Assembly (NCBI RefSeq): GCF_022655595.1
Contig: NZ_CP093379.1
Location: 289,001-353,000 of the forward strand
DNA from: Ignatzschineria rhizosphaerae
GTDB lineage: Bacteria > Pseudomonadota > Gammaproteobacteria > Cardiobacteriales > Wohlfahrtiimonadaceae
Reading direction: 5' to 3'
Length of the DNA: 64,000 nucleotides
Position 1 is the stretch's first letter. Every line of letters starts with the position of its first letter. The notes beneath the pieces are model-generated. The model ran no database searches, was not told the DNA's origin, and was given only the letters and a program-made list of their open reading frames with translations. Made by a program: the position numbers and the translations under genes. This document shows, piece after piece, positions 1 to 64,000 of this stretch.

Positions 1-1565
1 ATAACTTAGATCCCGATGTTGCAGAGCACCCCAAGAGTTTAGTGGTTTATGGGGGGATTGGCCGTGCGGCAAGAGATTGGGAGTGCTATGACAAAATTTT
101 GGAAGTACTACAAAATTTAGAAGATCATGAAACACTATTGGTGCAATCTGGAAAGCCTGTGGGAGTTTTTGAAACGCATAAAGATGCCCCACGCGTTTTA
201 ATTGCTAATTCAAATCTTGTACCCCACTGGGCAACTTGGGAGAAATTTCACGAGTTAGATCAAAAAGGGCTCATGATGTATGGGCAGATGACAGCAGGTT
301 CTTGGATCTATATTGGCTCTCAAGGCATTGTTCAGGGGACTTATGAAACATTTGTTTCGGCAGCAAAAGAGCATTTTGAGGGAGATCCTAGTGGTCGCTG
401 GGTACTGACAGGTGGTTTAGGGGGAATGGGTGGCGCGCAGCCACTTGCTGCAACAATGGCTGGCTTTAATATGATTGCCGTAGAGTGTGATGAAACGCGG
501 ATCGATTTTCGTTTAAAAACACGCTATGTCGATAAGAAGGCTAAAAGCCTTGATGAGGCATTGCAGCTATTAGAGGAAGCTAAAATAGCCGGAAAGCCAA
601 CATCTATTGGGCTTTTAGGCAATGCTGCTGATATTTTTGCAGAATTAGTCGAGCGAGGAATTACTCCTGATGTGGTGACGGACCAAACAAGTGCTCATGA
701 TCCTATTAATGGATATCTCCCTTCAGGTTGGACGATGGAAGAGTGGTTAGAGAAACGCACCGCCAATCCGGTTGAAGTAGATAAAGCTGCTAAAAAAAGT
801 ATGGCAAAACATGTGCAGGCGATGTTAGATCTGCAAAAGAGAGGCGCTGCAACCTTTGATTATGGGAATAACATCCGTCAGATGGCATTTGATGAGGGTA
901 TTAAGAATGCTTTTGATTTCCCAGGATTTGTGCCAGCCTATATTAGGCCACTCTTTTGTGAGGGGATAGGGCCTTTTCGTTGGGTAGCGCTCTCTGGCGA
1001 TCCTGAAGATATCTATAAAACCGATCAAAAAGTCAAAGAGCTAATCCCAGATAATCCTCACCTTCATCATTGGCTAGATATGGCGCGTGATCGTATAGAG
1101 TTTCAGGGGTTACCGGCAAGAATTTGTTGGGTGGGACTAAAAGATCGTCAGCGTTTAGGATTAGCTTTTAATGAGATGGTACGTAATGGTGAATTGAAAG
1201 CACCAATTGTTATTGGCCGAGACCATCTTGATTCAGGATCCGTAGCAAGTCCTAATAGAGAAACTGAGGCGATGAAAGATGGCTCAGATGCCGTATCAGA
1301 CTGGCCATTATTAAATGCGTTATTAAATACCGCAGGCGGCGCTACTTGGGTCTCTTTACATCATGGTGGTGGTGTTGGCATGGGGTTCTCACAACATTCA
1401 GGCGTTGTAATTTTATGCGATGGTTCAAAGGATGCTGATAAGCGTATTGCGAGAGTGTTACGCAATGATCCAGGAACAGGAGTCATGCGCCATGCGGATG
1501 CTGGATATGATATTGCCATCGATTGCGCTAAAGCGCAGGGATTACATCTCCCGATGGTGAAATAG
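1..1565 (+). CDS. hutU: Urocanate hydratase (urocanase), 5' end cut by window edge
   Basis: Second enzyme of histidine degradation: cytosolic, NAD+-dependent conversion of urocanate to imidazolone propionate. The open frame runs in from the left edge (first full codon at base 3), and about 520 residues are visible against a usual length of about 555, so some 35 N-terminal residues lie outside. The family signature [10 protein letters not shown] is present and carries the active-site cysteine. The glycine-rich dinucleotide-binding stretch [11 protein letters not shown] and the conserved block around [20 protein letters not shown] are also intact. It is the first visible gene of hutU-hutI-hutH. 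Family assignment is near certain. Confidence 0.97.
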
Positions 1566-1590
1566 TCAATTGCTCAAATAGTTAATGATT

Positions 1591-1620
1591 TTCCTCATCA
1601 TCAGAGATTTTGATGGGGAA
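1591..1620 (+). other. Stem-loop between hutU and hutI
   Basis: Ten-base arms (TTCCTCATCA and TGATGGGGAA, one G-T pair) enclose a 10-nt loop, 26 bases after the hutU stop. There is no T-run on the + strand, so it is not a convincing intrinsic terminator. It may act in mRNA processing or differential expression inside the hut transcript. Confidence 0.4.
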
Positions 1621-1731
1621 AGAATCTCTATCAATAAGTATGGTTTTTAGTATTTCAACGTTGTTGAGCTTATATTTTATGCGCTTATTTATTTTGATGT
1701 TTGGAATATATAAAACTATTAGGAGGAGAAA

Positions 1732-2967
1732 ATGAGTCAAAATATTAAAGGGATGAGAGGATTAAGCATTTGGCAAGGTGCTAAAATTGCGACAATGGAT
1801 TCCTCTTTAGAGCAAGATTATGGTCTGTTGGATCAGCATGATCTAATCACCTTAGATGATAAAATTATCGGCGTTTTTAAAGCCGGCAGTTATGATATTC
1901 CAAAAGATGCACTCTGTTTTGATTTAACAGGATTATTAATTACCCCAGGATTAATAGATTGTCATACACATCTTGTCTTTGGCGGGAATCGAGCTAAAGA
2001 GTGGGAAATGCGCCAAAATGGTGTCCCTTATGCCGAAATTGCAGCGCAAGGAGGCGGTATTAACTCAACGGTAAAGCAGACTCGAGAGGAGTCTTTTAAT
2101 GCGCTTTATGATCGTGCTTATCCGCGGATGCTTGCACTTGCTGAAGATGGCGTGACAACACTTGAATCGAAAACAGGTTATGGTTTAAATCTAGAGAGCG
2201 AGCGAAAACAACTCCAAGTCTCTAAAGCACTTGGCGTGAACTATCCTATAGAGATTGTTCCAACATTATTATCTGCCCACGCTATTCCGCCAGAATTTAA
2301 AGGGGATGGAGATGCGTATATTGAGCTAGTTTGTAAAGAGATATTACCAACTCTCTGGCAAGAAGAGGGATTTGAAGCGGTGGATGTTTTTTGTGAATCT
2401 GTTGGGTTTACACTAGAACAAACACAAAAGGTGTTTGAAGCCGCAAAAGCACTAAAAATCCCTGTAAAAGGGCACATGGAGCAGATGTCTAATTTAGGTG
2501 GTAGTGAGCTGATCGCTCAATATCAGGGATTATCAGTTGATCATATTGAGTTTTTGGATGAAGCGGCTATTAAAGCGCTATCTAAATCCGGGACTGTAGC
2601 AACGCTGCTTCCTTTAGCTTTCTATTTTTTACGTGAAACTCAAAAACCGCCTATTGAGCTCTTGAGAAAATATGGGGTACCAATGGCTGTTTCCACCGAT
2701 TATAACCCTGGAACAAGTCCTTTTACCTCTTTACGTATGGCGATGAATGCTGCTGGTGTTTTGTTTGGCTTAACGCCGCAAGAGGTACTGGCAGGCGTGA
2801 CTATTCATGCGGCTAAGGCGCTTAATAGAGCGCAAACGCATGGACAGATTCGCTCAGGGTTTAAGGCAAATTTTATTGCTTGGAATGTGGAAGATCCTGT
2901 CGAAATATTTTATGAGGTTGGATATAACCCGTTGGTTTATCGAATATTTGAAGGCAGGATTCATTAG
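1732..2967 (+). CDS. hutI: Imidazolonepropionase
   Basis: Third step of histidine degradation: hydrolyses imidazolone propionate to formiminoglutamate. The 411-residue amidohydrolase-fold protein has normal family length. The metal-binding DCHTHLVFGG motif lies near residue 77; a second His block (GHMEQMSNLGG) and the late Asp in STDYNPGTSP complete the metal site. AGGAGG lies a few bases upstream of the ATG. It is 166 bp downstream of hutU on the same strand and 267 bp upstream of hutH, so probably in one catabolic unit. No hutC repressor or hutG/hutF is in the window; they may lie to the left. Confidence 0.97.
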   Translation: MSQNIKGMRGLSIWQGAKIATMDSSLEQDYGLLDQHDLITLDDKIIGVFKAGSYDIPKDALCFDLTGLLITPGLIDCHTHLVFGGNRAKEWEMRQNGVPYAEIAAQGGGINSTVKQTREESFNALYDRAYPRMLALAEDGVTTLESKTGYGLNLESERKQLQVSKALGVNYPIEIVPTLLSAHAIPPEFKGDGDAYIELVCKEILPTLWQEEGFEAVDVFCESVGFTLEQTQKVFEAAKALKIPVKGHMEQMSNLGGSELIAQYQGLSVDHIEFLDEAAIKALSKSGTVATLLPLAFYFLRETQKPPIELLRKYGVPMAVSTDYNPGTSPFTSLRMAMNAAGVLFGLTPQEVLAGVTIHAAKALNRAQTHGQIRSGFKANFIAWNVEDPVEIFYEVGYNPLVYRIFEGRIH

Positions 2968-3234
2968 GCAAGGTAGAAGTGCTTTTGGGAAATATTAGGA
3001 AAATCAGTAGATGATGTTTCATTTCCTTATCTCTTTTGGGGGCTATTTAAATAACCAAAATCTATTAGATATTTCAATCCATAGAGTTCTATAAACCCTA
3101 TTAAAATCCGATTTAAATAAATAAATATATATCGCAATATAAATACCAAAATAAACTAATGGTATCAGCTCCTTTTACCCGATATTTAGCGGAGCTTGAT
3201 ATAAATTAGTGATAAAGTTAGAGGAATAAAATTT

Positions 3235-4773
3235 ATGTCCACAATTAAAATTGATGGGAACCATCTCACACTGGAAGATATTATTAATGTTGCAAGGCAT
3301 TATCATTCTATTGAGTTAACATCTTCGGCGAGAAAGGAAGTAGAGCTATCACGGCAGTATGTTGATGAGTTAGTCGCCTCAGGTGAGGTTGTTTATGGTA
3401 TTACAACTGGGTTTGGCAACTTTAGTAATGTCCATATCTCAAAAGATGAGGCAAGAGCGCTACAAAAGAACCTTATTATTAGCCATTCTTGTGGGATTGG
3501 TGAATGTTTTAGCACAGAGATTGTTAGGGCGATTATGCTATTGCGTATTAATAATCTGGCAAAAGGCTTTTCTGGTATTCGATTAAGTACTTTAAATACT
3601 TTAATTGAGATGCTCAATAAAAAGGTCCATCCTCGTATTTATGAGAAAGGCTCCCTTGGAGCTAGCGGCGATCTTGTGCCATTAGCGCATATGGTATTGC
3701 CTATGATTGGTGAGGGGGAAGCGGAATATCAAGGAGAGATGCTCTCTGGTATTGACGCAATGAAGCGCGCAGGAATATCTCCTATTGAATTAACGTCAAA
3801 AGAAGGCCTTGCGCTTATTAATGGCACGCAAGTGATGACCGCTGTGGGGGCATTAACGGTATATGATGCCATCGCCTTATTAAAAGCTAACGATATTGCA
3901 ACGGGACTGACGATGGAAGCCCTAAATGGTATTACAGATCCTTTTATTCCAGAGCTACATGCTCTTCGCCCTCATCCAGGGCAGGGAATTGTTGCGGCTA
4001 ATCTATTAACGCTTTTAAAGGGGAGTGAAAGAACAACGCATCAAGGGGAGCTTCGAGTTCAAGATGCTTACTCTTTACGCTGCGCGCCGCAAATACAAGG
4101 AGCTAGCTATGATGCATTAGCTTTTGTTAAAAGCCGAGTAGAAATTGAGATTAACTCGGTTACTGATAATCCGATTATTTTACGGGATAAGAAAATGGGG
4201 ATTTCAGGAGGGCATTTTCATGGGCAACCGATGGCGCTTGCTTTTGATTTTTTAGGCATTGCTTTAGCTGAAATTGCCAATGTCAGTGAAAGACGGATTG
4301 AGCGATTAGTAAATCCTGCTTTAAATAATGAATTGCCGGCATTTTTAACAGAGCATGGAGGCTTGCATTCAGGTTATATGATTGTGCAATATGCTGCGGC
4401 CTCTTTAGTATCTGAAAATAAAGTCTTAGCGCATCCTGCTAGTGTTGATTCTATTCCATCGTCGGCAAATCAAGAAGACCATGTGAGTATGGGAACAATT
4501 GCTGCTCGTAAAGCATTAGATATTTTTAAAAATGCCAAATCGGTGGTGGGTATGGAGTTAATGCTGGCCTGTCAGGCGATTGATCTTAACAAACAGGATT
4601 CTGACAAAGCTTTAGGCAGAGGTACAAAGGCGGCTTATGATATTATTCGTTCTCTTATTTCGCCACTTTCTGAAGATCGTGTCACTTATATCGATATGCA
4701 TAAGGCGATAGAGCTGATTGATGATCACTTTATCGAAAAGGTTGAATTCGCATTAGGCGAAAAGCTCCTTTAA
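3235..4773 (+). CDS. hutH: Histidine ammonia-lyase
   Basis: First step of histidine degradation: non-oxidative deamination of L-histidine to trans-urocanate. The 512-residue length is typical. The Ala-Ser-Gly triad at residues 143-145 in GSLGASGDLVPL cyclises to the MIO electrophile, and the catalytic Tyr region YGITTGFG is near residue 54. The SSANQEDHVSMG block near the C terminus is also conserved. The start is preceded by GAGGAATAAAATTT. The 267-bp AT-rich gap before it probably holds a promoter, but I see no clear operator there. Confidence 0.97.
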   Translation: MSTIKIDGNHLTLEDIINVARHYHSIELTSSARKEVELSRQYVDELVASGEVVYGITTGFGNFSNVHISKDEARALQKNLIISHSCGIGECFSTEIVRAIMLLRINNLAKGFSGIRLSTLNTLIEMLNKKVHPRIYEKGSLGASGDLVPLAHMVLPMIGEGEAEYQGEMLSGIDAMKRAGISPIELTSKEGLALINGTQVMTAVGALTVYDAIALLKANDIATGLTMEALNGITDPFIPELHALRPHPGQGIVAANLLTLLKGSERTTHQGELRVQDAYSLRCAPQIQGASYDALAFVKSRVEIEINSVTDNPIILRDKKMGISGGHFHGQPMALAFDFLGIALAEIANVSERRIERLVNPALNNELPAFLTEHGGLHSGYMIVQYAAASLVSENKVLAHPASVDSIPSSANQEDHVSMGTIAARKALDIFKNAKSVVGMELMLACQAIDLNKQDSDKALGRGTKAAYDIIRSLISPLSEDRVTYIDMHKAIELIDDHFIEKVEFALGEKLL

Positions 4774-4918
4774 CCATCCGTTTTATAAATTGATAGATGT
4801 GGAAAGATCGGAAGGGAGCCATAAAATCTCCACACTTAATTAGGCTAATAAATCATTGTGAAATGGTCTGTCACTAAAATAAAAATAATTAAATTAAAAT
4901 TGAAGGAGGGGAGAGGAT

Positions 4919-6238
4919 ATGGACATTTTATTTAATCCAGTTCTTGTTTCTGTTGTTTTGATGTGTGTGCTGTGTCTTAGTAACGTGAATATTCTTTTAG
5001 CGATTATGATTTCAGCTATCGCAGGTGGGATGATTGGTGGTTTTGAGATAAGTAAAACGATGAGTCTTCTTATCGATGGCATGGGCGAGCAAGCTAATAC
5101 TGCTTTAAGTTATGTCTTATTAGGGGCGCTTGCCGTAGGGATTGCACAAACAGGTTTAACAACCATTTTATCTTTGAAGTTAGAAAAAATTGTGGGAAAA
5201 CATGCCAAAATATTTCTACTAATTTTAGCGGGTATTGCCTGTTTCTCCCAGAACTTAATACCTGTTCACATTGCATTTATTCCCATTTTAATTCCGCCAT
5301 TATTAAAGATGATGAATGATCTTAAAATTGATCGAAGGGCTGCGGCTTGCTGTTTAACTTTTGGTTTAAAAGCACCTTATGTCGCATTACCGGTGGGATT
5401 TGGTTTAATCTTCCACGGCATTATTGCCGATAATATGACGTTAAATGGGATGGCTGTTGAAAGCTCTGAGGTCTGGAAATATGTCTGGGTTCCGGCTTTG
5501 AGTATGGTGGTGGGATTATTGATTGCGGTGTTTATTAGTTATCGAAGAAAACGCAGTTATAGAGATCTACCCATTGTTACAGGGAAAGAGGGAGAGTTGG
5601 CAGTAACAGATAGATTTACGCTTCAGCATCTTGGGGCAATCTTAGGAGCTGTTAGTGCTTTTGCGGTGCAATTGATGACAGGATCTTTACCATTAGGTGC
5701 ACTAATTGGCCTAGGTATTATGGTTTTATTTAAAGCGATCCCTTTTAAAACTCAAGATAGTACACTGCTAGAAGGTATTAGAATCATGGGCTTTATTGCT
5801 TTTGTGATGTTAGTTGCTTCAGGTTATGCCCATGTACTTCGTGAAACAGGAGGCGTTGATGCTATTGTGCAAGCTTCTAATAGTTTAGTGGGCGGTAGCC
5901 AGTTCTGGGGCGCCGTGATGATGCTATTAATTGGATTATTAGTCACAATGGGGATAGGAACTTCTTTTGGCACAATTCCCATTATTGCCACCATTTACGT
6001 GCCATTTAGTATTGCCTTAGGCTTTTCTGTCGGCGCTACAACTATGCTAATTGTCGTGGCAGCGGCGTTAGGAGATGCAGGTTCCCCTGCATCAGATTCA
6101 ACATTAGGGCCAACGGCTGGATTAAATGCAGATGGACAGCATAACCATATTTGGGATACCTGCGTACCAACCTTCCTGCACTATAATATTCCTCTGATTA
6201 TCTCTGGGGTATTAGCGGCAATGTTCTTGTTAAATTGA
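4919..6238 (+). CDS. NhaC-like secondary transporter, probable histidine permease
   Basis: A 439-residue inner-membrane protein with about 11-12 hydrophobic segments, related to the Na+/H+ antiporter NhaC/YuiF group. Conserved features include LIPVHIAFIPILIPPLL in the first half and the late GDAGSPASDSTLGPTAGLNADGQHNH block (only part quoted here), which is typical of this family. GGAGGGGAGAGGAT precedes the ATG. It follows hutH by 145 bp and ends before a terminator, so it closes the hut cluster. From this position I infer uptake of histidine or urocanate, probably sodium- or proton-coupled; the sequence alone does not prove the substrate. Confidence 0.75.
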   Translation: MDILFNPVLVSVVLMCVLCLSNVNILLAIMISAIAGGMIGGFEISKTMSLLIDGMGEQANTALSYVLLGALAVGIAQTGLTTILSLKLEKIVGKHAKIFLLILAGIACFSQNLIPVHIAFIPILIPPLLKMMNDLKIDRRAAACCLTFGLKAPYVALPVGFGLIFHGIIADNMTLNGMAVESSEVWKYVWVPALSMVVGLLIAVFISYRRKRSYRDLPIVTGKEGELAVTDRFTLQHLGAILGAVSAFAVQLMTGSLPLGALIGLGIMVLFKAIPFKTQDSTLLEGIRIMGFIAFVMLVASGYAHVLRETGGVDAIVQASNSLVGGSQFWGAVMMLLIGLLVTMGIGTSFGTIPIIATIYVPFSIALGFSVGATTMLIVVAAALGDAGSPASDSTLGPTAGLNADGQHNHIWDTCVPTFLHYNIPLIISGVLAAMFLLN

Positions 6239-6275
6239 TCATCAAAGTTGATAGATAACTCTATAATCTTTACAG

Positions 6276-6299
6276 CGCCCGATACTATTATCGGGCGTT
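6276..6299 (+). terminator. Terminator after the hut cluster
   Basis: A 9-bp perfect stem (CGCCCGATA / TATCGGGCG) with a 4-nt loop, followed by TTATTG. It lies between two convergent genes and may serve both strands. Confidence 0.7.
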
Positions 6300-6338
6300 A
6301 TTGATGATCAATATTTTAATAGACTAGATGAAAGATGA

Positions 6339-7964
6339 TTAAGGCTGCCAAAATCCATGATCTTCGTGCAGCTTGAATGTTTGCAAATAGTAATTTTTAG
6401 CAATAGATTCAGATCGTTGACGATCTACTAAAAAGTTATATTTCTCCATTTCTTCGGTAATTTCTGTCTGAAATTGAGCATTTCTTCTTAACCATTTTTC
6501 ATAGAAATGATTTGCTGCAAGCTTATTACTTTTACGAGTATTACATGTTTTATCGGCTAAAACGAAGTTGTGTGCAGTATCATATTGATAGAGTGACCAA
6601 GGAATAAAATGATCGATTTCTCCGGCATTGATCGAAACTTTTTGACCACAGTAGAAACAACAACCTTTTTGAATTTTATGAAAGAAGGGTTTTATCTGTG
6701 AGAGGTTATTTCTATCCATACTAAATAAAAACTCATCAAGATTGGGTAAGTCCTCAAACTTATTTTGATTGCCGGCAAAGAGCTGAATATTATCTACCCA
6801 ATATTTTTGGCAAACTTCTTCAATAAAGATCGAAAAGCGAGTAAGACAAAAGGCCACGTGAGGGAGGAGTGTTATCGTCTTTTTATCTATCTTATGATAG
6901 TGGTATAAAAATTCATTGGGAGTCGTGTCGCTATTTTGCAGATGTTTTAATGGATAAGTATAGATCGTTTTGCTAATGGTGTTAAGAAGCTTGGACCACG
7001 CTTTTTTATCCTTTTTAAAATTTGCTAAGGATGGTGCTATTTGTTGTGCTTCTAAGATCCTGTTAATCACAACGGCTTGTTTCCCCGTGTTTTGTTTTAA
7101 GATTGGGTAATGCATAGCATCATCTCTATTTAGAGGAGATTTAAGAGGAAAGTAAGGTCGTGCTTGTTGCCAATAAAGCTCAATAAATTTTTCTGCAATA
7201 TCGGTTAATGAGATTTTTAGTGCGTCACTGCTAGATTGGCTCTTTTCGATTGAGAGCCTTACTAAACTGATTAAAAGGGCAAATTTATAAGTTGAAGTCG
7301 CTTTTGCGGTTGCTAATAGTTGTTGGATATCTGTGATAAATTGAATTTGGAAACTTGCCGAAGGCGTTAATGAATTCATCGGTAATTTTTTTACTAAAAT
7401 ATTTAACCAACGCTCTTTTTTATGAGGGCGAATGTCTGTTGTAATCCATTGCTGTAATAGAACTATGTTAGGAAATTGCGTAAGAAGTTGATTGGCCTGT
7501 TGTTCATTAAGATCTGTAAATGATCTGCCATTTTCTTCTCTATTTTTTGAACCATATTTAAATGAGAGGTAACAGATGCCATTGTCCTTAAGCGCTTGGA
7601 TAATTTTTTTTAAAACTTCAGGTAAGCGCTCTCTTTCACAATGAAGAAGCGATGCACAGGCCCATATCCCATGATATTTTTGAGTTTCATCAATATCATA
7701 AAAACTTGCTAATTGAATATCTAGATGGGTATTTTGTCGGGCAAGTTGGACAAGCTCTTGGGAGTTATCAATAGCGGTAACGTGATAGCCTTTTTTATGA
7801 AAGAAGAGCGCATCTCGACCTGAGCCGCAGCCAATATCTAAAATGTTACCTGTTGCCGGAAGGTATTGAAGAAATTCTAAATAGAGCTTTTCCATATCAA
7901 TGGAGAAAGTCTCTTTAGAAAAACGCAAGGCGTTTAGATTGTAATATTCAGTTGTATTAGACAT
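6339..7964 (-). CDS. SAM-dependent methyltransferase fused to HNH endonuclease
   Basis: A 541-residue two-enzyme fusion. Residues about 20-180 form a class I SAM methyltransferase with motif I LDIGCGSGRD (42-51) and an acidic motif II (VTAIDN). No DPPY/NPPY motif is visible, so it resembles TehB/UbiE-type small-molecule or protein methylases more than DNA methylases. Residues about 195-430 form a helical middle region with TYKFALLISLVRLSIE. Residues 434-485 are an HNH nuclease: CxxC at 436/439, DH at 451-452, Asn466, and Cys474 in CNTRKS. It stands alone, convergent with the hut cluster, with no restriction or phage genes beside it. A role in nucleic-acid defence or repair is inference; the domains themselves are clear. 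Confidence 0.8.
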   Translation of the reverse strand: MSNTTEYYNLNALRFSKETFSIDMEKLYLEFLQYLPATGNILDIGCGSGRDALFFHKKGYHVTAIDNSQELVQLARQNTHLDIQLASFYDIDETQKYHGIWACASLLHCERERLPEVLKKIIQALKDNGICYLSFKYGSKNREENGRSFTDLNEQQANQLLTQFPNIVLLQQWITTDIRPHKKERWLNILVKKLPMNSLTPSASFQIQFITDIQQLLATAKATSTYKFALLISLVRLSIEKSQSSSDALKISLTDIAEKFIELYWQQARPYFPLKSPLNRDDAMHYPILKQNTGKQAVVINRILEAQQIAPSLANFKKDKKAWSKLLNTISKTIYTYPLKHLQNSDTTPNEFLYHYHKIDKKTITLLPHVAFCLTRFSIFIEEVCQKYWVDNIQLFAGNQNKFEDLPNLDEFLFSMDRNNLSQIKPFFHKIQKGCCFYCGQKVSINAGEIDHFIPWSLYQYDTAHNFVLADKTCNTRKSNKLAANHFYEKWLRRNAQFQTEITEEMEKYNFLVDRQRSESIAKNYYLQTFKLHEDHGFWQP

Positions 7965-8118
7965 AAACTTATCCAGCTACTTACATTGACGGTCTTATAG
8001 TAGATGATAGCTAATAATGGGGATTTAGTATTAAAAGTTTAAGATATTGCCTATTTCAAAGGGAGATGAACCGCTGTTCTTTTTATTTTGGGGATTGTTT
8101 TTTATCGCCTATATCTTG

Positions 8119-8854
8119 TTAAATTAATGCCGGATAGTTAGCAGGTTTGAGGTAAGTTTGCGTTGCATCATCAAAGATCCAAATGAACTTTTCTTGAGAA
8201 TATTCAACATCTTCATATTTACCATTTAAAGTAATTTCTAAAGGGTAGATATTGGCATTATCACTATCTTGAACTTTGATGGTGTAAGTAATCGTCTCAG
8301 CCTATGGTTTCATCGCCGTGATAGCCAAAATCATCAGCAAAGGTTGGGATATATTGATGAAATGCCTTGCCATTATTCTCGGCAATAATATGGATTCCTC
8401 CAGATTCAATTCCTTGATAGTTAGTACTAGATTCAATAATGTAGCCAAAGTTATTATGGCCCATCTCATGATAGGAAAATTGTGTTGGTGCCTTTCCAAA
8501 GGATCCTAAAGGGATATTTAAATAAGCCTCATGAAGGAGTTTTTTAGGATCTTTAGGATCATACTCTCGACTGGAAAAGCCGATATAGCCTGTGGCTGAA
8601 TGATGCTCTGTAGTGAGATTATCGCCAGCAAAGAGGGAAATCTTTTTCTCAAATTGGGCATTTTTTATAGGAAATATCTGTTGATCAAGACGAAGCATAC
8701 AAAAGGTCTGTGGATCATTTTGTGAACCTTTAATGGAAACAGGTGTGCAGCTCTGACTTTGGGCGATCATGGTTGGGTCTATGGCATGGGGATCGGCAAA
8801 AGTGACAGGAAACGGTAAAATAGAGAGCATTAGCGTTAAAAAAGGTCTGTTCAT
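8119..8854 (-). pseudogene. Frameshifted gene for a secreted protein of unknown function
   Basis: Starting from ATG at 8854 (after an in-frame GTG at 8866), the protein has a signal peptide (MNRPFLTLMLSILPFPVTFA) and reads to DDFGYHGDETIG, stopping at 8297. The next frame then encodes a further stretch beginning ETITYTIKVQDSDNANIY and ending at a TAA at 8119-8121, with codon use and content that continue a beta-rich secreted domain. A one-base shift near 8293-8302 therefore splits one gene of about 245 codons. HEMGH (an HExxH-like pentapeptide) occurs but lacks other metalloprotease features. I do not recognise the family. A sequencing error is the alternative to real decay. Confidence 0.6.
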
Positions 8855-8893
8855 GACAAAAGGCACTTTAAAAAAGGGTTAATACAGTATTTA

Positions 8894-8973
8894 TGATAAT
8901 GATTGGTAGTTAGATTGATAACATTTATAATTTTAATATTATGTTTCTAGTTATATTTTAATAATCATTATAT
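8894..8973. promoter_or_regulatory. AT-rich divergent control region with two Fur-box-like palindromes
   Basis: The 348-bp gap between the secreted-protein pseudogene and patA contains TGATAATGATTGGTA (8894-8908) and TAATAATCATTATAT (8959-8973). By eye each matches about 11 of 14 positions of the 7-1-7 Fur consensus TGATAATnATTATCA. The rest of the gap is very AT-rich and shows nothing else. Iron control is a suggestion only, since AT-rich DNA yields such matches by chance. Confidence 0.3.
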
Positions 8974-9202
8974 TTTGTAATTTATCTTAAAATAACATAT
9001 AAATAAATAATAATTGAGAGATTGTTGATAGAAGCCCAAAATTTCCTTAAAAAAGAGGGTTGAATCTCCTCTTCAAATACGTAGAATGAACGGCTACTCT
9101 TGTTTACTGATAGTGAGCTGTTTTGTAAATATTAAGAGGCTTAAGGACAGGTGACTTTAGATCATCGTCATTATTATAAAAATCACTAGGTAAGGTTGGA
9201 TT

Positions 9203-10708
9203 GTGAGTTATCTATCAATAGAGTTTGCAGCAATATTTGTCGCTTTTTTTCTGATTTATTGGATCTTTCGCTCGCGAGTTGCCATTCAAAATCTCATCTT
9301 ACTGATTAGTAGCTATCTTATTGTTGGGTTATTTAATATTAACTTTGCGTTAATCTTAGGTAGTTATTCGGTGATTCTTTATCTGCTTTCAACTGGAATT
9401 GTTTATAGTTTAAGACCAAAGCTATGGCTGATAATTTCTGTAGTTGCAGCGATTGGCAACTTAGCTGTTTTTAAATACTTTAACTTTTTTGCCCCACAAT
9501 TACAGCACCAATTTGCAGAGTGGGGGATTGAACTCTCTTTGCCGGTGGCTGAGATTATTTTGCCGATCGGTATCTCTTTTTATACTTTTCACTCTATGAG
9601 TTATCTCGTCTCTATTTATGAAAGAGCGATCGATAAACGAAATAGTGAGCTAACAAAAGAAAATTGGCGAGGAATGGAGCCTGTTAGCTTCTTTGACTTT
9701 GCACTCTTTTTATCCTTTTTCCCGAGTATTATTGCAGGTCCCATTAACCGCGCAAAAAGTTTCTTGCCACAATTACAAAACCCCAAGCCAAGAGAAGTAT
9801 TAGAGCCGCATCGCGCTTTTATGTTGATAATTTTAGCGGTGATTAAAGTTTATTGGTTAAGTTCCTTCTTCTCCCAAGCATTTGTGAAACCGGTGTTTGA
9901 TAACCCAACGGAGTATCATACGGTTGAGTTAATTTTAGCGATTTACGCTTATGCGATTGAAATCTATTTAAATTTTTCCGGATATACCGATCTTGTTACC
10001 GGAATTGCCCTGTTATTAGGTTTTAAATTACCCATCAACTTTAATGCCCCTTATTTAGCAACAAGTCTTAAAGAGTTCTGGACAAGATGGCATATCAGTC
10101 TTTCCACGTGGATTCGGGATTATATCTATTTTCCATTAGGGGGGAATCGTAAAGGATTTTCTAGAACGCAGATTAATGTCATGATCGGTATGGTTTTATC
10201 AGGATTGTGGCACGGAGAGACATTAAACTTTCTGATTTGGGGCGCGCTTCATGGTATTGGTGTTGTGCTTTTGAATATTAAAGATCAGTTTAAAGAGCGA
10301 CGATTATTGCACCGAGGATTATCTAAGGGCAGAGTTAGAGATATAATGCGACGCGAAGTGACGGGCTGGCGCAAATATTTAGGGCGCTTTATCACCTTTA
10401 ATTATGTTGGGATTGGTTGGCTCTTTTTTAGAAGTGAAACCTTTGATGATTCTATGGCATATATTACTTCGCTCTTTCATAATTACGGCAATATTGCTGA
10501 GAATCTTGAGCCATTGGGAATATTAGCGGGATTGATTGTTGTGATCTTTGCTATTTACCCACTTTTAACAAAGTTGCCGGAGATCTTTATTAACCTTACA
10601 AAGAAGATTCCGTTTGTATTATTACCCCTTCTGTTTGTCGCAATCTTATGGGGCGTGATCTATTTAGCCCCTTCAGGGATTCCACAATTTATCTACGCAA
10701 GCTTCTAA
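9203..10708 (+). CDS. patA: MBOAT O-acyltransferase, PatA-like (peptidoglycan O-acetylation)
   Basis: A 501-residue multi-pass membrane acyltransferase of the MBOAT family (AlgI/DltB/PatA). Signature blocks: LPIGISFYTFHSMSYL, SFFPSIIAGPI, LNFSGYTDLVTG, FWTRWHISLSTWIRDYIYFP, and the catalytic-His segment SGLWHGETLNFLIWG. It should move acetyl groups from the cytoplasm across the inner membrane. Translation starts at GTG 9203 after AGGTAAGGTTGGATT. It is followed after 10 bp by an SGNH transferase and then an Ape1-like esterase, the order of the Neisseria patA-patB-ape1 cluster. This favours peptidoglycan as acceptor over alginate or teichoic acid. Confidence 0.82.
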   Translation: MSYLSIEFAAIFVAFFLIYWIFRSRVAIQNLILLISSYLIVGLFNINFALILGSYSVILYLLSTGIVYSLRPKLWLIISVVAAIGNLAVFKYFNFFAPQLQHQFAEWGIELSLPVAEIILPIGISFYTFHSMSYLVSIYERAIDKRNSELTKENWRGMEPVSFFDFALFLSFFPSIIAGPINRAKSFLPQLQNPKPREVLEPHRAFMLIILAVIKVYWLSSFFSQAFVKPVFDNPTEYHTVELILAIYAYAIEIYLNFSGYTDLVTGIALLLGFKLPINFNAPYLATSLKEFWTRWHISLSTWIRDYIYFPLGGNRKGFSRTQINVMIGMVLSGLWHGETLNFLIWGALHGIGVVLLNIKDQFKERRLLHRGLSKGRVRDIMRREVTGWRKYLGRFITFNYVGIGWLFFRSETFDDSMAYITSLFHNYGNIAENLEPLGILAGLIVVIFAIYPLLTKLPEIFINLTKKIPFVLLPLLFVAILWGVIYLAPSGIPQFIYASF

Positions 10709-10718
10709 GGAGAGAGAA

Positions 10719-11945
10719 ATGTCGAAATCAAAAGTATTCTATATTCTCATCGTGACGCTTGCCGGCGTATTCTTTATCTATCGAGAGTCTATCAACGTCT
10801 ATTGGGCACAAACGTACCATCAAGAATCACCATTAGCGGCGATTGAACGCTGGGTTGAACCCCATATTGATGCGCTGGAATTAGATTGGGAGTTTTTAAA
10901 AATAGATGAGGCGGATTATAAAACAGACATCGTATCGCAAAGTGGCTTAAAAGGGGTAGATCGTATTGTTGATGAAGCAAGTTATCAGCGTCATTTGCCA
11001 TTCAGTGATGGGGAAATTACTTCTAAAGAGGTATTAGAGACGATTGATTTGGTGGAAAGTGACGGGGAAGAAACACCTTATTCTCACGTTGATCCGATGA
11101 TTGCCGGGCCTTTTCTCCCGCAGTTACCTTCTGTAATTGAAGTGATGGCAGGAGATAAGCTCTTTTTTGTTGGCGATTCTTTGATGCAAGGCGTTGCCCC
11201 AAGGGTAAGGCAGTCACTTTATCGATCTGAAAATATTGATGGTGTTGATTTAAGTAAGCAAAGCACAGGGCTTGCATATCCTAAGTTTTATAACTGGCCA
11301 GAAGTTGTCGCGCAAACTTTAGAGAAAGATCTCGATATTAAAGCGGTTATTGTCTATATGGGGGCTAATGATCCATGGGATTTCCCTGTGCCAGGGCGTA
11401 AGCAATATCTACGCTTTAAAAGTGCAGATTGGGAGCGAGCCTATCGTGAGCGAGTACAGAAGATTATCCTAGAGGCTAATCGCTATCAACTGCCAGTGAT
11501 TTGGCTTGGGGCGCCTTGTATGCGTAAAGAGAAGCTTCATCAAGATATGGTTTACCTCAATACCATTTACGCCTCTGAGATGGCGAAGTTTAATGGAACC
11601 TATATTCCTACTAGTGATCTTTTAGGTTGTAGTGATGAAGAATATAGTGCTTATGTAGAAAGTGAAGAGGGAAATCGTAAAGTTCGAACAAATGATGGGA
11701 TCCATTTTACGCCTACAGGTCAGCGCTTGATCGCAGAGAGAGTGATTGAGGCGTTAACCATTATAAAAGAAGAAGTCGAGGACGAGGTAGCAGAGCCAGA
11801 GACATCTGAGAGTGATCCTGTTCCAGCGCAAGACATCAGTAATATTAATGAAGAGAATATCCAAGAAGAAAATCTTAAAGAAGTAGAGGATGATTTAACG
11901 CCAGAATCCCCTCTCATGTTGATGTCTACACCTGAAAATAGCTGA
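10719..11945 (+). CDS. patB: Membrane-anchored SGNH acetyltransferase, PatB-like
   Basis: A 408-residue protein with one N-terminal membrane segment (residues 6-21) and a periplasmic SGNH/GDSL domain. Visible catalytic elements are GDS with Ser154, the block III MGAND at about 214-218, and DGIHFTPTG with Asp326 and His329. The C-terminal 50 residues are acidic and low-complexity. AGGAGAGAG lies just before the ATG and the gene is 10 bp behind patA, so the two are probably translated together. In the pathway known from Neisseria, PatB transfers acetyl from the MBOAT partner to MurNAc C6-OH. The sequence also resembles DUF459 proteins, so the acceptor could be another glycan. Confidence 0.72.
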   Translation: MSKSKVFYILIVTLAGVFFIYRESINVYWAQTYHQESPLAAIERWVEPHIDALELDWEFLKIDEADYKTDIVSQSGLKGVDRIVDEASYQRHLPFSDGEITSKEVLETIDLVESDGEETPYSHVDPMIAGPFLPQLPSVIEVMAGDKLFFVGDSLMQGVAPRVRQSLYRSENIDGVDLSKQSTGLAYPKFYNWPEVVAQTLEKDLDIKAVIVYMGANDPWDFPVPGRKQYLRFKSADWERAYRERVQKIILEANRYQLPVIWLGAPCMRKEKLHQDMVYLNTIYASEMAKFNGTYIPTSDLLGCSDEEYSAYVESEEGNRKVRTNDGIHFTPTGQRLIAERVIEALTIIKEEVEDEVAEPETSESDPVPAQDISNINEENIQEENLKEVEDDLTPESPLMLMSTPENS

Positions 11946-12123
11946 CTTTAGAGTATTGATGATTAGTTGGTAGCCATAAAGGTTTGTAGAAAGTGTATAA
12001 ATAGATGGCAATCAAGAGTGATTATTGTAAGATAGCGATCGATAAACTTTTGCGCAGTTTTAAAAGTATTACAGTCTCAAGGATGAGTTAAACATTGTAA
12101 TGACTCAATAAAAGGGAATAAAA

Positions 12124-13320
12124 ATGAGAGTATTAAGAAATGGCTTATTGATCATCGGCGCATTACTGATTGCAGCTTGCAGTGCTGATGATTTAAGCGA
12201 TTATCGTCAAGAGATGGGGCCTGGAATTACAGATTTCGGTGAGCGTAATGTTGCCCAATTCAAAGCAAAGATGCGTGATATTGCTCATGGTGGTCAGAAA
12301 GTTGTCGCCATTACTCAGTTTGGGGATTCCCATTCAGCAGCGGATTTTTTCACAGGGGGATTACGCGATGCGCTACAAGCAAGATTGGGTAATGCGGGTA
12401 TTGGTTGGGTGACCCCCATGAATGTTCGTGGTCAAAGAAATGCAGAGATGACTTGGCGTAGTGCCGGTTGGGATTTAGCAAGTAGCCGAACAAAGAGCGA
12501 TTTAGATTTCCCGATGGGCGGCTATATCGCATCACCAACGAGAGTCGGTGGTTATATTGATGTGACGTTAACTAATCCCGAAAAAAGCCGAGGGCTTTGG
12601 GATGTTCGAATGGTGATGAAGGCACGAAGTGCAGAGGCAATCTCGGTCACGAATGATCGCGGGCATCTTAATTTAAGTAATGCGCTAAAAGGAATCGGTA
12701 GATGGCAAACAATGAGTTTTAGATCGCCAATGCCCTTTAGAATTACTGCAGATGACCGTCAAGTGGAATTGGGGGGAATGTGGTTACAGCAGAGTAATCA
12801 GCCGGGCGCTATTGTCTCTTCAATTGCGACAAATGGTGCGCAGCTCTCTATTTGGAATAGATGGTCTCCAGAATGGTATCGCGAATTATCTGCAACTAAT
12901 AGTGATCTTGTAATCTTAGAATATGGAACCAATGAAGCCTTTAATGATGTTTTTGATGCAGATAATTATCGCCGTAATCTAGTGGATAGTATTCGTAATA
13001 TTAGAATGCAGCTACCTAATGCGGCGATTTTACTTATTAGCCCACCCGATGCATTATTAAGAAATGGGGTGGGTTCTTGTGCTGATAGAAGACCGCCTTC
13101 TTATGAAGTGGTAAAGCAGACACAATACGCCGTAGCAAGATCTGAGCGAGTCCTCTATTGGGATTGGCAAAAAGCGATGGGCGGGGCTTGTAGTATTGAA
13201 AAATGGGAGCAAGAAGAGCTCGCTGCACGTGATAAAGTCCATCTAAGTTCTGCTGGATATAAGTTAAGTGCACGTCTTTTTTACCGTGATTTAATGAGCT
13301 TTGTAGGATTGTCCCAATAA
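12124..13320 (+). CDS. Ape1-like O-acetylpeptidoglycan esterase lipoprotein
   Basis: A 398-residue lipoprotein (lipobox LIAAC, Cys19) with an SGNH-hydrolase domain. The nucleophile motif FGDSHSAADFFTGGLRD (Ser69) strongly recalls Neisseria Ape1, and the Asp370-x-x-His373 pair (DKVHLSSAGY) sits almost exactly where Ape1 has Asp366/His369. An insert between the blocks matches the Ape1 accessory domain. It would remove O-acetyl groups so that lytic transglycosylases can act, balancing the two genes upstream. It begins 178 bp after patB and ends before a strong terminator. The gap could contain its own promoter. Confidence 0.77.
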   Translation: MRVLRNGLLIIGALLIAACSADDLSDYRQEMGPGITDFGERNVAQFKAKMRDIAHGGQKVVAITQFGDSHSAADFFTGGLRDALQARLGNAGIGWVTPMNVRGQRNAEMTWRSAGWDLASSRTKSDLDFPMGGYIASPTRVGGYIDVTLTNPEKSRGLWDVRMVMKARSAEAISVTNDRGHLNLSNALKGIGRWQTMSFRSPMPFRITADDRQVELGGMWLQQSNQPGAIVSSIATNGAQLSIWNRWSPEWYRELSATNSDLVILEYGTNEAFNDVFDADNYRRNLVDSIRNIRMQLPNAAILLISPPDALLRNGVGSCADRRPPSYEVVKQTQYAVARSERVLYWDWQKAMGGACSIEKWEQEELAARDKVHLSSAGYKLSARLFYRDLMSFVGLSQ

Positions 13321-13357
13321 AACTCATTCATTAAGATACATTTTATTTTGATAGAAG

Positions 13358-13385
13358 AAGATCGCTTTTTAGCGATCTTTTTTTA
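13358..13385 (+). terminator. Terminator after the O-acetylation cluster
   Basis: A perfect 9-bp stem (AAGATCGCT / AGCGATCTT) with a TTTT loop and a trailing T-run, 37 bp past the esterase stop codon. The remaining gap up to 13527 shows no further feature. Confidence 0.9.
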
Positions 13386-13527
13386 TTTCGGTATTTGTAA
13401 TATGTCGCACTACAAAACCCTTCTAAATTCTTGCTTATCATCTAATTTTAAAGCTTTTTTAATCTTCATTTTCTGTTTTGTTGGAAGTTTTTTTAGCAGT
13501 CATTATTGACGATAGAATATTTTAAAT

Positions 13528-13567
13528 GTATCTTACGATATATATCTTAAGATATAAAAAGAGATAT
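13528..13567. promoter_or_regulatory. Candidate operator of the PadR/NfeR-like regulator
   Basis: A perfect 16-bp palindrome TATATCTTAAGATATA (13541-13556) is flanked on the left by a related half-site, TATCTTACGATATA, and on the right by GAGATATAC. The cluster of TATCTTA-type repeats lies about 105-145 bp upstream of the regulator's ATG. PadR proteins, including YqjI/NfeR, usually bind such inverted repeats to repress their own gene. Autoregulation is therefore inferred. Confidence 0.55.
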
Positions 13568-13671
13568 ACTGATAAAGAATACTCTAAATTTTAAGATTTA
13601 TCGGCGACAGAGGGCTTTATTCTCTAAGTCATCTATCGTTATCTATATTGTTAATATTAAAGGAGCTTCTT

Positions 13672-14445
13672 ATGAGAAGAGTACCTGAATTAAGGTTTGA
13701 AATGGGCTTTGGCTCAGAGCATCATCGTGAGCGTGGGGGGTATTCCCGTGGTCATGGTAGAGGCCATCACCGTCATCGTGGAGATGGAATGGATCATTGT
13801 CATTCTAGGAGTGATGATCATTTTGGTCGGGGCGGTCGTGGTGGGCATGGTGATCATGGTCGTCATGGTGGTGGTTATGGACGAGGCAGAGGTAGTCACG
13901 GAGAGCATGGACACCATGAAAGAGGTCGGGGTCATGGTAGAGGGCAGGGGCGTTTTGGAGGAAGTCGCCGGATTAGCGCTGATGAACTACAATTATTAGT
14001 CCTATCTCTCTTGGTTGAAAAGCCTTTGCATGGCTATCAGATTATTAAAGAGCTAGAAACATTGTCTCAAGGTTTCTATAAACCAAGTCCAGGGATGATC
14101 TATCCGATGCTCTCATTTTTAGAAGAGAGTGAATTAGCGGCAGTTGAGATGGATGGTACTAAAAAGAGTTATGTCATTACAGAAAGTGGTAAGGCGAGCT
14201 TTGCTGAAAATAGAGAGCGAGCAAAGACGCTATTAGAGTGGCTTAAAGCGCAAGGTGCATTAGTTACTGCGATGGAAAATGCTTATGAACTTGAGCGAAA
14301 GTCAGCAGGTCATCCGCTTAAAACGAAGATGAAAGAGATGCGCACACTATTGCATAATCGTCCTGATATTGATGAAGCAACCATGATGCAATTAGGGGAC
14401 GTTTTAGATGAAGCAATCACTAAAATTAAAAGAGTATTATCGTAA
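13672..14445 (+). CDS. PadR-family regulator with His-rich metal-binding N terminus (NfeR/YqjI-like)
   Basis: A 257-residue regulator. The start is ATG 13672 behind AAAGGAGCTTCTT; an upstream in-frame TTG lacks a ribosome site. Residues about 15-95 are Gly/His/Arg-rich, with about 17 His and one Cys. Residues about 100-180 are a PadR winged helix (LLVLSLLVEKPLHGYQIIKEL; YKPSPGMIYPMLSFLEE), followed by a C-terminal helical dimerisation part. This architecture matches E. coli YqjI (NfeR), whose His-rich N terminus senses nickel and which represses itself and the ferric reductase yqjH. No yqjH-like gene is nearby. A metal-responsive repressor is a good inference; the metal is not determined. Confidence 0.78.
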   Translation: MRRVPELRFEMGFGSEHHRERGGYSRGHGRGHHRHRGDGMDHCHSRSDDHFGRGGRGGHGDHGRHGGGYGRGRGSHGEHGHHERGRGHGRGQGRFGGSRRISADELQLLVLSLLVEKPLHGYQIIKELETLSQGFYKPSPGMIYPMLSFLEESELAAVEMDGTKKSYVITESGKASFAENRERAKTLLEWLKAQGALVTAMENAYELERKSAGHPLKTKMKEMRTLLHNRPDIDEATMMQLGDVLDEAITKIKRVLS

Positions 14446-14477
14446 AGATATTGATGTAAGTCTCAAAAATTCATAAG

Positions 14478-14532
14478 GCTTAAAGGGCGTAAGATAGAAG
14501 CATCCTACTTCTCAACCCTTTAAGCTTTTTTT
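14478..14532 (+). terminator. Terminator after the PadR gene
   Basis: Ten-base arms GCTTAAAGGG (14478-14487) and CCCTTTAAGC (14515-14524) with an internal secondary stem (GAAG/CTTC), followed by TTTTTTT. Confidence 0.85.
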
Positions 14533-14594
14533 ATGGTTGCCGTAAAAGCTATTTACCTTACAATAAGATAACTTTCTATTTAAGGTCTTTCTGT

Positions 14595-16301
14595 ATGCGT
14601 TTTCTTACAACATTGATATTTGTTTTTGTTAGCCTCTTTCCTTTTATTTCCTTTACAAAAGAGCTCCCTGAAAAGATCTTTATTGAGAAAAGCCATACTC
14701 CAACCTTGACGGAATCAATAGGTAAAGTTGCCGGAAATTCTGCAAAAGCTGCGACTAACTTTATATTAGAAAAGTTGGGGGAAGAGCCGCTTCAAATCAA
14801 AGAGAAGCAAGAGATTTATTTCGATCGTATTCCTAATTCACCTTATATCATTGCAGAAAATGGAGAGCTCTATTGGGAGCGAGAAATAGTTAGGACAACA
14901 ACAACCTGCATTATCTGTCCCCGAATGAATCCTCCGACTAAGACAACCGTCTCATATAGCTATCACTTAGTAGAGGGTGATTTTGATCTAAAAGAATTGG
15001 TAGGTTTTGGGAAAAATACAGCCTTTCTAACAGATAAAAAACAGATGATCTATCGAGATAAAGTGATTCCTAACGTTATCATGACAGATGATTTTGATCC
15101 TTCAAATTATCGGTTTGAGCATGTTCGAGGGGCTTTCTTTGTGGTTGATAATCTTGTTTTTTTACAAGGGGATTACTTGCCGGTTAATGGGCGAGAGTTT
15201 GAGTATATTGATTACTATCTCTATAAGGATCGTACTCATGTTTATGATAAGGGCGCTATTTTAGAAGGTGCCAATCCTTTAACATTTGAACTAGTGAATG
15301 ATTCCTTCGCGCAAGATGATCAGCATGTTTGGGTGAATAACAGACGATTTGAGTTAACCGATATTGCGCCGGGTTTACAGATGATTCCTTGTCAATTGTC
15401 TGATTCAAGTGCCTGTTATTATGCTAAGAATCAATCGGTAGTATTTTACCGTCAAGAGGTGATTAAAGGCGCTGATCCAGAGACCTTTGAAGTCCTGTCT
15501 TTAAGTTGCCCAAAAGATAAAGCGATGATGGATATTCCTGAAAAGGATTGTCCCTTTGTACAGGATATGGATGAGATGTTTCCCTGTATTAAGGCGGCAC
15601 TTGCGATAGAGCGGGAATATACAGATCCTCTTTTTACTATTGAAGAATATCCCTATCTACAATGCCATATGATGGATTCAGGAACGCGTAGAAATACCGA
15701 TGAAGTTTGGGCTAAAGATAAAAATCATGTTTATCATTATGGCGAAGTAGAAGTATCCTTAAATCCAGAAAAAGTGGCGATGATGTATCTTGCTTCTACT
15801 CTATTTATTATCGATGATCAGCAATTAATCAAACATCATAATCGAGAGAGAACACATTATTCAGAGTTTATAGTCGGGCCATTAACAATGGATTCTTCGG
15901 CAATGGCGCAGGATATTCTTTTCGCTGATGCGAATGGGTTCTTCCAATTAGATTCTATTTTTGGGATGAAAAATGGGGGGCGAGTGATTCCTTATCAACT
16001 GTGTGAGTTTGCAGAAGGTCGTGATAAAGGGGATTTGAAGATATTAGTGTCAAAACCTGAAAGTGTTGCCTATGCTTTTGAGGATAATCTTTTTGAATAC
16101 TATTTCACTACTTCATTTAAGGATGCTAAAGCGCCTCGTGCTGATGCTGTACCAGTTCGAGATCAAAAGCTAGTAGATGTATTAAAGGTTAAAGACTTTA
16201 TGATTGAAAAATCGACCGGCATTAAATATACGATGTTTCAAAATTTTACAGATTGTAGACGTTTTGACGAGATCGAAGCTCATCATCTTCGGGGATATTA
16301 A
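14595..16301 (+). CDS. Secreted DKNYY-family protein
   Basis: A 568-residue exported protein with a signal peptide (MRFLTTLIFVFVSLFPFISF). The body repeats a motif of the type YYLYKDRTHVYDKGAILEGA...F..., with further units near DDQHVWVNNRRFEL, KNQSVVFYRQEVIKGADPETFEVL and KDKNHVYHYGEVEV. This is the pattern of DKNYY-domain proteins (beta-rich, function unknown). Several Cys residues (CIICP, CPKD, DCPF) might form periplasmic disulfides. It is convergent with the LysR gene, with only 2 bp between the stops. A second, shorter DKNYY protein is encoded at 56198. No function is known. Confidence 0.65.
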   Translation: MRFLTTLIFVFVSLFPFISFTKELPEKIFIEKSHTPTLTESIGKVAGNSAKAATNFILEKLGEEPLQIKEKQEIYFDRIPNSPYIIAENGELYWEREIVRTTTTCIICPRMNPPTKTTVSYSYHLVEGDFDLKELVGFGKNTAFLTDKKQMIYRDKVIPNVIMTDDFDPSNYRFEHVRGAFFVVDNLVFLQGDYLPVNGREFEYIDYYLYKDRTHVYDKGAILEGANPLTFELVNDSFAQDDQHVWVNNRRFELTDIAPGLQMIPCQLSDSSACYYAKNQSVVFYRQEVIKGADPETFEVLSLSCPKDKAMMDIPEKDCPFVQDMDEMFPCIKAALAIEREYTDPLFTIEEYPYLQCHMMDSGTRRNTDEVWAKDKNHVYHYGEVEVSLNPEKVAMMYLASTLFIIDDQQLIKHHNRERTHYSEFIVGPLTMDSSAMAQDILFADANGFFQLDSIFGMKNGGRVIPYQLCEFAEGRDKGDLKILVSKPESVAYAFEDNLFEYYFTTSFKDAKAPRADAVPVRDQKLVDVLKVKDFMIEKSTGIKYTMFQNFTDCRRFDEIEAHHLRGY

Positions 16302-16303
16302 AC

Positions 16304-17230
16304 TTAAATATTGATGAGTGATGAGGGGCTACTTTCAGCAAGCGTTTCAAAATAGAGTAGTAAAGTATCAATAAATACCCGTGTTGCTGGTGAAAGATGT
16401 TTTTGTTGAGGATAGGCAAGAAGGAGCTCTAAGGCGGCAGGTTTCTGTGGAAGGGCGATAGAAACTAAGCGCCCATCATCAATTGCATCTTGGCACATCT
16501 CCTTTGTTAGTATGGCAAAACCTAAACCCGATACCGCAGCCTTAGCGGCTAGTAAACCACTATCTGCACAAAAATTGCCGGAGATAGTTAAATGCTCATA
16601 ACCCCCTTGAGGAGTTATAAAGCACCAAGGTTTTTTATTAAGAGCGCTTGAGGTTGTAATGCAGGGGAGTTTGGTTAATTGTGAGATTCTTTTGGGGGGC
16701 TTAACTTTTGTTAAGAGCTTTGGTGATGCCACGACAATGCTCTCAAAGGATCGGATTTTACGAGTAATCATAGTGCTATCTAGTTGATCGCCACGGTGGA
16801 AAAAGAGGGTTAAATCAATATTATCTTGAAGATTAGTAGAGCCAAGTAAGTTGGTATGGATATTTAACTGTAATTGGGGGTGCTTTGCCGCAAAGGCAAT
16901 CAGTATCTCCCCCAATAAGATCGGGCCACTTTCACTAGGAATTGCAATATTTAGAGTGCCGGTGAGCTCATTTTTCATTTCGCCTAGTTCTAGTGCCGCA
17001 TTTTCTACCTCTTTGACAAGCGGCATTCCTTTATTAAAAAGAAGCTCCCCATATTCTGTAAGGCGAAGGCTACGAGTGGTGCGAATTAGTAGTTGGCAAT
17101 TAAGCCGCTTTTCTAGTAGCGTCACAGCGCGGCTCACATTTGAAGTGGGCATCTCCAAAGCTTTAGCAGCCCTTGTAAAGCTACCAGCTTCTACGACATA
17201 GATGAAAATTTTTAAGGCGTTTAAATCCAT
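16304..17230 (-). CDS. LysR-family transcriptional regulator
   Basis: A 308-residue regulator from ATG 17230; an in-frame ATG at 17266 would add 12 residues lacking family similarity. The N-terminal winged helix is canonical (MDLNALKIFIYVVEAGSFTR, then SNVSRAVTLLEKRLNCQLL), followed by the periplasmic-binding-like effector domain with the usual LNIAIPSESGP strand. It is divergent from an MFS exporter, the common arrangement in which the LysR protein controls the transporter. Since that transporter is now split by an insertion sequence, the regulator may have lost its main target. Confidence 0.88.
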   Translation of the reverse strand: MDLNALKIFIYVVEAGSFTRAAKALEMPTSNVSRAVTLLEKRLNCQLLIRTTRSLRLTEYGELLFNKGMPLVKEVENAALELGEMKNELTGTLNIAIPSESGPILLGEILIAFAAKHPQLQLNIHTNLLGSTNLQDNIDLTLFFHRGDQLDSTMITRKIRSFESIVVASPKLLTKVKPPKRISQLTKLPCITTSSALNKKPWCFITPQGGYEHLTISGNFCADSGLLAAKAAVSGLGFAILTKEMCQDAIDDGRLVSIALPQKPAALELLLAYPQQKHLSPATRVFIDTLLLYFETLAESSPSSLINI

Positions 17231-17280
17231 TTCTATTATCCCATTATTGATAACAATAATATTCAAAAATGCTATCTAGT

Positions 17281-17322
17281 GATCAAAACTAGCTTTAATT
17301 ATACTAGCTTTTTGTTTTGATC
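17281..17322. promoter_or_regulatory. Divergent LysR-MFS operator with inverted and direct repeats
   Basis: Perfect 9-bp arms GATCAAAAC (17281-17289) and GTTTTGATC (17314-17322) enclose two direct copies of ACTAGCTTT (17288-17296 and 17303-17311). They lie between the divergent start codons at 17230 and 17334, where a LysR protein would bind. The binding itself is inferred. Confidence 0.55.
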
Positions 17323-18022
17323 GATGGAAGTTTATGCGCTTATTAAAATTTAACCGAATCACGGTGATCACTCTTATTATTTTTGGTGTGCAATTTGTGA
17401 ATGCGCTTGAGTATATGATGGTGACACCCCTTTTCCCCTTTATGGCCAAAGGGTTAGGGCAAACGGTAAATCAAGCCGGATATGTTGCAAGTAGTTATAC
17501 GCTTGCCTCTGTATTATCAGGATTGGTGGGGTTTTTCTTGCTGGATCGTTTTAATAAAAAGCGTATCTTACTACTATCACTTTTGATGATCGGTTTTTTA
17601 ACAAGTATGATTCCTTGGATAACGCATTTTAGTCTATTATTGAGTGTGCGTTTTATTACAGGAATGTTTGGTGGACTTGTATTAGGAACGGCAATGGCAT
17701 TGCTATTAGATGCAATACCGCAAGATCAAAGATCTAAGGTAATTGCTTTTGTACTTACTGCTTTTCCGCTTGTAAGTATTGCCGGATTACCATTAATGCT
17801 TTGGCTTGCTGAAGTCTGGCATTGGCATAGTGCTTTTTATCTATTAGCCGTTATCTGTCTATTTTGCGCTATTGCCATAATATTTGGTATTAAGGATGAT
17901 AAGCCAGTTCAAGAGGTAGAACTTCCTTTAAGGCCACAAATAAAGATGAGTTTAAGGTTACTGATAGCGGCTGCTTTGCCGGGAATCTCTAATTTAGGCA
18001 CCTTTATGTTTATTCCTTTATT

Positions 18023-18894
18023 TGTTAGAAATCGGCGGGTTGTTTACACTTCAGTGTTAAAATAATTTTCTAAAACTTCATAAGGCGTTAAACCATTAAT
18101 ACCCTTATGAGGTTTTACTGTGTTGTAATAGTTCAAAAATCGTTTTAGCTTCTTTTTCCGATCATCTGAACTGATAAACTCCTCCTGATTATGCCACATT
18201 TCCATGAGTGTTCGAATGACTCTTTCTGCTTTTCCATTCGTTTGAGGGCAAGCTGGCTTTGTAAACTTTTGATTAATCTTATGTGTTAGACACATTTCGA
18301 CAAAGGCATGTTCTGATGTACCTTTATACTCACGACCATTATCCGAATAGGTGCATTCTACAGTATAGGGACACTGTTCTAACAGATCCCATCGAAGAAA
18401 TTCAGCAGCACTAAACTGTGATTTATCAGGATAAATACCGGCATAAAGTTCTCTTGAAAAATCATCAATTCCTACAAATAAATACTCTCTAGTGCGATTT
18501 TTAAGATCTCCTTTTAAAAGAGGGAGCCGTTTAGTATCCACATGGACCATCTCGCCAGGATAGTTTTTGTTATAACGTTTAGCCCTCTTTTTAAGTTTCT
18601 CTTCAATAGATTTTTCAATCTTTGCAAGACGTTTAATGCCATACTTAATTGTTCTATAACGTTCATTTTTACTAGCTAATGGCACAAACAAGTTCAATCT
18701 ACCTTGTTTTAGTACTTTATAGATCGTAGGTCTGCTTACCATAAAACGCTCAGCTAGATAGGTTACGGTAAATTTTTCTTGATGATGTAATCGCCAAATC
18801 TCTTCTCGATGAAACGGCGTTAATTTTGTTTTTCGATGGATATTCATAACAGTATTTTCTCCTAATACTGTAAACAACGCGATAAAATCCTACA
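18023..18894 (-). mobile_element. IS481-family insertion sequence, complete
   Basis: An 872-bp element. The left end is TGTTAGAAATCGGCGGGTTG and continues TTTACA; the right end, read inward, begins TGTAGGATTTTATCGCGTTG and also continues TTTACA. They form imperfect inverted repeats of about 26 bp that share the GTTGTTTACA core. The 7-bp target duplication CTTTATT is present at 18016-18022 and 18895-18901. The single transposase gene fills the element on the minus strand. Perfect flanking duplications and the intact transposase indicate a recent insertion. Confidence 0.9.
18044..18844 (-). CDS. IS481-family DDE transposase
   Basis: A 266-residue transposase beginning MNIHRKTKLTPFHREEIWRL (ATG 18844; an in-frame ATG at 18877 lies nearer the terminal repeat). 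A helix-turn-helix region (VTYLAERFMVSRPTIYKVL) is followed by an rve-type catalytic core with VHVDTKRLPLL (first Asp), YSDNGREYKG (second Asp) and PQTNGKAERVIRT (Glu). The C-terminal YYNTVKPHKGINGLTPYEVL is typical of IS481/IS3 enzymes. All catalytic residues are present, so it should be active. Confidence 0.93.
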   Translation of the reverse strand, partial: NIHRKTKLTPFHREEIWRLHHQEKFTVTYLAERFMVSRPTIYKVLKQGRLNLFVPLASKNERYRTIKYGIKRLAKIEKSIEEKLKKRAKRYNKNYPGEMVHVDTKRLPLLKGDLKNRTREYLFVGIDDFSRELYAGIYPDKSQFSAAEFLRWDLLEQCPYTVECTYSDNGREYKGTSEHAFVEMCLTHKINQKFTKPACPQTNGKAERVIRTLMEMWHNQEEFISSDDRKKKLKRFLNYYNTVKPHKGINGLTPYEVLENYFNTEV

Positions 18895-19455
18895 CTTTAT
18901 TAGTGCCGATTTATGAAGTGTTATTAAAGTTACCGGCAATAGAGATCCCATGGTTATTTTTTGTAGGTGGTTTGGGCGCACTTCTAGGGACGAAATTAGC
19001 GGGGAAATTTAGTGATCAAGCGGTAAAAAAATCTCTATCAAGAATGCCTCTTCTTATTATTGGTACAGCACTTTTACTACTAAGTTTGATGATGTTGATC
19101 TGGAGCGTTCCTGTTCGCTGGTTCGCTTACCTTTTTAGCTTTTTATTAATGTTTGCAACGTATCTTCGCTTTACTGTTATCACCATCATCTGTGCAGATA
19201 TTCCAAAAGCCACAGAGCGAGGGGGATTTAATGCATTGCAAGCGGCTTTTAATCATCTTTTTGCATCTATTGCCTTTATTCTTCCGGCATTATGGCTACA
19301 AGATGGCGTATTTACGCAATCTCTCTTTCTTCCTATCATCTATATGGGCATTGTTATAGTTTTATTATTCTTACCACTCTTTAAAGGCGCTAAAGGGGTA
19401 TTGAAAGCTAATACGAATTAGAGTGATCTTGTTAGAAATTAAAAAAAGACGCATG

Positions 19456-19485
19456 AAAAAAGCTCGTTAAAAAACGAGCTTTTTA
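19456..19485. terminator. Bidirectional terminator between MFS remnant and tRNA-fMet
   Basis: Arms AAAAAGCTCGTT and AACGAGCTTTTT with a 4-nt AAAA loop; A- and T-runs on the two sides allow termination of both converging transcripts. Confidence 0.85.
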
Positions 19486-19488
19486 ATG

Positions 19489-19565
<77 letters not shown>

Positions 19566-19637
19566 TTAATGAAGATGCTATACTATACCTTTTTTTCATA
19601 AAGACAAGGGATATCTCAATTGTGGTTAATAATGACG

Positions 19638-20336
19638 CTAATTACTGTTTGGGAAATGGGTTTTCAATAGCTCATGGATCTGTTGCTCAGCAATTTTTGC
19701 TCCGCCATAAGAAGGATGTCGAATTTTTTTGAGTACAATATTATCTAAATGTAAGTTTTTATCGAGAAAGTTATAACTATCATTACCAAGACCAATAATT
19801 AAATCAGGCTGTATAAGGGCTATTTCTTTTAAAATAAAATCATGCCAAAGAGATGCGCGCTTTGAAAAATTTTTACGAGCTAGTTTATCATCGAACTCTT
19901 TGTTTTTAGTAACATCATATGTTTTAACAATATCACTGAAATAAATGAATGTTTTTTCATGGTTTAATAATTTCATTAGAGCTGATGTATATTTGTTTTT
20001 TTGAAGTTCTAGCGCAAAAGGGGTAGCAAAAACATATTTTTCGACACGTTCGATATTAAAATTTTTATGTGTATCTCTTGGTTCTAAGCCGAGAATCATA
20101 ATTTTTAATTGAGCGGTGTTAATATTGCCGAACCAAACAGGTAGATCAACTCTTATATCTCCTACTTTGGTATCAAATGCAGATGTTGTTTGTGAGTTTT
20201 CTTTATATTGATAACCAAATAAGAATTTAAGATTATCAGTGTATGTTATAGGATCATTTTTAATTTTCTGTAAGAGCGTATTGTAAAACTCTTTGAAGCA
20301 AAATTTTTCTTGATAGAGGGAAAGGATTTTTTCCAT
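19638..20336 (-). CDS. Uracil-DNA glycosylase-fold protein
   Basis: A 232-residue protein. Three superfamily landmarks are visible: MILGLEPRDTHKN (where family 4/5-like enzymes have GxxPG), a central DLIIGLGNDSYNFLD strand, and RHPSYGG near the C terminus, which matches the catalytic HPS motif. It may excise damaged bases or be a catalytically altered relative. It lies 13 bp behind a small gene on the same strand and 72 bp from tRNA-fMet. A/T richness and unfamiliar neighbours suggest an accessory locus. Fold assignment is moderate; substrate unknown. Confidence 0.6.
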   Translation of the reverse strand: MEKILSLYQEKFCFKEFYNTLLQKIKNDPITYTDNLKFLFGYQYKENSQTTSAFDTKVGDIRVDLPVWFGNINTAQLKIMILGLEPRDTHKNFNIERVEKYVFATPFALELQKNKYTSALMKLLNHEKTFIYFSDIVKTYDVTKNKEFDDKLARKNFSKRASLWHDFILKEIALIQPDLIIGLGNDSYNFLDKNLHLDNIVLKKIRHPSYGGAKIAEQQIHELLKTHFPNSN

Positions 20337-20349
20337 AAGTGATTATCCT

Positions 20350-20592
20350 TTAATCTTCATCTCCAATGGCACCTGCGGGGATTTCTCCATATTTTGCGAG
20401 GACTTTTAATTCGCCATAATCGCCAGTTTCTTCATCATACTCTTGTGATACGGCAATAACGCCGGCTCTCATGCTAGAAAATTTATCGGCGCGTCTAATT
20501 GCTTCATCTGCACTATTACATTGAATAGCGGTATCTGTAATAAGCTGTGAGCCTTGTTTTGTGAAAGGCTGAACAATATATGCTGTTTTCAT
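20350..20592 (-). CDS. Small hypothetical protein, upstream of UDG-fold gene
   Basis: An 80-residue soluble acidic protein (MKTAYIVQPFTKQGSQLITD at the N terminus; QEYDEETGDYGEL near the C terminus). A ribosome site (AAGGAATTTCTT) precedes the ATG. Thirteen bases separate it from the UDG-fold gene, so the two are probably co-transcribed. The composition suggests a small alpha/beta domain like those of plasmid or phage accessory proteins. I do not recognise the family. Confidence 0.55.
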   Translation of the reverse strand: MKTAYIVQPFTKQGSQLITDTAIQCNSADEAIRRADKFSSMRAGVIAVSQEYDEETGDYGELKVLAKYGEIPAGAIGDED

Positions 20593-20657
20593 AAGAAATT
20601 CCTTTCTTAAATTAAATTGGTGATTGAGATTCTTTTTAGGTTTCTAAATGATCGTTT

Positions 20658-20948
20658 TTATTGTGCTTTTCTACGATCTCTCCAAGCTTGTACTTCTCGC
20701 TTTGTAATATCATTAGCATAGCATTTTGGTGTATATCCGCCAGGTTTACTATAAGCGCTTCTTCTCCCGCAATTACTACCATTTCTCGCCTTATTATAAG
20801 GGCAAGGGCAGTTTCCTCGATAGCTTTGAATAGATTCTTGAATGATCCGCTCTTTTACTTGAGCATCAGAGAGGTTACTCGCCATAGAAGTTGGGAGCAA
20901 GATAATACTGAAAAGTATTATAGAAAATAAATAATTTATTTTTTCCAC
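20658..20948 (-). CDS. Small secreted Cys-rich protein
   Basis: A 96-residue precursor with a clear signal peptide (INYLFSIILFSIILLPTSMA). The mature part holds SYRGNCPCPYNKARNGSNCG, then RRSAYSKPGGYTPKCYANDI. Four Cys residues in a short basic domain suggest two disulfides. The CPCPYN...GRRSAYSKPGG pattern recurs in accessory proteins of other bacteria, but I know of no assigned function. It is on the same strand as the two genes downstream, 65 bp from the nearest, and may share their transcript. Confidence 0.55.
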   Translation of the reverse strand: MEKINYLFSIILFSIILLPTSMASNLSDAQVKERIIQESIQSYRGNCPCPYNKARNGSNCGRRSAYSKPGGYTPKCYANDITKREVQAWRDRRKAQ

Positions 20949-21173
20949 GATATTAGACTATTAATAGTAATAAAACTTTGAAATTGGGAAGCATTATAGA
21001 TTATTTTTTTCAGTGGAAAAGAGCAGAAGTATAATATAATTTGAGAGGGTTCAAGAATCACAATGATTCCTTCGCGAATATGGCTTATCTCCTATATAAT
21101 ATTTAATCTAAAATAAACGATTTAATATTTAGGTTAATTTTCAAGGTATAAGAGACATCTAAAGGTAAATTTA

Positions 21174-21851
21174 ATGAATGCTAAAACAGGATTACTGCTT
21201 CTTTTAATTTCTATGCTCGTAGGCTGTAAAACAATCAGCGGAGCTATGGATGAAGAGGCGTTATCAGATGCTCAAGAGGAAGCAGTGATAGATGAGGTCG
21301 TCAATGAGGGGGAGAAGAAAGCTACCGAGGATCGTCACATCGAAGAAGTCCCTGAGGTTTTAGAAATTATTGCAGCAAGTAAAGAGACAGAATCTGGAAA
21401 GGTTGCTCCTGCTACAGTAAAAGCGCCAGCTAAGAAGCCAGAGATCGCTAAAGCTAGCAATGAAGAGGTATTAGATGAGGTTTCACCAGAAGAGATATCA
21501 GATGAGGTGGTAGAGAAGCCACTATTAGAAGATGCTTCTATTGCAGATATTTGTAATGAGTGGAAGAGCCACCGGGGAACGGCTAATAATAAATGGGTTG
21601 GGCAAAAGATCCATTTTCAAGGACGAATGACCAGTGTTTCTCATAGTAATCAATATGGAGATAGTAGTAATATTGTCTATATTGATGCCAATCAACTGGT
21701 TAGTCTTGGGGTAATGTTTAATAGCATTCGAGAAACATTAAGATTTAGTACAGGTCAGCCAATCTCTTTAAATGGGGAGTTATCAGAAATTAAGAGGGCT
21801 ACAGGCGGAAGATGTCTTTTCATTGTCAAAAATGCAGATGTGGTGAGATAA
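21174..21851 (+). CDS. Lipoprotein with Glu-rich linker and C-terminal OB-fold-like domain
   Basis: A 225-residue lipoprotein (lipobox LVGC, Cys18). Residues about 25-120 are a Glu/Lys/Ala-rich, probably disordered linker. Residues 123-225 form a compact domain beginning DICNEWKSHRGTANNKWVGQ and then KIHFQGRMTSV...YIDANQLVSLG...ISLNGELSEIKR...LFIVKNADVV. This matches the alternating strand pattern of tRNA_anti-like/OB-fold lipoproteins. It is convergent with ecotin across a shared terminator. The function is unknown; envelope localisation is well supported. Confidence 0.6.
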   Translation: MNAKTGLLLLLISMLVGCKTISGAMDEEALSDAQEEAVIDEVVNEGEKKATEDRHIEEVPEVLEIIAASKETESGKVAPATVKAPAKKPEIAKASNEEVLDEVSPEEISDEVVEKPLLEDASIADICNEWKSHRGTANNKWVGQKIHFQGRMTSVSHSNQYGDSSNIVYIDANQLVSLGVMFNSIRETLRFSTGQPISLNGELSEIKRATGGRCLFIVKNADVVR

Positions 21852-21876
21852 AATAGTTGTAGTTAGTGAATATGAA

Positions 21877-21904
21877 AAAAGCGATCTTTGATAGATCGCT
21901 TTTT
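21877..21904. terminator. Bidirectional terminator (lipoprotein / ecotin)
   Basis: Arms AAAAGCGATCT and AGATCGCTTTT with a short loop, between two convergent genes. Confidence 0.88.
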
Positions 21905-21930
21905 GTATTTGGCATATCGAATTACCAAGA

Positions 21931-22404
21931 TTACTGTTTTTGAGCATCCATCTCTAAAACATCTGCTTGCCAGATTCTGTATTTTACAGAGACATCTTCA
22001 GGTGCATAAATCACAATCGGAAGTTTGCTGTTATAGCGAATGAGTGGAGAGTCTTGCATTGCCACAAAGGCTTCATGTTTACTATCTTCAGGGCATCCCA
22101 TTAAAGTTGACATTGGTCCCATTAATTCAGAGATTTTATAAAAACTATATCCCCAACCCTCAAGGTTCTCTTCACTAATTGTGCCACCAAAACTTTGGTA
22201 GTTGCAATCGACTTCAATGGTCTTGCCGGCAATAAGTTGTACCTTTACGGCATCTTCATTAGCAAGTTCAGGGAGTTCAATGACGTAGCGAATCTCATCT
22301 TTTTTAGCTTCTGGAAATGGTTTTAAAGTGTCAGCCCCGTTTGCAGAAGCAACGGAGATAAGCATTGCGCCTGAGATTGTCATTAATAAGCGTGATAATT
22401 TCAT
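21931..22404 (-). CDS. eco: Ecotin, periplasmic serine protease inhibitor
   Basis: A 157-residue precursor with a signal peptide cut near residue 23. The mature protein matches ecotin throughout: VQLIAGKTIEVDCN, LEGWGYSFYK, the reactive loop MSTLMGCPED, and LPIVIYAPEDVSVKYRIWQA. Cys67 and Cys104 correspond to the ecotin disulfide that braces the loop. The P1 residue, Met in E. coli, is Leu101 here with Met102 at P1'. Ecotin dimers inhibit trypsin-, chymotrypsin- and elastase-like enzymes and protect cells from host proteases. The P1 Leu may shift preference toward chymotrypsin- or elastase-type enzymes. Confidence 0.93.
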   Translation of the reverse strand: MKLSRLLMTISGAMLISVASANGADTLKPFPEAKKDEIRYVIELPELANEDAVKVQLIAGKTIEVDCNYQSFGGTISEENLEGWGYSFYKISELMGPMSTLMGCPEDSKHEAFVAMQDSPLIRYNSKLPIVIYAPEDVSVKYRIWQADVLEMDAQKQ

Positions 22405-22532
22405 ACAAACCTCTTAAGTAATCATTGATAGGTCAGAAGTAATCAGTTTTAGAAAGTTAGATAACTTCAGCTAACCTTATTTTAGCACTCAACTTTAGGA
22501 GATGTATAGATGAAGAGGTCCGTGTAAGTTAT

Positions 22533-22560
22533 AAAAAAGCCCCGTATGATTTCGGGGCTC
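22533..22560 (-). terminator. Terminator of the small zinc-ribbon-like gene
   Basis: Arms AGCCCCG and CGGGGCT; the A-run on the + strand becomes a T-run for the minus-strand gene ending at 22566. Confidence 0.85.
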
Positions 22561-22565
22561 TAAAA

Positions 22566-22745
22566 TTATGCTTCATTAGCACTAAAAGCGGTGCCGCACT
22601 GATTGCAAATACGGTCCCCCGTTTTGCCAATTCCATCGGCATATTCTCTTAAGAGTGTTGGATGATCGCAAGAGAGATTAGGATCCTCTTCTTTCATCTT
22701 TTGCCATTTTTTATATAACACTTGAGCGTCTTTAATATGGATCAT
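22566..22745 (-). CDS. Small Cys-containing (zinc-ribbon-like) protein
   Basis: A 59-residue protein from ATG 22745, with AGGTG just upstream (a GTG at 22754 is less likely). A helical N terminus (IKDAQVLYKKWQKM) is followed by SCDHPTL, then ICNQCG. One Cys/His pair plus a CxxC pair could bind a zinc ion. The family is not recognised. It has its own terminator and stands alone. A small regulatory or nucleic-acid-binding role is possible but unproven. Confidence 0.5.
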   Translation of the reverse strand: MIHIKDAQVLYKKWQKMKEEDPNLSCDHPTLLREYADGIGKTGDRICNQCGTAFSANEA

Positions 22746-22862
22746 CGCTTGCACCTATAATTAAATGAAAATTAAGAATAATACAACTGTGGGGTTATTA
22801 TTATCCGCTTCACTTTTGTTTGCTAAGAGGTAGATCAAGGTATTGTTAAATAGCGATAATTT

Positions 22863-22947
22863 ACCGAAGTGGTGGAATGGTAGACATAGAGGATTCAAAA
22901 TCCGTAGCTTAATAGGCGTAAGAGTTCGAGTCTCTTCTTCGGTTCCC
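22863..22947 (+). tRNA. Degenerate tRNA-Leu(CAA)-like sequence
   Basis: An 85-nt sequence nearly identical to the tRNA-Leu(CAA) gene at 23967-24050 in the D arm, anticodon loop (TTCAAAA), T arm and variable-arm stem. The acceptor stem (ACCGAAG/CTTCGGT) pairs perfectly. However, the discriminator is T instead of the A needed by leucyl-tRNA synthetase, CCA is replaced by CCC, and the anticodon stem has an A-G mismatch (GAGGA/TCCGT). It is probably a pseudo-tRNA or a duplicated remnant; an unusual functional isoacceptor is possible. Confidence 0.6.
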
Positions 22948-23011
22948 TATTTTACTGCAAAATTATCAGCAATAAGAAGTTATAAGCTTTTTATTTAGGG
23001 GGCTTTAGAAA

Positions 23012-23392
23012 CTATTCTTTTCGCTCTACTTCACGAGCGATAGCGACGCTACCAAGGACTTTGCCAATTTCATTTTTAATTAAAGCAAAGCTCATCTCTA
23101 CATAAAGCCGTCTATCTGGATCTTTATGTAATATCCTTGTTAAAGTTGGTTTTCCCGATAGTTGAAGTTTACCGCTTTGTATTGCCATATTAAAACCATC
23201 CCAGTGCGCCTTTCGGGCTCTTTCAGGGATTATCAGGTTCATGTTTTTTCCAAGAACTTCAGTTTTAGAAAATCCAAACAGTTGGCAAGCGGCACTATTC
23301 CAGCGTTGAATATTTCCATGAATATCTGCATAAATGAAAGCATCACTTGCTTGCTCAATAATATATTCCGCAAGATTGTGGTCATGATCCAT
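23012..23392 (-). CDS. Single-domain PAS protein
   Basis: A 126-residue protein consisting of one PAS domain: ASDAFIYADIHGNIQRWNSA, then CQLFGFSKTEVLGKNMNLII (PAS core) and RLYVEMSFALIKNEIGKVLG (PAC strands). No kinase, GGDEF or helix-turn-helix is attached. Such stand-alone PAS proteins may bind small ligands or cofactors and signal to a partner. It lies between the two tRNA-Leu copies and shares this 1-kb segment with a small lipoprotein gene. Confidence 0.85.
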   Translation of the reverse strand: MDHDHNLAEYIIEQASDAFIYADIHGNIQRWNSAACQLFGFSKTEVLGKNMNLIIPERARKAHWDGFNMAIQSGKLQLSGKPTLTRILHKDPDRRLYVEMSFALIKNEIGKVLGSVAIAREVERKE

Positions 23393-23517
23393 AACTTATC
23401 TCCTCTATTTATTATATTTATTCTACAAATATAGCATTTTCAAGGAGGATAAAAAGTTTTTAAAAAGTGAAAAGATCATTTAAACGATTACAAAATCAGG
23501 CATGATTTAACTACTTA

Positions 23518-23736
23518 TTACCAAGCATCATGATTTGAGTCGATAGCTTCTTTCATGGTTTCACAGATATCTTCATCTTTTATTTCATGGTTATGGCATT
23601 TATTCATAACTTCATCTAATAAGGATTTATTATCTAAATAGTCTTGTACTGTCATTTTACGAAGATCTGCATATTCATCGCCGCAAGCTGTGAGGAAAAA
23701 GGCAGAGATAGAAGTGATGAGTATTATCTTTTTCAT
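23518..23736 (-). CDS. Small lipoprotein, EexN-like
   Basis: A 72-residue lipoprotein (MKKIILITSISAFFLTAC, lipobox Cys18). The mature domain contains TVQDYLDNKSLLDEVMNKCH, a later ICETMKEAI, and two Cys residues likely to pair. Size, lipobox and the pattern of an early YL/Y-x-x-N, a central Cys and a C-terminal C-x-x-x-x-x-A resemble EexN-type entry-exclusion lipoproteins of conjugative plasmids. No conjugation genes are nearby, so it is either a leftover or a general envelope protein. Confidence 0.55.
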   Translation of the reverse strand: MKKIILITSISAFFLTACGDEYADLRKMTVQDYLDNKSLLDEVMNKCHNHEIKDEDICETMKEAIDSNHDAW

Positions 23737-23928
23737 TATTAAGTTCTGTAATAGAATTATCTGTTTTAAATAAGTTTTTGATATTACAGCTTTTAATTTT
23801 TTAGTCAGTAAATATTATAATATTTTGCCCCTAGTTTGAACAGGATCTATTTACTCTTTTAATAACGTTGTGGTTAAAGAATCAGTAATGAGTAATAAAG
23901 TGGAGGGCTTTAATAAAAAATGGTTAAC

Positions 23929-23962
23929 AAAAAAGCGATCCCTATAAAAGGATCGCTTTTTC
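23929..23962 (-). terminator. Terminator of tRNA-Leu
   Basis: An 11-bp stem (AAAAGCGATCC / GGATCGCTTTT) ends 5 bases past the CCA end of the minus-strand tRNA gene. Confidence 0.88.
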
Positions 23963-23966
23963 AATT

Positions 23967-24050
23967 TGGTACCGAAGAAGAGACTCGAACTCTTACGCCT
24001 TTCAGCAGAGGATTTTGAATCCTCCGTGTCTACCATTCCACCACTCCGGC
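23967..24050 (-). tRNA. tRNA-Leu (CAA anticodon)
   Basis: An 84-nt class II tRNA beginning GCCGGAGTGGTGGAATGG and ending CTTCGGTACCA with encoded CCA. The anticodon loop is TTCAAAA on a perfect GAGGA/TCCTC stem; the variable arm GCTGAAAGGC and the T arm AAGAG-TTCGAGT-CTCTT are well formed. Discriminator A73 is present. This is the functional version of the degenerate copy at 22863. Confidence 0.93.
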
Positions 24051-24205
24051 TCTATTTAAGTCAGCTATTTTACTTGGCTTAGCGCTTTTTTGTCAATGAA
24101 AAGTTTGAGTATTTTGTTGGATGTTATATTTGCTTGACCTCAAGTGTGGTTGAGATATTAAAGTAGTTGCTAATTAAATGATTTTACTGAGAATTTAAAG
24201 GTTAT

Positions 24206-24955
24206 ATGATGGCTGGAATGCGTAAGAAAGAGAGAGAAGGGCGTAATATTATTGTTTATGGCGTGAGTCGTGGCTTAGGAGCGGCGATTTTTAAGAAGTT
24301 TCCCAAGAGTGAAGATACGATTTTTGGAGTTTCACGTAGTACACCATCTTTTATTAATGATGCAAAAAGTAGTCACTGGATTGAGGCTGATTTAGGAGCG
24401 CCAATAGAGAGTACGCAGAAAATTGCAGAAGACTTAGGGGATATGCCTCTTGATATATTGGTTTATAACGTGGGGATTTGGGAAGAGAAGGCCTTTAGTG
24501 ATGCTTATGATTTTGAGTCAGTGCCGGCTGATGAGGTCATAAAGATGGTGACAACGAATATCACTTCCGCCATCTTGCATATTCAGGCACTTTTACCAAA
24601 TTTAAGACTTTCGGCAAATGCGAAAGTTATTTTGGTCGGCTCAACGTGGGGTTTACCTAACCATAAAGGGAAAGAGCTAGTATTTTCTGCAACAAAGTTT
24701 GCGCTTAAAGGTATGCTCGAATCTTTACGGGAGATTGTGCGTGAAGATAAAATCGGTGTTTCAGTATTGAGTTTGGGGTATTTAGCTACTGAGTTTGAGA
24801 TTGATGTGCCGATAAAGAGAGTTTTAGAAGAGAGCCATTATTCAATGATTCCTTTGCAAGATGTTCTCTCTGCAATTGAGTTTATTGCGTCAACTTCTTC
24901 AGCAACTTGCGTGAAGGAAATAATCATGCCGGCAATGATTGATGAGAATGTTTAA
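24206..24955 (+). CDS. Short-chain dehydrogenase/reductase
   Basis: A 249-residue NAD(P)-dependent SDR. The Rossmann motif is NIIVYGVSRGLGAAI (GxxxGLG type), the NNAG equivalent is LVYNVGIWEE, and the catalytic set shows Ser in LVGSTWG with SATKFALKG where YxxxK is usual. The catalytic Tyr is thus replaced by Ser (SATK), which is unusual and may reduce or alter activity. Start choice between 24206 and the ATG 3 or 12 bases later is uncertain. Substrate unknown. A terminator and a repeat element follow. Confidence 0.8.
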   Translation: MMAGMRKKEREGRNIIVYGVSRGLGAAIFKKFPKSEDTIFGVSRSTPSFINDAKSSHWIEADLGAPIESTQKIAEDLGDMPLDILVYNVGIWEEKAFSDAYDFESVPADEVIKMVTTNITSAILHIQALLPNLRLSANAKVILVGSTWGLPNHKGKELVFSATKFALKGMLESLREIVREDKIGVSVLSLGYLATEFEIDVPIKRVLEESHYSMIPLQDVLSAIEFIASTSSATCVKEIIMPAMIDENV

Positions 24956-25150
24956 GGTTTTTTCTAGACTTTGAAAGTCATTATTTTTGGTATTAAATCA
25001 TATAGATCCACCATCATCACTTTTTATGATTTGTATCAGAGTCTTAAAAGGGAGAATTCGTTATGGTGGAGAAACTCCTAAATAACTTCAACGATTAGCT
25101 TGTGAGATATTTTAGATCAAAGGTTAAGTTAAAGTTTAAAAATTGTGTGA

Positions 25151-25204
25151 AAAGCCCCGAAATGCTTCTTGGTGAGGAAGGTTTCGGGGCTTTATGTTTT
25201 TTTA
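25151..25204 (+). terminator. Terminator downstream of the SDR gene
   Basis: Twelve-base arms AAAGCCCCGAAA and TTTCGGGGCTTT with an inner CTTC/GAAG stem, then ATGTTTTTTT. It lies about 195 bp past the SDR stop; nothing else is seen between 24956 and 25150. Confidence 0.88.
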
Positions 25205-25233
25205 GATAATTGCTTTATTGCTTTATCAGTTTG

Positions 25234-25390
25234 TTGATAGCTGATTCGGTGTAAGAGGCATTGTTTTAAAAGTAAGGAAACTGCATGTATTAAATCAGCT
25301 TGCACGATGCCGGGTCGGGGGATTTTAGCTTTTCATAACCGATAAGCCAGCAATTTTATTCCGTGGCTTCTTCGGCGAAATTACTATCAG
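25234..25390. repeat. Inverted-repeat element (MITE/REP-like), copy 1
   Basis: A diverged copy of the ~157-bp repeat also at 34843 and 57254. Shared landmarks in order: GATTCGGT near the left end, TAAATCAGCTTGCACGATG in the middle left, TTTTCATAACCGAT in the middle right, a GCAATTTTATT segment, and ACTATCAG at the right end matching TGATAG on the left. It sits in the gap between the SDR and the YbfF genes. Its internal arms can fold into a long hairpin. Confidence 0.75.
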
Positions 25391-25404
25391 TTTCCTTTTG
25401 AGAT

Positions 25405-26181
25405 TTACTCATTTTTTCCTAGAAAGTTAAGAATCGCTTTTACTACAGAATCTGTTTTTTGAGCATGCACCCAATGGCCAGCGCCGGCAATAACGATAGC
25501 CGAGGAGTTAGGGAGTTGTGCTTGAACTTCTGCTTGATATTCTCGCGTGACGTAACCTGAATCCCCACCAATAATAAAGAATGCTTTCCCATTCCATGTT
25601 GGAATTTTTTTCCAGCCAGAGATCGCATCATATTCTCTATCTAATACCGGAACATTAAAGCGGAGCTTGCCATCACGGAAGGACTTTAGGAGAAATTGAA
25701 TGACAAATTCGCCTTCCGTAATATATTGCCGCATAATCTCGGCAGCTTCGCGTCGATCTGTTACACCGCTCTCATTAACGGCATTAAGTGCTGCTAAAAT
25801 CTCATCATGACGGCGTTCTTTATAAGCCACTGGCGCAACATCAATAATGATGAGTTTATCGACTTTTTCTGGGATGAGTTTTGTCACGGTCATCACGGCT
25901 TTTCCACCCATTGAATGGCCTATTAAAATCACTTTTTCAATGCCAAGATGATCAAGTAAATGGACGATATCTTCCGCCATCACATCATAATTCATAATCT
26001 CGCTATGGAAAGATTCCCCATGATTGCGAGCATCTATTTGAATGGTGGTGTATTCCTCTAAACCTCGAGCAATCATGCCAAGATTATTCATATCCCCAAA
26101 TAGACCATGCATCAGAAGAATTGGTACAGGATGTTTTTCAACTTCCGGTGTGGTGATTTTGTAATTAAGTAACTGCGTCAT
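25405..26181 (-). CDS. Alpha/beta hydrolase, YbfF-like esterase
   Basis: A 258-residue cytosolic esterase. The oxyanion-hole region is LMHGLFGDMNNLG, the nucleophile elbow GHSMGG, the acid Asp lies in the C-terminal FIIGGDSG region, and the catalytic His is in GAGHWVHAQK. DARNHGES, a mark of the YbfF/PIP group, is present. E. coli YbfF hydrolyses acyl-CoA and other short esters. The ATG is at 26181; the gene is transcribed away from mutS with 345 bp between them. Confidence 0.87.
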   Translation of the reverse strand: MTQLLNYKITTPEVEKHPVPILLMHGLFGDMNNLGMIARGLEEYTTIQIDARNHGESFHSEIMNYDVMAEDIVHLLDHLGIEKVILIGHSMGGKAVMTVTKLIPEKVDKLIIIDVAPVAYKERRHDEILAALNAVNESGVTDRREAAEIMRQYITEGEFVIQFLLKSFRDGKLRFNVPVLDREYDAISGWKKIPTWNGKAFFIIGGDSGYVTREYQAEVQAQLPNSSAIVIAGAGHWVHAQKTDSVVKAILNFLGKNE

Positions 26182-26443
26182 ATCGTTCCCATTTTTATAA
26201 TTTTAGAAGCTTGATGCATATAATCTGAGGGTGAAAGAGGGGAATTTCAAGGGATTCTTCAAGATCGTACTATTTGATAGTATTGAAAATGGGCTTGCAT
26301 AGTCCTTAGATAGAGCTATTGCAGCACTTGTCAAAGCTGAGGAACTGGCATTTTTATGGTTGGCATAAAACCGTGAGAAGTATGCATCCCTCTTGTCTGC
26401 GAGATCCTTTTTATAGATAGCAAGAAAAGGATTGTATGAGATA

Positions 26444-26484
26444 AAAATGCCAGCAATCTTTTAATATTGCCGGCATTTTGTTTT
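26444..26484 (-). terminator. mutS terminator formed by two facing TGCCGGCA-type sequences
   Basis: Arms AAAATGCCAGCAAT (26444-26457) and ATTGCCGGCATTTT (26466-26479), 13 of 14 bases paired, with an 8-nt loop. It follows the mutS stop by about 50 bp on the minus strand and ends in a T-run for that direction. The stem is built from one perfect and one single-mismatch copy of the over-represented TGCCGGCA palindrome. The rest of the 26182-26526 gap shows no gene. Confidence 0.75.
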
Positions 26485-26526
26485 GTTATTTAAGATTTTC
26501 AAGTGGTGGTTTAACGCTCAGTGAAT

Positions 26527-29181
26527 TTAGCGAAGCTTCTTCTGCCAAGCATAGATCAGATCAAGCGCCATTCTTGGTGTGAGATCATTGGCATCAATAG
26601 CGCGAATCTCTTCTTCTACTTCTGATGGTGTTGGCTCCATAAAAAACGGAATCTCTGCTTGTGGGCTTGCTTTCTTTGCCGGCATTTTTTCAATGACTTC
26701 TGCGGGCTGATTAATTGCTGGCGCTTTTTGTGAAACTTCGTTCTTGCCATGGGTGACAGATGCGGCTAAGAAGCTTTGTTCTAATTGAGAAAGCTTCGTT
26801 TTAGCTGATTCAATAACGGCTTTAGGAACGCCGGCAAGGGCGGCAACTTGTAAGCCATAGCTCTTAGAGGCAGCGCCAGGTTTGACTTCATGCATAAAGA
26901 TAATCTCATCTTTATATTCAACCGCATCAAGATGCAAGTTTTTAACGGTTGCGTAGAGTTCTTCAAGCTCTGTCATCTCAAAATAGTGGGTGGCAAAAAT
27001 GGTCATCGCTTTTGCCTTTTCTGTGAGATAAACCGCCGCGCTCCAAGCCAGAGACAGGCCATCAAGTGTTGAAGTGCCTCGGCCAACTTCATCCATTAAG
27101 ACTAAGCTCTGATCGGTAGCGTAGTTGAGAATTGTGGCGGTTTCTGTCATCTCAACCATGAAGGTTGATTGCTCAGAGTTTAAGTCATCTTGCGCCCCAA
27201 TTCGGGTAAAGATGCGATCAATAGGACCTAGTTTTGCACTCTCTGCCGGCACAAAAGAACCAATATGTGCCATTAAAGCAATCAGCGCCGTTTGACGCAT
27301 ATAGGTGGACTTACCGCCCATATTAGGGCCCGTTACAATCAGCATATTTGATTGTGGATGAATGGAGAGATCATTAGGGATAAATGGGCGATTTAAGGTG
27401 CGCTCGACAATCGGGTGACGACCTTTTTTAATCTCAATACCGATCTGTTTACTAAATTCAGGGCGGCACCAATTGTAACGGTTCTTAAGCAGGCCAAGCG
27501 TGATAAAGATATCAATATTCGCTAGCGATTCACTTAAGAGGCGAAGCGCGGTTTGATGCGGTTCAATCTTCTCTAATAACTCATCCCAAAGCACTTTTTC
27601 AAGTGCTAAGGAGCGCTCTTTAGCGGAGAGGATCTTATTCTCAAACTCTTTTAATTCAGGATAGATATAGCGCTCAACATCTTTTAAGGTTTGTCGTCTG
27701 ACATATTCTGTCGGTACTTTATCAGAATGCAATTTTGAGACTTCTATGTAATAGCCATGAACACGGTTATATCCTACTTTAAGTGTAGGGATGTTTAAGC
27801 GCTCACGTTCACTAGTTTCAAGATTTAAGAGAAATTGATCTCCTTTAGTACTAAGCTCGATTAATTCATCTAAATTTTGATCATAACCGGTTTTAATCAC
27901 GCCACCATCACGAATTAGAAGGGGCGGTTCATCCACAATCGCTGTTTCAAGGAGCGCACAAAGTTCATTTTGTGGTTTAAGCCATTCAAGCCAGAGGGGA
28001 TTAATAGCAGTAAGTTTTTCATTCTTCGTAATTTCAGCCGCAACTTCTGGCGTGTTTTGGAGAATTTTACGCAGCTGTGTTAAATCTCTTGGGCGCGCTG
28101 TTTTTAGGACAATTCGTGTGACTAAGCGCTCAAGGTCACCGATATTTTGGAGCGCCTCACGGATATTTTTATGTTGAGGTTTGCCCTCTAAAGATTCAAT
28201 CAGATTAAGACGTTCATTGAGCACTTTATGATCGCGTAGCGGGCGGTTAAGCCATCTAGAGAGAAGTCTTGAGCCCATCGGTGTTTGGCACTCATCAAGA
28301 AGATCTCGCACGGTATTGTTGGTTTCCCCATAGAGCGTGCGCTCAATTTCTAAATTTCGGCGCGTTGTCATATCTAAAATGACCGCATCATCAATTGACT
28401 CAAGGGTGATTTGGTTGATGTAACTTAAAGGGTCTTTTTGTGTCTCTTTCACGTAAGTGAGAAGAGCGCCAGCAACATGGATTCCTAAATGATCTTGCTC
28501 TAGCGAAAAGCCTTGCAGACTTTGTGTTTTAAAATGTTCACAAAGTAGCGTGTAGTTACGAGGTTGATCAAAATGCCAATCGGGGAATGGGGTAAAGTGG
28601 CAAAGGTGGCGAATTTTTGCTGGCACTTTTAAAGATTCGCTATGGACGATTTCAGAGGGTTTGATTCGTAAAAGTTCAGCTGTCATCGCTTCTTCTGAAA
28701 GGGGCGGCATGAGGGAGAACTCAGCGCCAGCAAGATTAATCCATGCAATGAGCCATTTCTCTTCCACTTGGAAAAGCGCTGCGGTAATACTATCGTTTTT
28801 AGCATCTAAGAGATAATCATCAGTGAGCGTGCCCGGCGTTAAAATACGCACAACATCTCGCTCAACAGGGCCTTTGCCAGTCACTTCGCCAACTTGCTCA
28901 CAAATGGCAACCGATTCGCCTTGCTTAAGGAGGCGAGCAAGATAGCTCTCTGAAGAGTGGTGGGGAATTCCTGCCATAGGAATCGGTGCGCCTGCTGAGT
29001 TTCCGCGCTGAGTTAAGGTAATATCGAGGAGTTTAGCGGCTTTTTTAGCATCATCATAAAAGAGCTCGTAGAAATCACCTAAGCGATAAAAGAGGAGCAT
29101 ATTCGGATAACGGTCTTTAATTTCCCAATATTGTTGCATCATCGGCGTATGTGCTTTGAGGTCTTTCATATTCTCTGTCAT
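26527..29181 (-). CDS. mutS: DNA mismatch repair ATPase MutS
   Basis: An 884-residue MutS. The N-terminal mismatch-reading motif [15 protein letters not shown] carries the Phe-x-Glu that stacks on mismatches (here FYEL). The ATPase domain holds Walker [10 protein letters not shown], Walker [13 protein letters not shown] and [13 protein letters not shown]. The C terminus ends with the usual beta-clamp and tetramerisation tail. It recognises mismatches and recruits MutL. The length is normal (E. coli 853) with a slightly longer tail. It is divergent from the TerC-CBS gene. Confidence 0.97.
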
Positions 29182-29282
29182 TCGTTATTTGCTTCTTTTT
29201 ACTATTAAATTTATGAAAAAATCGTGTAAAATAGGAAATACTATTTTTTACTTGTATACCATACATTCTTAGAAGGAGAATC

Positions 29283-30905
29283 ATGGAAGTATTTTTGGGA
29301 TCCCTAGTGGATCCATCAGTTTGGATATCGCTCGTTATACTTCTTTTATTAGAAGTTATTTTAGGGATCGATAACCTCATCTTTATCGCAATTCTTGCCA
29401 ATAAACTTCCACCAAAACAACGTAGCAGAGCACGAGTTGTTGGGCTCTCCTTAGCATTAGTCATGCGTATTGGTCTGTTGTCTATTATGACATGGCTCAT
29501 TACTTTAACAGATCCGATCTATGCAGACCCTAATCATTATGCGACTTTTTCCTTCAATAACCTGCTGAAGTTTCTCGGTAGCTTCTCCTATAGAGACATT
29601 ATAATGATTCTCGGTGGATTTTTCTTGATTCAAAAAGCCACAAGAGAGCTTCATGAACGAATTGAGGGCGAGGTTGATTTTAATAATAAATCCAAAAACT
29701 ACGCAAAGTTTTGGCCTATTGTTATGCAAATCATTGTGCTTGATGCTGTATTCTCATTTGATGCGGTCATTACGGCAACAAGTATTGCCGATTATCTTTG
29801 GGTGATGATTTTAGCGGTTACCATTTCTATGGGAATGATGATCTTTGCCGCTAAAGCGCTTACAATCTTTGTGCATAAACACCCAACGATTGTGGTGCTT
29901 TGTTTAAGCTTTTTGTTAATGATTGGTTTAACCCTTGTGGTGGAAGGATTTGGCTTTGAGATTCCAAAAGGCTATATCTACGCAGCTATTGGGTTCTCAC
30001 TCTTTATTGAGATTATCAATCAATGGATTAATCGTAAACAAGAGACGGTTCTTAACCAATATTCACGCCGAGAAAGAACGGCAAATATGGTGCTTCGCTT
30101 ATTGGGTAATCAGCCAGATGAGTCTGATGAGGAAGATAGCGAAGAGAAGGGCGATGAAGAGATGCCAATCCTCTTTGGGGAAGATGAGCGCAACATGGTG
30201 AGCGGCGTCTTAACATTAGGGGAGCGAACTATTCGTTCAATTATGACGCCAAGAAATGATATTTCATGGATCAATCAACAAGATTCGAAAGAGAAGCTCC
30301 TTGAAAGCTTAGAAGAGAATCCCCATAATCAGTTTCCGATATGTGATGGCGCGCTTGATAATGTTAAAGGCGTAGCAAGATCGAAGGATGTTGTGATGGA
30401 TCTCATTGAATTTGGAGAGATTCAGGAGCGAAGTATAAAACCTGTGATCTTCTCGCATCGTTCAACAAGTGTGCTCAAAATGATGGATATTTTCCGTGAT
30501 AGTAAAGCGCATTTAGTGGTTGTAACCGATGACTTTGGCGGTGTTCAAGGGGTTATCACGTTGTTAGATGTCTTTGAAGCAATTGCTGGTGAATTCCCAG
30601 ATGAGGATGAAGCCCTTTCTGTAGAGAAAGTATCCGATGATGAGTGGAATATTGATGCAGGGTGTGATCTATTGTTAGTTGAGCAAACCTTGAATATTCG
30701 CGGGCTTGTTGATGAAGATGGTGATTATAGCTCGCTTGGCGGCCTTATGGTCGATCAGTTCGATAGCTTACCTGAAAAGGGCGATTCCTTAGATATCGAG
30801 GGCTTTAGATTTACAGTATTAGATGTGGATGATAAGCGCATCTTAATGGTAAATGTGAAGAGACTTGAAGAGATGGCTGAGAACAAAGAGGAACAAAATG
30901 ATTAA
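29283..30905 (+). CDS. TerC-family membrane protein with CBS pair and CorC domain
   Basis: A 540-residue protein of the E. coli YoaE/YegH type. Residues 1-240 are a TerC integral membrane domain with about 7 helices (LEVILGIDNLIFI and VFSFDAVITA carry the conserved acidic residues). Residues about 300-420 form a CBS pair (RSIMTPRNDISWI, VVTDDFGGVQGVITLLD), and residues about 440-530 a CorC_HlyC domain. Probably involved in metal-ion (Mn/Mg) handling at the inner membrane. Its stop overlaps the hslO start by 8 bases, so the two are translationally coupled. Confidence 0.87.
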   Translation: MEVFLGSLVDPSVWISLVILLLLEVILGIDNLIFIAILANKLPPKQRSRARVVGLSLALVMRIGLLSIMTWLITLTDPIYADPNHYATFSFNNLLKFLGSFSYRDIIMILGGFFLIQKATRELHERIEGEVDFNNKSKNYAKFWPIVMQIIVLDAVFSFDAVITATSIADYLWVMILAVTISMGMMIFAAKALTIFVHKHPTIVVLCLSFLLMIGLTLVVEGFGFEIPKGYIYAAIGFSLFIEIINQWINRKQETVLNQYSRRERTANMVLRLLGNQPDESDEEDSEEKGDEEMPILFGEDERNMVSGVLTLGERTIRSIMTPRNDISWINQQDSKEKLLESLEENPHNQFPICDGALDNVKGVARSKDVVMDLIEFGEIQERSIKPVIFSHRSTSVLKMMDIFRDSKAHLVVVTDDFGGVQGVITLLDVFEAIAGEFPDEDEALSVEKVSDDEWNIDAGCDLLLVEQTLNIRGLVDEDGDYSSLGGLMVDQFDSLPEKGDSLDIEGFRFTVLDVDDKRILMVNVKRLEEMAENKEEQND

Positions 30906-31794
30906 TAGTAAAGACAAAACCGTGGATCTTTTAGACCGTTTTATCTTTGATAAACTCCCTATTCGGGGAGAGCGAGTATTATTAGAACATACTTGGCGGG
31001 AGCATTTAGTGCGCCGCAATTATCCTAAAAATGTTGAAAAACTTTTAGGGGAGTTGATTGCAACAACAGCGCTATTAGGCGCAACCATTAAAATTGAAGG
31101 TCGTTTGACGGTGCAAATTCAAGGAAATGGTCCTGTGAGTTTGCTTGTGGTACAGGTCAATCACCTTCACGGCATTCGTGCGACTGCCAAAATTGATGGG
31201 GATGTGGAAGGCTTAACGAGCTTAAAAGAGCTTTGTGGAGAAGGTCATGTAGTAATTACCATTGATGCAGAGCACTTTAAGCAACCTTATCAAGGCGTGA
31301 TCTCTTTAACGGAAGAATCGATTGCTAAGGTGATTGAGTATTATTTTGAAACATCAGAGCAGTTACCAACAAGATTATTTTTAGCAACTTCTGAAAATGC
31401 GGCAGCAGGGTTAATGATTCAAAGATTACCTGGGGAGATTCATGATGAAGATCTCTTTAATCGTGCAATCATGCTTGCTGAAACAGCGAGTAAAGAGGAG
31501 CTATTAACGCTACCAACATCGGAGCTACTGTATCGTTTGTATGAAACAGATGAAGATCTTGCGGTACGTATTTTTGAACCAGATCAATACCACTTTGAGT
31601 GTAATTGCTCTAAAGAGCGCTCTTTAACGATGCTTTACCATTTAGGCGAAGAAGAGCTTCGAGAGCTTTTAAATGAGCAAGATGGCACGGTATATGTTGA
31701 TTGTGAGTTTTGCGGTAAGCGTTATCTCTTTAGTGAGCAGGATGTGGATTTTTCACTTTGCACACCAGAAGAGCAAGCTAAGCTTGATGCTTAG
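30898..31794 (+). CDS. hslO: Redox-regulated chaperone Hsp33
   Basis: A 298-residue heat- and oxidation-activated holdase. The start is ATG 30898 with GAGG just upstream; a TTG start further up is unlikely. The C-terminal zinc switch shows the CxC (FECNCSKERS) and CxxC (VDCEFCGKRY) pairs. The core sequence (LLGATIKIEGRLTVQIQGNG, FLATSENAAAGLMIQRLPG) is canonical. Translation is coupled to the TerC-family gene. A terminator follows. Confidence 0.95.
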   Translation: MINSKDKTVDLLDRFIFDKLPIRGERVLLEHTWREHLVRRNYPKNVEKLLGELIATTALLGATIKIEGRLTVQIQGNGPVSLLVVQVNHLHGIRATAKIDGDVEGLTSLKELCGEGHVVITIDAEHFKQPYQGVISLTEESIAKVIEYYFETSEQLPTRLFLATSENAAAGLMIQRLPGEIHDEDLFNRAIMLAETASKEELLTLPTSELLYRLYETDEDLAVRIFEPDQYHFECNCSKERSLTMLYHLGEEELRELLNEQDGTVYVDCEFCGKRYLFSEQDVDFSLCTPEEQAKLDA

Positions 31795-31809
31795 TTGAGA
31801 TTTAAGAAG

Positions 31810-31847
31810 AAGCGTTCTATGAAGGGATTTCATGGAGCGCTTTTTTG
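31810..31847 (+). terminator. Terminator after hslO
   Basis: A 14-bp stem with two G-T pairs (AAGCGTTCTATGAA / TTTCATGGAGCGCTT region), a 5-nt loop and a following T-run. Confidence 0.82.
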
Positions 31848-31908
31848 CTAAGATGAAAGGCGCTATTTGAAATGAAATGGATGTTAATAACGATAAGAGG
31901 AGCTGAAA

Positions 31909-32568
31909 ATGACTCAGCAATTTGAGATCCCTGTAAAGCCCTACCGTGAGAGTGATCGTATTAGTGTGGCGCTATCAGGCGCTTCTGGGGCGCAATATGG
32001 TTTGCGCTTGATCGAAGTGTTAGTGGGAAAGGGATATCCTGTTAATGTGTTATTAACGCACGCGGCATTAATGGTTTTAGCCCTTGAGATGGAGATTCAT
32101 TTAGGGAATTCTCTTAGTGAACAGAAAAAACGTTTAATGGCGCGTTTTAATATTGAAGATTCAGAGCTGCTTAATATTTATAGTGAGAAGGATTGGATGG
32201 CGCCATTGGCCTCAGGTTCTAATACTTCAAGAGCGATGATTATTTGTCCTTGCTCCATGGGAATGCTTGCAGCGGTTGCGACTGGGCAATCGAATAACTT
32301 GATCGAGCGCGCTGCAGATGTGATGATTAAAGAGCGAAAACATTTAATGTTAGTGGTTCGTGAAGCGCCATTTAATCAGATCCATTTAGAGAATATGTTG
32401 ACGCTTAGTAAAATGAATGTCCAAATTATGCCGGCAAATCCAGGGTTTTATCATCAGCCTCAATCGGTAGAAGATATTATTGATTTTATGGTGGCAAGAA
32501 TTTTAGATCAGATCGAAATTCCCCATGATTTAATGATGCGTTGGGGCGATAAAAAAGCCTTAGAATAG
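31909..32568 (+). CDS. ubiX: UbiX-family flavin prenyltransferase
   Basis: A 219-residue flavoprotein that attaches a dimethylallyl group to FMN to make the prenyl-FMN cofactor of UbiD decarboxylase (ubiquinone synthesis). The FMN-binding SGASGAQYGLRLIEVL and the SNTSRAMIICPCSMGMLAAVATG block are characteristic, as is the ERKHLMLVVREAPFN signature. AAGAGGAGCTGAAA precedes the ATG. It is a monocistronic-looking gene between a terminator and the RDD gene 72 bp on. Confidence 0.93.
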   Translation: MTQQFEIPVKPYRESDRISVALSGASGAQYGLRLIEVLVGKGYPVNVLLTHAALMVLALEMEIHLGNSLSEQKKRLMARFNIEDSELLNIYSEKDWMAPLASGSNTSRAMIICPCSMGMLAAVATGQSNNLIERAADVMIKERKHLMLVVREAPFNQIHLENMLTLSKMNVQIMPANPGFYHQPQSVEDIIDFMVARILDQIEIPHDLMMRWGDKKALE

Positions 32569-32640
32569 GCCACAATTGAGTAGTTGGAATTATTGTCAGC
32601 AAGATGACGAAACATTTGATAACCAAATATTAGGAATGCA

Positions 32641-33732
32641 ATGAGTCAGATCAGTCAGAAGAACACGAAGAGATACCGTGTACGATTTACAGGAGAGATG
32701 CTCCCGGGCTTTACCCAAGAATCGGCAATTTTAAGTGTGGCAAAAGCTTATAGTGTGCCACCAGAAGATATTGCAAAATGGTTTGCTCCTGATGGTGTCA
32801 CGCTTCGGGAATCTGCAACACAAGAGGAAATCGTTGGATTAGAAGGATTCTTTAATCAGCATGGTCTAAAGCTTTCTATTGTTGAAGTGATGCCTGAGAT
32901 TACGCAAAGCCCTCAAGCTCAAGGTAGTGTTGAGGCTGTAAAAGAAGCAAGTGAAACGAAAGAAGTAGAAGAAGATTCATCTGCACCAAACTTAGAAACC
33001 TCAAAAGCTTTAGAAGATGCTAATACAGAAGCAGAGATAGCGAGGGAAGAGAAAGATCGCCGGGATGCTGAGAATTTTCAGCAAGATTATTCTGACAAAA
33101 ATCCCCCAAAAGAGATCTCTTTAGAGGATCTTCAGCAGACTTTATCACGCTTAAAAGTGATGCTATTGCCGAAAGATCTTGAAGGCTTTGTGCCGGCAAG
33201 TTTAGGAAAACGTTTTGCGGCATTTATCATTGATTTTTTCTTTTTCGTGATCCTTTTTCAGCTCATTCTCTCTAATATCCTCGCTAATTTTGGGTTAGTG
33301 GATTTAGAGGTGATTAATCAGTATGTTGCGTTATTTAATGAGTCAGGCGGTTCATTAGAAAAGATGCTTGCCAGTCCTGAAATAGAGGCTTTATCAACAC
33401 AGATCTTAAAAACGATCGGGCCTTGGTATATTTTACTATACTTTATCTATTTTGCAGTTCAGGAGCGTTATTATGGTGCAACGCTTGGAAAACGACTTTT
33501 TAAGATTCGAATTTTTAGCCTGCGCACGGGGAAAAATTTAACATGGAACAGTATTGCGATTAGAACGATTCTCTTTTTTATGGGAATGCAGTTTTTAACT
33601 TCATTGCCGATTGTGGGGATTTTCTTATTTGCAGGAACGGTTCTTTGGGCAATTCGTGATCCTCTCTATCGTCGTACACTTTATGATATGGTTGCCGGCA
33701 CGGTTGTAGGATCAGTTCCTTCAGATAAATAA
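32641..33732 (+). CDS. RDD-family membrane protein with N-terminal cytoplasmic domain
   Basis: A 363-residue protein. Residues 1-85 are a small domain (YRVRFTGEMLPGFTQESAIL, then SVAKAYSVPPEDIAKWF), residues about 90-180 an acidic, low-complexity linker, and residues 185-360 an RDD domain with three to four membrane helices (SLGKRFAAFIIDFFFFVILF, YYGATLGKRLFKIRI). RDD proteins are poorly understood; some transport ions or compatible solutes. The N-terminal extension is not part of minimal RDD proteins. zipA follows 125 bp downstream. Confidence 0.8.
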   Translation: MSQISQKNTKRYRVRFTGEMLPGFTQESAILSVAKAYSVPPEDIAKWFAPDGVTLRESATQEEIVGLEGFFNQHGLKLSIVEVMPEITQSPQAQGSVEAVKEASETKEVEEDSSAPNLETSKALEDANTEAEIAREEKDRRDAENFQQDYSDKNPPKEISLEDLQQTLSRLKVMLLPKDLEGFVPASLGKRFAAFIIDFFFFVILFQLILSNILANFGLVDLEVINQYVALFNESGGSLEKMLASPEIEALSTQILKTIGPWYILLYFIYFAVQERYYGATLGKRLFKIRIFSLRTGKNLTWNSIAIRTILFFMGMQFLTSLPIVGIFLFAGTVLWAIRDPLYRRTLYDMVAGTVVGSVPSDK

Positions 33733-33857
33733 AATCATTGAGGTGCAGTAAAAATCTCAAAAATAAGGTAATATTTAAAGGGCTCGTATCTAATAAAGGA
33801 GATAAGGGCAAACGAACAGTATTTCCCATGTTTAAAAGTTAGGAAAACAGAACTATT

Positions 33858-34742
33858 ATGGTCATTGTGTATATCTTAATTGGTATTCTTCTTATCGCAG
33901 CAGCAGTCTATTGGGTACGCCTTGAACGAAATAAGGCTGAAGATAATGTGACAGATAAAGTAGAGCCAGATTTAAATGGTCTTTTTGATGATACATCAAG
34001 TGTAGATCGTACGAATGATGTCAATAGGGATCAGTCTGCCGATATTAATGCGATAGATCATGATGATCTCTCTTATCGTCCTAAAGTAGAAACCGTTTCA
34101 GTAGAAGAGGCGCCCGTTTTCTCTCAAGAGATTAACGAGAATCTAGAAGAGATTGCTTTTGCCGATGAAGATCGTAAATCAACAGGTTTTTTCGGTAAGT
34201 TATCGGGTCTATTTCGTGGGAAGCGTACTGATATGGCGATCTATAGTGATGATGGGAATTTAATGCGCCCAGCATCCGTTGAAACGGTTGCGCTGATTTT
34301 AAGTGCTGCGCCCGATCAGCCTTATAGCTTTAAAGAGATTTTAACGGTCGCTCACGAGCTTGATCTTCGCGTTGAAAATGGGGGCTTTATCCAGCTTTTA
34401 ACAACAACGCATTATGGAGATGAACCAATGTATTCTATTGGTCATCTATTGGGAGATGGTACTTTTGATGAGAATTTGGTGCGCTATCACTTAGATGATA
34501 CAACGCCTGGGTTAATCTTCTTCTCAAAAATTCCAGGGCCAGATCCAGATATTAGTACGATTGAGCAACTTTTAGCGGGTATTCATCATTTTAGCTCAGC
34601 ATTAGGGGGGAAGATTTTAGATACCAATCAACGAGTCATGAGTAAAGATGATCTTATTGAGCTCTTTCATAAAATCAATAAGCTTGATAATGAAGAGTGG
34701 GAGAGAGCTTATGAGGCTTATGAGACTCGTAATCGTGAGTAA
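33858..34742 (+). CDS. zipA: Cell division protein ZipA
   Basis: A 294-residue bitopic protein: one N-terminal membrane helix (VYILIGILLIAAAVYW), an acidic flexible linker to about residue 125, then the FtsZ-binding domain with VALILSAAPDQPYSFKEIL, EPMYSIGHLLGDGTFD, DTTPGLIFFSKIPGPDP and LGGKILDTNQRVMSKDDL. It anchors FtsZ to the inner membrane. ligA follows, the order seen across gammaproteobacteria, though a terminator and a repeat element lie between the two here. Confidence 0.9.
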   Translation: MVIVYILIGILLIAAAVYWVRLERNKAEDNVTDKVEPDLNGLFDDTSSVDRTNDVNRDQSADINAIDHDDLSYRPKVETVSVEEAPVFSQEINENLEEIAFADEDRKSTGFFGKLSGLFRGKRTDMAIYSDDGNLMRPASVETVALILSAAPDQPYSFKEILTVAHELDLRVENGGFIQLLTTTHYGDEPMYSIGHLLGDGTFDENLVRYHLDDTTPGLIFFSKIPGPDPDISTIEQLLAGIHHFSSALGGKILDTNQRVMSKDDLIELFHKINKLDNEEWERAYEAYETRNRE

Positions 34743-34783
34743 CTGACCAAATATTGAGATGGCAATTACAGTGATTGCGCTCG

Positions 34784-34814
34784 AAAAGTGCTATTATTTA
34801 ATAGCACTTTTTTT
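34784..34814 (+). terminator. Terminator after zipA
   Basis: A perfect 12-bp stem (AAAAGTGCTATT / AATAGCACTTTT) with a 4-nt loop and a T-run. Confidence 0.9.
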
Positions 34815-34842
34815 ATGGTTTGAAATCTTGTATTGATAAAAT

Positions 34843-35000
34843 TATAGTCAATTCGGTTTAAGAAACACTATCTTAAAAATAAAATAGCACAGCATGTCAA
34901 TCAAATCAGCTTGCACGATGTTCTGATAGAACGAGTCTTGCGTCTTTCATAACCGATGCTCGGGCAATTTGATTTAGGCGTTTTTAAACCGATGTTACGA
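34843..35000. repeat. Inverted-repeat element (MITE/REP-like), copy 2
   Basis: Closely matches the copy at 57254 across about 157 bp: TATAGTC then ATTCGGTTTAAGAAA at the left, TCAAATCAGCTTGCACGATG, GATAGAACGA, TTTCATAACCGATG, then GCAATTTGATTTAG and TTTTTAAACCGAT at the right. The left block (ATTCGGTTTAA) pairs with the right block (TTTAAACCGAT), and CAAATCAG with TGATTTAG, giving a hairpin-like element with nested inverted repeats. It separates zipA from ligA. Confidence 0.85.
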
Positions 35001-35046
35001 TTAGAAAGTTCAACAAGATCGTATTAGAAATAAGCCAGTTGTTTAG

Positions 35047-37134
<2,088 letters not shown>

Positions 37135-37143
37135 TTATCGACC

Positions 37144-37986
37144 ATGAAAGATAATCTAAAAATACAGCCTGATTTGCATCATGCTCCAGAATCTCATAAA
37201 GATAGCTTAAATGATCTTAAAGGGCAGGAATACTCGGCCTATGGTTTACGAGAGATAGAAGCCGTAGCGGTAATGGAAGGTTGCTTTCCTGAAAAGTTCG
37301 GCGTCCCTCGGCAAGCGGGGATTGTGAAGTCTGCCCGTGGAATGATCCGATTTTTACCGCCCTTTAATCATGAGAATTATCTTCATGGTTTAGAACTTTC
37401 TAGCCATATTTGGCTTACCTTTGGCTTTCATCAAAATCATTGGAATGGTAAAGCGACTGTTCGACCTCAAAGATTGGGTGGAAATGAGCGAATGGGAGTT
37501 TTTGCTACCAGAAGCTCTTTTCGTCCTAATGGCTTAGGATTATCTGCTGTTAAGATTGAATCTATTGATTGGAAAAATGTCGAAATTGAAGTTTCAGGTC
37601 ACGATTTAGTTGATGGTACGCCAATCTATTGCGTCAAGCCTTATATCCCCTTTGCAGATGCTTTACCTGAAGCAAAGAGTATTTTTGCCGCAGAAAGGCC
37701 AGAGCATTATGCGGTCTATTTTACGAAAGAGGTTCATGATTTTTTGCAAAATAGGTTGATTGATTCCCCTTATTTAAAAGAGTTAATCACTGAAGTCATT
37801 GCTCAAAATCCAACACCGCAATTTCATCATGATTTAGATCGAGTCTATGGCGTGAGTTTACGCGCTTGGAATATCTCCTTTAAGCGCTTATCACAGGAAG
37901 ATTTAATGAGAGCTGTTTTAGATCAATATCTCCCTATCTCTTTGGTTGGTAAAGCTTTTTTAGTGACAAGGATCAATGCAAGATAG
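37144..37986 (+). CDS. trmO: tRNA (m6t6A37) methyltransferase TrmO
   Basis: A 280-residue protein of the TrmO/TsaA (YaeB/VirR) family, which uses SAM to methylate t6A37 of tRNA-Thr and so tunes decoding. Signature segments are FGVPRQAGIVKSARGMI, VRPQRLGGNERMGVFATRSS, FRPNGLGLSAVKIE and VDGTPIYCVKPYIPFADA. It begins 9 bases after the ligA stop, so the two are likely co-transcribed. The length is slightly above the E. coli enzyme (235), with extra N-terminal residues. Confidence 0.92.
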   Translation: MKDNLKIQPDLHHAPESHKDSLNDLKGQEYSAYGLREIEAVAVMEGCFPEKFGVPRQAGIVKSARGMIRFLPPFNHENYLHGLELSSHIWLTFGFHQNHWNGKATVRPQRLGGNERMGVFATRSSFRPNGLGLSAVKIESIDWKNVEIEVSGHDLVDGTPIYCVKPYIPFADALPEAKSIFAAERPEHYAVYFTKEVHDFLQNRLIDSPYLKELITEVIAQNPTPQFHHDLDRVYGVSLRAWNISFKRLSQEDLMRAVLDQYLPISLVGKAFLVTRINAR

Positions 37987-38071
37987 GGGTGGTTAAGGGT
38001 ATTCTATTTTGATAGCTCTTGCAGAGTGATTTGATACTGATGTATCTAGGTAGTTAATAAAGCTAATTTGT

Positions 38072-38115
38072 CCTCTTAGGGTGATTTTAAACTCATCTCT
38101 AAGAGGTTTTTTTTG
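38072..38115 (+). terminator. Terminator after trmO
   Basis: Arms CCTCTTAG and CTAAGAGG with an inner stem, followed by TTTTTTTT. It may also serve the convergent DsrE-like gene. Confidence 0.88.
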
Positions 38116-38135
38116 CCTATCTATTAATTTTTTTA

Positions 38136-38501
38136 TTAGAGCTTTATATAAGCAAATTCAGCTTTTTGGTGCTCTACTAAGGCAATAATTGCAACGGGGA
38201 CTGTATCTATCGTGATGGGCGTATTTTTAGGATTAAGTTCATCTATAGAAATGTCTTGCCCTTTTAAGGAGTTTTGGCAAGCATAAAATTGGATATTTTC
38301 AGCTTCATTGTGAATGGTTAGCTCCGCAATTTTTTGGCGGGTTTCAGAATCTAGATATCCTTGTACCGCGCCGGCATTCGCGATAATCACAATATTAAAA
38401 GGCACATTGTCTGTTTGAAGAGCTTGAATCGTATTGTGAATGTTATTAAGTAACATAGGCCATTTTTGAGGCTCATTAATATGGAATACTAATTTAAACA
38501 T
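38136..38501 (-). CDS. DsrE-family protein
   Basis: A 121-residue single-domain protein with the DsrE/YchN fold pattern: FKLVFHINEPQKWPMLLNNI, PFNIVIIANAGAVQGYL, the conserved Cys in IQFYACQNSL, and a terminal strand AFAYIKL-type end (EFAYIKL). Relatives relay sulfur or act in redox processes. It is transcribed 30 bp behind the Sel1-repeat gene on the same strand and so probably belongs to that operon. The role in the cell is unknown. Confidence 0.78.
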   Translation of the reverse strand: MFKLVFHINEPQKWPMLLNNIHNTIQALQTDNVPFNIVIIANAGAVQGYLDSETRQKIAELTIHNEAENIQFYACQNSLKGQDISIDELNPKNTPITIDTVPVAIIALVEHQKAEFAYIKL

Positions 38502-38531
38502 CTTCAGCTTATCTCCTTTAAGTGATGATCA

Positions 38532-39743
38532 TTATTGTGAGAGTATTCGATAGAAATTACAAGCGCCCTCAATCTCATTTTGACAAGCTTTTTGAGCCCA
38601 TTCAAGTGCTAGATCACTCTTTCCCTCTTTTGAGTAGATCACAGCAATGATGGTTTGAGTCTCTAATAATCCCTGAGCTTCGGCAAGACGAGCAAAGGTC
38701 ATTGCTTTTTTAAGATCTTGCTTAACACCTATTCCTTGTGCATAGAGGGAAGCAAGGGCAAGTTGGGCATAGGGCTCTTCATAATTAAGGGCTGCAGTTT
38801 CAAAGTATCTTTGTGCTTTTTTGATATAAGCTGCATTTTTGTCTTCAAGATAGCGTTGAATATAGACTTTTCCAAGTAAAGTTATTCCGGCAGCATCTTG
38901 TTGTTCAGCAGATGAAATTGCATAACGCTCTGCTAAATCAATATCTTGTGTAACTCCAAGCCCATGAAGGTGGAGATACCCTAATACCATTTGCCCTGTA
39001 GAATTATCCTCCGCTGCCGCGAGTTCAGCCCAGTAACGAGCTTTTTCATAATCTTGAGGTAATGCATCCCCATAGAAGTAAAATTCCGCCAGTAATCCTT
39101 GCGCATCGGCATCATCTTGCTCAACGGCGAGTTTTAGCCAATATAAACTTGTTTCATAATCAGGTTCTCCTAATAGGCCAAGATAAGCAATTTCCGCTAA
39201 ACGATGCTGAGAAGCTGAGTTTCCTTGCTTAGCTGATAATGTAAACCATTGAAATGCAGTTTCATTGTCTTCTTCTCCTAAGCTGCCTAAATAGGCAATT
39301 TCTCCTAATAAATTTTGTGCATCTGGATCCTCATTTTTAGCAGAAAGTTGCAACCACTTATAAGCTTCTTGATAGTCAGGATCAGCGGTAAGCCCATAAT
39401 AATAAATTTCACCCACATAATATTGAGCATCGGAATCTCCTTGCTTGGCTGATTCTAAGAACCATTTGAGGGCAAGCTGATCATCTTCAACACCGGCAAG
39501 TCCTAAGTAGTAGATAGTAGCAAGATAATATTGTGCTAATCCTTCCCCTTGTTCTGCCGCAAGTTTTAAGTATTTTTCAGCCTCGAGATACTCTTTTTCA
39601 GTAGTTGCATCATGATAGAGCTCTTCACCTACGGCAACTTGTGCGGCGGCATTTCCTTGCATTGCTTTCAATTTAATTGTGGAATAGCCTTGTGCAAAGA
39701 CAAAGGAGCAAGAGAGAAGGCAGAGTAAGAGATATTTTTTCAT
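38532..39743 (-). CDS. Exported Sel1-repeat protein
   Basis: A 403-residue protein with a signal peptide (KKYLLLCLLSCSFVFAQG) and about nine to ten Sel1-like repeats of 36 residues, each following AQ..LGE.Y..GL....DY..A..W..LAA.Q. Such alpha-alpha solenoids bind other proteins and are common in periplasmic regulators of envelope stress or polysaccharide export, and in secreted effectors. Mature start is near residue 19. It precedes the DsrE-like gene. Confidence 0.87.
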   Translation of the reverse strand: MKKYLLLCLLSCSFVFAQGYSTIKLKAMQGNAAAQVAVGEELYHDATTEKEYLEAEKYLKLAAEQGEGLAQYYLATIYYLGLAGVEDDQLALKWFLESAKQGDSDAQYYVGEIYYYGLTADPDYQEAYKWLQLSAKNEDPDAQNLLGEIAYLGSLGEEDNETAFQWFTLSAKQGNSASQHRLAEIAYLGLLGEPDYETSLYWLKLAVEQDDADAQGLLAEFYFYGDALPQDYEKARYWAELAAAEDNSTGQMVLGYLHLHGLGVTQDIDLAERYAISSAEQQDAAGITLLGKVYIQRYLEDKNAAYIKKAQRYFETAALNYEEPYAQLALASLYAQGIGVKQDLKKAMTFARLAEAQGLLETQTIIAVIYSKEGKSDLALEWAQKACQNEIEGACNFYRILSQ

Positions 39744-40248
39744 AAGGATTATCCATTAAAAAAATTATGGAAATGAAGGCTTTTATGCGATTAAAGCGAT
39801 GTTGAAAGTCGATCCAATAATATTTGAATATTAGTAATACTATTAATGTTGATGTTAAATATATTGAGGCTTGATAGCGTACAAGAAAAATTGTTATTTT
39901 ATATTGGGAATATAGCTATATTTGTATATTTAAATACTATTTATTGTATTTAAATACTCATAATTACCAATCATTGAGGATGAATCATGGTAGGCATTTT
40001 TTAAGGCTTCGGGTTAATGATTAAGTCTTAAGGGATATTGTTATCGAAAGTCATAAATATTGAGGATAGATGTGTATTTAGGGAATCGAGTGAGTTTTAG
40101 CGTGCAAAAAAGGGGCGAACACTTGAGTGTTTTTGCAGATATCGCTATAAAAGAGAGACCCATTTGTTTGATAATTGCATTATAATGTCTGATTACCTGA
40201 CTATTTTGCTTAGCAAAGAATAATGATAAATGAGACGGAGAAGTAGAT
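39744..40248. other. Long AT-rich intergenic region upstream of relA
   Basis: A 505-bp gap between divergent genes (Sel1 protein and RelA). I see no coding frame with a start and ribosome site. A short palindrome AACACT-TG-AGTGTT lies at 40118-40131 and a TATAAT-like hexamer near 40182, without a convincing -35 box at the right distance. The rest is strongly AT-rich, consistent with two promoters. Confidence 0.4.
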
Positions 40249-42324
40249 GTGTCAAAGTCAATAACATTGACCGCTCTCCAAGAGTGGCTACAAAGTAAAG
40301 AAGATTCGTGGAAGCCGGAATATTTCGCTGCCTGTATTAAATATCAGGATCATCCACTATATAAAATCGCACTTGAAACGGCATACTATCTAGATCAACT
40401 AGATATTGAGGTAATGCCGCAAGTCGCCTTGATTCTCTTTATTTTAGGCGTTTCAGTTGAAGAACAGCCAGAAAGCACTCGTAAATTTATTCAATATCTT
40501 GGCGTTGTGAATCATTTAACCTCAGGATCGATTTCGCACGAGAAATCTCCAGAAACGCTGCGTAAGATGTTTTTAGCCTTTGCAGAAGATGTAAGGGTCA
40601 TTGTTGTCATGCTTGCTTATCAGGTGATTGTGATGCGTAATGCGCGCGATTCACAAGAAGATAAGCAGCGTGCCATTGCACAAAATACCAATACCATTTT
40701 TGCACCGATTGCCAATAGGCTAGGGCTCTCAGGAATTAAGTGGGAGCTTGAAGATTATGCTTTTCGTTTTTTAGAGCCTGATTTTTATCGCGAGATAGCA
40801 TCAAAGCTTGATGGCAAGCGTAAGATGCGTGAGGAGTATATTGAAAATGTCATGGCAACAATTAAGCGTTTGTTGCTTGAGCATCAAATTAAGGCGGATG
40901 TTTCTGGGCGTGTGAAGCATATTTATAGTATTGCGCGGAAGATGCGCCAGAAGAATTTAAGTTTTGAGCAATTATACGATATTCGAGCCGTGCGGATATT
41001 AGTCGATAGCACAGCAGATTGTTACGCTGTTTTAGGCATTATCCATGAATTATGGGTACCGATTCCAAGAGAGTTTGATGATTATATTGCCAATCCTAAA
41101 CCTAATGGCTATCAATCATTACATACGGTGGTTTTAGCGCCAGGAGATTTAGCCTTAGAAGTACAGATTCGAACGCACAAAATGCACAATGATGCTGAAA
41201 TGGGCGTTGCTGCGCATTGGAAGTATAAGGAAGGGCGAGGAACTTCTATTGATCAGGCGGATTTAAATTGGCTACGTGATCACTTAAATAGAGCCCTTGA
41301 AGAGGGTGAAGAACAGATCACTGAAGAGTCGATCTTTAATGAGAATGTCTATGTGATGACTCCAGCAGGTGAGCCTTTAGAGCTTATTGCCGGATCAACC
41401 CCTTTAGACTTTGCTTATAAAATTCATACAGGTCTAGGTAATCGTTGCCGAGGCGCGAAGGTCAATGGGGCAATTGTGTCATTGACTTATGTGCTTCAAA
41501 ATCGTGATGTGGTAGAAATTTTAACAGGGAAAGTCCCAAATCCTAGTCGGGATTGGATGTCACCCCATTTAGGGTATACAGGCTCAAGTCGTACCCGTTC
41601 TAAAATTCGGGCATGGTTTAGAGCGCAAGAGATTGAGAGTAATCTTCAAGCTGGAAAGGCAATGGTGGAAAAGGAGCTTTCGCGCTTAAATGTCCGTTTA
41701 AGTGATGAAGAGTTAAGACGATTAGCCAGTAAACTTCATTGTACAAGTATCAATGATCTTTACGCCAATATTGGTTCAGGGGATATCACTATTGCGCAGC
41801 TTATCGCAAGGTTGCCAGGAGAAAAACCCAAAAATAATTTTGATCCAGATTTAATGGTGCGCCCGCAAACGAAAAAAGCCCAAAGCGGCATTCAAGTGAA
41901 AGGGATGGGGAAATTATTAACCTCAATGGCGACTTGTTGTAAACCTGCACCACCAGATCTTATTGGGGGATATATTACGATCAATCGCGGTGTGACGATT
42001 CATCGCCTTAACTGTGTTAATTACCAAAATATGCTGGATCAAAATCCGGAAAGAGGCATAGATGTTGATTGGGGATCGAGTGATGAGCGTCTTGTTGAAG
42101 CGGATATTCATGTGATTGCCTATGCGAATGTGGATCTTCTTCAAGAGATTAGTCAATTAGTATCGGCTGAGCATTTGAAGATAACGAATATGAATATGAA
42201 GCAAGAGAGCGCAGATACAAGATCAATTAGTTTTACGTTAGAGATTAATCATGTAGATCAATTAAGCCGTCTTTTGGACCGAATTAATCAGATTCCCGCA
42301 GTATTAAAGGCTTATCGAAAATAA
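40249..42324 (+). CDS. relA: GTP pyrophosphokinase RelA (monofunctional)
   Basis: A 691-residue stringent-response alarmone synthetase. The N-terminal hydrolase region lacks the HDxxED motif of SpoT, so it should not degrade (p)ppGpp. The synthetase has LSFEQLYDIRAVRILVDS and EFDDYIANPKPNGYQSLHTV (EFDD-type loop, as in RelA). TGS (ENVYVMTPAGEPLEL), zinc-finger-like (CCKPAPPDLIGGYI) and ACT domains follow. It starts at GTG 40249 behind GGAGAAGTAGAT. It senses uncharged tRNA on ribosomes. Confidence 0.94.
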   Translation: MSKSITLTALQEWLQSKEDSWKPEYFAACIKYQDHPLYKIALETAYYLDQLDIEVMPQVALILFILGVSVEEQPESTRKFIQYLGVVNHLTSGSISHEKSPETLRKMFLAFAEDVRVIVVMLAYQVIVMRNARDSQEDKQRAIAQNTNTIFAPIANRLGLSGIKWELEDYAFRFLEPDFYREIASKLDGKRKMREEYIENVMATIKRLLLEHQIKADVSGRVKHIYSIARKMRQKNLSFEQLYDIRAVRILVDSTADCYAVLGIIHELWVPIPREFDDYIANPKPNGYQSLHTVVLAPGDLALEVQIRTHKMHNDAEMGVAAHWKYKEGRGTSIDQADLNWLRDHLNRALEEGEEQITEESIFNENVYVMTPAGEPLELIAGSTPLDFAYKIHTGLGNRCRGAKVNGAIVSLTYVLQNRDVVEILTGKVPNPSRDWMSPHLGYTGSSRTRSKIRAWFRAQEIESNLQAGKAMVEKELSRLNVRLSDEELRRLASKLHCTSINDLYANIGSGDITIAQLIARLPGEKPKNNFDPDLMVRPQTKKAQSGIQVKGMGKLLTSMATCCKPAPPDLIGGYITINRGVTIHRLNCVNYQNMLDQNPERGIDVDWGSSDERLVEADIHVIAYANVDLLQEISQLVSAEHLKITNMNMKQESADTRSISFTLEINHVDQLSRLLDRINQIPAVLKAYRK

Positions 42325-42439
42325 ATATTTAATAAAATAACAGCTTGAATTGTCTAAATAATTAGCGATGATTTTTGTTTTAAATACCGATCTTTTGAGG
42401 ATGTTTTAAAAATTGACATAAAAGTGTATAAAAATTACT

Positions 42440-42466
42440 AAGCCTACCAATAAGGTAGGCTTTTTT
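42440..42466 (+). terminator. Terminator after relA
   Basis: A 9-bp stem (AAGCCTACC / GGTAGGCTT) with a short loop and six T residues. Confidence 0.9.
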
Positions 42467-42730
42467 GATGTCATCTATTTTTTTTAATGAAATACTGATA
42501 TCGCTTGATAAATCTAGCTTTAAAAAGGTTTTGTATGATTTTATATAGCGTGTTTAAACCTTTTTAAAAGGTTTATTTGATAAAAAAAATGTTAATTCAT
42601 ATTGTTTTTATATGCTATGTATGTTTTATTATAGGAGGTGTTGCGCTTTGCACGAAAAGATTGAATAATTGAGATCGTATCCTGCCACAAGAAGTAGGCG
42701 CTTTGTCACAGAGTAAGGAGTTGAAAGAGA

Positions 42731-42853
42731 ATGTGTAAAATGATGAAAAACCCAATGATACAGATGATCATGTGCTGTTGCATTTTGACACGTCAAAACC
42801 CAATTTCATTACTAAAAGTCTATAAACGGAGAAAACCCAGTGATCCAATTTGA
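42731..42853 (+). CDS. Met/Cys-rich leader peptide overlapping the metN start
   Basis: A 40-codon ORF beginning MCKMMKNPMIQMIMCCC, with 6 Met and 4 Cys in the first 17 codons and none after. It has a strong Shine-Dalgarno, AAGGAG at 42715-42720, 10 nt before the ATG. Its TGA lies 14 nt inside metN in another frame, so ribosomes reading it must cross the metN ribosome site (CGGAG, 42827-42831) and GTG (42840). No intrinsic terminator lies between, which argues for translational rather than transcriptional attenuation. Stalling at Met or Cys codons under starvation would change access to the metN start. Function is inferred from composition and position. Confidence 0.65.
   Translation: MCKMMKNPMIQMIMCCCILTRQNPISLLKVYKRRKPSDPI
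42783..42798 (+). promoter_or_regulatory. Hairpin right after the Met/Cys codons of the leader
   Basis: TTTTGA and TCAAAA arms with a CACG loop, immediately following the Cys codons of the leader ORF. The decamer AAAACCCAAT occurs at 42747 and 42795, and AAAACCCAGT at 42832, just before and over the metN GTG. These could form alternative structures or binding sites. The remaining gap (42467-42714) is AT-rich, with the direct repeat GCGCTTTG and no other clear feature. Confidence 0.4.
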
Positions 42854-43922
42854 ACATATCTATAAAACTTATCTACGCAACGGTGTTGAAACTGAAGCGT
42901 TAAAAGATGTTAGTCTGCATATTGAAAAAGGCGATATCTTTGGAGTGATCGGCTATAGTGGTGCCGGAAAAAGTACATTAATTCGTCTTGTGAATGATAT
43001 TGAAAGTCCTACAAAAGGCAAAGTGATTGTTGATGGACGAGATCTTTCAACGTATACGCCAAAAGAGCTCCGTTTAGCGAAAAAAAATATCGGTATGATC
43101 TTCCAGCACTTTAATTTGCTTGAGACTAAAACTGTTGCGGAAAATATCGCATTACCACTCACCTTAAGTGGTAATCATTCAAAAGCAGAGATTAATCGCC
43201 GAGTGGACGAGCTTTTACAGTTTGTTGAGTTACCTGATAAAAAGAATTCTTATCCCCGTGAGCTCTCGGGCGGGCAAAAACAGCGTATTGGTATTGCGCG
43301 TGCTTTAGTAAATGACCCTAAGATTCTCCTTTGTGATGAAGCAACTTCGGCATTAGATCCCCAAACAACCATCTCAATTTTAGATCTTTTAAAGAAGATC
43401 AATAAAGAGCAAGGCGTGACGATTATGATGGTTACGCACCAGATGGAAGTGGTGGAATATCTTTGTAATAAAGTCGCCGTAATGGAAAAAGGCGAAGTAA
43501 TTGAAAGTGGTAAAACTATTGATGTCTTTGGGAATCCAGAAAAAACAACGACGAAAAGCTTTGTCCGTACAGTGATTGGGGATTCTATTCCGGAGCGCGT
43601 GTTACAAAACCTTGATGACCCAACATTAACCGATATCTATCGCTTTGAGTTTTTAGGACGCTCGGCGCAGGAACCTGTGATTAATGAGCTAATTCTTAAG
43701 GGCGATGTGGTGATTAATATTCTCTTTGCCAACATGATTGAGATCGAGGGCAATATTTTAGGTAGCACCTTTGTACAAATGACAGGAGAGAGCGCCAAAG
43801 TAGAAGAAGCGATTGCATTTCTACGTTTCCATGGCGTAAGAGTGACACATGAAGGATCGAAACACTCGATTAATGTGACACAAAAAGAGTTAAATCTTGA
43901 TTCTGTGAAAAGAGGAGCATAA
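42840..43922 (+). CDS. metN: Methionine ABC importer ATP-binding protein
   Basis: A 360-residue ATPase: Walker A GYSGAGKST, Q-loop FQHFNLLETKTVAENIALPL, signature LSGGQKQRIGIARAL, Walker B ILLCDEATSALDP, and a C-terminal NIL domain (residues about 265-345) that binds methionine and inhibits transport. It powers uptake of D/L-methionine through MetI with MetQ lipoproteins. It starts at GTG 42840 behind CGGAG. The start lies inside the leader-peptide ORF, and metI follows 2 bases after the stop. Confidence 0.95.
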   Translation: MIQFEHIYKTYLRNGVETEALKDVSLHIEKGDIFGVIGYSGAGKSTLIRLVNDIESPTKGKVIVDGRDLSTYTPKELRLAKKNIGMIFQHFNLLETKTVAENIALPLTLSGNHSKAEINRRVDELLQFVELPDKKNSYPRELSGGQKQRIGIARALVNDPKILLCDEATSALDPQTTISILDLLKKINKEQGVTIMMVTHQMEVVEYLCNKVAVMEKGEVIESGKTIDVFGNPEKTTTKSFVRTVIGDSIPERVLQNLDDPTLTDIYRFEFLGRSAQEPVINELILKGDVVINILFANMIEIEGNILGSTFVQMTGESAKVEEAIAFLRFHGVRVTHEGSKHSINVTQKELNLDSVKRGA

Positions 43923-43924
43923 TC

Positions 43925-44599
43925 ATGTTAGATTGGTATACAGAAACATTTAAAACCCAAGTGACATTGGAACAATTCCTCCAAGCAGGTTGGGAAACGT
44001 TTGTCATGGTAGGCGTTTCGCTCGTGATCGGGACAATTTTAGGTTCAGTCATTGGCATTTTATTGGTTTTAACACGCCCAGGTGGGATTGAAGAGTCTTC
44101 ATTTTTTTATAAAGTATTAAATACGGTTGTGAATATCGTACGCTCACTTCCCTTTATTATCTTAATGGTGGCAATCATTCCTTTTACTAGAATGGTAGTG
44201 GGAACATCGATTGGAACCTCTGCGGCAATTGTGCCTTTAATTATCTATATCTCCCCCTTTATTGGGCGTTTGGTAGAGAGTTCACTTTTAGAAGTGGATC
44301 ATGGGATTGTAGAAGCTGCTAACTCAATGGGCGCTACAACATTTCAGATTATTTGGAAGTTCTTATTACCAGAAGCACGTGGCTCACTTATCTTGAACTT
44401 CACAACAGCAACCATTGGATTAGTGGGTGCGACAGCAATGGCTGGTGCTGTTGGCGGTGGTGGTATTGGGGATTTAGCCCTTAACTATGGTTATCAGCGA
44501 TTTGATAGTGTCGCGATGTTCTATACGGTTGTGCTGCTTGTGGTGATTGTTCAAGCGATTCAGTCACTCGGTAACTTCCTTGCTAAACGTTATCATTAA
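43925..44599 (+). CDS. metI: Methionine ABC importer permease
   Basis: A 224-residue permease with five to six membrane helices and the ABC contact loop EAANSMGATTFQIIWKFLLP. It pairs with MetN in the inner membrane. Two bases separate the genes and GAGGAGC lies just upstream, so they are co-translated. It precedes a 15-bp stem-loop and then an acyl-CoA dehydrogenase-like gene. Confidence 0.94.
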   Translation: MLDWYTETFKTQVTLEQFLQAGWETFVMVGVSLVIGTILGSVIGILLVLTRPGGIEESSFFYKVLNTVVNIVRSLPFIILMVAIIPFTRMVVGTSIGTSAAIVPLIIYISPFIGRLVESSLLEVDHGIVEAANSMGATTFQIIWKFLLPEARGSLILNFTTATIGLVGATAMAGAVGGGGIGDLALNYGYQRFDSVAMFYTVVLLVVIVQAIQSLGNFLAKRYH

Positions 44600-44606
44600 A
44601 TAATTA

Positions 44607-44657
44607 TTGAGATGAAATAGTCGTTTATATTCTTATAAAAGAACTATTTCATCTCAA
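44607..44657 (+). other. Long perfect stem-loop after metI
   Basis: Perfect 15-base arms TTGAGATGAAATAGT and ACTATTTCATCTCAA around a 21-nt loop, beginning 8 bases past the metI stop. No T-run follows, so it may stabilise the upstream mRNA or reduce read-through into the next gene rather than act as a classic terminator. Confidence 0.5.
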
Positions 44658-44741
44658 ATCCCATATCAATTTCAGCCCTAAATCCACTAAGTAAGATGCG
44701 TGAAATCACGTGTCCTTCTATTATTCGTCCTGGAGAAAGTC

Positions 44742-45902
44742 ATGAGTCATGTTATTAATTTAGTAGAAATGAGTTCTAAAGCCCGTCTTGATGCGATTCA
44801 AGAGATTGCAAAAGCATTTAAAGCACGTGCTTATCAGCATGATGTTGCAGGAACATTTCCATTAGAAAATTATGCTGATTTAAGAGCTGTTAATTTCCCG
44901 GCATTAACGGTTCCCAAAGTTTTAGGGGGCGCAGGGATCTCTTTAGAAGAGATGTTAAGACTGCAAGCAGAAATTGCTAAAAATGATGGCTCAACAGGGC
45001 TTGCGATCGGTTGGCATATGGGAATTAGTAAACATCTTGGGGAGACTAATAATTGGGATCCTGCACTTTATGCAGAGTTTGCTAAAGATGTTATCGCAAA
45101 AGGGGCGCTCATTAATAATGCCGCGTCAGAGCCGGCAACAGGGAGCCCAACGCGAGGCGGTCGCCCAGAAACGACAGCGGTGAAGAGTGCTAATGGCTGG
45201 GCTTTAAATGGTCGTAAGACATTTACGACATTATCGCCTGTTTTAGATTATTTTGCGGTGAGCGCCGGCATCGATGGTTCAGATCAGGTTGCAAGTTTTC
45301 TGGTAAAAAGAGAGTTAAGCGGCGTTTCAATTGAAGAGACATGGGATTCAATTGCGATGAGCGCTACAGGGAGTCATGATCTGGTATTAGAGAATGTTGA
45401 GATTAGAAATGAGGATCTCGCGCAATACTTAATCCCAGGTAAGAAAGATCCCCAAGGATGGCTTCTTCATATTCCGGCAGTCTATTTTGGGATTGCCACA
45501 GGCGCATTTGAAGAAGCGGTCGATTTTGCCAATAGTTACTCTTCAAATGCGATGAAAGGGGGAACCGTCGGGCAGTTCCCAACGGTACAGCAAAAAATCG
45601 GGCAGATTCGAGTAAAACTCATGGAGATGGAGTATTTTCTCTTTGGTGTTGCGAAAAAATGGGATGAGGCAAATGCTGAGGAACGATTGGAGATGGGGGA
45701 TGAGTTAAGCGCTGTTAAAGTTGCGATCGTCAATCATGCTTTAGAAGTCGTTGATCTTGCCATGCGAATTGTTGGCGCAAGAAGCTTATCTCAAAAGCAT
45801 CCATTATCAAGAGCTTATCGAGATGTTCGTGCAGGATTACATAATCCGCCGATGGAAGATATGGTTTACACCAATTTAGCGAAAAGTGTTTTAACACTTT
45901 AA
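44742..45902 (+). CDS. Acyl-CoA dehydrogenase-family flavoprotein in the met locus
   Basis: A 386-residue protein from ATG 44742 (GGAGAAAGTC upstream). Three-part ACAD fold: N-terminal helices with VPKVLGGAGISLEEMLRLQA, middle strands (INNAASEPATGSPTRGG, then GWALNGRKTFTTL), and a C-terminal helical bundle (FPTVQQKIGQIRVKLMEMEY). Relatives near sulfur-uptake genes (YdbM, SfnC type) are thought to act on sulfur compounds with reduced flavin rather than on acyl-CoA. Position between metI and metQ supports a sulfur-salvage role. The substrate is unknown. Confidence 0.75.
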   Translation: MSHVINLVEMSSKARLDAIQEIAKAFKARAYQHDVAGTFPLENYADLRAVNFPALTVPKVLGGAGISLEEMLRLQAEIAKNDGSTGLAIGWHMGISKHLGETNNWDPALYAEFAKDVIAKGALINNAASEPATGSPTRGGRPETTAVKSANGWALNGRKTFTTLSPVLDYFAVSAGIDGSDQVASFLVKRELSGVSIEETWDSIAMSATGSHDLVLENVEIRNEDLAQYLIPGKKDPQGWLLHIPAVYFGIATGAFEEAVDFANSYSSNAMKGGTVGQFPTVQQKIGQIRVKLMEMEYFLFGVAKKWDEANAEERLEMGDELSAVKVAIVNHALEVVDLAMRIVGARSLSQKHPLSRAYRDVRAGLHNPPMEDMVYTNLAKSVLTL

Positions 45903-46126
45903 TGATTGTGGGGGATTAATGCCGGTAGTAGCGTTTAATCATATAAGCTCCGCATTTTAAATAGCATCAAATAATAAATTTTGTTTAGCAAAAAAGCTAG
46001 ACAGGGGAAGCTTTGTCTTAAAAGTTATCTTCTTAGGGCGTTTAGCCTTTAGTTTTTGATATTTTTTAATGAAGTAGATTAAAAAACATTGTTAATAACA
46101 TCATAGAATTATAAGGATGGAAGGGA

Positions 46127-47008
46127 ATGAATATCACAAAAAAGATGGGAAAGGGATCACTCAGGCAATTATTATCAAAAATGCCGGCAATGTTATCGGT
46201 ATTTAAAATAGGATTACTTTTTATTGCCGGAATGATCCTTGCTGCTTGTAGTGAGGAGCAAGGTGAGAAAAAAGAGATTGTCTTTGGTTTAGGCCCTTCT
46301 ATTTATGTGAATCAAGTTGAAGGGGGAATTATTCCGCTTTTAGAGCAGAAAGGTTATAAGGTTTCTATTAAGACTTTCTCTCAAAACTCTATGATTCCAC
46401 CGGCATTAAAAGAAGGTGCGGTAGATGTTTCTGTCCATATTAGTACGGCAAATCTTCAGGAGATGAATCGTCGGTTAGGCGGAGATGCGATGATGGTTTG
46501 GGCTGATACACCAAGCGCGCCGCAAACTATTCGCTCTTTAAGACATCAGAGTATTGATGATATCCGTGATGGTATGACCATTGCGATTCCATCAGATCCT
46601 GTGAGCTCTGAAAGAGCAGCAAGATTACTCGAATCAGTGGGCTGGATTGAGCTAGCCCCTGAAATTGATGTTTCAACGTTTCACGTCAATGAGATTAAGC
46701 CAGGGAGCGTTACTCCTAAAATTGTGGAGATGGAATCGGCATTAATGCTACGTGCTTTACAAGATATCGATTTTGCGGTGGTGAATGGTAACTTTGTCAC
46801 AAATGCCGGAGAGCGTATTCAAGATGGATTAGCGATTGAAGATTCTCCAGAAGAGCATCTTGTAAAAGTCGCTATTTTAGAGAAAAACCAACATGAAACA
46901 TGGGCGAAAGATATTAAAGAGGCTTATGAGTCAAAAGAATTTGAAGTATTTATTAAAAATGACCCGATTTATGAGGGATTAATATTCCCGAAATCATGGT
47001 CTAAATAG
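46127..47008 (+). CDS. metQ: MetQ/NlpA methionine-binding lipoprotein 1
   Basis: A 293-residue lipoprotein (lipobox ILAAC after an unusually long 41-residue leader). The NlpA domain includes IVFGLGPSIYVNQVEGGIIP, LKEGAVDVSVHISTANLQEM, GMTIAIPSDPVSSERAARLL and DIDFAVVNGNFV, matching MetQ ligand-pocket segments. A ribosome site (GGATGGAAGGGA) precedes the ATG. It has a paralogue 59 bp downstream that differs in the pocket region (ADTPSAPQTIRS against ADTASAPQSLRS). Confidence 0.88.
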   Translation: MNITKKMGKGSLRQLLSKMPAMLSVFKIGLLFIAGMILAACSEEQGEKKEIVFGLGPSIYVNQVEGGIIPLLEQKGYKVSIKTFSQNSMIPPALKEGAVDVSVHISTANLQEMNRRLGGDAMMVWADTPSAPQTIRSLRHQSIDDIRDGMTIAIPSDPVSSERAARLLESVGWIELAPEIDVSTFHVNEIKPGSVTPKIVEMESALMLRALQDIDFAVVNGNFVTNAGERIQDGLAIEDSPEEHLVKVAILEKNQHETWAKDIKEAYESKEFEVFIKNDPIYEGLIFPKSWSK

Positions 47009-47067
47009 ATCTAACTATTGCAAACAGGACCAGTAAAACTGGCAAAAAAGTTAAGGAGACTTTTATC

Positions 47068-47895
47068 ATGCAATTATTAAAACAATGGACACACTCTTTT
47101 AAAGTTATCTCTCTGATGGCAATAACGCTACTAATTGCAGCTTGTGGTGAGGGTAAAGATTCTGATAAAAAGATTGTCTTTGGTTTTGGCCCATCAACAT
47201 ATGCTGAGCAATTTGAGAAGGGAATTCGTCCTATTCTTGAGGATCAAGGTTATGAAGTTGTGGTAAAAATCTTATCGCAAAATATGCAAATCAACCCCGC
47301 TTTAAAAGATGGTTCGATTGATGTCGCAGGGCATCAAAGCATCGCTTATATGGAAGAAATGAATAAAGAGTTAAGTATGAATATGGTGAAACTTGCAGAC
47401 ACCGCAAGCGCGCCGCAATCGCTTCGTAGCACAAAACATCAATCTCTAGACGATGTAAAAGCCGGCATGACCGTGGCAATCCCGAATGATCCAGTCAATG
47501 CTGAACGTGCAGCAAGAATCTTAGAGAGCATCGGTTGGGTTGAAGTGACAAATGAAGAAGTTTCCCGCTTTAGTGAGAGAGATATTATCTCTTTAAATGG
47601 CATAAAAGTTCTATTATTAGATCCAGCCCAAGGTTTAAGAATTTTAGAAGATGTCGATTTTGCAGTGATTAATGGAAACTATGTTGCCAATGCCGGTCTT
47701 AAAATGACAGATGCTTTAGTTGTGGAAGAGACGCCAGAAGAGCATGTGGTGATGATCTCTATTCGTGGCGAAGATCAAGATAAACAGTGGGCGAAGGATT
47801 TAAAAGCAGCCTATGAGTCTGATGCTTTTGCAAGCTATATTCAAAATGAATCTCTTTATGATGGTTTTATTTTACCAACAGCCTGGCAGAAGTAA
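47068..47895 (+). CDS. metQ: MetQ/NlpA methionine-binding lipoprotein 2
   Basis: A 275-residue lipoprotein (lipobox LIAAC) and tandem paralogue of the previous gene: IVFGFGPSTYAEQFEKGIRP, LKDGSIDVAGHQSIAYMEEM, GMTVAIPNDPVNAERAARIL and DVDFAVINGNYV align segment by segment. A strong AAGGAG precedes it. Two receptors for one MetNI pump may widen substrate range (methionine, methionine sulfoxide, derivatives) or affinity. A terminator ends the cluster. Confidence 0.9.
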   Translation: MQLLKQWTHSFKVISLMAITLLIAACGEGKDSDKKIVFGFGPSTYAEQFEKGIRPILEDQGYEVVVKILSQNMQINPALKDGSIDVAGHQSIAYMEEMNKELSMNMVKLADTASAPQSLRSTKHQSLDDVKAGMTVAIPNDPVNAERAARILESIGWVEVTNEEVSRFSERDIISLNGIKVLLLDPAQGLRILEDVDFAVINGNYVANAGLKMTDALVVEETPEEHVVMISIRGEDQDKQWAKDLKAAYESDAFASYIQNESLYDGFILPTAWQK

Positions 47896-47921
47896 TATTT
47901 AGGTAAAGTGGTTCATGCATC

Positions 47922-47952
47922 ATACCCAGAAGACTTTTCTGGGTATTTTTTT
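47922..47952 (+). terminator. Terminator ending the met locus
   Basis: Arms ATACCCAGAA and TTCTGGGTAT with a short loop, then seven T residues. Confidence 0.92.
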
Positions 47953-48145
47953 GCCTAGAGATTTTATAGGTTTCTTCTTGTTAATTAATATCATGCTGTT
48001 GACAAATATTTTAAAGTTAAGATTTAAGGTATAAATTATATTAATTATGCGTAACCTATTTATATAAAATAATGGATATTTCTTTAATTTCATTGGTGTA
48101 GGGAAAATATCACACTGATACAGATTATGTGAGGCTTAAAGTAGC

Positions 48146-48361
48146 ATGTTATTTTTCATGTTTTATATCATGTCTTTTCCTTTCGTATTAGGAATTATTT
48201 CTCTACTCTCAGAGAGAACGGTTTTAGTTGGAATAGGCGGTTTTCCCGTAGATCTAGTCATAAATTTTTTGGGAGCGTTACTTTTTTCTTTTATTCCGGC
48301 AACCATTTTTTCTTTATTGGCTGCTTTTTATAAAATGAAGCAAGCGCCTAAGAAGGGATAG
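48146..48361 (+). CDS. Small two-helix membrane protein
   Basis: A 71-residue protein with two membrane helices (FYIMSFPFVLGIISLL and VDLVINFLGALLFSFIPATI) and a basic tail (KMKQAPKKG). The second helix and tail resemble the protein at 52525 (FVPAILFSIIIDVYKKAKK), so the two appear to be paralogues. It is 11 bp upstream of a larger membrane protein gene and probably co-transcribed. The family is not recognised. Confidence 0.5.
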   Translation: MLFFMFYIMSFPFVLGIISLLSERTVLVGIGGFPVDLVINFLGALLFSFIPATIFSLLAAFYKMKQAPKKG

Positions 48362-48372
48362 GGAAATATCAC

Positions 48373-49341
48373 ATGAATAAGATAGAACACCCATTCTCGC
48401 TTTATAAGCTTCCTATGGTTGGAGTTGGAACGATTTTAGTTTTACAGCTCATCACAATATTAGGGCTTGTCTTTTATAAGGACTTTAATGTTTTAGACTT
48501 CTTTCCCTTTGATGACGGTTTTAGTTTTCTGACCTTTTTATTAGGTGCCATATTATCAGCAACGGCTTTGATGGGATTTATCATGATGGTATTTCATCAT
48601 TTTAAAATTAATGTTGTCACAAGAATAAATATTATTTTTACGATAGGGTTAATGGTACTTTTTTATTTGATTGTCTGGGGATTTTTAGGTCTTTTTATTG
48701 TTCTTGTAAATAACAGCATCTATTTCTTGACGTATGAATCTATAATGACGCTATTTCAATGGTTATCATTACTGTTACTTCTTCTTTTCTTAGTCCCCCT
48801 TTTAACCTTTATTTTATTAATCAGTATGTTCCGCAGGGCTTTTGATCGTTATGAGGGTGGGCTCTGTAAGGTTTATTCTTCTCGTTATTGGCGATTTGCC
48901 AATATGTTGGCAATTTTTACTAGTTATAGTTTTATAGAGATCATCTTTCATCTTGTGTGGACTTCCTTAGTGAATTTTTCGATATCAGATACTTTTTACG
49001 AGATGAGTTGGAGCGTGATATTGCTAAAGATGATCCCTAGCTTTTATATGATTGCTTATATACCAATGAGCCTTTATTTTTTAATTCTAGGCGTGAAAAA
49101 TCACCCCTCTTTAACACAATTGCATTTATCATCAGTATTGATAGCGACTCCTATTTTATTTTTAGCATCGGGAATTTTGTCCGCAATGGGCACAGGAATT
49201 TACTTATGGTCAGCCTCTGGGGCGATGATGCTTGAACTTTTCTCCTTTACCTTAATCATTATTGCTCTATTTTTTTTAATCATCGGGTTCTTTGTGACTA
49301 ATGGAATTATTAATGCCTGTTTTAAGAAACATTTTAGATAA
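48373..49341 (+). CDS. Polytopic membrane protein of unknown function
   Basis: A 322-residue protein with about eight hydrophobic segments and short polar loops. No enzymatic or transport motif is visible. A ribosome site (AGGGATAGGGAAATATCAC) precedes ATG 48373. It follows the small membrane protein by 11 bp. I do not recognise the family; it could be a transporter subunit or an envelope-stress membrane protein. Confidence 0.55.
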   Translation: MNKIEHPFSLYKLPMVGVGTILVLQLITILGLVFYKDFNVLDFFPFDDGFSFLTFLLGAILSATALMGFIMMVFHHFKINVVTRINIIFTIGLMVLFYLIVWGFLGLFIVLVNNSIYFLTYESIMTLFQWLSLLLLLLFLVPLLTFILLISMFRRAFDRYEGGLCKVYSSRYWRFANMLAIFTSYSFIEIIFHLVWTSLVNFSISDTFYEMSWSVILLKMIPSFYMIAYIPMSLYFLILGVKNHPSLTQLHLSSVLIATPILFLASGILSAMGTGIYLWSASGAMMLELFSFTLIIIALFFLIIGFFVTNGIINACFKKHFR

Positions 49342-49508
49342 GAGGATTATTAAAAAAACACTTTTGATATTTAATTTAAAAAGCAAATGAAAACACATTA
49401 ATAATTTATTTGAATTTTATATTGCTGATTATATTGCCATCTATTTGAATGTTAATTTTATGTCTATATACTAGCTTTTTTTTAATTTCAAATAGGAAAT
49501 ATTGAGTA

Positions 49509-49937
49509 ATGATTTACGGCATTTTATTAATTATCTTAGGACTTTTAGCAAGCCCTTTACTTGTTTTATCGAAAAAGCCTAATGCAAAAGAGTTATTAGA
49601 TAAAGTTGCTCCTTATCAGGGCTTTATTGGCGTTATTTTCTTAATTTGGGGTGTTTGGGGGATTATCGCTTCTGTGCTCTCTATCAACTTTTTAGCACAT
49701 GCTCCGATTTGGTGGATTACAGGATTAGCCGTTGCCATTTTAGAGGCTTTGTTAGGGTTCATTATGGGCTATGGTTTAGTGACAAAGTATGTTTTAAACA
49801 AAAATGAAGCAGCAAAAGCAAAAGGCGAAGCGGTATTAGCTAAAATTGCACCATTATAAGGTACGTTAGGAATTATCGCCATTTGCCTTGGTATCTGGTC
49901 TATTGTGACGGTGTTTTTATTTGCCGTATCTGCTTAA
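49509..49937 (+). pseudogene. Membrane protein gene with an in-frame premature stop (CAA to TAA)
   Basis: The frame reads 116 codons to LAKIAPL, stops at TAA 49857-49859, then continues in the same frame for 25 more codons (GTLGIIAICLGIWSIVTVFL and on) to TAA 49935. The protein is internally repeated: N-terminal DKVAPYQGFIGVIFLIWGVW aligns with AKIAPL-stop-GTLGIIAICLGIW. The stop falls exactly where the first repeat has Gln, so the ancestral codon was probably CAA. The intact protein would have one more membrane helix. Read-through, a true shorter protein or a sequencing error are alternatives. Confidence 0.75.
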
Positions 49938-49974
49938 TGTTTCCTTTAGTAGTAACATTACTATTTTAGTGATG

Positions 49975-50009
49975 AAAGCGCTCTTAATAATAGGAGCGCT
50001 TTTATTTTA
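49975..50009. terminator. Bidirectional terminator
   Basis: Arms AAAGCGCTC and GAGCGCTTT with an inner loop, between convergent genes; a T-rich tail follows on the + strand. Confidence 0.85.
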
Positions 50010-50045
50010 TGAGGGAAGAGGGAAGTCGCAAATGACTTTTCAAAA

Positions 50046-50882
50046 TTACAATTTAAGATCGATCTTGAGTATGGCTGGATCATTGAGCAGGAATGCCGCC
50101 ATTTGTGTCGCTTGTCCTTTTAGCATCTCAACACCTTTTACAATCGGCATCCCTTTCTCTTGTGCCTTTTTTAGTAAAAGCGTGACATCAGGTCTCATAA
50201 TTACTTCTGTAATCCAAGTCTCTTGATCTAAATGATCGAGAGAAAACGGTATCATCTCTTCCATACCAATCATACCTACAGGCGTTGCATTAATACAGAC
50301 CGTCATATCGGTAGGTTGATCATCTCCTAAGGTTAATGTTGCATTAGGATAGGTTTTTTGAAGGTCATCAATTAATAATTGTGCTTGCTCTAGGGGCTTA
50401 TTATAAATCGTCAGATTTGTAACACCTTGATGGAGTAGATTAAAGGCAATAGCTCTACCAGCACCCCCAGCACCAACTTGATAAACTCTAGAAGTTTGAT
50501 CAAGAGGGACATTATTGCGAAGAAGGCCTAAAACAAATCCAGAGCCATCAAAAGTATCGCCAATCACCTCTTTTTGATCATTAAAACGGATAGCATTCAC
50601 CGTGCCAATTTCAAGGACATTAGGAGCTAACTGATCACACATTTTCATAATAGGAATCTTGTGCGGAATTGTGATGACAGCACCTTCAAAATTTTTAATA
50701 TGTTTACTCACATTCAAAAGTTGCTCTAAATGATCGCTATCGACTTCAAAAGGAACACATACGGCATCAATTTTCAGCTGCTTAAAAATACGGTTCATAA
50801 ATTGTGGGGTTTGAACTTGTTTAACAGGATCTGCAAAAATACCAAAGAGCCTTGTTTCACCAGAAATTTGAAATTCACTCAT
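50046..50882 (-). CDS. Shikimate dehydrogenase-family protein (AroE paralogue)
   Basis: A 278-residue protein of the shikimate/quinate dehydrogenase family: catalytic Lys in VITIPHKI, Asp in DTFDGSGF, and the NADP-binding QVGAGGAGRAIAFNLL. The substrate-binding motif at the N terminus, usually GxPxxHSxSPxxHN, reads GIFADPVKQVQTPQFMN, so the two shikimate-binding Ser residues are missing. It is therefore more likely a paralogue acting on another cyclic hydroxy acid than the housekeeping AroE. It is a single gene, divergent from dbpA. Confidence 0.8.
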   Translation of the reverse strand: MSEFQISGETRLFGIFADPVKQVQTPQFMNRIFKQLKIDAVCVPFEVDSDHLEQLLNVSKHIKNFEGAVITIPHKIPIMKMCDQLAPNVLEIGTVNAIRFNDQKEVIGDTFDGSGFVLGLLRNNVPLDQTSRVYQVGAGGAGRAIAFNLLHQGVTNLTIYNKPLEQAQLLIDDLQKTYPNATLTLGDDQPTDMTVCINATPVGMIGMEEMIPFSLDHLDQETWITEVIMRPDVTLLLKKAQEKGMPIVKGVEMLKGQATQMAAFLLNDPAILKIDLKL

Positions 50883-51084
50883 AGTTTACTCCTACAATTT
50901 AGTGTTGTGGTGTAAGAAGTGTAGGGTATAAAGTAAGTTTTTGAGAAAAATGAGGATGAAAACTTCTCTTAGATTGCTAAGCATTAATTATTTATAGTTT
51001 ATGAGTATTGAAAAATAGCGTACCATTCAAGAATCGATGAGATGGATATCTCATTTTTATTTTTATTATTTCAGAGAATATACA

Positions 51085-52482
51085 GTGCCTAATCAAAAGT
51101 TTTCAACCCTCTCTCTTCCTAAAACACAGCTCTTAAATCTAGAAGAATTAGGTTATACCTCAATGACGCCAATTCAAGAAAAGGCATTGCCGATTATCTT
51201 AAAAGGGCGTGATCTATTGGGGCAAGCGCAAACCGGAAGCGGTAAAACAGCTGCTTTTGGTATTGGGCTTTTAGAGCAGATTGATGTTAGGCAATTTACA
51301 ACGCAAAGTTTAATCATCTGCCCGACAAGAGAGCTTGCAGATCAGGTAAGTAAAGAGCTTCGAAGATTAGGACGATATATCCCTAATTTAAAAATCTCAA
51401 CAGTTTGTGGGGGAACACCCATTAAACGTCAAATTCATGCGATGGGACAACATGCGCCTCATATCGCGGTTGGTACCCCTGGAAGATTATTAGATCATTT
51501 AGAGCGCCGTACTTTGGATTTAGCAGATGTTAAAGTTCTAGTCTTAGATGAAGCGGATCGTATGCTTGATATGGGTTTTTTGGATGAAGTAGAAGAGATT
51601 ATTCAATACACGCCACAAAGACGCCAAACACTACTGTTTTCGGCAACTTATCCTCAAGATATTCAAGCGATTAGCCGTAAAATCCAATATAAACCAGAGA
51701 TGGTTGTGGTAGAAGCAACGGTTACTGAAGCTCCTAAAATTGAGCAATCTGTTGTAATTTTAGAAGATGGACGTGATAAATCGGATGCAACTTTGAATCT
51801 TTTGTATCAGTATGCGCCAGAATCAACGGTTGTTTTTTGTAATACCATTGCCTCAACTATTGAGCTTGCTGAGTTCTTACAAGATCATAATATCGATAGC
51901 TTAGCGCTTCATGGGGATTTAGACCAGCGTGAACGTGATCAGGTATTACTACGTTTTAGCAATCATAGTTGCCGGGTATTAGTTGCAACGGATGTAGCAG
52001 CAAGAGGACTTGATATTGAGGATCTTTCAATGGTGGTAAACTATGATATTCCCTTTGATGCAGAAGTATATGTCCATAGAATTGGTAGAACAGGACGAGC
52101 AGGAAAAACAGGAATTGCGGTCAGTTTAAGCCTTGCGGGAAAGGGGCATCGTTTAGAAGATATCAAAGCCTATACCGAGCAAGAGATGATAGAGATTCCT
52201 TTTTCAAAATTGGTAGAAACTTCGCCGATTTCGTTGATTGCACCGATGCTTACGATTGAAATTAATGAAGGCAAAAAATCAAAGATTAGTGCCGGCGATA
52301 TTTTAGGGGCATTAACTTCTAGAGGTGGTATTCAAGGGGCTGATGTTGGGAAAATCACTATTTTTCCTATGCAATCTTATGTGGCAGTTAAGCGGGAGTG
52401 TGCGGAAAAAGCAGTGGATCAAATTTGGAACACCACCTTAAAAGGGCTTCGTTGCCGAGCAAGGATTGTTAAAGGTGAATAA
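51085..52482 (+). CDS. dbpA: DEAD-box RNA helicase DbpA
   Basis: A 465-residue helicase from GTG 51085, which gives the expected N terminus (FSTLSLPKTQLLNLEELGYT). Motifs: Q MTPIQEKALP, I AQTGSGKTAA, Ia PTRELADQ, II VLDEADRMLDMGF, III SATYP, IV-VI CRVLVATDVAARGLDIE and HRIGRTGRAG. The C-terminal 75 residues form the DbpA RNA-binding domain (KISAGDILGALTSRGGI), which recognises hairpin 92 of 23S rRNA. It works in late 50S assembly. Confidence 0.93.
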   Translation: MPNQKFSTLSLPKTQLLNLEELGYTSMTPIQEKALPIILKGRDLLGQAQTGSGKTAAFGIGLLEQIDVRQFTTQSLIICPTRELADQVSKELRRLGRYIPNLKISTVCGGTPIKRQIHAMGQHAPHIAVGTPGRLLDHLERRTLDLADVKVLVLDEADRMLDMGFLDEVEEIIQYTPQRRQTLLFSATYPQDIQAISRKIQYKPEMVVVEATVTEAPKIEQSVVILEDGRDKSDATLNLLYQYAPESTVVFCNTIASTIELAEFLQDHNIDSLALHGDLDQRERDQVLLRFSNHSCRVLVATDVAARGLDIEDLSMVVNYDIPFDAEVYVHRIGRTGRAGKTGIAVSLSLAGKGHRLEDIKAYTEQEMIEIPFSKLVETSPISLIAPMLTIEINEGKKSKISAGDILGALTSRGGIQGADVGKITIFPMQSYVAVKRECAEKAVDQIWNTTLKGLRCRARIVKGE

Positions 52483-52524
52483 TTTAACAATAGAGTGCTG
52501 ATGATTTAAAAAAGTGAGGCAATC

Positions 52525-52773
52525 ATGTTTGTTCTGTTATATGTGGTGTTTTATCCCATTGTCCTTTTGATCGCTATGATGTTTAGAGACGACCATGGTT
52601 CTATTGGAGATTATCTAGTGGGACCTTACTTTTCAGCATTTTTGTGGACTTTTGTGCCGGCAATTCTTTTCTCAATCATTATTGATGTTTATAAAAAGGC
52701 TAAAAAAGAGCAAGCAGAAGAGATAGCTAACGAAACATCTAAGTCGACAAAGATTCCGAAGGATGAAGATTGA
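52525..52773 (+). CDS. Small two-helix membrane protein, paralogue of 48146
   Basis: An 82-residue protein with two membrane helices (FVLLYVVFYPIVLLIAMMF and FSAFLWTFVPAILFSIIIDV) followed by a charged tail rich in Lys and Glu. Sequence around the second helix (WTFVPAILFSIIIDVYKKA) parallels that of the gene at 48146 (SFIPATIFSLLAAFYKMK). It lies 42 bp downstream of dbpA with GTGAGGCAATC before the ATG. The family is not recognised. Confidence 0.5.
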   Translation: MFVLLYVVFYPIVLLIAMMFRDDHGSIGDYLVGPYFSAFLWTFVPAILFSIIIDVYKKAKKEQAEEIANETSKSTKIPKDED

Positions 52774-52872
52774 TAGTGTCTCAAAGATTTTGACATCGCT
52801 CAAAACTTTGATTCTTTTTAAGAATTGAAAGGTTACGAAAGAATCTTGAGTCCTCTTATTTATGGGGGAAAT

Positions 52873-53967
52873 TTATCTATTAAGATTCACGACCTTTGTC
52901 ACAACTTGTGGGATTGTCCAAAATCCGCCTGCCATGCCTCGGCAACTACCTGAATATCCACCTTCTGTTTGCACTAATGTCTGCCCATTCCAAGCATAGG
53001 CATGAAAACTCCAACAATCTCCAAGTCCACGGCCTTTGTGAGAAGAGAAGATCTCTCCATGTTCATAATCTTGTCCAATGATTGGCTGACTCCGCATTTT
53101 AAGATCTCGATCGATAACATAGTAGGCAGAACCATAGTTATAAGCTGCAAGATAGCATTGATGAGTGACTAAAACGTGATCTTTATCGAGTCCGTAAAGA
53201 ATGATCTCCATTTGCTCTAACTCTGAATCATCATTTGTCCAACAGATATTTTCATCACTTTCTACAAATAAAGATTTAGCAATGGTTCTAATTTCAGGTA
53301 GGTGCTTATTAAAATAGGTGAGATCTTCCTCTTTTTCTGTAAGAAGGGGAATGGTGATGGAAGGAATCTGGATTGGTTTTAAGATATTATCTTCAGGAAG
53401 ATCTCCTTTTTGAATTAAGGCGCTAGAGGTCCCAATACGTTTTTGAAATTCATCCATCTTTAATAGTATCTCTAAAAGCCCAGCGCCCGGAATCTTGATA
53501 TTTTCAATGGTATCAAGATTCTTAAAGTTTACCTCGACTACTATATTTTCCAGTGTCTTTGGGGACTGTAGTATTCCGGCAAGTTGAGTGCGCGTTAAAG
53601 TAAATTGATCATCCATGGGGTTTTCTAAATCACCATAGTTTTCTTGATTTAAAAGTAGTGAGAAATTTTTCGGAAGATCCCTATCTGTTGCCATATTTAG
53701 CTGTATAAATCCCTGCACTTCACTATTAGCACCAGCAGCTCTTTCAAGTAGTATTGATGCGCCTAAAACAAAATTGCTCTCTTCCCATGTTTGGTAGCCA
53801 TGAGCACGGCAAGTGCCGGTATTATCACAATCTAAAAGCCAATCATCTACCTTTTCACTTAAGTAGGGAGCGCTATGAGCAAGATTTGATAGAGCCATAG
53901 TAAAAGTACTAAATAGACTTAGTAGTATCCATTTTTTATGTAAGCTCATTTTTCTTTTTTTTGGCAT
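52873..53967 (-). CDS. DUF1176-family exported protein
   Basis: A 364-residue protein with an N-terminal signal (HKKWILLSLFSTFTMALSNL); a start at the second Met (7) is possible. The mature part starts with the family motif VDDWLLDCDNTGTCRAHGYQ and ends with the Cys-containing region SSHKGRGLGDCWSFHAYAWN, then TEGGYSGSCRGMAGGFW. DUF1176 proteins are periplasmic and of unknown function. Conserved Cys residues could form disulfides. It stands alone on its strand. Confidence 0.8.
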   Translation of the reverse strand: MPKKRKMSLHKKWILLSLFSTFTMALSNLAHSAPYLSEKVDDWLLDCDNTGTCRAHGYQTWEESNFVLGASILLERAAGANSEVQGFIQLNMATDRDLPKNFSLLLNQENYGDLENPMDDQFTLTRTQLAGILQSPKTLENIVVEVNFKNLDTIENIKIPGAGLLEILLKMDEFQKRIGTSSALIQKGDLPEDNILKPIQIPSITIPLLTEKEEDLTYFNKHLPEIRTIAKSLFVESDENICWTNDDSELEQMEIILYGLDKDHVLVTHQCYLAAYNYGSAYYVIDRDLKMRSQPIIGQDYEHGEIFSSHKGRGLGDCWSFHAYAWNGQTLVQTEGGYSGSCRGMAGGFWTIPQVVTKVVNLNR

Positions 53968-54172
53968 GGGAATCTCTATTAATAGTGGTGTGTCTATATT
54001 ATTTTATCTATTGAATAAACGTGCAAGAATCTTGTGATGAGTTGTTTCGTATGATTGAAGGATTTATTGAAAGGGTAATAGCTATGATTAGTAACGATGA
54101 ATAATAACGGTGATCAACAGTTATATCTACCGATTTCAAAGAAGATGGCTTTAAATGAATTTTCAAAAAAAC

Positions 54173-54220
54173 AAAAAATACGCTAGGGAATTACTATATC
54201 ATCTAGCGTATCTTTAATTT
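54173..54220 (-). terminator. Terminator after grxB
   Basis: Arms TACGCTAG and CTAGCGTA, with A-rich sequence on the + strand left flank giving a T-run for minus-strand transcripts that end at 54262. Confidence 0.75.
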
Positions 54221-54261
54221 TTTGTCTCTGATTTCAATTTCTTAAATTTAAGACACAGTGC

Positions 54262-54933
54262 TTATCTTGGTACTGGCGCAAAGGGATCAATGGCTTTACT
54301 TTGATAACTTGGGAGTTTGGAAGCTTTTTCCATTATTTCAATATATTTTGCAACCTTTGAAGGAAGCTCGATCCCTTTAATTGCCGTGATATGACGTAGC
54401 ATGGGATAGAGTAAAATATCATCTAGGGCAAATGTTTGGCGCTTGACACGATCAAGGTCGATGATTGTTTCAAGTTTAAGGAGGGCATTATGACCTTCTT
54501 GCATGAGGCGAGTCGCTTCTTTATGGAGCTGATTAAAATCATCTACTCTAGGTTCATGGATCGCCCGATAAGCTTCTCTTGCTTCTAAGGAGGCAAGTTC
54601 AGGAAGATCCATTTGATAGTAAAGGGGTGTAGTGAGACGATCAAAAATATCATCAGAATTGTTAATCCAGTTGGCGATTCTTGGGTCTTGCTCCGGCAGT
54701 AAGATCGATTCTCCAATCTCTTCATCGAGATACTTAACGATATCTAGGCTTTCCACCATATATTGATGAGGGGCATATTCTAAAATAGGCATTAAATCAT
54801 TCCCCGTCATTTTTGTTGGGGTTTCAGAATCATCTTGTTGAATATAGTGTAATTCAAATGGAAGATCTTTTAAGCCAAGTATCACACGAACACGAGCGCA
54901 AAATGGGCAGTGATCTAGTAAATATAATTTCAT
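54262..54933 (-). CDS. grxB: Glutaredoxin 2
   Basis: A 223-residue GST-fold glutaredoxin. The N-terminal thioredoxin domain has the active-site CPFC (MKLYLLDHCPFCARVRVILG) and the glutathione-binding ESLDIVKYLDEE. The C-terminal all-helical Grx2 domain ends DDILLYPMLRHITAIKGIEL. E. coli Grx2 is 215 residues and aligns throughout. It reduces protein and glutathione disulfides. AAGGAGATAATT precedes the ATG. It is next to a quinone reductase on the same strand. Confidence 0.93.
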   Translation of the reverse strand: MKLYLLDHCPFCARVRVILGLKDLPFELHYIQQDDSETPTKMTGNDLMPILEYAPHQYMVESLDIVKYLDEEIGESILLPEQDPRIANWINNSDDIFDRLTTPLYYQMDLPELASLEAREAYRAIHEPRVDDFNQLHKEATRLMQEGHNALLKLETIIDLDRVKRQTFALDDILLYPMLRHITAIKGIELPSKVAKYIEIMEKASKLPSYQSKAIDPFAPVPR

Positions 54934-55023
54934 AATTATCTCCTTAGTAGAAATTAGTGGAGAGCTATCTATAAAATAGTTTTAGCTCAGCCACAAATGA
55001 TAGGAAAATGAAGAAAGACGAGG

Positions 55024-55578
55024 TTAAATACTGATAAGAGATTGCAAGTGCTGATGATAATCTTCAGCGCTTTGCTCAATTTCTTGCTTAGAGAGTTCTT
55101 TCATTGCTGCATTAGGCTCTGTTCCAAACAGGAAAAAAGGTTTTAAATAGCGTGATTTAATATAGTTTACGGTCATCTCAAAAGGTCTTAGTACCTCTTC
55201 AATCGTGTGAAGATAACGTCCCGTTGGTTGATAGTCCTCTTTCCAAATTCCAACAGCAACAGCAAGTGAGAACGATTTATTGATTAAGGCATTCCCCGAA
55301 GAGCCGTAAGCCCAGCCATAGGTCAGCACTAAATCTTGCCATTTTTTAAGAAGGGGCGGTGAGCTAAACCAAAAGAGAGGGAATTGAAAGACAATATGGT
55401 CATGGTCTTCTACTAATTTTTGCTCAGCCTCAACATCGATATTTTTATCAGGATAGACTTCGTAAAGATCATGAATGGTATATTGTTCAGGGTGTGATTT
55501 GAGTTTTTCTAGCCATGCTTTATTGACAACAGAACGTTCAAGATTTGGGTGCGCTATAATAACGAGAGTTTTTTTCAT
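55024..55578 (-). CDS. Flavodoxin-fold NAD(P)H quinone oxidoreductase (YwrO/KefF-like)
   Basis: A 184-residue flavoenzyme from ATG 55578, behind AAGGAAATATCAA; an in-frame ATG at 55626 adds 16 residues with no family match. The FMN-binding motif LVIIAHPNLERSVVN, the HIVFQFPLFWFSSPPLLKKW segment and GWAYG are typical of NQO1-like enzymes. It reduces quinones by two electrons, avoiding radicals. It is divergent from an HxlR regulator, as in quinone-responsive systems such as YodB. Confidence 0.87.
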   Translation of the reverse strand: MKKTLVIIAHPNLERSVVNKAWLEKLKSHPEQYTIHDLYEVYPDKNIDVEAEQKLVEDHDHIVFQFPLFWFSSPPLLKKWQDLVLTYGWAYGSSGNALINKSFSLAVAVGIWKEDYQPTGRYLHTIEEVLRPFEMTVNYIKSRYLKPFFLFGTEPNAAMKELSKQEIEQSAEDYHQHLQSLISI

Positions 55579-55677
55579 TTGATATTTCCTTATAATAATG
55601 AAGCATTTAGAAAATAAATTCTTCAAGTTGAATTTATTGTAAGAGAGTCGATATCAAAAAAAAAGTACGGTAAATGA

Positions 55678-55692
55678 GGTTATATACTAACC
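55678..55692. promoter_or_regulatory. Candidate HxlR operator
   Basis: The inverted repeat GGTTA-TATAC-TAACC lies between the divergent quinone reductase and the HxlR regulator, 16 bp before the regulator's ATG. Position and symmetry suit binding by an HxlR/YodB-type dimer controlling both genes. Confidence 0.45.
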
Positions 55693-55708
55693 CAAAGGAG
55701 AGTGTAAA

Positions 55709-56044
55709 ATGATTGAGTCGCCGTGTATAGCTGGGGATACACCAATTTCAGAAACAGGAATTGGTTATACTTTATCCTTAATTAATGGTCGATATAAGAT
55801 TATGATCCTCTATTGGTTGAGTGTGAATTCTGTTATGCGCTTTAATCAGCTAAAGCGTCATATTGAGAAAATATCCTTTAAAACCTTGAGTAATACGCTT
55901 AAAGAATTAGAACGTGATGAGCTAGTCATTCGTAAAGAGTATCCGCAAATTCCCCCCAAAGTAGAGTACCGTTTATCGATGCGAGGACGATCGTTGTTAC
56001 CGATTATCGATGCGATGTGCGAATGGGGGGAGAATAATCGTTAA
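55709..56044 (+). CDS. HxlR-family regulator with conserved Cys6
   Basis: A 111-residue winged-helix regulator (YTLSLINGRYKIMILYWLSV, then MRFNQLKRHIEKISFKTLSN and TLKELERDELVIRKEY). Cys6 in MIESPC lies where B. subtilis YodB has its redox-sensing Cys6, which reacts with quinones and diamide. The adjacent divergent gene is a quinone reductase, so a YodB-like quinone or electrophile sensor is a sound inference. AAAGGAG precedes the ATG. Confidence 0.88.
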   Translation: MIESPCIAGDTPISETGIGYTLSLINGRYKIMILYWLSVNSVMRFNQLKRHIEKISFKTLSNTLKELERDELVIRKEYPQIPPKVEYRLSMRGRSLLPIIDAMCEWGENNR

Positions 56045-56197
56045 ATGGACTCTTAAAATAGAGTGTTTTTTCAAAACAGGTTGTTATAACTCATAATGGC
56101 TGTTTGTAAGTGTGCTACGGTGGCTGAAGGGTAAGTTAGTTAGTACCTGTGGATTTGTTTATAGACAATAGATTTTAAGGGAAGTGTATCAATAGTT

Positions 56198-57253
56198 ATG
56201 AAGAGATTTCATCTACTTGGGATATTTTTGATTGCGGCAACCTTGTTAGGAGGATTGTTTTTTTATGGGGATCGTTTTACACATGATGATCCTGAAGAGA
56301 TGGGATTTTATTCGATCGAAAATGGAGTTATTCATTATTGGGGAAGTCCGGTTTCAGGAGCTGATGCTCGCTCTTTTAAAATTCTTGATGCCGCTTATGC
56401 CAAAGATAATCATCAAGTTTACTATTTCGGGGAACCGATGAGTAAAATCGTTGATGCGAAGAGTTTTAAACCTTTAAATGCATGGTATGCCAAGGATAAG
56501 AACTATTACTATGTATATGGTGATTTTTTAAAAGAGATAGACACTGCAACTTTTAAGATTATCAATGGGCCTTTTGCAGAAGATAAAAATGGGCAATATT
56601 ATGTAGGAAGTAAGGTTGAGAATGCCGATTTTCACTTTTTAGAGAAGCTCAGCTTTATCCTTGATCATGAGTACTTATCGCAATTTAAAGTTGGCGGAGA
56701 TTTGCCATGGGATGGTTCTTCTCAAACGCAGCAATATTGGCGGGATAATCATCAAGTCTATTATGAGTCAGAATCAGCTATGAATGGGCACGATCTATCC
56801 ATTATAAAAGATGCAGACCTTGAAACGATCAAGATGCTCAATCGATACTATGCCGTGGATAAAGATCATCTTTATACCTATGGTTCTAAGGAGATAAATA
56901 ATCTATCGTTTGATTATATGACGATTGAGCCTTTGCAATATGGCTCTGGTTACTTACGAGATAAAGATAAAGTATTTGGTTTTACTCGTGAGGGGATAAT
57001 GGAGATTGAAGGTGCTGATGCTCAAACATTTCAATATTTTGATAATACTCCTTATGCAAAAGATAAAAATCAAATCTATCTTATTTCTAAACCGTTTTTA
57101 GCAGTAGATTATGAGACATTTCATACCGCAGAATATAACTTAAAAGGCACAATGATTACCATATTAGGGAAGGATAAAAATGGCTATTATATGGAAGCGC
57201 AAGAAGTAGAATGTCCTTCAGATGAATTTCTGTTTTCTTGGGATGAGATTTAA
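56198..57253 (+). CDS. DKNYY-family envelope protein
   Basis: A 351-residue protein with an N-terminal membrane anchor or signal (FHLLGIFLIAATLLGGLFFY). The rest is a set of DKNYY repeats: AAYAKDNHQVYYFGEPM, AWYAKDKNYYYVYGDFL, GPFAEDKNGQYYVGSKV, RYYAVDKDHLYTYGSKE and TPYAKDKNQIYLISKPF, each followed by a DAxTFK-type strand. The domain function is unknown. It is distantly similar to the gene at 14595. A repeat element begins at the base after its stop codon. Confidence 0.85.
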   Translation: MKRFHLLGIFLIAATLLGGLFFYGDRFTHDDPEEMGFYSIENGVIHYWGSPVSGADARSFKILDAAYAKDNHQVYYFGEPMSKIVDAKSFKPLNAWYAKDKNYYYVYGDFLKEIDTATFKIINGPFAEDKNGQYYVGSKVENADFHFLEKLSFILDHEYLSQFKVGGDLPWDGSSQTQQYWRDNHQVYYESESAMNGHDLSIIKDADLETIKMLNRYYAVDKDHLYTYGSKEINNLSFDYMTIEPLQYGSGYLRDKDKVFGFTREGIMEIEGADAQTFQYFDNTPYAKDKNQIYLISKPFLAVDYETFHTAEYNLKGTMITILGKDKNGYYMEAQEVECPSDEFLFSWDEI

Positions 57254-57410
57254 TATAGTCGATTCGGTTTAAGAAATACTATCTTAAAAGTAAAATAGCA
57301 CGGCTTGAGTCAAATCAGCTTGCCCGATGCATGGTAGAACGATTATTGCGCGTCCCATAATCGATGTGCCGGTAATCTGATTTAGCTATTTTTAAATCGA
57401 TTTTACTATA
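57254..57410. repeat. Inverted-repeat element (MITE/REP-like), copy 3
   Basis: The clearest copy: TATAGTCGATTCGGTTTAAG at the left end pairs with TTTAAATCGATTTTACTATA at the right (TATAGT/ACTATA at the tips). Inside, CAAATCAGCTTGCCCGATG pairs with CGATGTGCCGGTAATCTGAT. It starts directly after the stop codon of the DKNYY gene. The remaining gap to btsT (57411-57599) is AT-rich; AAATGTG near 57532 is at most a CRP half-site. Confidence 0.87.
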
Positions 57411-57599
57411 ACCTGCTTATTTTTTAAGAAAGCACTTAAAGTAAAAAGAGATTTTTTATATTATTTGTTTCTAATCAGCATCCTCTAATCTATTTCTATA
57501 GTTGCTATTCCATAATCTCGTAAATGTGTCATATTGATCTGTAATCTCACTGAAGAGTTTGATTAATCGATAGTCCTTTTGATTTTAGGGGTAAGTAAT

Positions 57600-59711
57600 A
57601 TGGTTGCAACTTCATCTCGTGGCTTTAAAAGTCATTTAATTTGGGTCGTTGTTGCTGTTTTAGGGGCGCTTTGCCTTGGCTATGTGGCATTAAATCGTGG
57701 AGAGACGATTAATGCGATGTGGGTTTTAACAGCTTCAATCTGTGTTTATTTAATTGGGTATCGCTACTATTCACTTTATATCGCAAAACGTGTTTTAAAG
57801 GTGGATAGTACTCGTTTAACACCTGCTTTTAAGCATAATGATGGGCTTGATTACGTCCCCACACGTAAATCGATTCTTTTTGGGCATCACTTTGCGGCAA
57901 TTGCTGGGGCTGGACCTTTGGTTGGTCCTGTATTAGCCGCGCAAATGGGATATCTTCCAGGAATGCTCTGGATTTTAGCGGGAGTTATTTTTGCCGGAGC
58001 GGTTCAAGACTTTATGGTGCTATTTGTCTCTACGCGCCGTGATGGGAAATCTTTAGGGGAGCTTATTAAGAGTGAGATGGGCTCTATTCCCGGTATTATT
58101 GCTTTAATTGCTTGTTTTATGATTATGATTATTATCCTAGCAGTCCTTGCGATGATCGTAGTAAAAGCACTTGAGCATAGCCCGTGGGGGACGTTTGCTG
58201 TGGCATTTACGATACCCTTAGCCGTTTTTATGGGTGTTTATATGCGCTATATCCGCCCAGGGCGTGTATTAGAGATCTCCGTTATAGGATTTGTGCTTTT
58301 AATTTTAGGGATTGTGTTTGGGAAGGATATTGCAGATTCAACAATTGGCGTGTGGTTTGATTTTTCAGGAAAAGGATTAACATTAGCGCTGGTTATCTAT
58401 GGGTTTATTGCGGCTGTTTTACCGGTATGGTTACTGCTCGCTCCTCGTGATTATCTCTCAACTTTCTTAAAAATAGGCGCTATTATCGCCTTAGCTATCG
58501 GGATTGTGATAGTAATGCCTGAGCTTAAAATGCCGGCATTAACGCAGTTTGCAGAAAGAGGAAATAATGGTCCTGTGTGGTCTGGGGATCTTTTTCCATT
58601 CCTCTTTATTACGATTGCCTGTGGTGCTGTATCAGGATTCCATGCTTTAATCGCTTCAGGAACAACACCAAAAATGCTCGAAAATGAAGATCAAGCACCG
58701 CTTATCGGTTATGGTGGAATGTTGATGGAATCATTTGTGGCGATCATGGCATTAATCTGTGCATCGATTATCGATCCTGGTATCTATTTTGCGATGAATA
58801 GTCCGATGGCATTTTTAAACCCCTCAGGTTTAGAAGATACGGTTTTAGCCGCTGCGACAACGGTTAGTAATCTTGGCTTTCAAATCACCCCAGAGGATTT
58901 AAGACAACTTGCCATTGCCGTCGATGAACCTAGTATTATCTCTAGAACAGGGGGCGCACCAACGCTAGCGATTGGAATGGCAACCATTTTACATGGCGCC
59001 TTAGGTGGCCTTGTGAAGATGGACTTTTGGTATCACTTTGCAATTTTGTTTGAGGCGCTCTTTATTTTAACGGCAGTTGATGCCGGAACGCGCTCTGCTC
59101 GTTATATGTTCCAAGGGATTTTAGCGGTTATTAATCCTAAATGGGGTAGAACGGATTTACTTGCTGTAAACCTTGTTGCAACAGGCGTTGTCGTTGCTGC
59201 TTGGGGATACTTCCTCTATCAAGGAGTTGTAGATCCATTAGGTGGCATTAATACATTGTGGCCACTTTTTGGAATTGCGAACCAGATGCTTGCAGCGATC
59301 GCTCTAATGCTCTGCGCAGCAGTTCTTTATAAGATGAAGCAGCAACGTTATGTCTGGGTTGCAATCTTCCCAACGGCGTGGCTCTTAATCTGTACGATGA
59401 CAGCTGGCTGGCAGAAGGTCTTTTCAGCAGATCCAGCGGTTGGTTTTTTTGCAAAAGCAGCGCAGCTTAAGGGACAGTTTATTGAGCAACCATTTGTCTC
59501 TAATGCAATTTTTAGTAGCGTTGATAAAGTAGAGCAAGTCATTTTTAATAATCAAGTCAATGGTATATTAACGCTCTTTTTTATGTTAGTTGTGGTGTTA
59601 CTTGCAATCTACTCATTTAAAACAGCATTAGGCGGCTTAAGAAGTGCTAAGCCAACCGCAAATGAAACACCTTATGAACCATTTCCAGAGGCAGTATCTA
59701 AAGTTCAATAA
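57600..59711 (+). CDS. btsT: CstA/BtsT-family pyruvate/peptide transporter
   Basis: A 703-residue inner-membrane carrier with about 16-18 helices, from ATG 57600 behind AGGGGTAAGTAAT. Signature blocks: DYVPTRKSILFGHHFAAIAG, AGPLVGPVLAAQMGYLPGML, GAVQDFMVLFVSTRRDGKSL, and CGAVSGFHALIASGTTPKML. E. coli BtsT (716 residues) is a pyruvate-proton symporter; the close paralogue CstA imports peptides or pyruvate in carbon starvation. The following yjiX and yjiA genes match the btsT locus of E. coli. Confidence 0.9.
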   Translation: MVATSSRGFKSHLIWVVVAVLGALCLGYVALNRGETINAMWVLTASICVYLIGYRYYSLYIAKRVLKVDSTRLTPAFKHNDGLDYVPTRKSILFGHHFAAIAGAGPLVGPVLAAQMGYLPGMLWILAGVIFAGAVQDFMVLFVSTRRDGKSLGELIKSEMGSIPGIIALIACFMIMIIILAVLAMIVVKALEHSPWGTFAVAFTIPLAVFMGVYMRYIRPGRVLEISVIGFVLLILGIVFGKDIADSTIGVWFDFSGKGLTLALVIYGFIAAVLPVWLLLAPRDYLSTFLKIGAIIALAIGIVIVMPELKMPALTQFAERGNNGPVWSGDLFPFLFITIACGAVSGFHALIASGTTPKMLENEDQAPLIGYGGMLMESFVAIMALICASIIDPGIYFAMNSPMAFLNPSGLEDTVLAAATTVSNLGFQITPEDLRQLAIAVDEPSIISRTGGAPTLAIGMATILHGALGGLVKMDFWYHFAILFEALFILTAVDAGTRSARYMFQGILAVINPKWGRTDLLAVNLVATGVVVAAWGYFLYQGVVDPLGGINTLWPLFGIANQMLAAIALMLCAAVLYKMKQQRYVWVAIFPTAWLLICTMTAGWQKVFSADPAVGFFAKAAQLKGQFIEQPFVSNAIFSSVDKVEQVIFNNQVNGILTLFFMLVVVLLAIYSFKTALGGLRSAKPTANETPYEPFPEAVSKVQ

Positions 59712-59773
59712 GTTGAGTATAAAATAGCGATTGAAATGGTTCGATGAGGTCGTTATGTCAATGAATATAGGGT

Positions 59774-59808
59774 TCTCTTGTCAAAATCTGTGAGATGATG
59801 GCAAGAGA
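59774..59808 (+). other. Stem-loop between btsT and yjiX
   Basis: Arms TCTCTTG and CAAGAGA around a 21-nt loop, followed by CTCTATTTTA. It may attenuate or process the transcript between the transporter and the two small downstream genes. Confidence 0.45.
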
Positions 59809-59862
59809 CTCTCTATTTTAATTAGGATGATGAGTAATAGCTACTGATGAAAGGAGAACATC

Positions 59863-60069
59863 ATGTTTAAGAAAATTGCAAAAGCAGGGAAGTACCTAGG
59901 TCAAATGGCTAATCTAATGGTAGGGATTCCAGATTATGATAATTATGTGCAGCATGTAAAACTAAAGCATCCAGACCAAGAGCCGATGACTTATGAGGAG
60001 TTTTTTAAAGAACGTCAAGAAGCAAGATATGGCGGAAAAGGTGGCACTGGCGGATTTCGTTGTTGTTAA
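59863..60069 (+). CDS. yjiX: YbdD/YjiX-family small protein
   Basis: A 68-residue protein of the YbdD/YjiX family: [20 protein letters not shown], then [20 protein letters not shown] and a Gly-rich tail ending FRCC. Family members almost always follow cstA/btsT genes and are thought to be needed for their transport activity. AAAGGAGAACATC precedes the ATG. The two terminal Cys residues are a conserved family feature. Confidence 0.93.
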
Positions 60070-60127
60070 GATGCGCAAATCTACATTAAGAGTATCATCA
60101 TTATAATCAATTTTAGGAAGGATCTTT

Positions 60128-61141
60128 ATGTTACCAGTAACGATTTTAACGGGGTTTTTAGGTTCAGGAAAAACAACTTTTATTAATTATCTGTTAGCAA
60201 CTGATCAAACTAAAAAGTTTGCGATTGTTGAAAATGAGTTTGGTGAGGTGAATATTGATGGCGCTTTATTAAATCAGAGCCAAACTTTAGAACTCATTGA
60301 ATTAAGTAATGGATGTATCTGTTGTAGTGTTCGTGGGGAATTAACTGAGGCCCTTCATGAGCTTTTAGATAAAATTGAAAAAGGCTTAATATCTATTGAT
60401 TGGTTAATCTTAGAAACGACAGGGCTTGCAGATCCAGGACCTATTATCCAATCTTTTTTTGTGGATGAGCGCATTCGTAGTGAAGTCTATTTAGACGCGG
60501 TGATTACCTTAGTAGATGCTGAGCATATTATGTTACAGCTTGATGAACATCCTGTAGCTTCCGTGCAGATTGGATTTGCCGATCGTTTGGTATTAACGAA
60601 GCTCGATCGAGTAGATGATGCGCAAAAAGTATTAGTGCTTGATCGAATCTATCGTATTAACACAAAAGCGAGTTTGCTAGAAGCTTCATTTGGAGAAATC
60701 TTACCAGAGTCGTGGTTAGGAATTTCAGCATTTGAAATTGATGATGAATTAGATTTAGAGGCAAAGAGTTTTCAATTTCAGCCGGATAAAGCGACTTTTA
60801 GCTTTCAGCCTTTTACCTCTAATAGCGAGCAATCTTGGAATGATAATATTCGCTCATACCTTTTTGAGGCAGGTGCGTTAGACCTTGATCAAATCGGAGA
60901 GTTTATGACGATGTTAGTCGAGCGTCACGGTAATGATATGCTCCGTTATAAAGGGATTTTAGCGATTGCAGATGAGCCAAAAAAATTGGTAATTCAAGGT
61001 GTCTATAAAGTCGTTGGCTTTGATTATGGCGATGAGTGGCAGCCTAGTGAGAAGATTATTAGCCAATTTGTTGTGATCGGGCGAAACCTCCCTTTTGAAA
61101 CGTTACTTGAAGAATTTAAACAAACAGAAACTTATGAATAA
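60128..61141 (+). CDS. yjiA: COG0523 P-loop GTPase YjiA
   Basis: A 337-residue G3E GTPase: Walker A GFLGSGKTT, the CxCC metal-binding motif in NGCICCSVRGEL, switch ETTGLADPGP, and NKxD variant TKLDRVDDA. The C-terminal CobW domain shows DMLRYKGILAIADEPKKLVI. These enzymes deliver metals (zinc, cobalt) to client proteins. It follows yjiX by 58 bp in the btsT-yjiX-yjiA order. Confidence 0.93.
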   Translation: MLPVTILTGFLGSGKTTFINYLLATDQTKKFAIVENEFGEVNIDGALLNQSQTLELIELSNGCICCSVRGELTEALHELLDKIEKGLISIDWLILETTGLADPGPIIQSFFVDERIRSEVYLDAVITLVDAEHIMLQLDEHPVASVQIGFADRLVLTKLDRVDDAQKVLVLDRIYRINTKASLLEASFGEILPESWLGISAFEIDDELDLEAKSFQFQPDKATFSFQPFTSNSEQSWNDNIRSYLFEAGALDLDQIGEFMTMLVERHGNDMLRYKGILAIADEPKKLVIQGVYKVVGFDYGDEWQPSEKIISQFVVIGRNLPFETLLEEFKQTETYE

Positions 61142-61147
61142 TCTGTT

Positions 61148-61771
61148 TTACTCAGGATGATCAAATAACCAAGAGTTAAGGAGAGCGAGAGGTTCTCGGA
61201 TATGTGCGGTGATTTTTGAGCCTTGATCTTGTGGAGTCCTTCCTGCAAGGCCTGAGATATTTGTCAGACCTGATCTTTTAGCAAGCATCATTGAGCGAGG
61301 AAGGTGAAAGTCATTGGTGATAATAACAACCTCCTCAACTTTTTTACCGGCATTTTTTAAAATGCTTTGTGCATTAATAAATTGATGTGCTGTTCGTGTA
61401 GATTCCTCTTCTAATAAAATCTGCGCTTGAGGAATGCCTTGTTGAATAAGGTATTGCTGCATAACCTGAGCTTCGCTTTGAGAATAGCCCACAGTTTTAC
61501 CACCTGTTGTAACAATGGTTACTTCTGGATTTTCTCGCCAATAATCTACCGCTTTATCAAGGCGATATTGCAGCATTAAACTTGGTCTTAAAGGATAACC
61601 TTCAATATGTGCACCTAAAATAATGATGGTATCGGCATTTTTTTGCGGGCTATATTGCTGGTTTTGATAATAGATATAACCGTTACCAAGCGCAATAATT
61701 GTGATAAAGAGCAATATGCCGATGATAAGCGTTGTAAGCAATAATCGTAATATTAAAATCATAGCCACCAT
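61148..61771 (-). CDS. YdcF-family (DUF218) membrane-anchored protein
   Basis: A 207-residue protein with one N-terminal membrane helix (ILRLLLTTLIIGILLFITII) and a DUF218 domain: DTIIILGAHIEGYPLRPSLM, VTIVTTGGKTVGYSQSEAQV, ESTRTAHQFIN and VVIITNDFHLPRSMMLAKRS. Relatives such as SanA and ElyC act in envelope polysaccharide or peptidoglycan precursor metabolism. The start could be ATG 61771 or 61762. It converges with yjiA, with only 6 bp between stops. Confidence 0.88.
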   Translation of the reverse strand: MVAMILILRLLLTTLIIGILLFITIIALGNGYIYYQNQQYSPQKNADTIIILGAHIEGYPLRPSLMLQYRLDKAVDYWRENPEVTIVTTGGKTVGYSQSEAQVMQQYLIQQGIPQAQILLEEESTRTAHQFINAQSILKNAGKKVEEVVIITNDFHLPRSMMLAKRSGLTNISGLAGRTPQDQGSKITAHIREPLALLNSWLFDHPE

Positions 61772-62134
61772 TTAGAGTAGGAAAAGCGCATAGAAGTGAT
61801 GCTGAATATTGAAGTTATTGCACTATATAAATTATCACTTAGTGAATTATAGAGGATGTGATAGAGGATATCTATGATAAAGATCTTTATTATATTGATA
61901 TAACCTCTCTGTTTTAGTGGCAAGATCTACTGCATTTTTTAAATTTAAAATAGTTTGGATAACTTAAAAGATATGCACAATTTCTGGGGATAACTTTCGG
62001 GATAATGTGCTGACAATAGAGGAATAACTTATTTTTATAGATTAAGTGGTTGATTTTATTTTAATGATTGTCTCTGTTTGTAAAGTGGGTAATAAAGCAT
62101 CTATCTATAACGCTTTGGCAACTAAAGAAAAGCC
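61772..62134. other. Intergenic region with no recognised gene
   Basis: AT-rich DNA between the YdcF-family gene and the NapD-like gene. It holds the promoter side of the YdcF-family gene. A weak open stretch around 62064-62130 has no start codon or ribosome site. No repeat or structured RNA is evident. Confidence 0.4.
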
Positions 62135-62170
62135 TAAGAAAAAAGCCTTACGACTTGTAGTTGTAAGGCT
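62135..62170 (-). terminator. Terminator of the NapD-like gene
   Basis: A 10-bp stem (AAAGCCTTAC / GTAAGGCTTT) with a short loop; the A-run on the + strand supplies the T-run for the minus-strand gene ending at 62224. Confidence 0.88.
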
Positions 62171-62223
62171 TTATGAATCCTATTGCATTCGGCTATTTTG
62201 TAAATAGCTAATGAAATTAAATG

Positions 62224-62475
62224 TTATTTATAAAACTGGTTAATTAATGTCACATCATGAACTATCGGTTGTTCTTTAATGAGCGACATTGCTTCCCGAG
62301 CACTTCTAATTGCCGTATCTTCGATAATTGCGGCTAATTGGGTATTGGTGCTATCAATAATGTTGCAAGATTCAACGGTAGCTAAAAAGGCTAAGAGATC
62401 CGCTTTATTTGCATAGTTCGTAGTGACAATGATGCCACAAACGTTGTGTTTGTGTGTAATTGTACTAGTTGTCAT
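62224..62475 (-). CDS. NapD-like chaperone, orphan
   Basis: An 83-residue protein with the NapD ferredoxin-like pattern: NVCGIIVTTNYANKADLLAF, then LATVESCNIIDSTNTQLAAI, IEDTAIRSAREAMSLIK and a VHDVTLINQFY end strand. NapD binds the twin-arginine signal of the periplasmic nitrate reductase NapA during maturation. No napA or other nap gene is visible nearby. A ribosome site (GAGGTAACTT) precedes the ATG. It may serve a molybdoenzyme encoded elsewhere, or be a remnant. Confidence 0.6.
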   Translation of the reverse strand: MTTSTITHKHNVCGIIVTTNYANKADLLAFLATVESCNIIDSTNTQLAAIIEDTAIRSAREAMSLIKEQPIVHDVTLINQFYK

Positions 62476-62765
62476 AAGTTACCTCATATCAAACAGAATC
62501 CTTAAGTTACATCCCTTAAGTGCATTATTTTAAATGCACCTTCAACTTATCATAAAATATTAGAAAGGATGTGAAATTTTTGATCAAATTTGATGGCTCT
62601 CAAAGAGTTTGTTAATTTTTGCGATATATATTAATAGGTTAGGAGTGTTTTGATGCTGGGTGTATACGGCAGGTTATCTATTTTTATGACTTAAAGAGAG
62701 GCTTTACTGTGAAGTTATGCCGACTTAGATCAATTTATAAGATGGTTTACAAGAAAAGAGATATG
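62476..62765. other. Promoter side of the NapD-like gene, no other gene seen
   Basis: AT-rich gap. Overlapping palindromes TTTGATCAAA and ATCAAATTTGAT near 62580-62592 do not have FNR-box spacing. A short hairpin (TTAAGTGCATTATTTTAAATGCACTT-type, arms AAGTGCATT and AATGCACTT region) lies just upstream of the gene near 62517-62545. Confidence 0.35.
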
Positions 62766-62799
62766 AAAAAGCCCTGATCATTTATAGACAGGGCTTTAC
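62766..62799 (-). terminator. Terminator of glyA
   Basis: A 9-bp stem (AAAGCCCTG / CAGGGCTTT) with a 12-nt loop; the A-run on the + strand gives the T-run for minus-strand transcripts, 35 bp past the glyA stop. Confidence 0.9.
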
Positions 62800-62833
62800 A
62801 TAATTCAATAGTGTTTATTGAGTCATTTTAATA

Positions 62834-64000
62834 TTATTTTGCAGGATAAACAGGGAATTTATCACAAAGACCGACAACGTTTTTAGCAACACGATCAATT
62901 ACGGTTTCATCATCAATGTTGTCTAAAATATCACAGATCCAGTTAGCTAGAAGATCACACTGTGCTTCTTTAAAACCACGAGTTGTAATGGCAGGAGTTC
63001 CGATACGGATCCCTGATGTTACAAATGGTGATTGTGGATCATTTGGTACTGAGTTTTTGTTTACTGTGATGTTAGCGCGGCCAAGTGCTTCATCTGCTTG
63101 TTTCCCCGTTAAGCCGCGATCGATTAAATCAACAAGCATTAAATGATTATCAGTGCCGTTAGAAACGATTTTGTAACCACGTGATTGGAAAACGCGAGCC
63201 ATGGTTTTTGCGTTAGTGATCACTTGTTGTTGATACTCTTTAAACTCAGGTTGAAGCGCTTCTAAGAATGCCACCGCTTTTGCTGCAATGACATGCATTA
63301 AAGGGCCACCTTGAATACCAGGGAAGATCGCTGAGTTTAATTTTCTTTCCAGTTCAGGTCTATTTTTGGTAAGGATTAACCCGCCTCGTGGACCACGAAG
63401 GGTTTTGTGGGTTGTAGTTGTCACAACATCAGCATACTCAATAGGATTTGGGTATAAACCAACTGCTACTAAACCTGCCACGTGTGCGATATCTGTAAAG
63501 AGGTAAGCTCCTACTTTATCTGCAATTTCACGAAAACGTTTAAAGTCTAATGTTTTTGAATATGCTGAAAAGCCTGCCACAATCATTTTTGGCTTATGTT
63601 CAAGTGCTAATTTTTCAACTTCATCATAATCGATTAAGCCTTCAGCATCGACACCATAGTGAACCGCATTATAAGTACGGCCTGAAAAGTTTACTTTTGC
63701 ACCGTGTGTTAAGTGACCACCGTGATCTAAGCTCATGCCTAAAACAGTATCACCAGCTTCTAAAAGTGCTAAATAAACAGCACCATTTGCTTGTGAACCT
63801 GAGTGAGGCTGAACGTTTGCATAATCTGCATCAAAGAGTTTTTTAGCGCGTTCAATGGCTAAATCTTCGGCAATATCCACAAATTCACAACCACCATAGT
63901 AGCGTTTACCTGGATAGCCTTCAGCATATTTGTTAGTAAGTTGTGAGCCTTGAAGTTCCATTACTAATGGTGAGCAGTAGTTTTCAGAAGCGATGAGTTC
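62834..64000 (-). CDS. glyA: Serine hydroxymethyltransferase, 5' end cut by window edge
   Basis: PLP enzyme that interconverts serine and glycine with tetrahydrofolate, feeding one-carbon metabolism. The frame is open to the right edge ([13 protein letters not shown] before the first internal Met), so about 389 of roughly 417-420 residues are visible. Motifs: [33 protein letters not shown], and [16 protein letters not shown] with the PLP-binding Lys. It is transcribed leftward and ends at a terminator. Confidence 0.97.

Follow-up and report, generated by a model that had tools for sequence, protein, structure and literature searches.

The window (the whole stretch of 64,000 nucleotides analysed here) carries a metN-like ABC ATPase gene and a metI-like permease gene, followed by an oxidoreductase gene and two MetQ/NlpA-family lipoprotein genes (Table 1). 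The metN, metI and following cluster genes score under the curated NCBIfam cut-offs (MetI only just). Therefore, "methionine" is a family-level label here and the substrate is unproven; our guess is that it is some sulfur compound. The two lipoprotein genes (46127-47895) lie side by side and have diverged, and perhaps they serve two ligands for one MetNI. Frames related to the SfnB/acyl-CoA-dehydrogenase-like gene are also found 3' of metI in Wohlfahrtiimonas populi (L050), where the oxidoreductase gene is broken into two open frames (4804-6293) and is perhaps a decayed gene.

Upstream of metN lies a short ORF, preceded by a ribosome site of its own, that begins with a segment rich in Met and Cys codons. 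The earlier note had described an AAGGAG followed by an ORF with 6 Met and 4 Cys in 17 codons and none thereafter, and re-reading gave an exact match: codons 18-40 contain zero Met and zero Cys. Reading also confirmed that the GGAG and the GTG start of metN lie inside this leader ORF, whose TGA (42851-42853) is 14 nt into metN. A RelA/SpoT-like gene (40249-42324) precedes the leader. The sole plus-strand terminator-like hairpin in 42280-42960 is located at 42440-42462, 3' of the RelA/SpoT-like gene and 5' of the leader.

Table 1. Coordinates of the leader, the genes and the associated elements in the window
Feature	Position	Strand	Description	Basis
Candidate sigma-70 promoter	42641-42669	+	TTGCGC-N17-AATAAT; recurs in genus loci	
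Shine-Dalgarno AAGGAG of leader	42715-42720	+	10 nt 5' of ATG	direct reading
Met/Cys leader ORF	42731-42853	+	40 codons, MCKMMKNPMIQMIMCCCILTRQNPISLLKVYKRRKPSDPI	reading, simulation, conservation
Met/Cys segment, putatively regulatory	42731-42781	+	codons 1-17, 6 Met and 4 Cys	reading, comparison
Spacer	42782-42839	+	C 0.22, G 0.10; leader frame open throughout	
Weak AU hairpin	42783-42798	+	probably incidental	folding versus shuffles, reading of L031
metN ribosome site GGAG	42828-42831	+	within leader ORF	direct reading
metN-like ABC ATPase gene	42840-43922	+	GTG start	TIGR02314, 370.1 bits (cut-off 499.7)
metI-like permease gene	43925-44599	+		NF008049, 211.4 bits (cut-off 212)
Acyl-CoA dehydrogenase/SfnB-like oxidoreductase gene	44700-45902	+	same cluster	family-profile match
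MetQ/NlpA-family lipoprotein gene	46127-47008	+		profile match
Second MetQ/NlpA-family lipoprotein gene	47068-47895	+		profile match

With the candidate promoter, the leader would have a 5' UTR some 55 nt long and the AAGGAG before the ATG, and transcription probably starts near 42676. Among the 9 genus loci read, 5 carry the same element 5' of the leader (L001, L031, L002, L003, L005), and L004 carries a variant of it. An automated promoter scan did not include the element in its list, and its promoter count equalled that of shuffles (4 vs 3.9).

The Met/Cys content was also compared with that of other ORF starts with at least 12 codons on both strands of the 64-kb window. At least 7 Met/Cys in the first 17 residues were observed only for the leader start (10) and for its own two internal in-frame ATGs (8 and 7). 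No ORF start with at least 9 was obtained in any of 60 first-order Markov simulated windows.

Conservation of the leader upstream of metN

The leader was followed through the family of Wohlfahrtiimonas (Ignatzschineriaceae, Cardiobacteriales, Gammaproteobacteria), represented by 18 genomes. Orthologous metN was found in 17 of them (G010, 80% complete, is without it), and the sequence 5' of it was read in each of the 17. The earlier note had expected the ORF and its Met/Cys codons to be kept upstream of homologous metN genes. This expectation held for 15 of the 17 orthologous loci and for none of the metN paralogues (second metN) in the same genomes (0/17). The two loci missing it, L007 and L008, have no comparable leader, only MMNHQRDSVLNMCRAEFHKM, which did not exceed shuffles. 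When each locus was compared with 400 shuffles, 13 of the 17 reached 0.005 or less; the short leaders of L014 and L016 reached 0.045 and 0.0525.

The leader peptides begin with MNRSIMMMCCCSMCCCAM.. in L010 and L011, MQMLMSMMCCCS.. in L012 and L013, and MKKLMSMMCCCEM.. in L015 and L017, and read MKNLMTMMCC in L014 and L016. Within the window's genus (L001-L006, L031) they are highly dissimilar and have 38 to 73 residues, with Met and Cys clusters. Met mostly comes before Cys in these genus leaders; in L002 and L005 the two are mixed and the Cys codons are separated, without a run. Runs of Cys codons are CCC in L001, L031, L010-L013, L015 and L017, and CC in L003, L004, L006, L014 and L016.

Pairwise identities were calculated with the leader taken up to its last Cys (for L014/L016, up to the stop codon). 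For L012/L015, the identity was 91% in the leader, 48% in the spacer and 76% in metN; the 60 nt preceding the leader were 58% identical. The corresponding values for leader, spacer and metN were 88%, 54% and 80% for L014/L015, 100%, 73% and 84% for L015/L017, and 100%, 83% and 85% for L014/L016. For L015/L017 and L014/L016, conservation extends to the 60 nt preceding the leader (93% and 97%, respectively), and therefore the entire promoter-leader block has been kept there. The pair L003/L004 has metN 99% identical and the leader just 54%, with Met and Cys clusters in both. Similarly, L001/L031 has 84% in metN (625 nt) and 65% in the leader, with a 15-nt gap, and the clusters are kept in each. 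Because the leaders diverge yet keep their Met and Cys clusters, the Met/Cys content outlives residue identity, which is a mark of regulatory codons. L004/L006 is the opposite case (metN 86%, leader 99%), which we read as an exchange of the upstream region.

These sequence comparisons showed that a predicted Met/Cys-rich short ORF, usually Met then Cys, is kept 5' of this metN in most of the family while the remainder of the leader drifts. The two leaderless orthologues and the shortness of the ORFs could point to chance, or to an untranslated AUG/UGY-rich tract. The Markov simulation and the shuffles speak against this explanation, and in several pairs the leader segment is better conserved than metN; we regard it as the most improbable of all those considered. 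We conclude that the leader is real, conserved and very probably regulatory, and that the mechanism proposed below is plausible.

Leader frame, RNA folding and proposed control of metN

The leader frame reads across the metN start in 10 of the 12 distinct loci analysed (without L006, L011 and L013, near copies here of L004, L010 and L012). The expected number was 3.7, giving P 0.00014 with kinship ignored, a value that is too small because the loci are related. The other two frames of those ten loci are open across the start in 7 of 20 cases. Relative to the metN start, the leader stops are located at +4, +8, +14, +26 and +38, and at -55 in L014/L016. In L002-L006 the stop (+4) overlaps the metN start in a GTGA.

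The earlier note had proposed that scarcity stalls ribosomes and exposes the metN start. This proposal is the best fit to the architecture, and what carries it are arguments from frame and folding. A shortage of charged Met-tRNA or Cys-tRNA would halt ribosomes within the Met/Cys segment, some 50-90 nt 5' of metN. The metN start stretch would be left free, and translation could begin from metN's own ribosome site. When Met and Cys are plentiful, leader ribosomes would continue in the overlapping frame across the ribosome site and start of metN and hinder initiation. In L014/L016, whose leader ends right after the Cys codons, the Met/Cys codons would pair with the metN site in a helix that a stalled ribosome would disrupt. 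Under both designs a scarcity of Met or Cys would raise metN, and this sign of the response is one that we infer.

Leader ribosomes could also reinitiate at metN, which would make the leader an enhancer and let Met/Cys shortage lower metN. The GTGA overlap of L002-L006 is also typical of such translational coupling, so the sign would be the opposite if coupling operates, and the leader frame is open across the metN start as coupling would allow. Coupling needs a stop near the start, and elsewhere the stops are at +8, +14, +26, +38 and -55. Stops at +8 to +38 or -55 from a start are far from the reinitiation optimum. The spread of stops from +4 to +38 is why occlusion by crossing ribosomes is favoured over coupling. 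Moreover, genus loci possess a GGAG 5' of metN, a shortage that switches off a nutrient transporter makes little sense, and the Met/Cys enrichment would be left unexplained. We consider coupling unlikely.

RNA structure was examined as well. Folding of 42670-42880 revealed nothing above shuffles (z +1.07; equally or more stable folds in 173 of 200). The hairpin which that note placed after the Cys codons is present, but it is weak: the 32-nt piece has -4.5 kcal/mol (z -1.56), 17 of 200 shuffles were as good, and direct reading did not find it in L031, the locus with the nearest MetN (97%). By our own criteria, no terminator-like hairpin was found between the leader start and metN +80 in any of 15 loci, and attenuation by an intrinsic terminator of the his/trp type was rejected for this reason. 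In the his/trp/leu-type transcription attenuators of Proteobacteria, the leader codons fit the function of the operon and are kept despite drift. The window leader is similar in that its codons are cognate to the family-level function of its operon and kept against drift, and different in having neither a terminator-like hairpin nor an unusual structure.

Known methionine regulators were looked for as well. Neither the window nor any of the 7 family metN loci scanned gave a riboswitch or T-box covariance-model match; the sole other Rfam match in the scanned loci was to a miRNA family (E 0.58), distant from the leader and attributable to chance. MetJ was absent from all 18 family genomes, and the E. 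coli control was positive. Five of the 18 genomes have metE, and each of the four metE upstream regions read (L246-L249) contains an S-box (SAM-I, RF00162). metE was rejected as a leader target, since the 4 of 5 loci read each have an S-box instead. In the sister family f3, SAM-II-like matches were seen 5' of metN in 3 of 10 loci scanned (L020, L021, L023), with scores of 24.8-28.2 bits, below the gathering threshold of 36.

The accessibility of the metN ribosome site was calculated for 14 loci (without L011, a near copy of L010). Modelled stalling lowered the cost of opening the site in 8 loci and raised it in 6, among them the window's own (from 3.5 to 5.2). The two highest native costs were those of L014 and L016 (8.3 and 12.0 kcal/mol), which fell to 3.6 and 2.3 with a ribosome halted at the leader end (stop codon); the native value was reached by 0.05 and 0.02 of 60 shuffles, respectively, fractions that are uncorrected for the 14 loci tested. 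L014/L016 are the only loci whose opening cost lies above nearly all shuffles, and there the Met/Cys codons can base-pair with the metN site. The minimum-energy folds of six g2 loci pair the leader with the metN site, and four of them (not L014/L016) were not beyond shuffles. For the duplex energy between the Met/Cys codons and the metN site, L014 was the only outlier (z -2.7, -3.0) and 13 of the 14 loci were within 2 sd; in the cross matrix, leaders often paired better with the metN site of other species than with their own. Pairing of codons and ribosome site was rejected as a general mechanism, as L014 alone of 14 stands out by duplex energy.

In translational attenuation of the erm/cat type, a leader ribosome stalled by a drug signal frees the downstream ribosome site. 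A stalled ribosome on the metN leader would free the downstream site in the same way. Unlike erm/cat, sequestration above shuffles is found only in L014/L016, and the signal would be amino-acid shortage.

Without a terminator-like hairpin, ribosomes translating the leader might control Rho-dependent transcription attenuation. In each of the 10 loci with a long leader, the spacer contains more C than G (C 0.16-0.28, G 0.09-0.17; raw composition, no background). As far as the accessible part of the source goes, mycobacterial poly-Cys leaders before cys operons likewise have no conserved terminator hairpins, and Rho has been proposed for them (PMC1262725). An upstream-stalled ribosome would bare the spacer, so this explanation predicts termination on shortage, and the short-leader spacers of two loci are not C-rich (0.10 and 0.12). 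We give Rho the same low probability as coupling.

Stalling that opens metN is our preferred explanation. The metNI operon probably has a ribosome-mediated attenuator in which the leader serves as the sensor, giving more transporter on Met/Cys shortage. Against this model, 2 of the 17 orthologues (L007, L008) are leaderless and most loci have no folding support. In the more specific, and more tentative, form, the attenuator may be terminator-free: run-on leader ribosomes would shut the metN start and Met/Cys stalling would open it, with a pairing variant in sister species. Read in this way, a lineage that has no MetJ might sense amino acids by ribosome traffic and not through RNA hairpins, a suggestion that we make with equal reserve.

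Related leaders and precedents

Further leaders were searched for in the 18 family genomes with the patterns ATGTGYTGYTGY and ATGATGTGYTGY; among the loci read, only metN and a thiosulfate gene in g4 were convincing by eye. The second leader, MATQNVQKTIVSTTTFNVRAAMCMCCCSMMMCC, has an AGGAG before its ATG and lies about 245 nt 5' of a YeeE/YedE-like gene that is followed by a TusA-like gene. The names of both genes are taken from presumed similarity. The leader occurs in two g4 genomes (L173 / L179, L180), at 2 of 11 such genes, and the other 9 are without it. YeeE (TsuA) imports thiosulfate, according to the accessible part of the source (PMC11073785). By eye, an ATAT/GTATG-rich stretch (e.g. 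TATATG..TAAGTATGTTTTAT) was seen in the window at 42600-42640 and also 5' of several metN (L002-L017) and tsuA-like (L181-L189) genes; it is possibly a shared operator of both operons.

A Met/Cys cluster might also act through a metal. Such clusters can bind Cu(I), and uORFs of the DUF2946/CruR type are copper-related; the leader peptide could bind copper in this manner and control the operon. Both targets found resemble sulfur-uptake genes, and the number and spacing of Met and Cys differ widely among the leaders. Metal binding appears less probable still than coupling or Rho.

For comparison outside the family, 79 metN relatives were analysed (L050 left out). Within 350 nt, an upstream ORF with 5 or more Met/Cys among 14 codons was found in 4 of the 79 (L035, L072, L104, L107), and a score of 5 within 240 nt in 2 (L066, L104). 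In 100 shuffles each, 0.01 was reached by 2 of the 79 (L104 and one lower-scoring locus). In this control, 4 of the 79 matches begin without a start codon, and L062 has just 128 nt upstream. L066 and L107 were inspected and were not convincing; the ORF upstream in L104 looks like a real leader.

L104 comes from Parasutterella secunda (Sutterellaceae, Betaproteobacteria). The 61 genomes of that family yielded 14 metN loci above threshold, 13 of them readable. In 5 of these 13 (L250, the L104 locus, and L253-L256), the leader has an invariant end, MRMCMMTMVL, and a variable N-terminal part; L258 has the related sequence RMCMMSRIF. The leader lies about 200-310 nt 5' of metN and is followed by conserved stem-loops, GGTGCTC/GGAGCACC and ATCGTTCG/CGAACGAT, the latter with both sides changed in L255 (by reading). 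Matching GACCTTC/GAAGGTC stretches are present too. No Rfam family matched at these loci, and the leader with its stem-loops is possibly an undescribed Met attenuator. This result suggested that Met/Cys leaders have been recruited separately at metN in another class. About 150-250 nt 5' of metN in L259-L261, short ORFs ending in YCRSCLMRPAL or similar were noticed by eye, and another Cys/Met leader is possible there.

The earlier note suggested that a ribosome-stalling Met/Cys leader overlapping its target gene in a gammaproteobacterium would be a new mode of control, and the literature did not support this, as the mode has a precedent. In Streptomyces lividans, the leader peptide metL (MSTTSDRTPATEATTTPGARCMCRRMCAF) contains Met and Cys codons and lies 5' of metNIQ without a typical Rho-independent terminator, as far as the accessible part of the report describes it (PMC8079986). 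It resembles our leader in being a short ORF with Met and Cys before a metN operon and in the missing typical terminator. It differs in being actinobacterial, on a leaderless transcript and predicted from RNA-seq; the accessible part mentions no overlap with metN, and its authors stress methionines and threonines (PMC8079986). The accessible part of a second source describes poly-Cys leaders 5' of the cys operons of Mycobacterium and Propionibacterium and 5' of cbs of Bifidobacterium (PMC1262725). Like the window leader, they are short, contain Cys codons, belong to sulfur genes and lack a terminator; they differ, by the same partial source, in being leaderless and having Cys runs without a Met cluster (PMC1262725). 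Against these, the window leader combines Met and Cys, has a Shine-Dalgarno sequence, overlaps the downstream gene and belongs to Gammaproteobacteria. A response of poly-Cys leaders to cysteine is reportedly claimed in the title of Canestrari 2020.

Because of metL and the poly-Cys leaders, sensing of sulfur amino acids by a leader peptide is already known, within what the accessible parts of those reports state. Our literature search, mostly of open-access texts, found no Met leader peptide reported in Proteobacteria. What appears to be new here, as a variant, is a proteobacterial Met-plus-Cys leader that overlaps its target gene. The predicted ORF has the general features of a leader-peptide attenuator: it precedes the operon, has a ribosome site to itself and keeps its cognate codons (15/17). 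Judged from sequence, this suggests that the cell senses sulfur amino acid shortage via the ribosome itself.

The familiar modes of sulfur regulation in Proteobacteria are MetJ and SAM riboswitches. If the proposed mechanism is true, sensing by a Met/Cys leader peptide would be added to them, and a single family would rely on an S-box at metE and on a leader peptide at the transporter genes. Overlap without a terminator would be a simple and testable form of attenuation by ribosome occlusion. Since they are so short, Met/Cys leader ORFs may be under-annotated, as the leaders of the Parasutterella type and of the thiosulfate-transporter-like genes also suggest.
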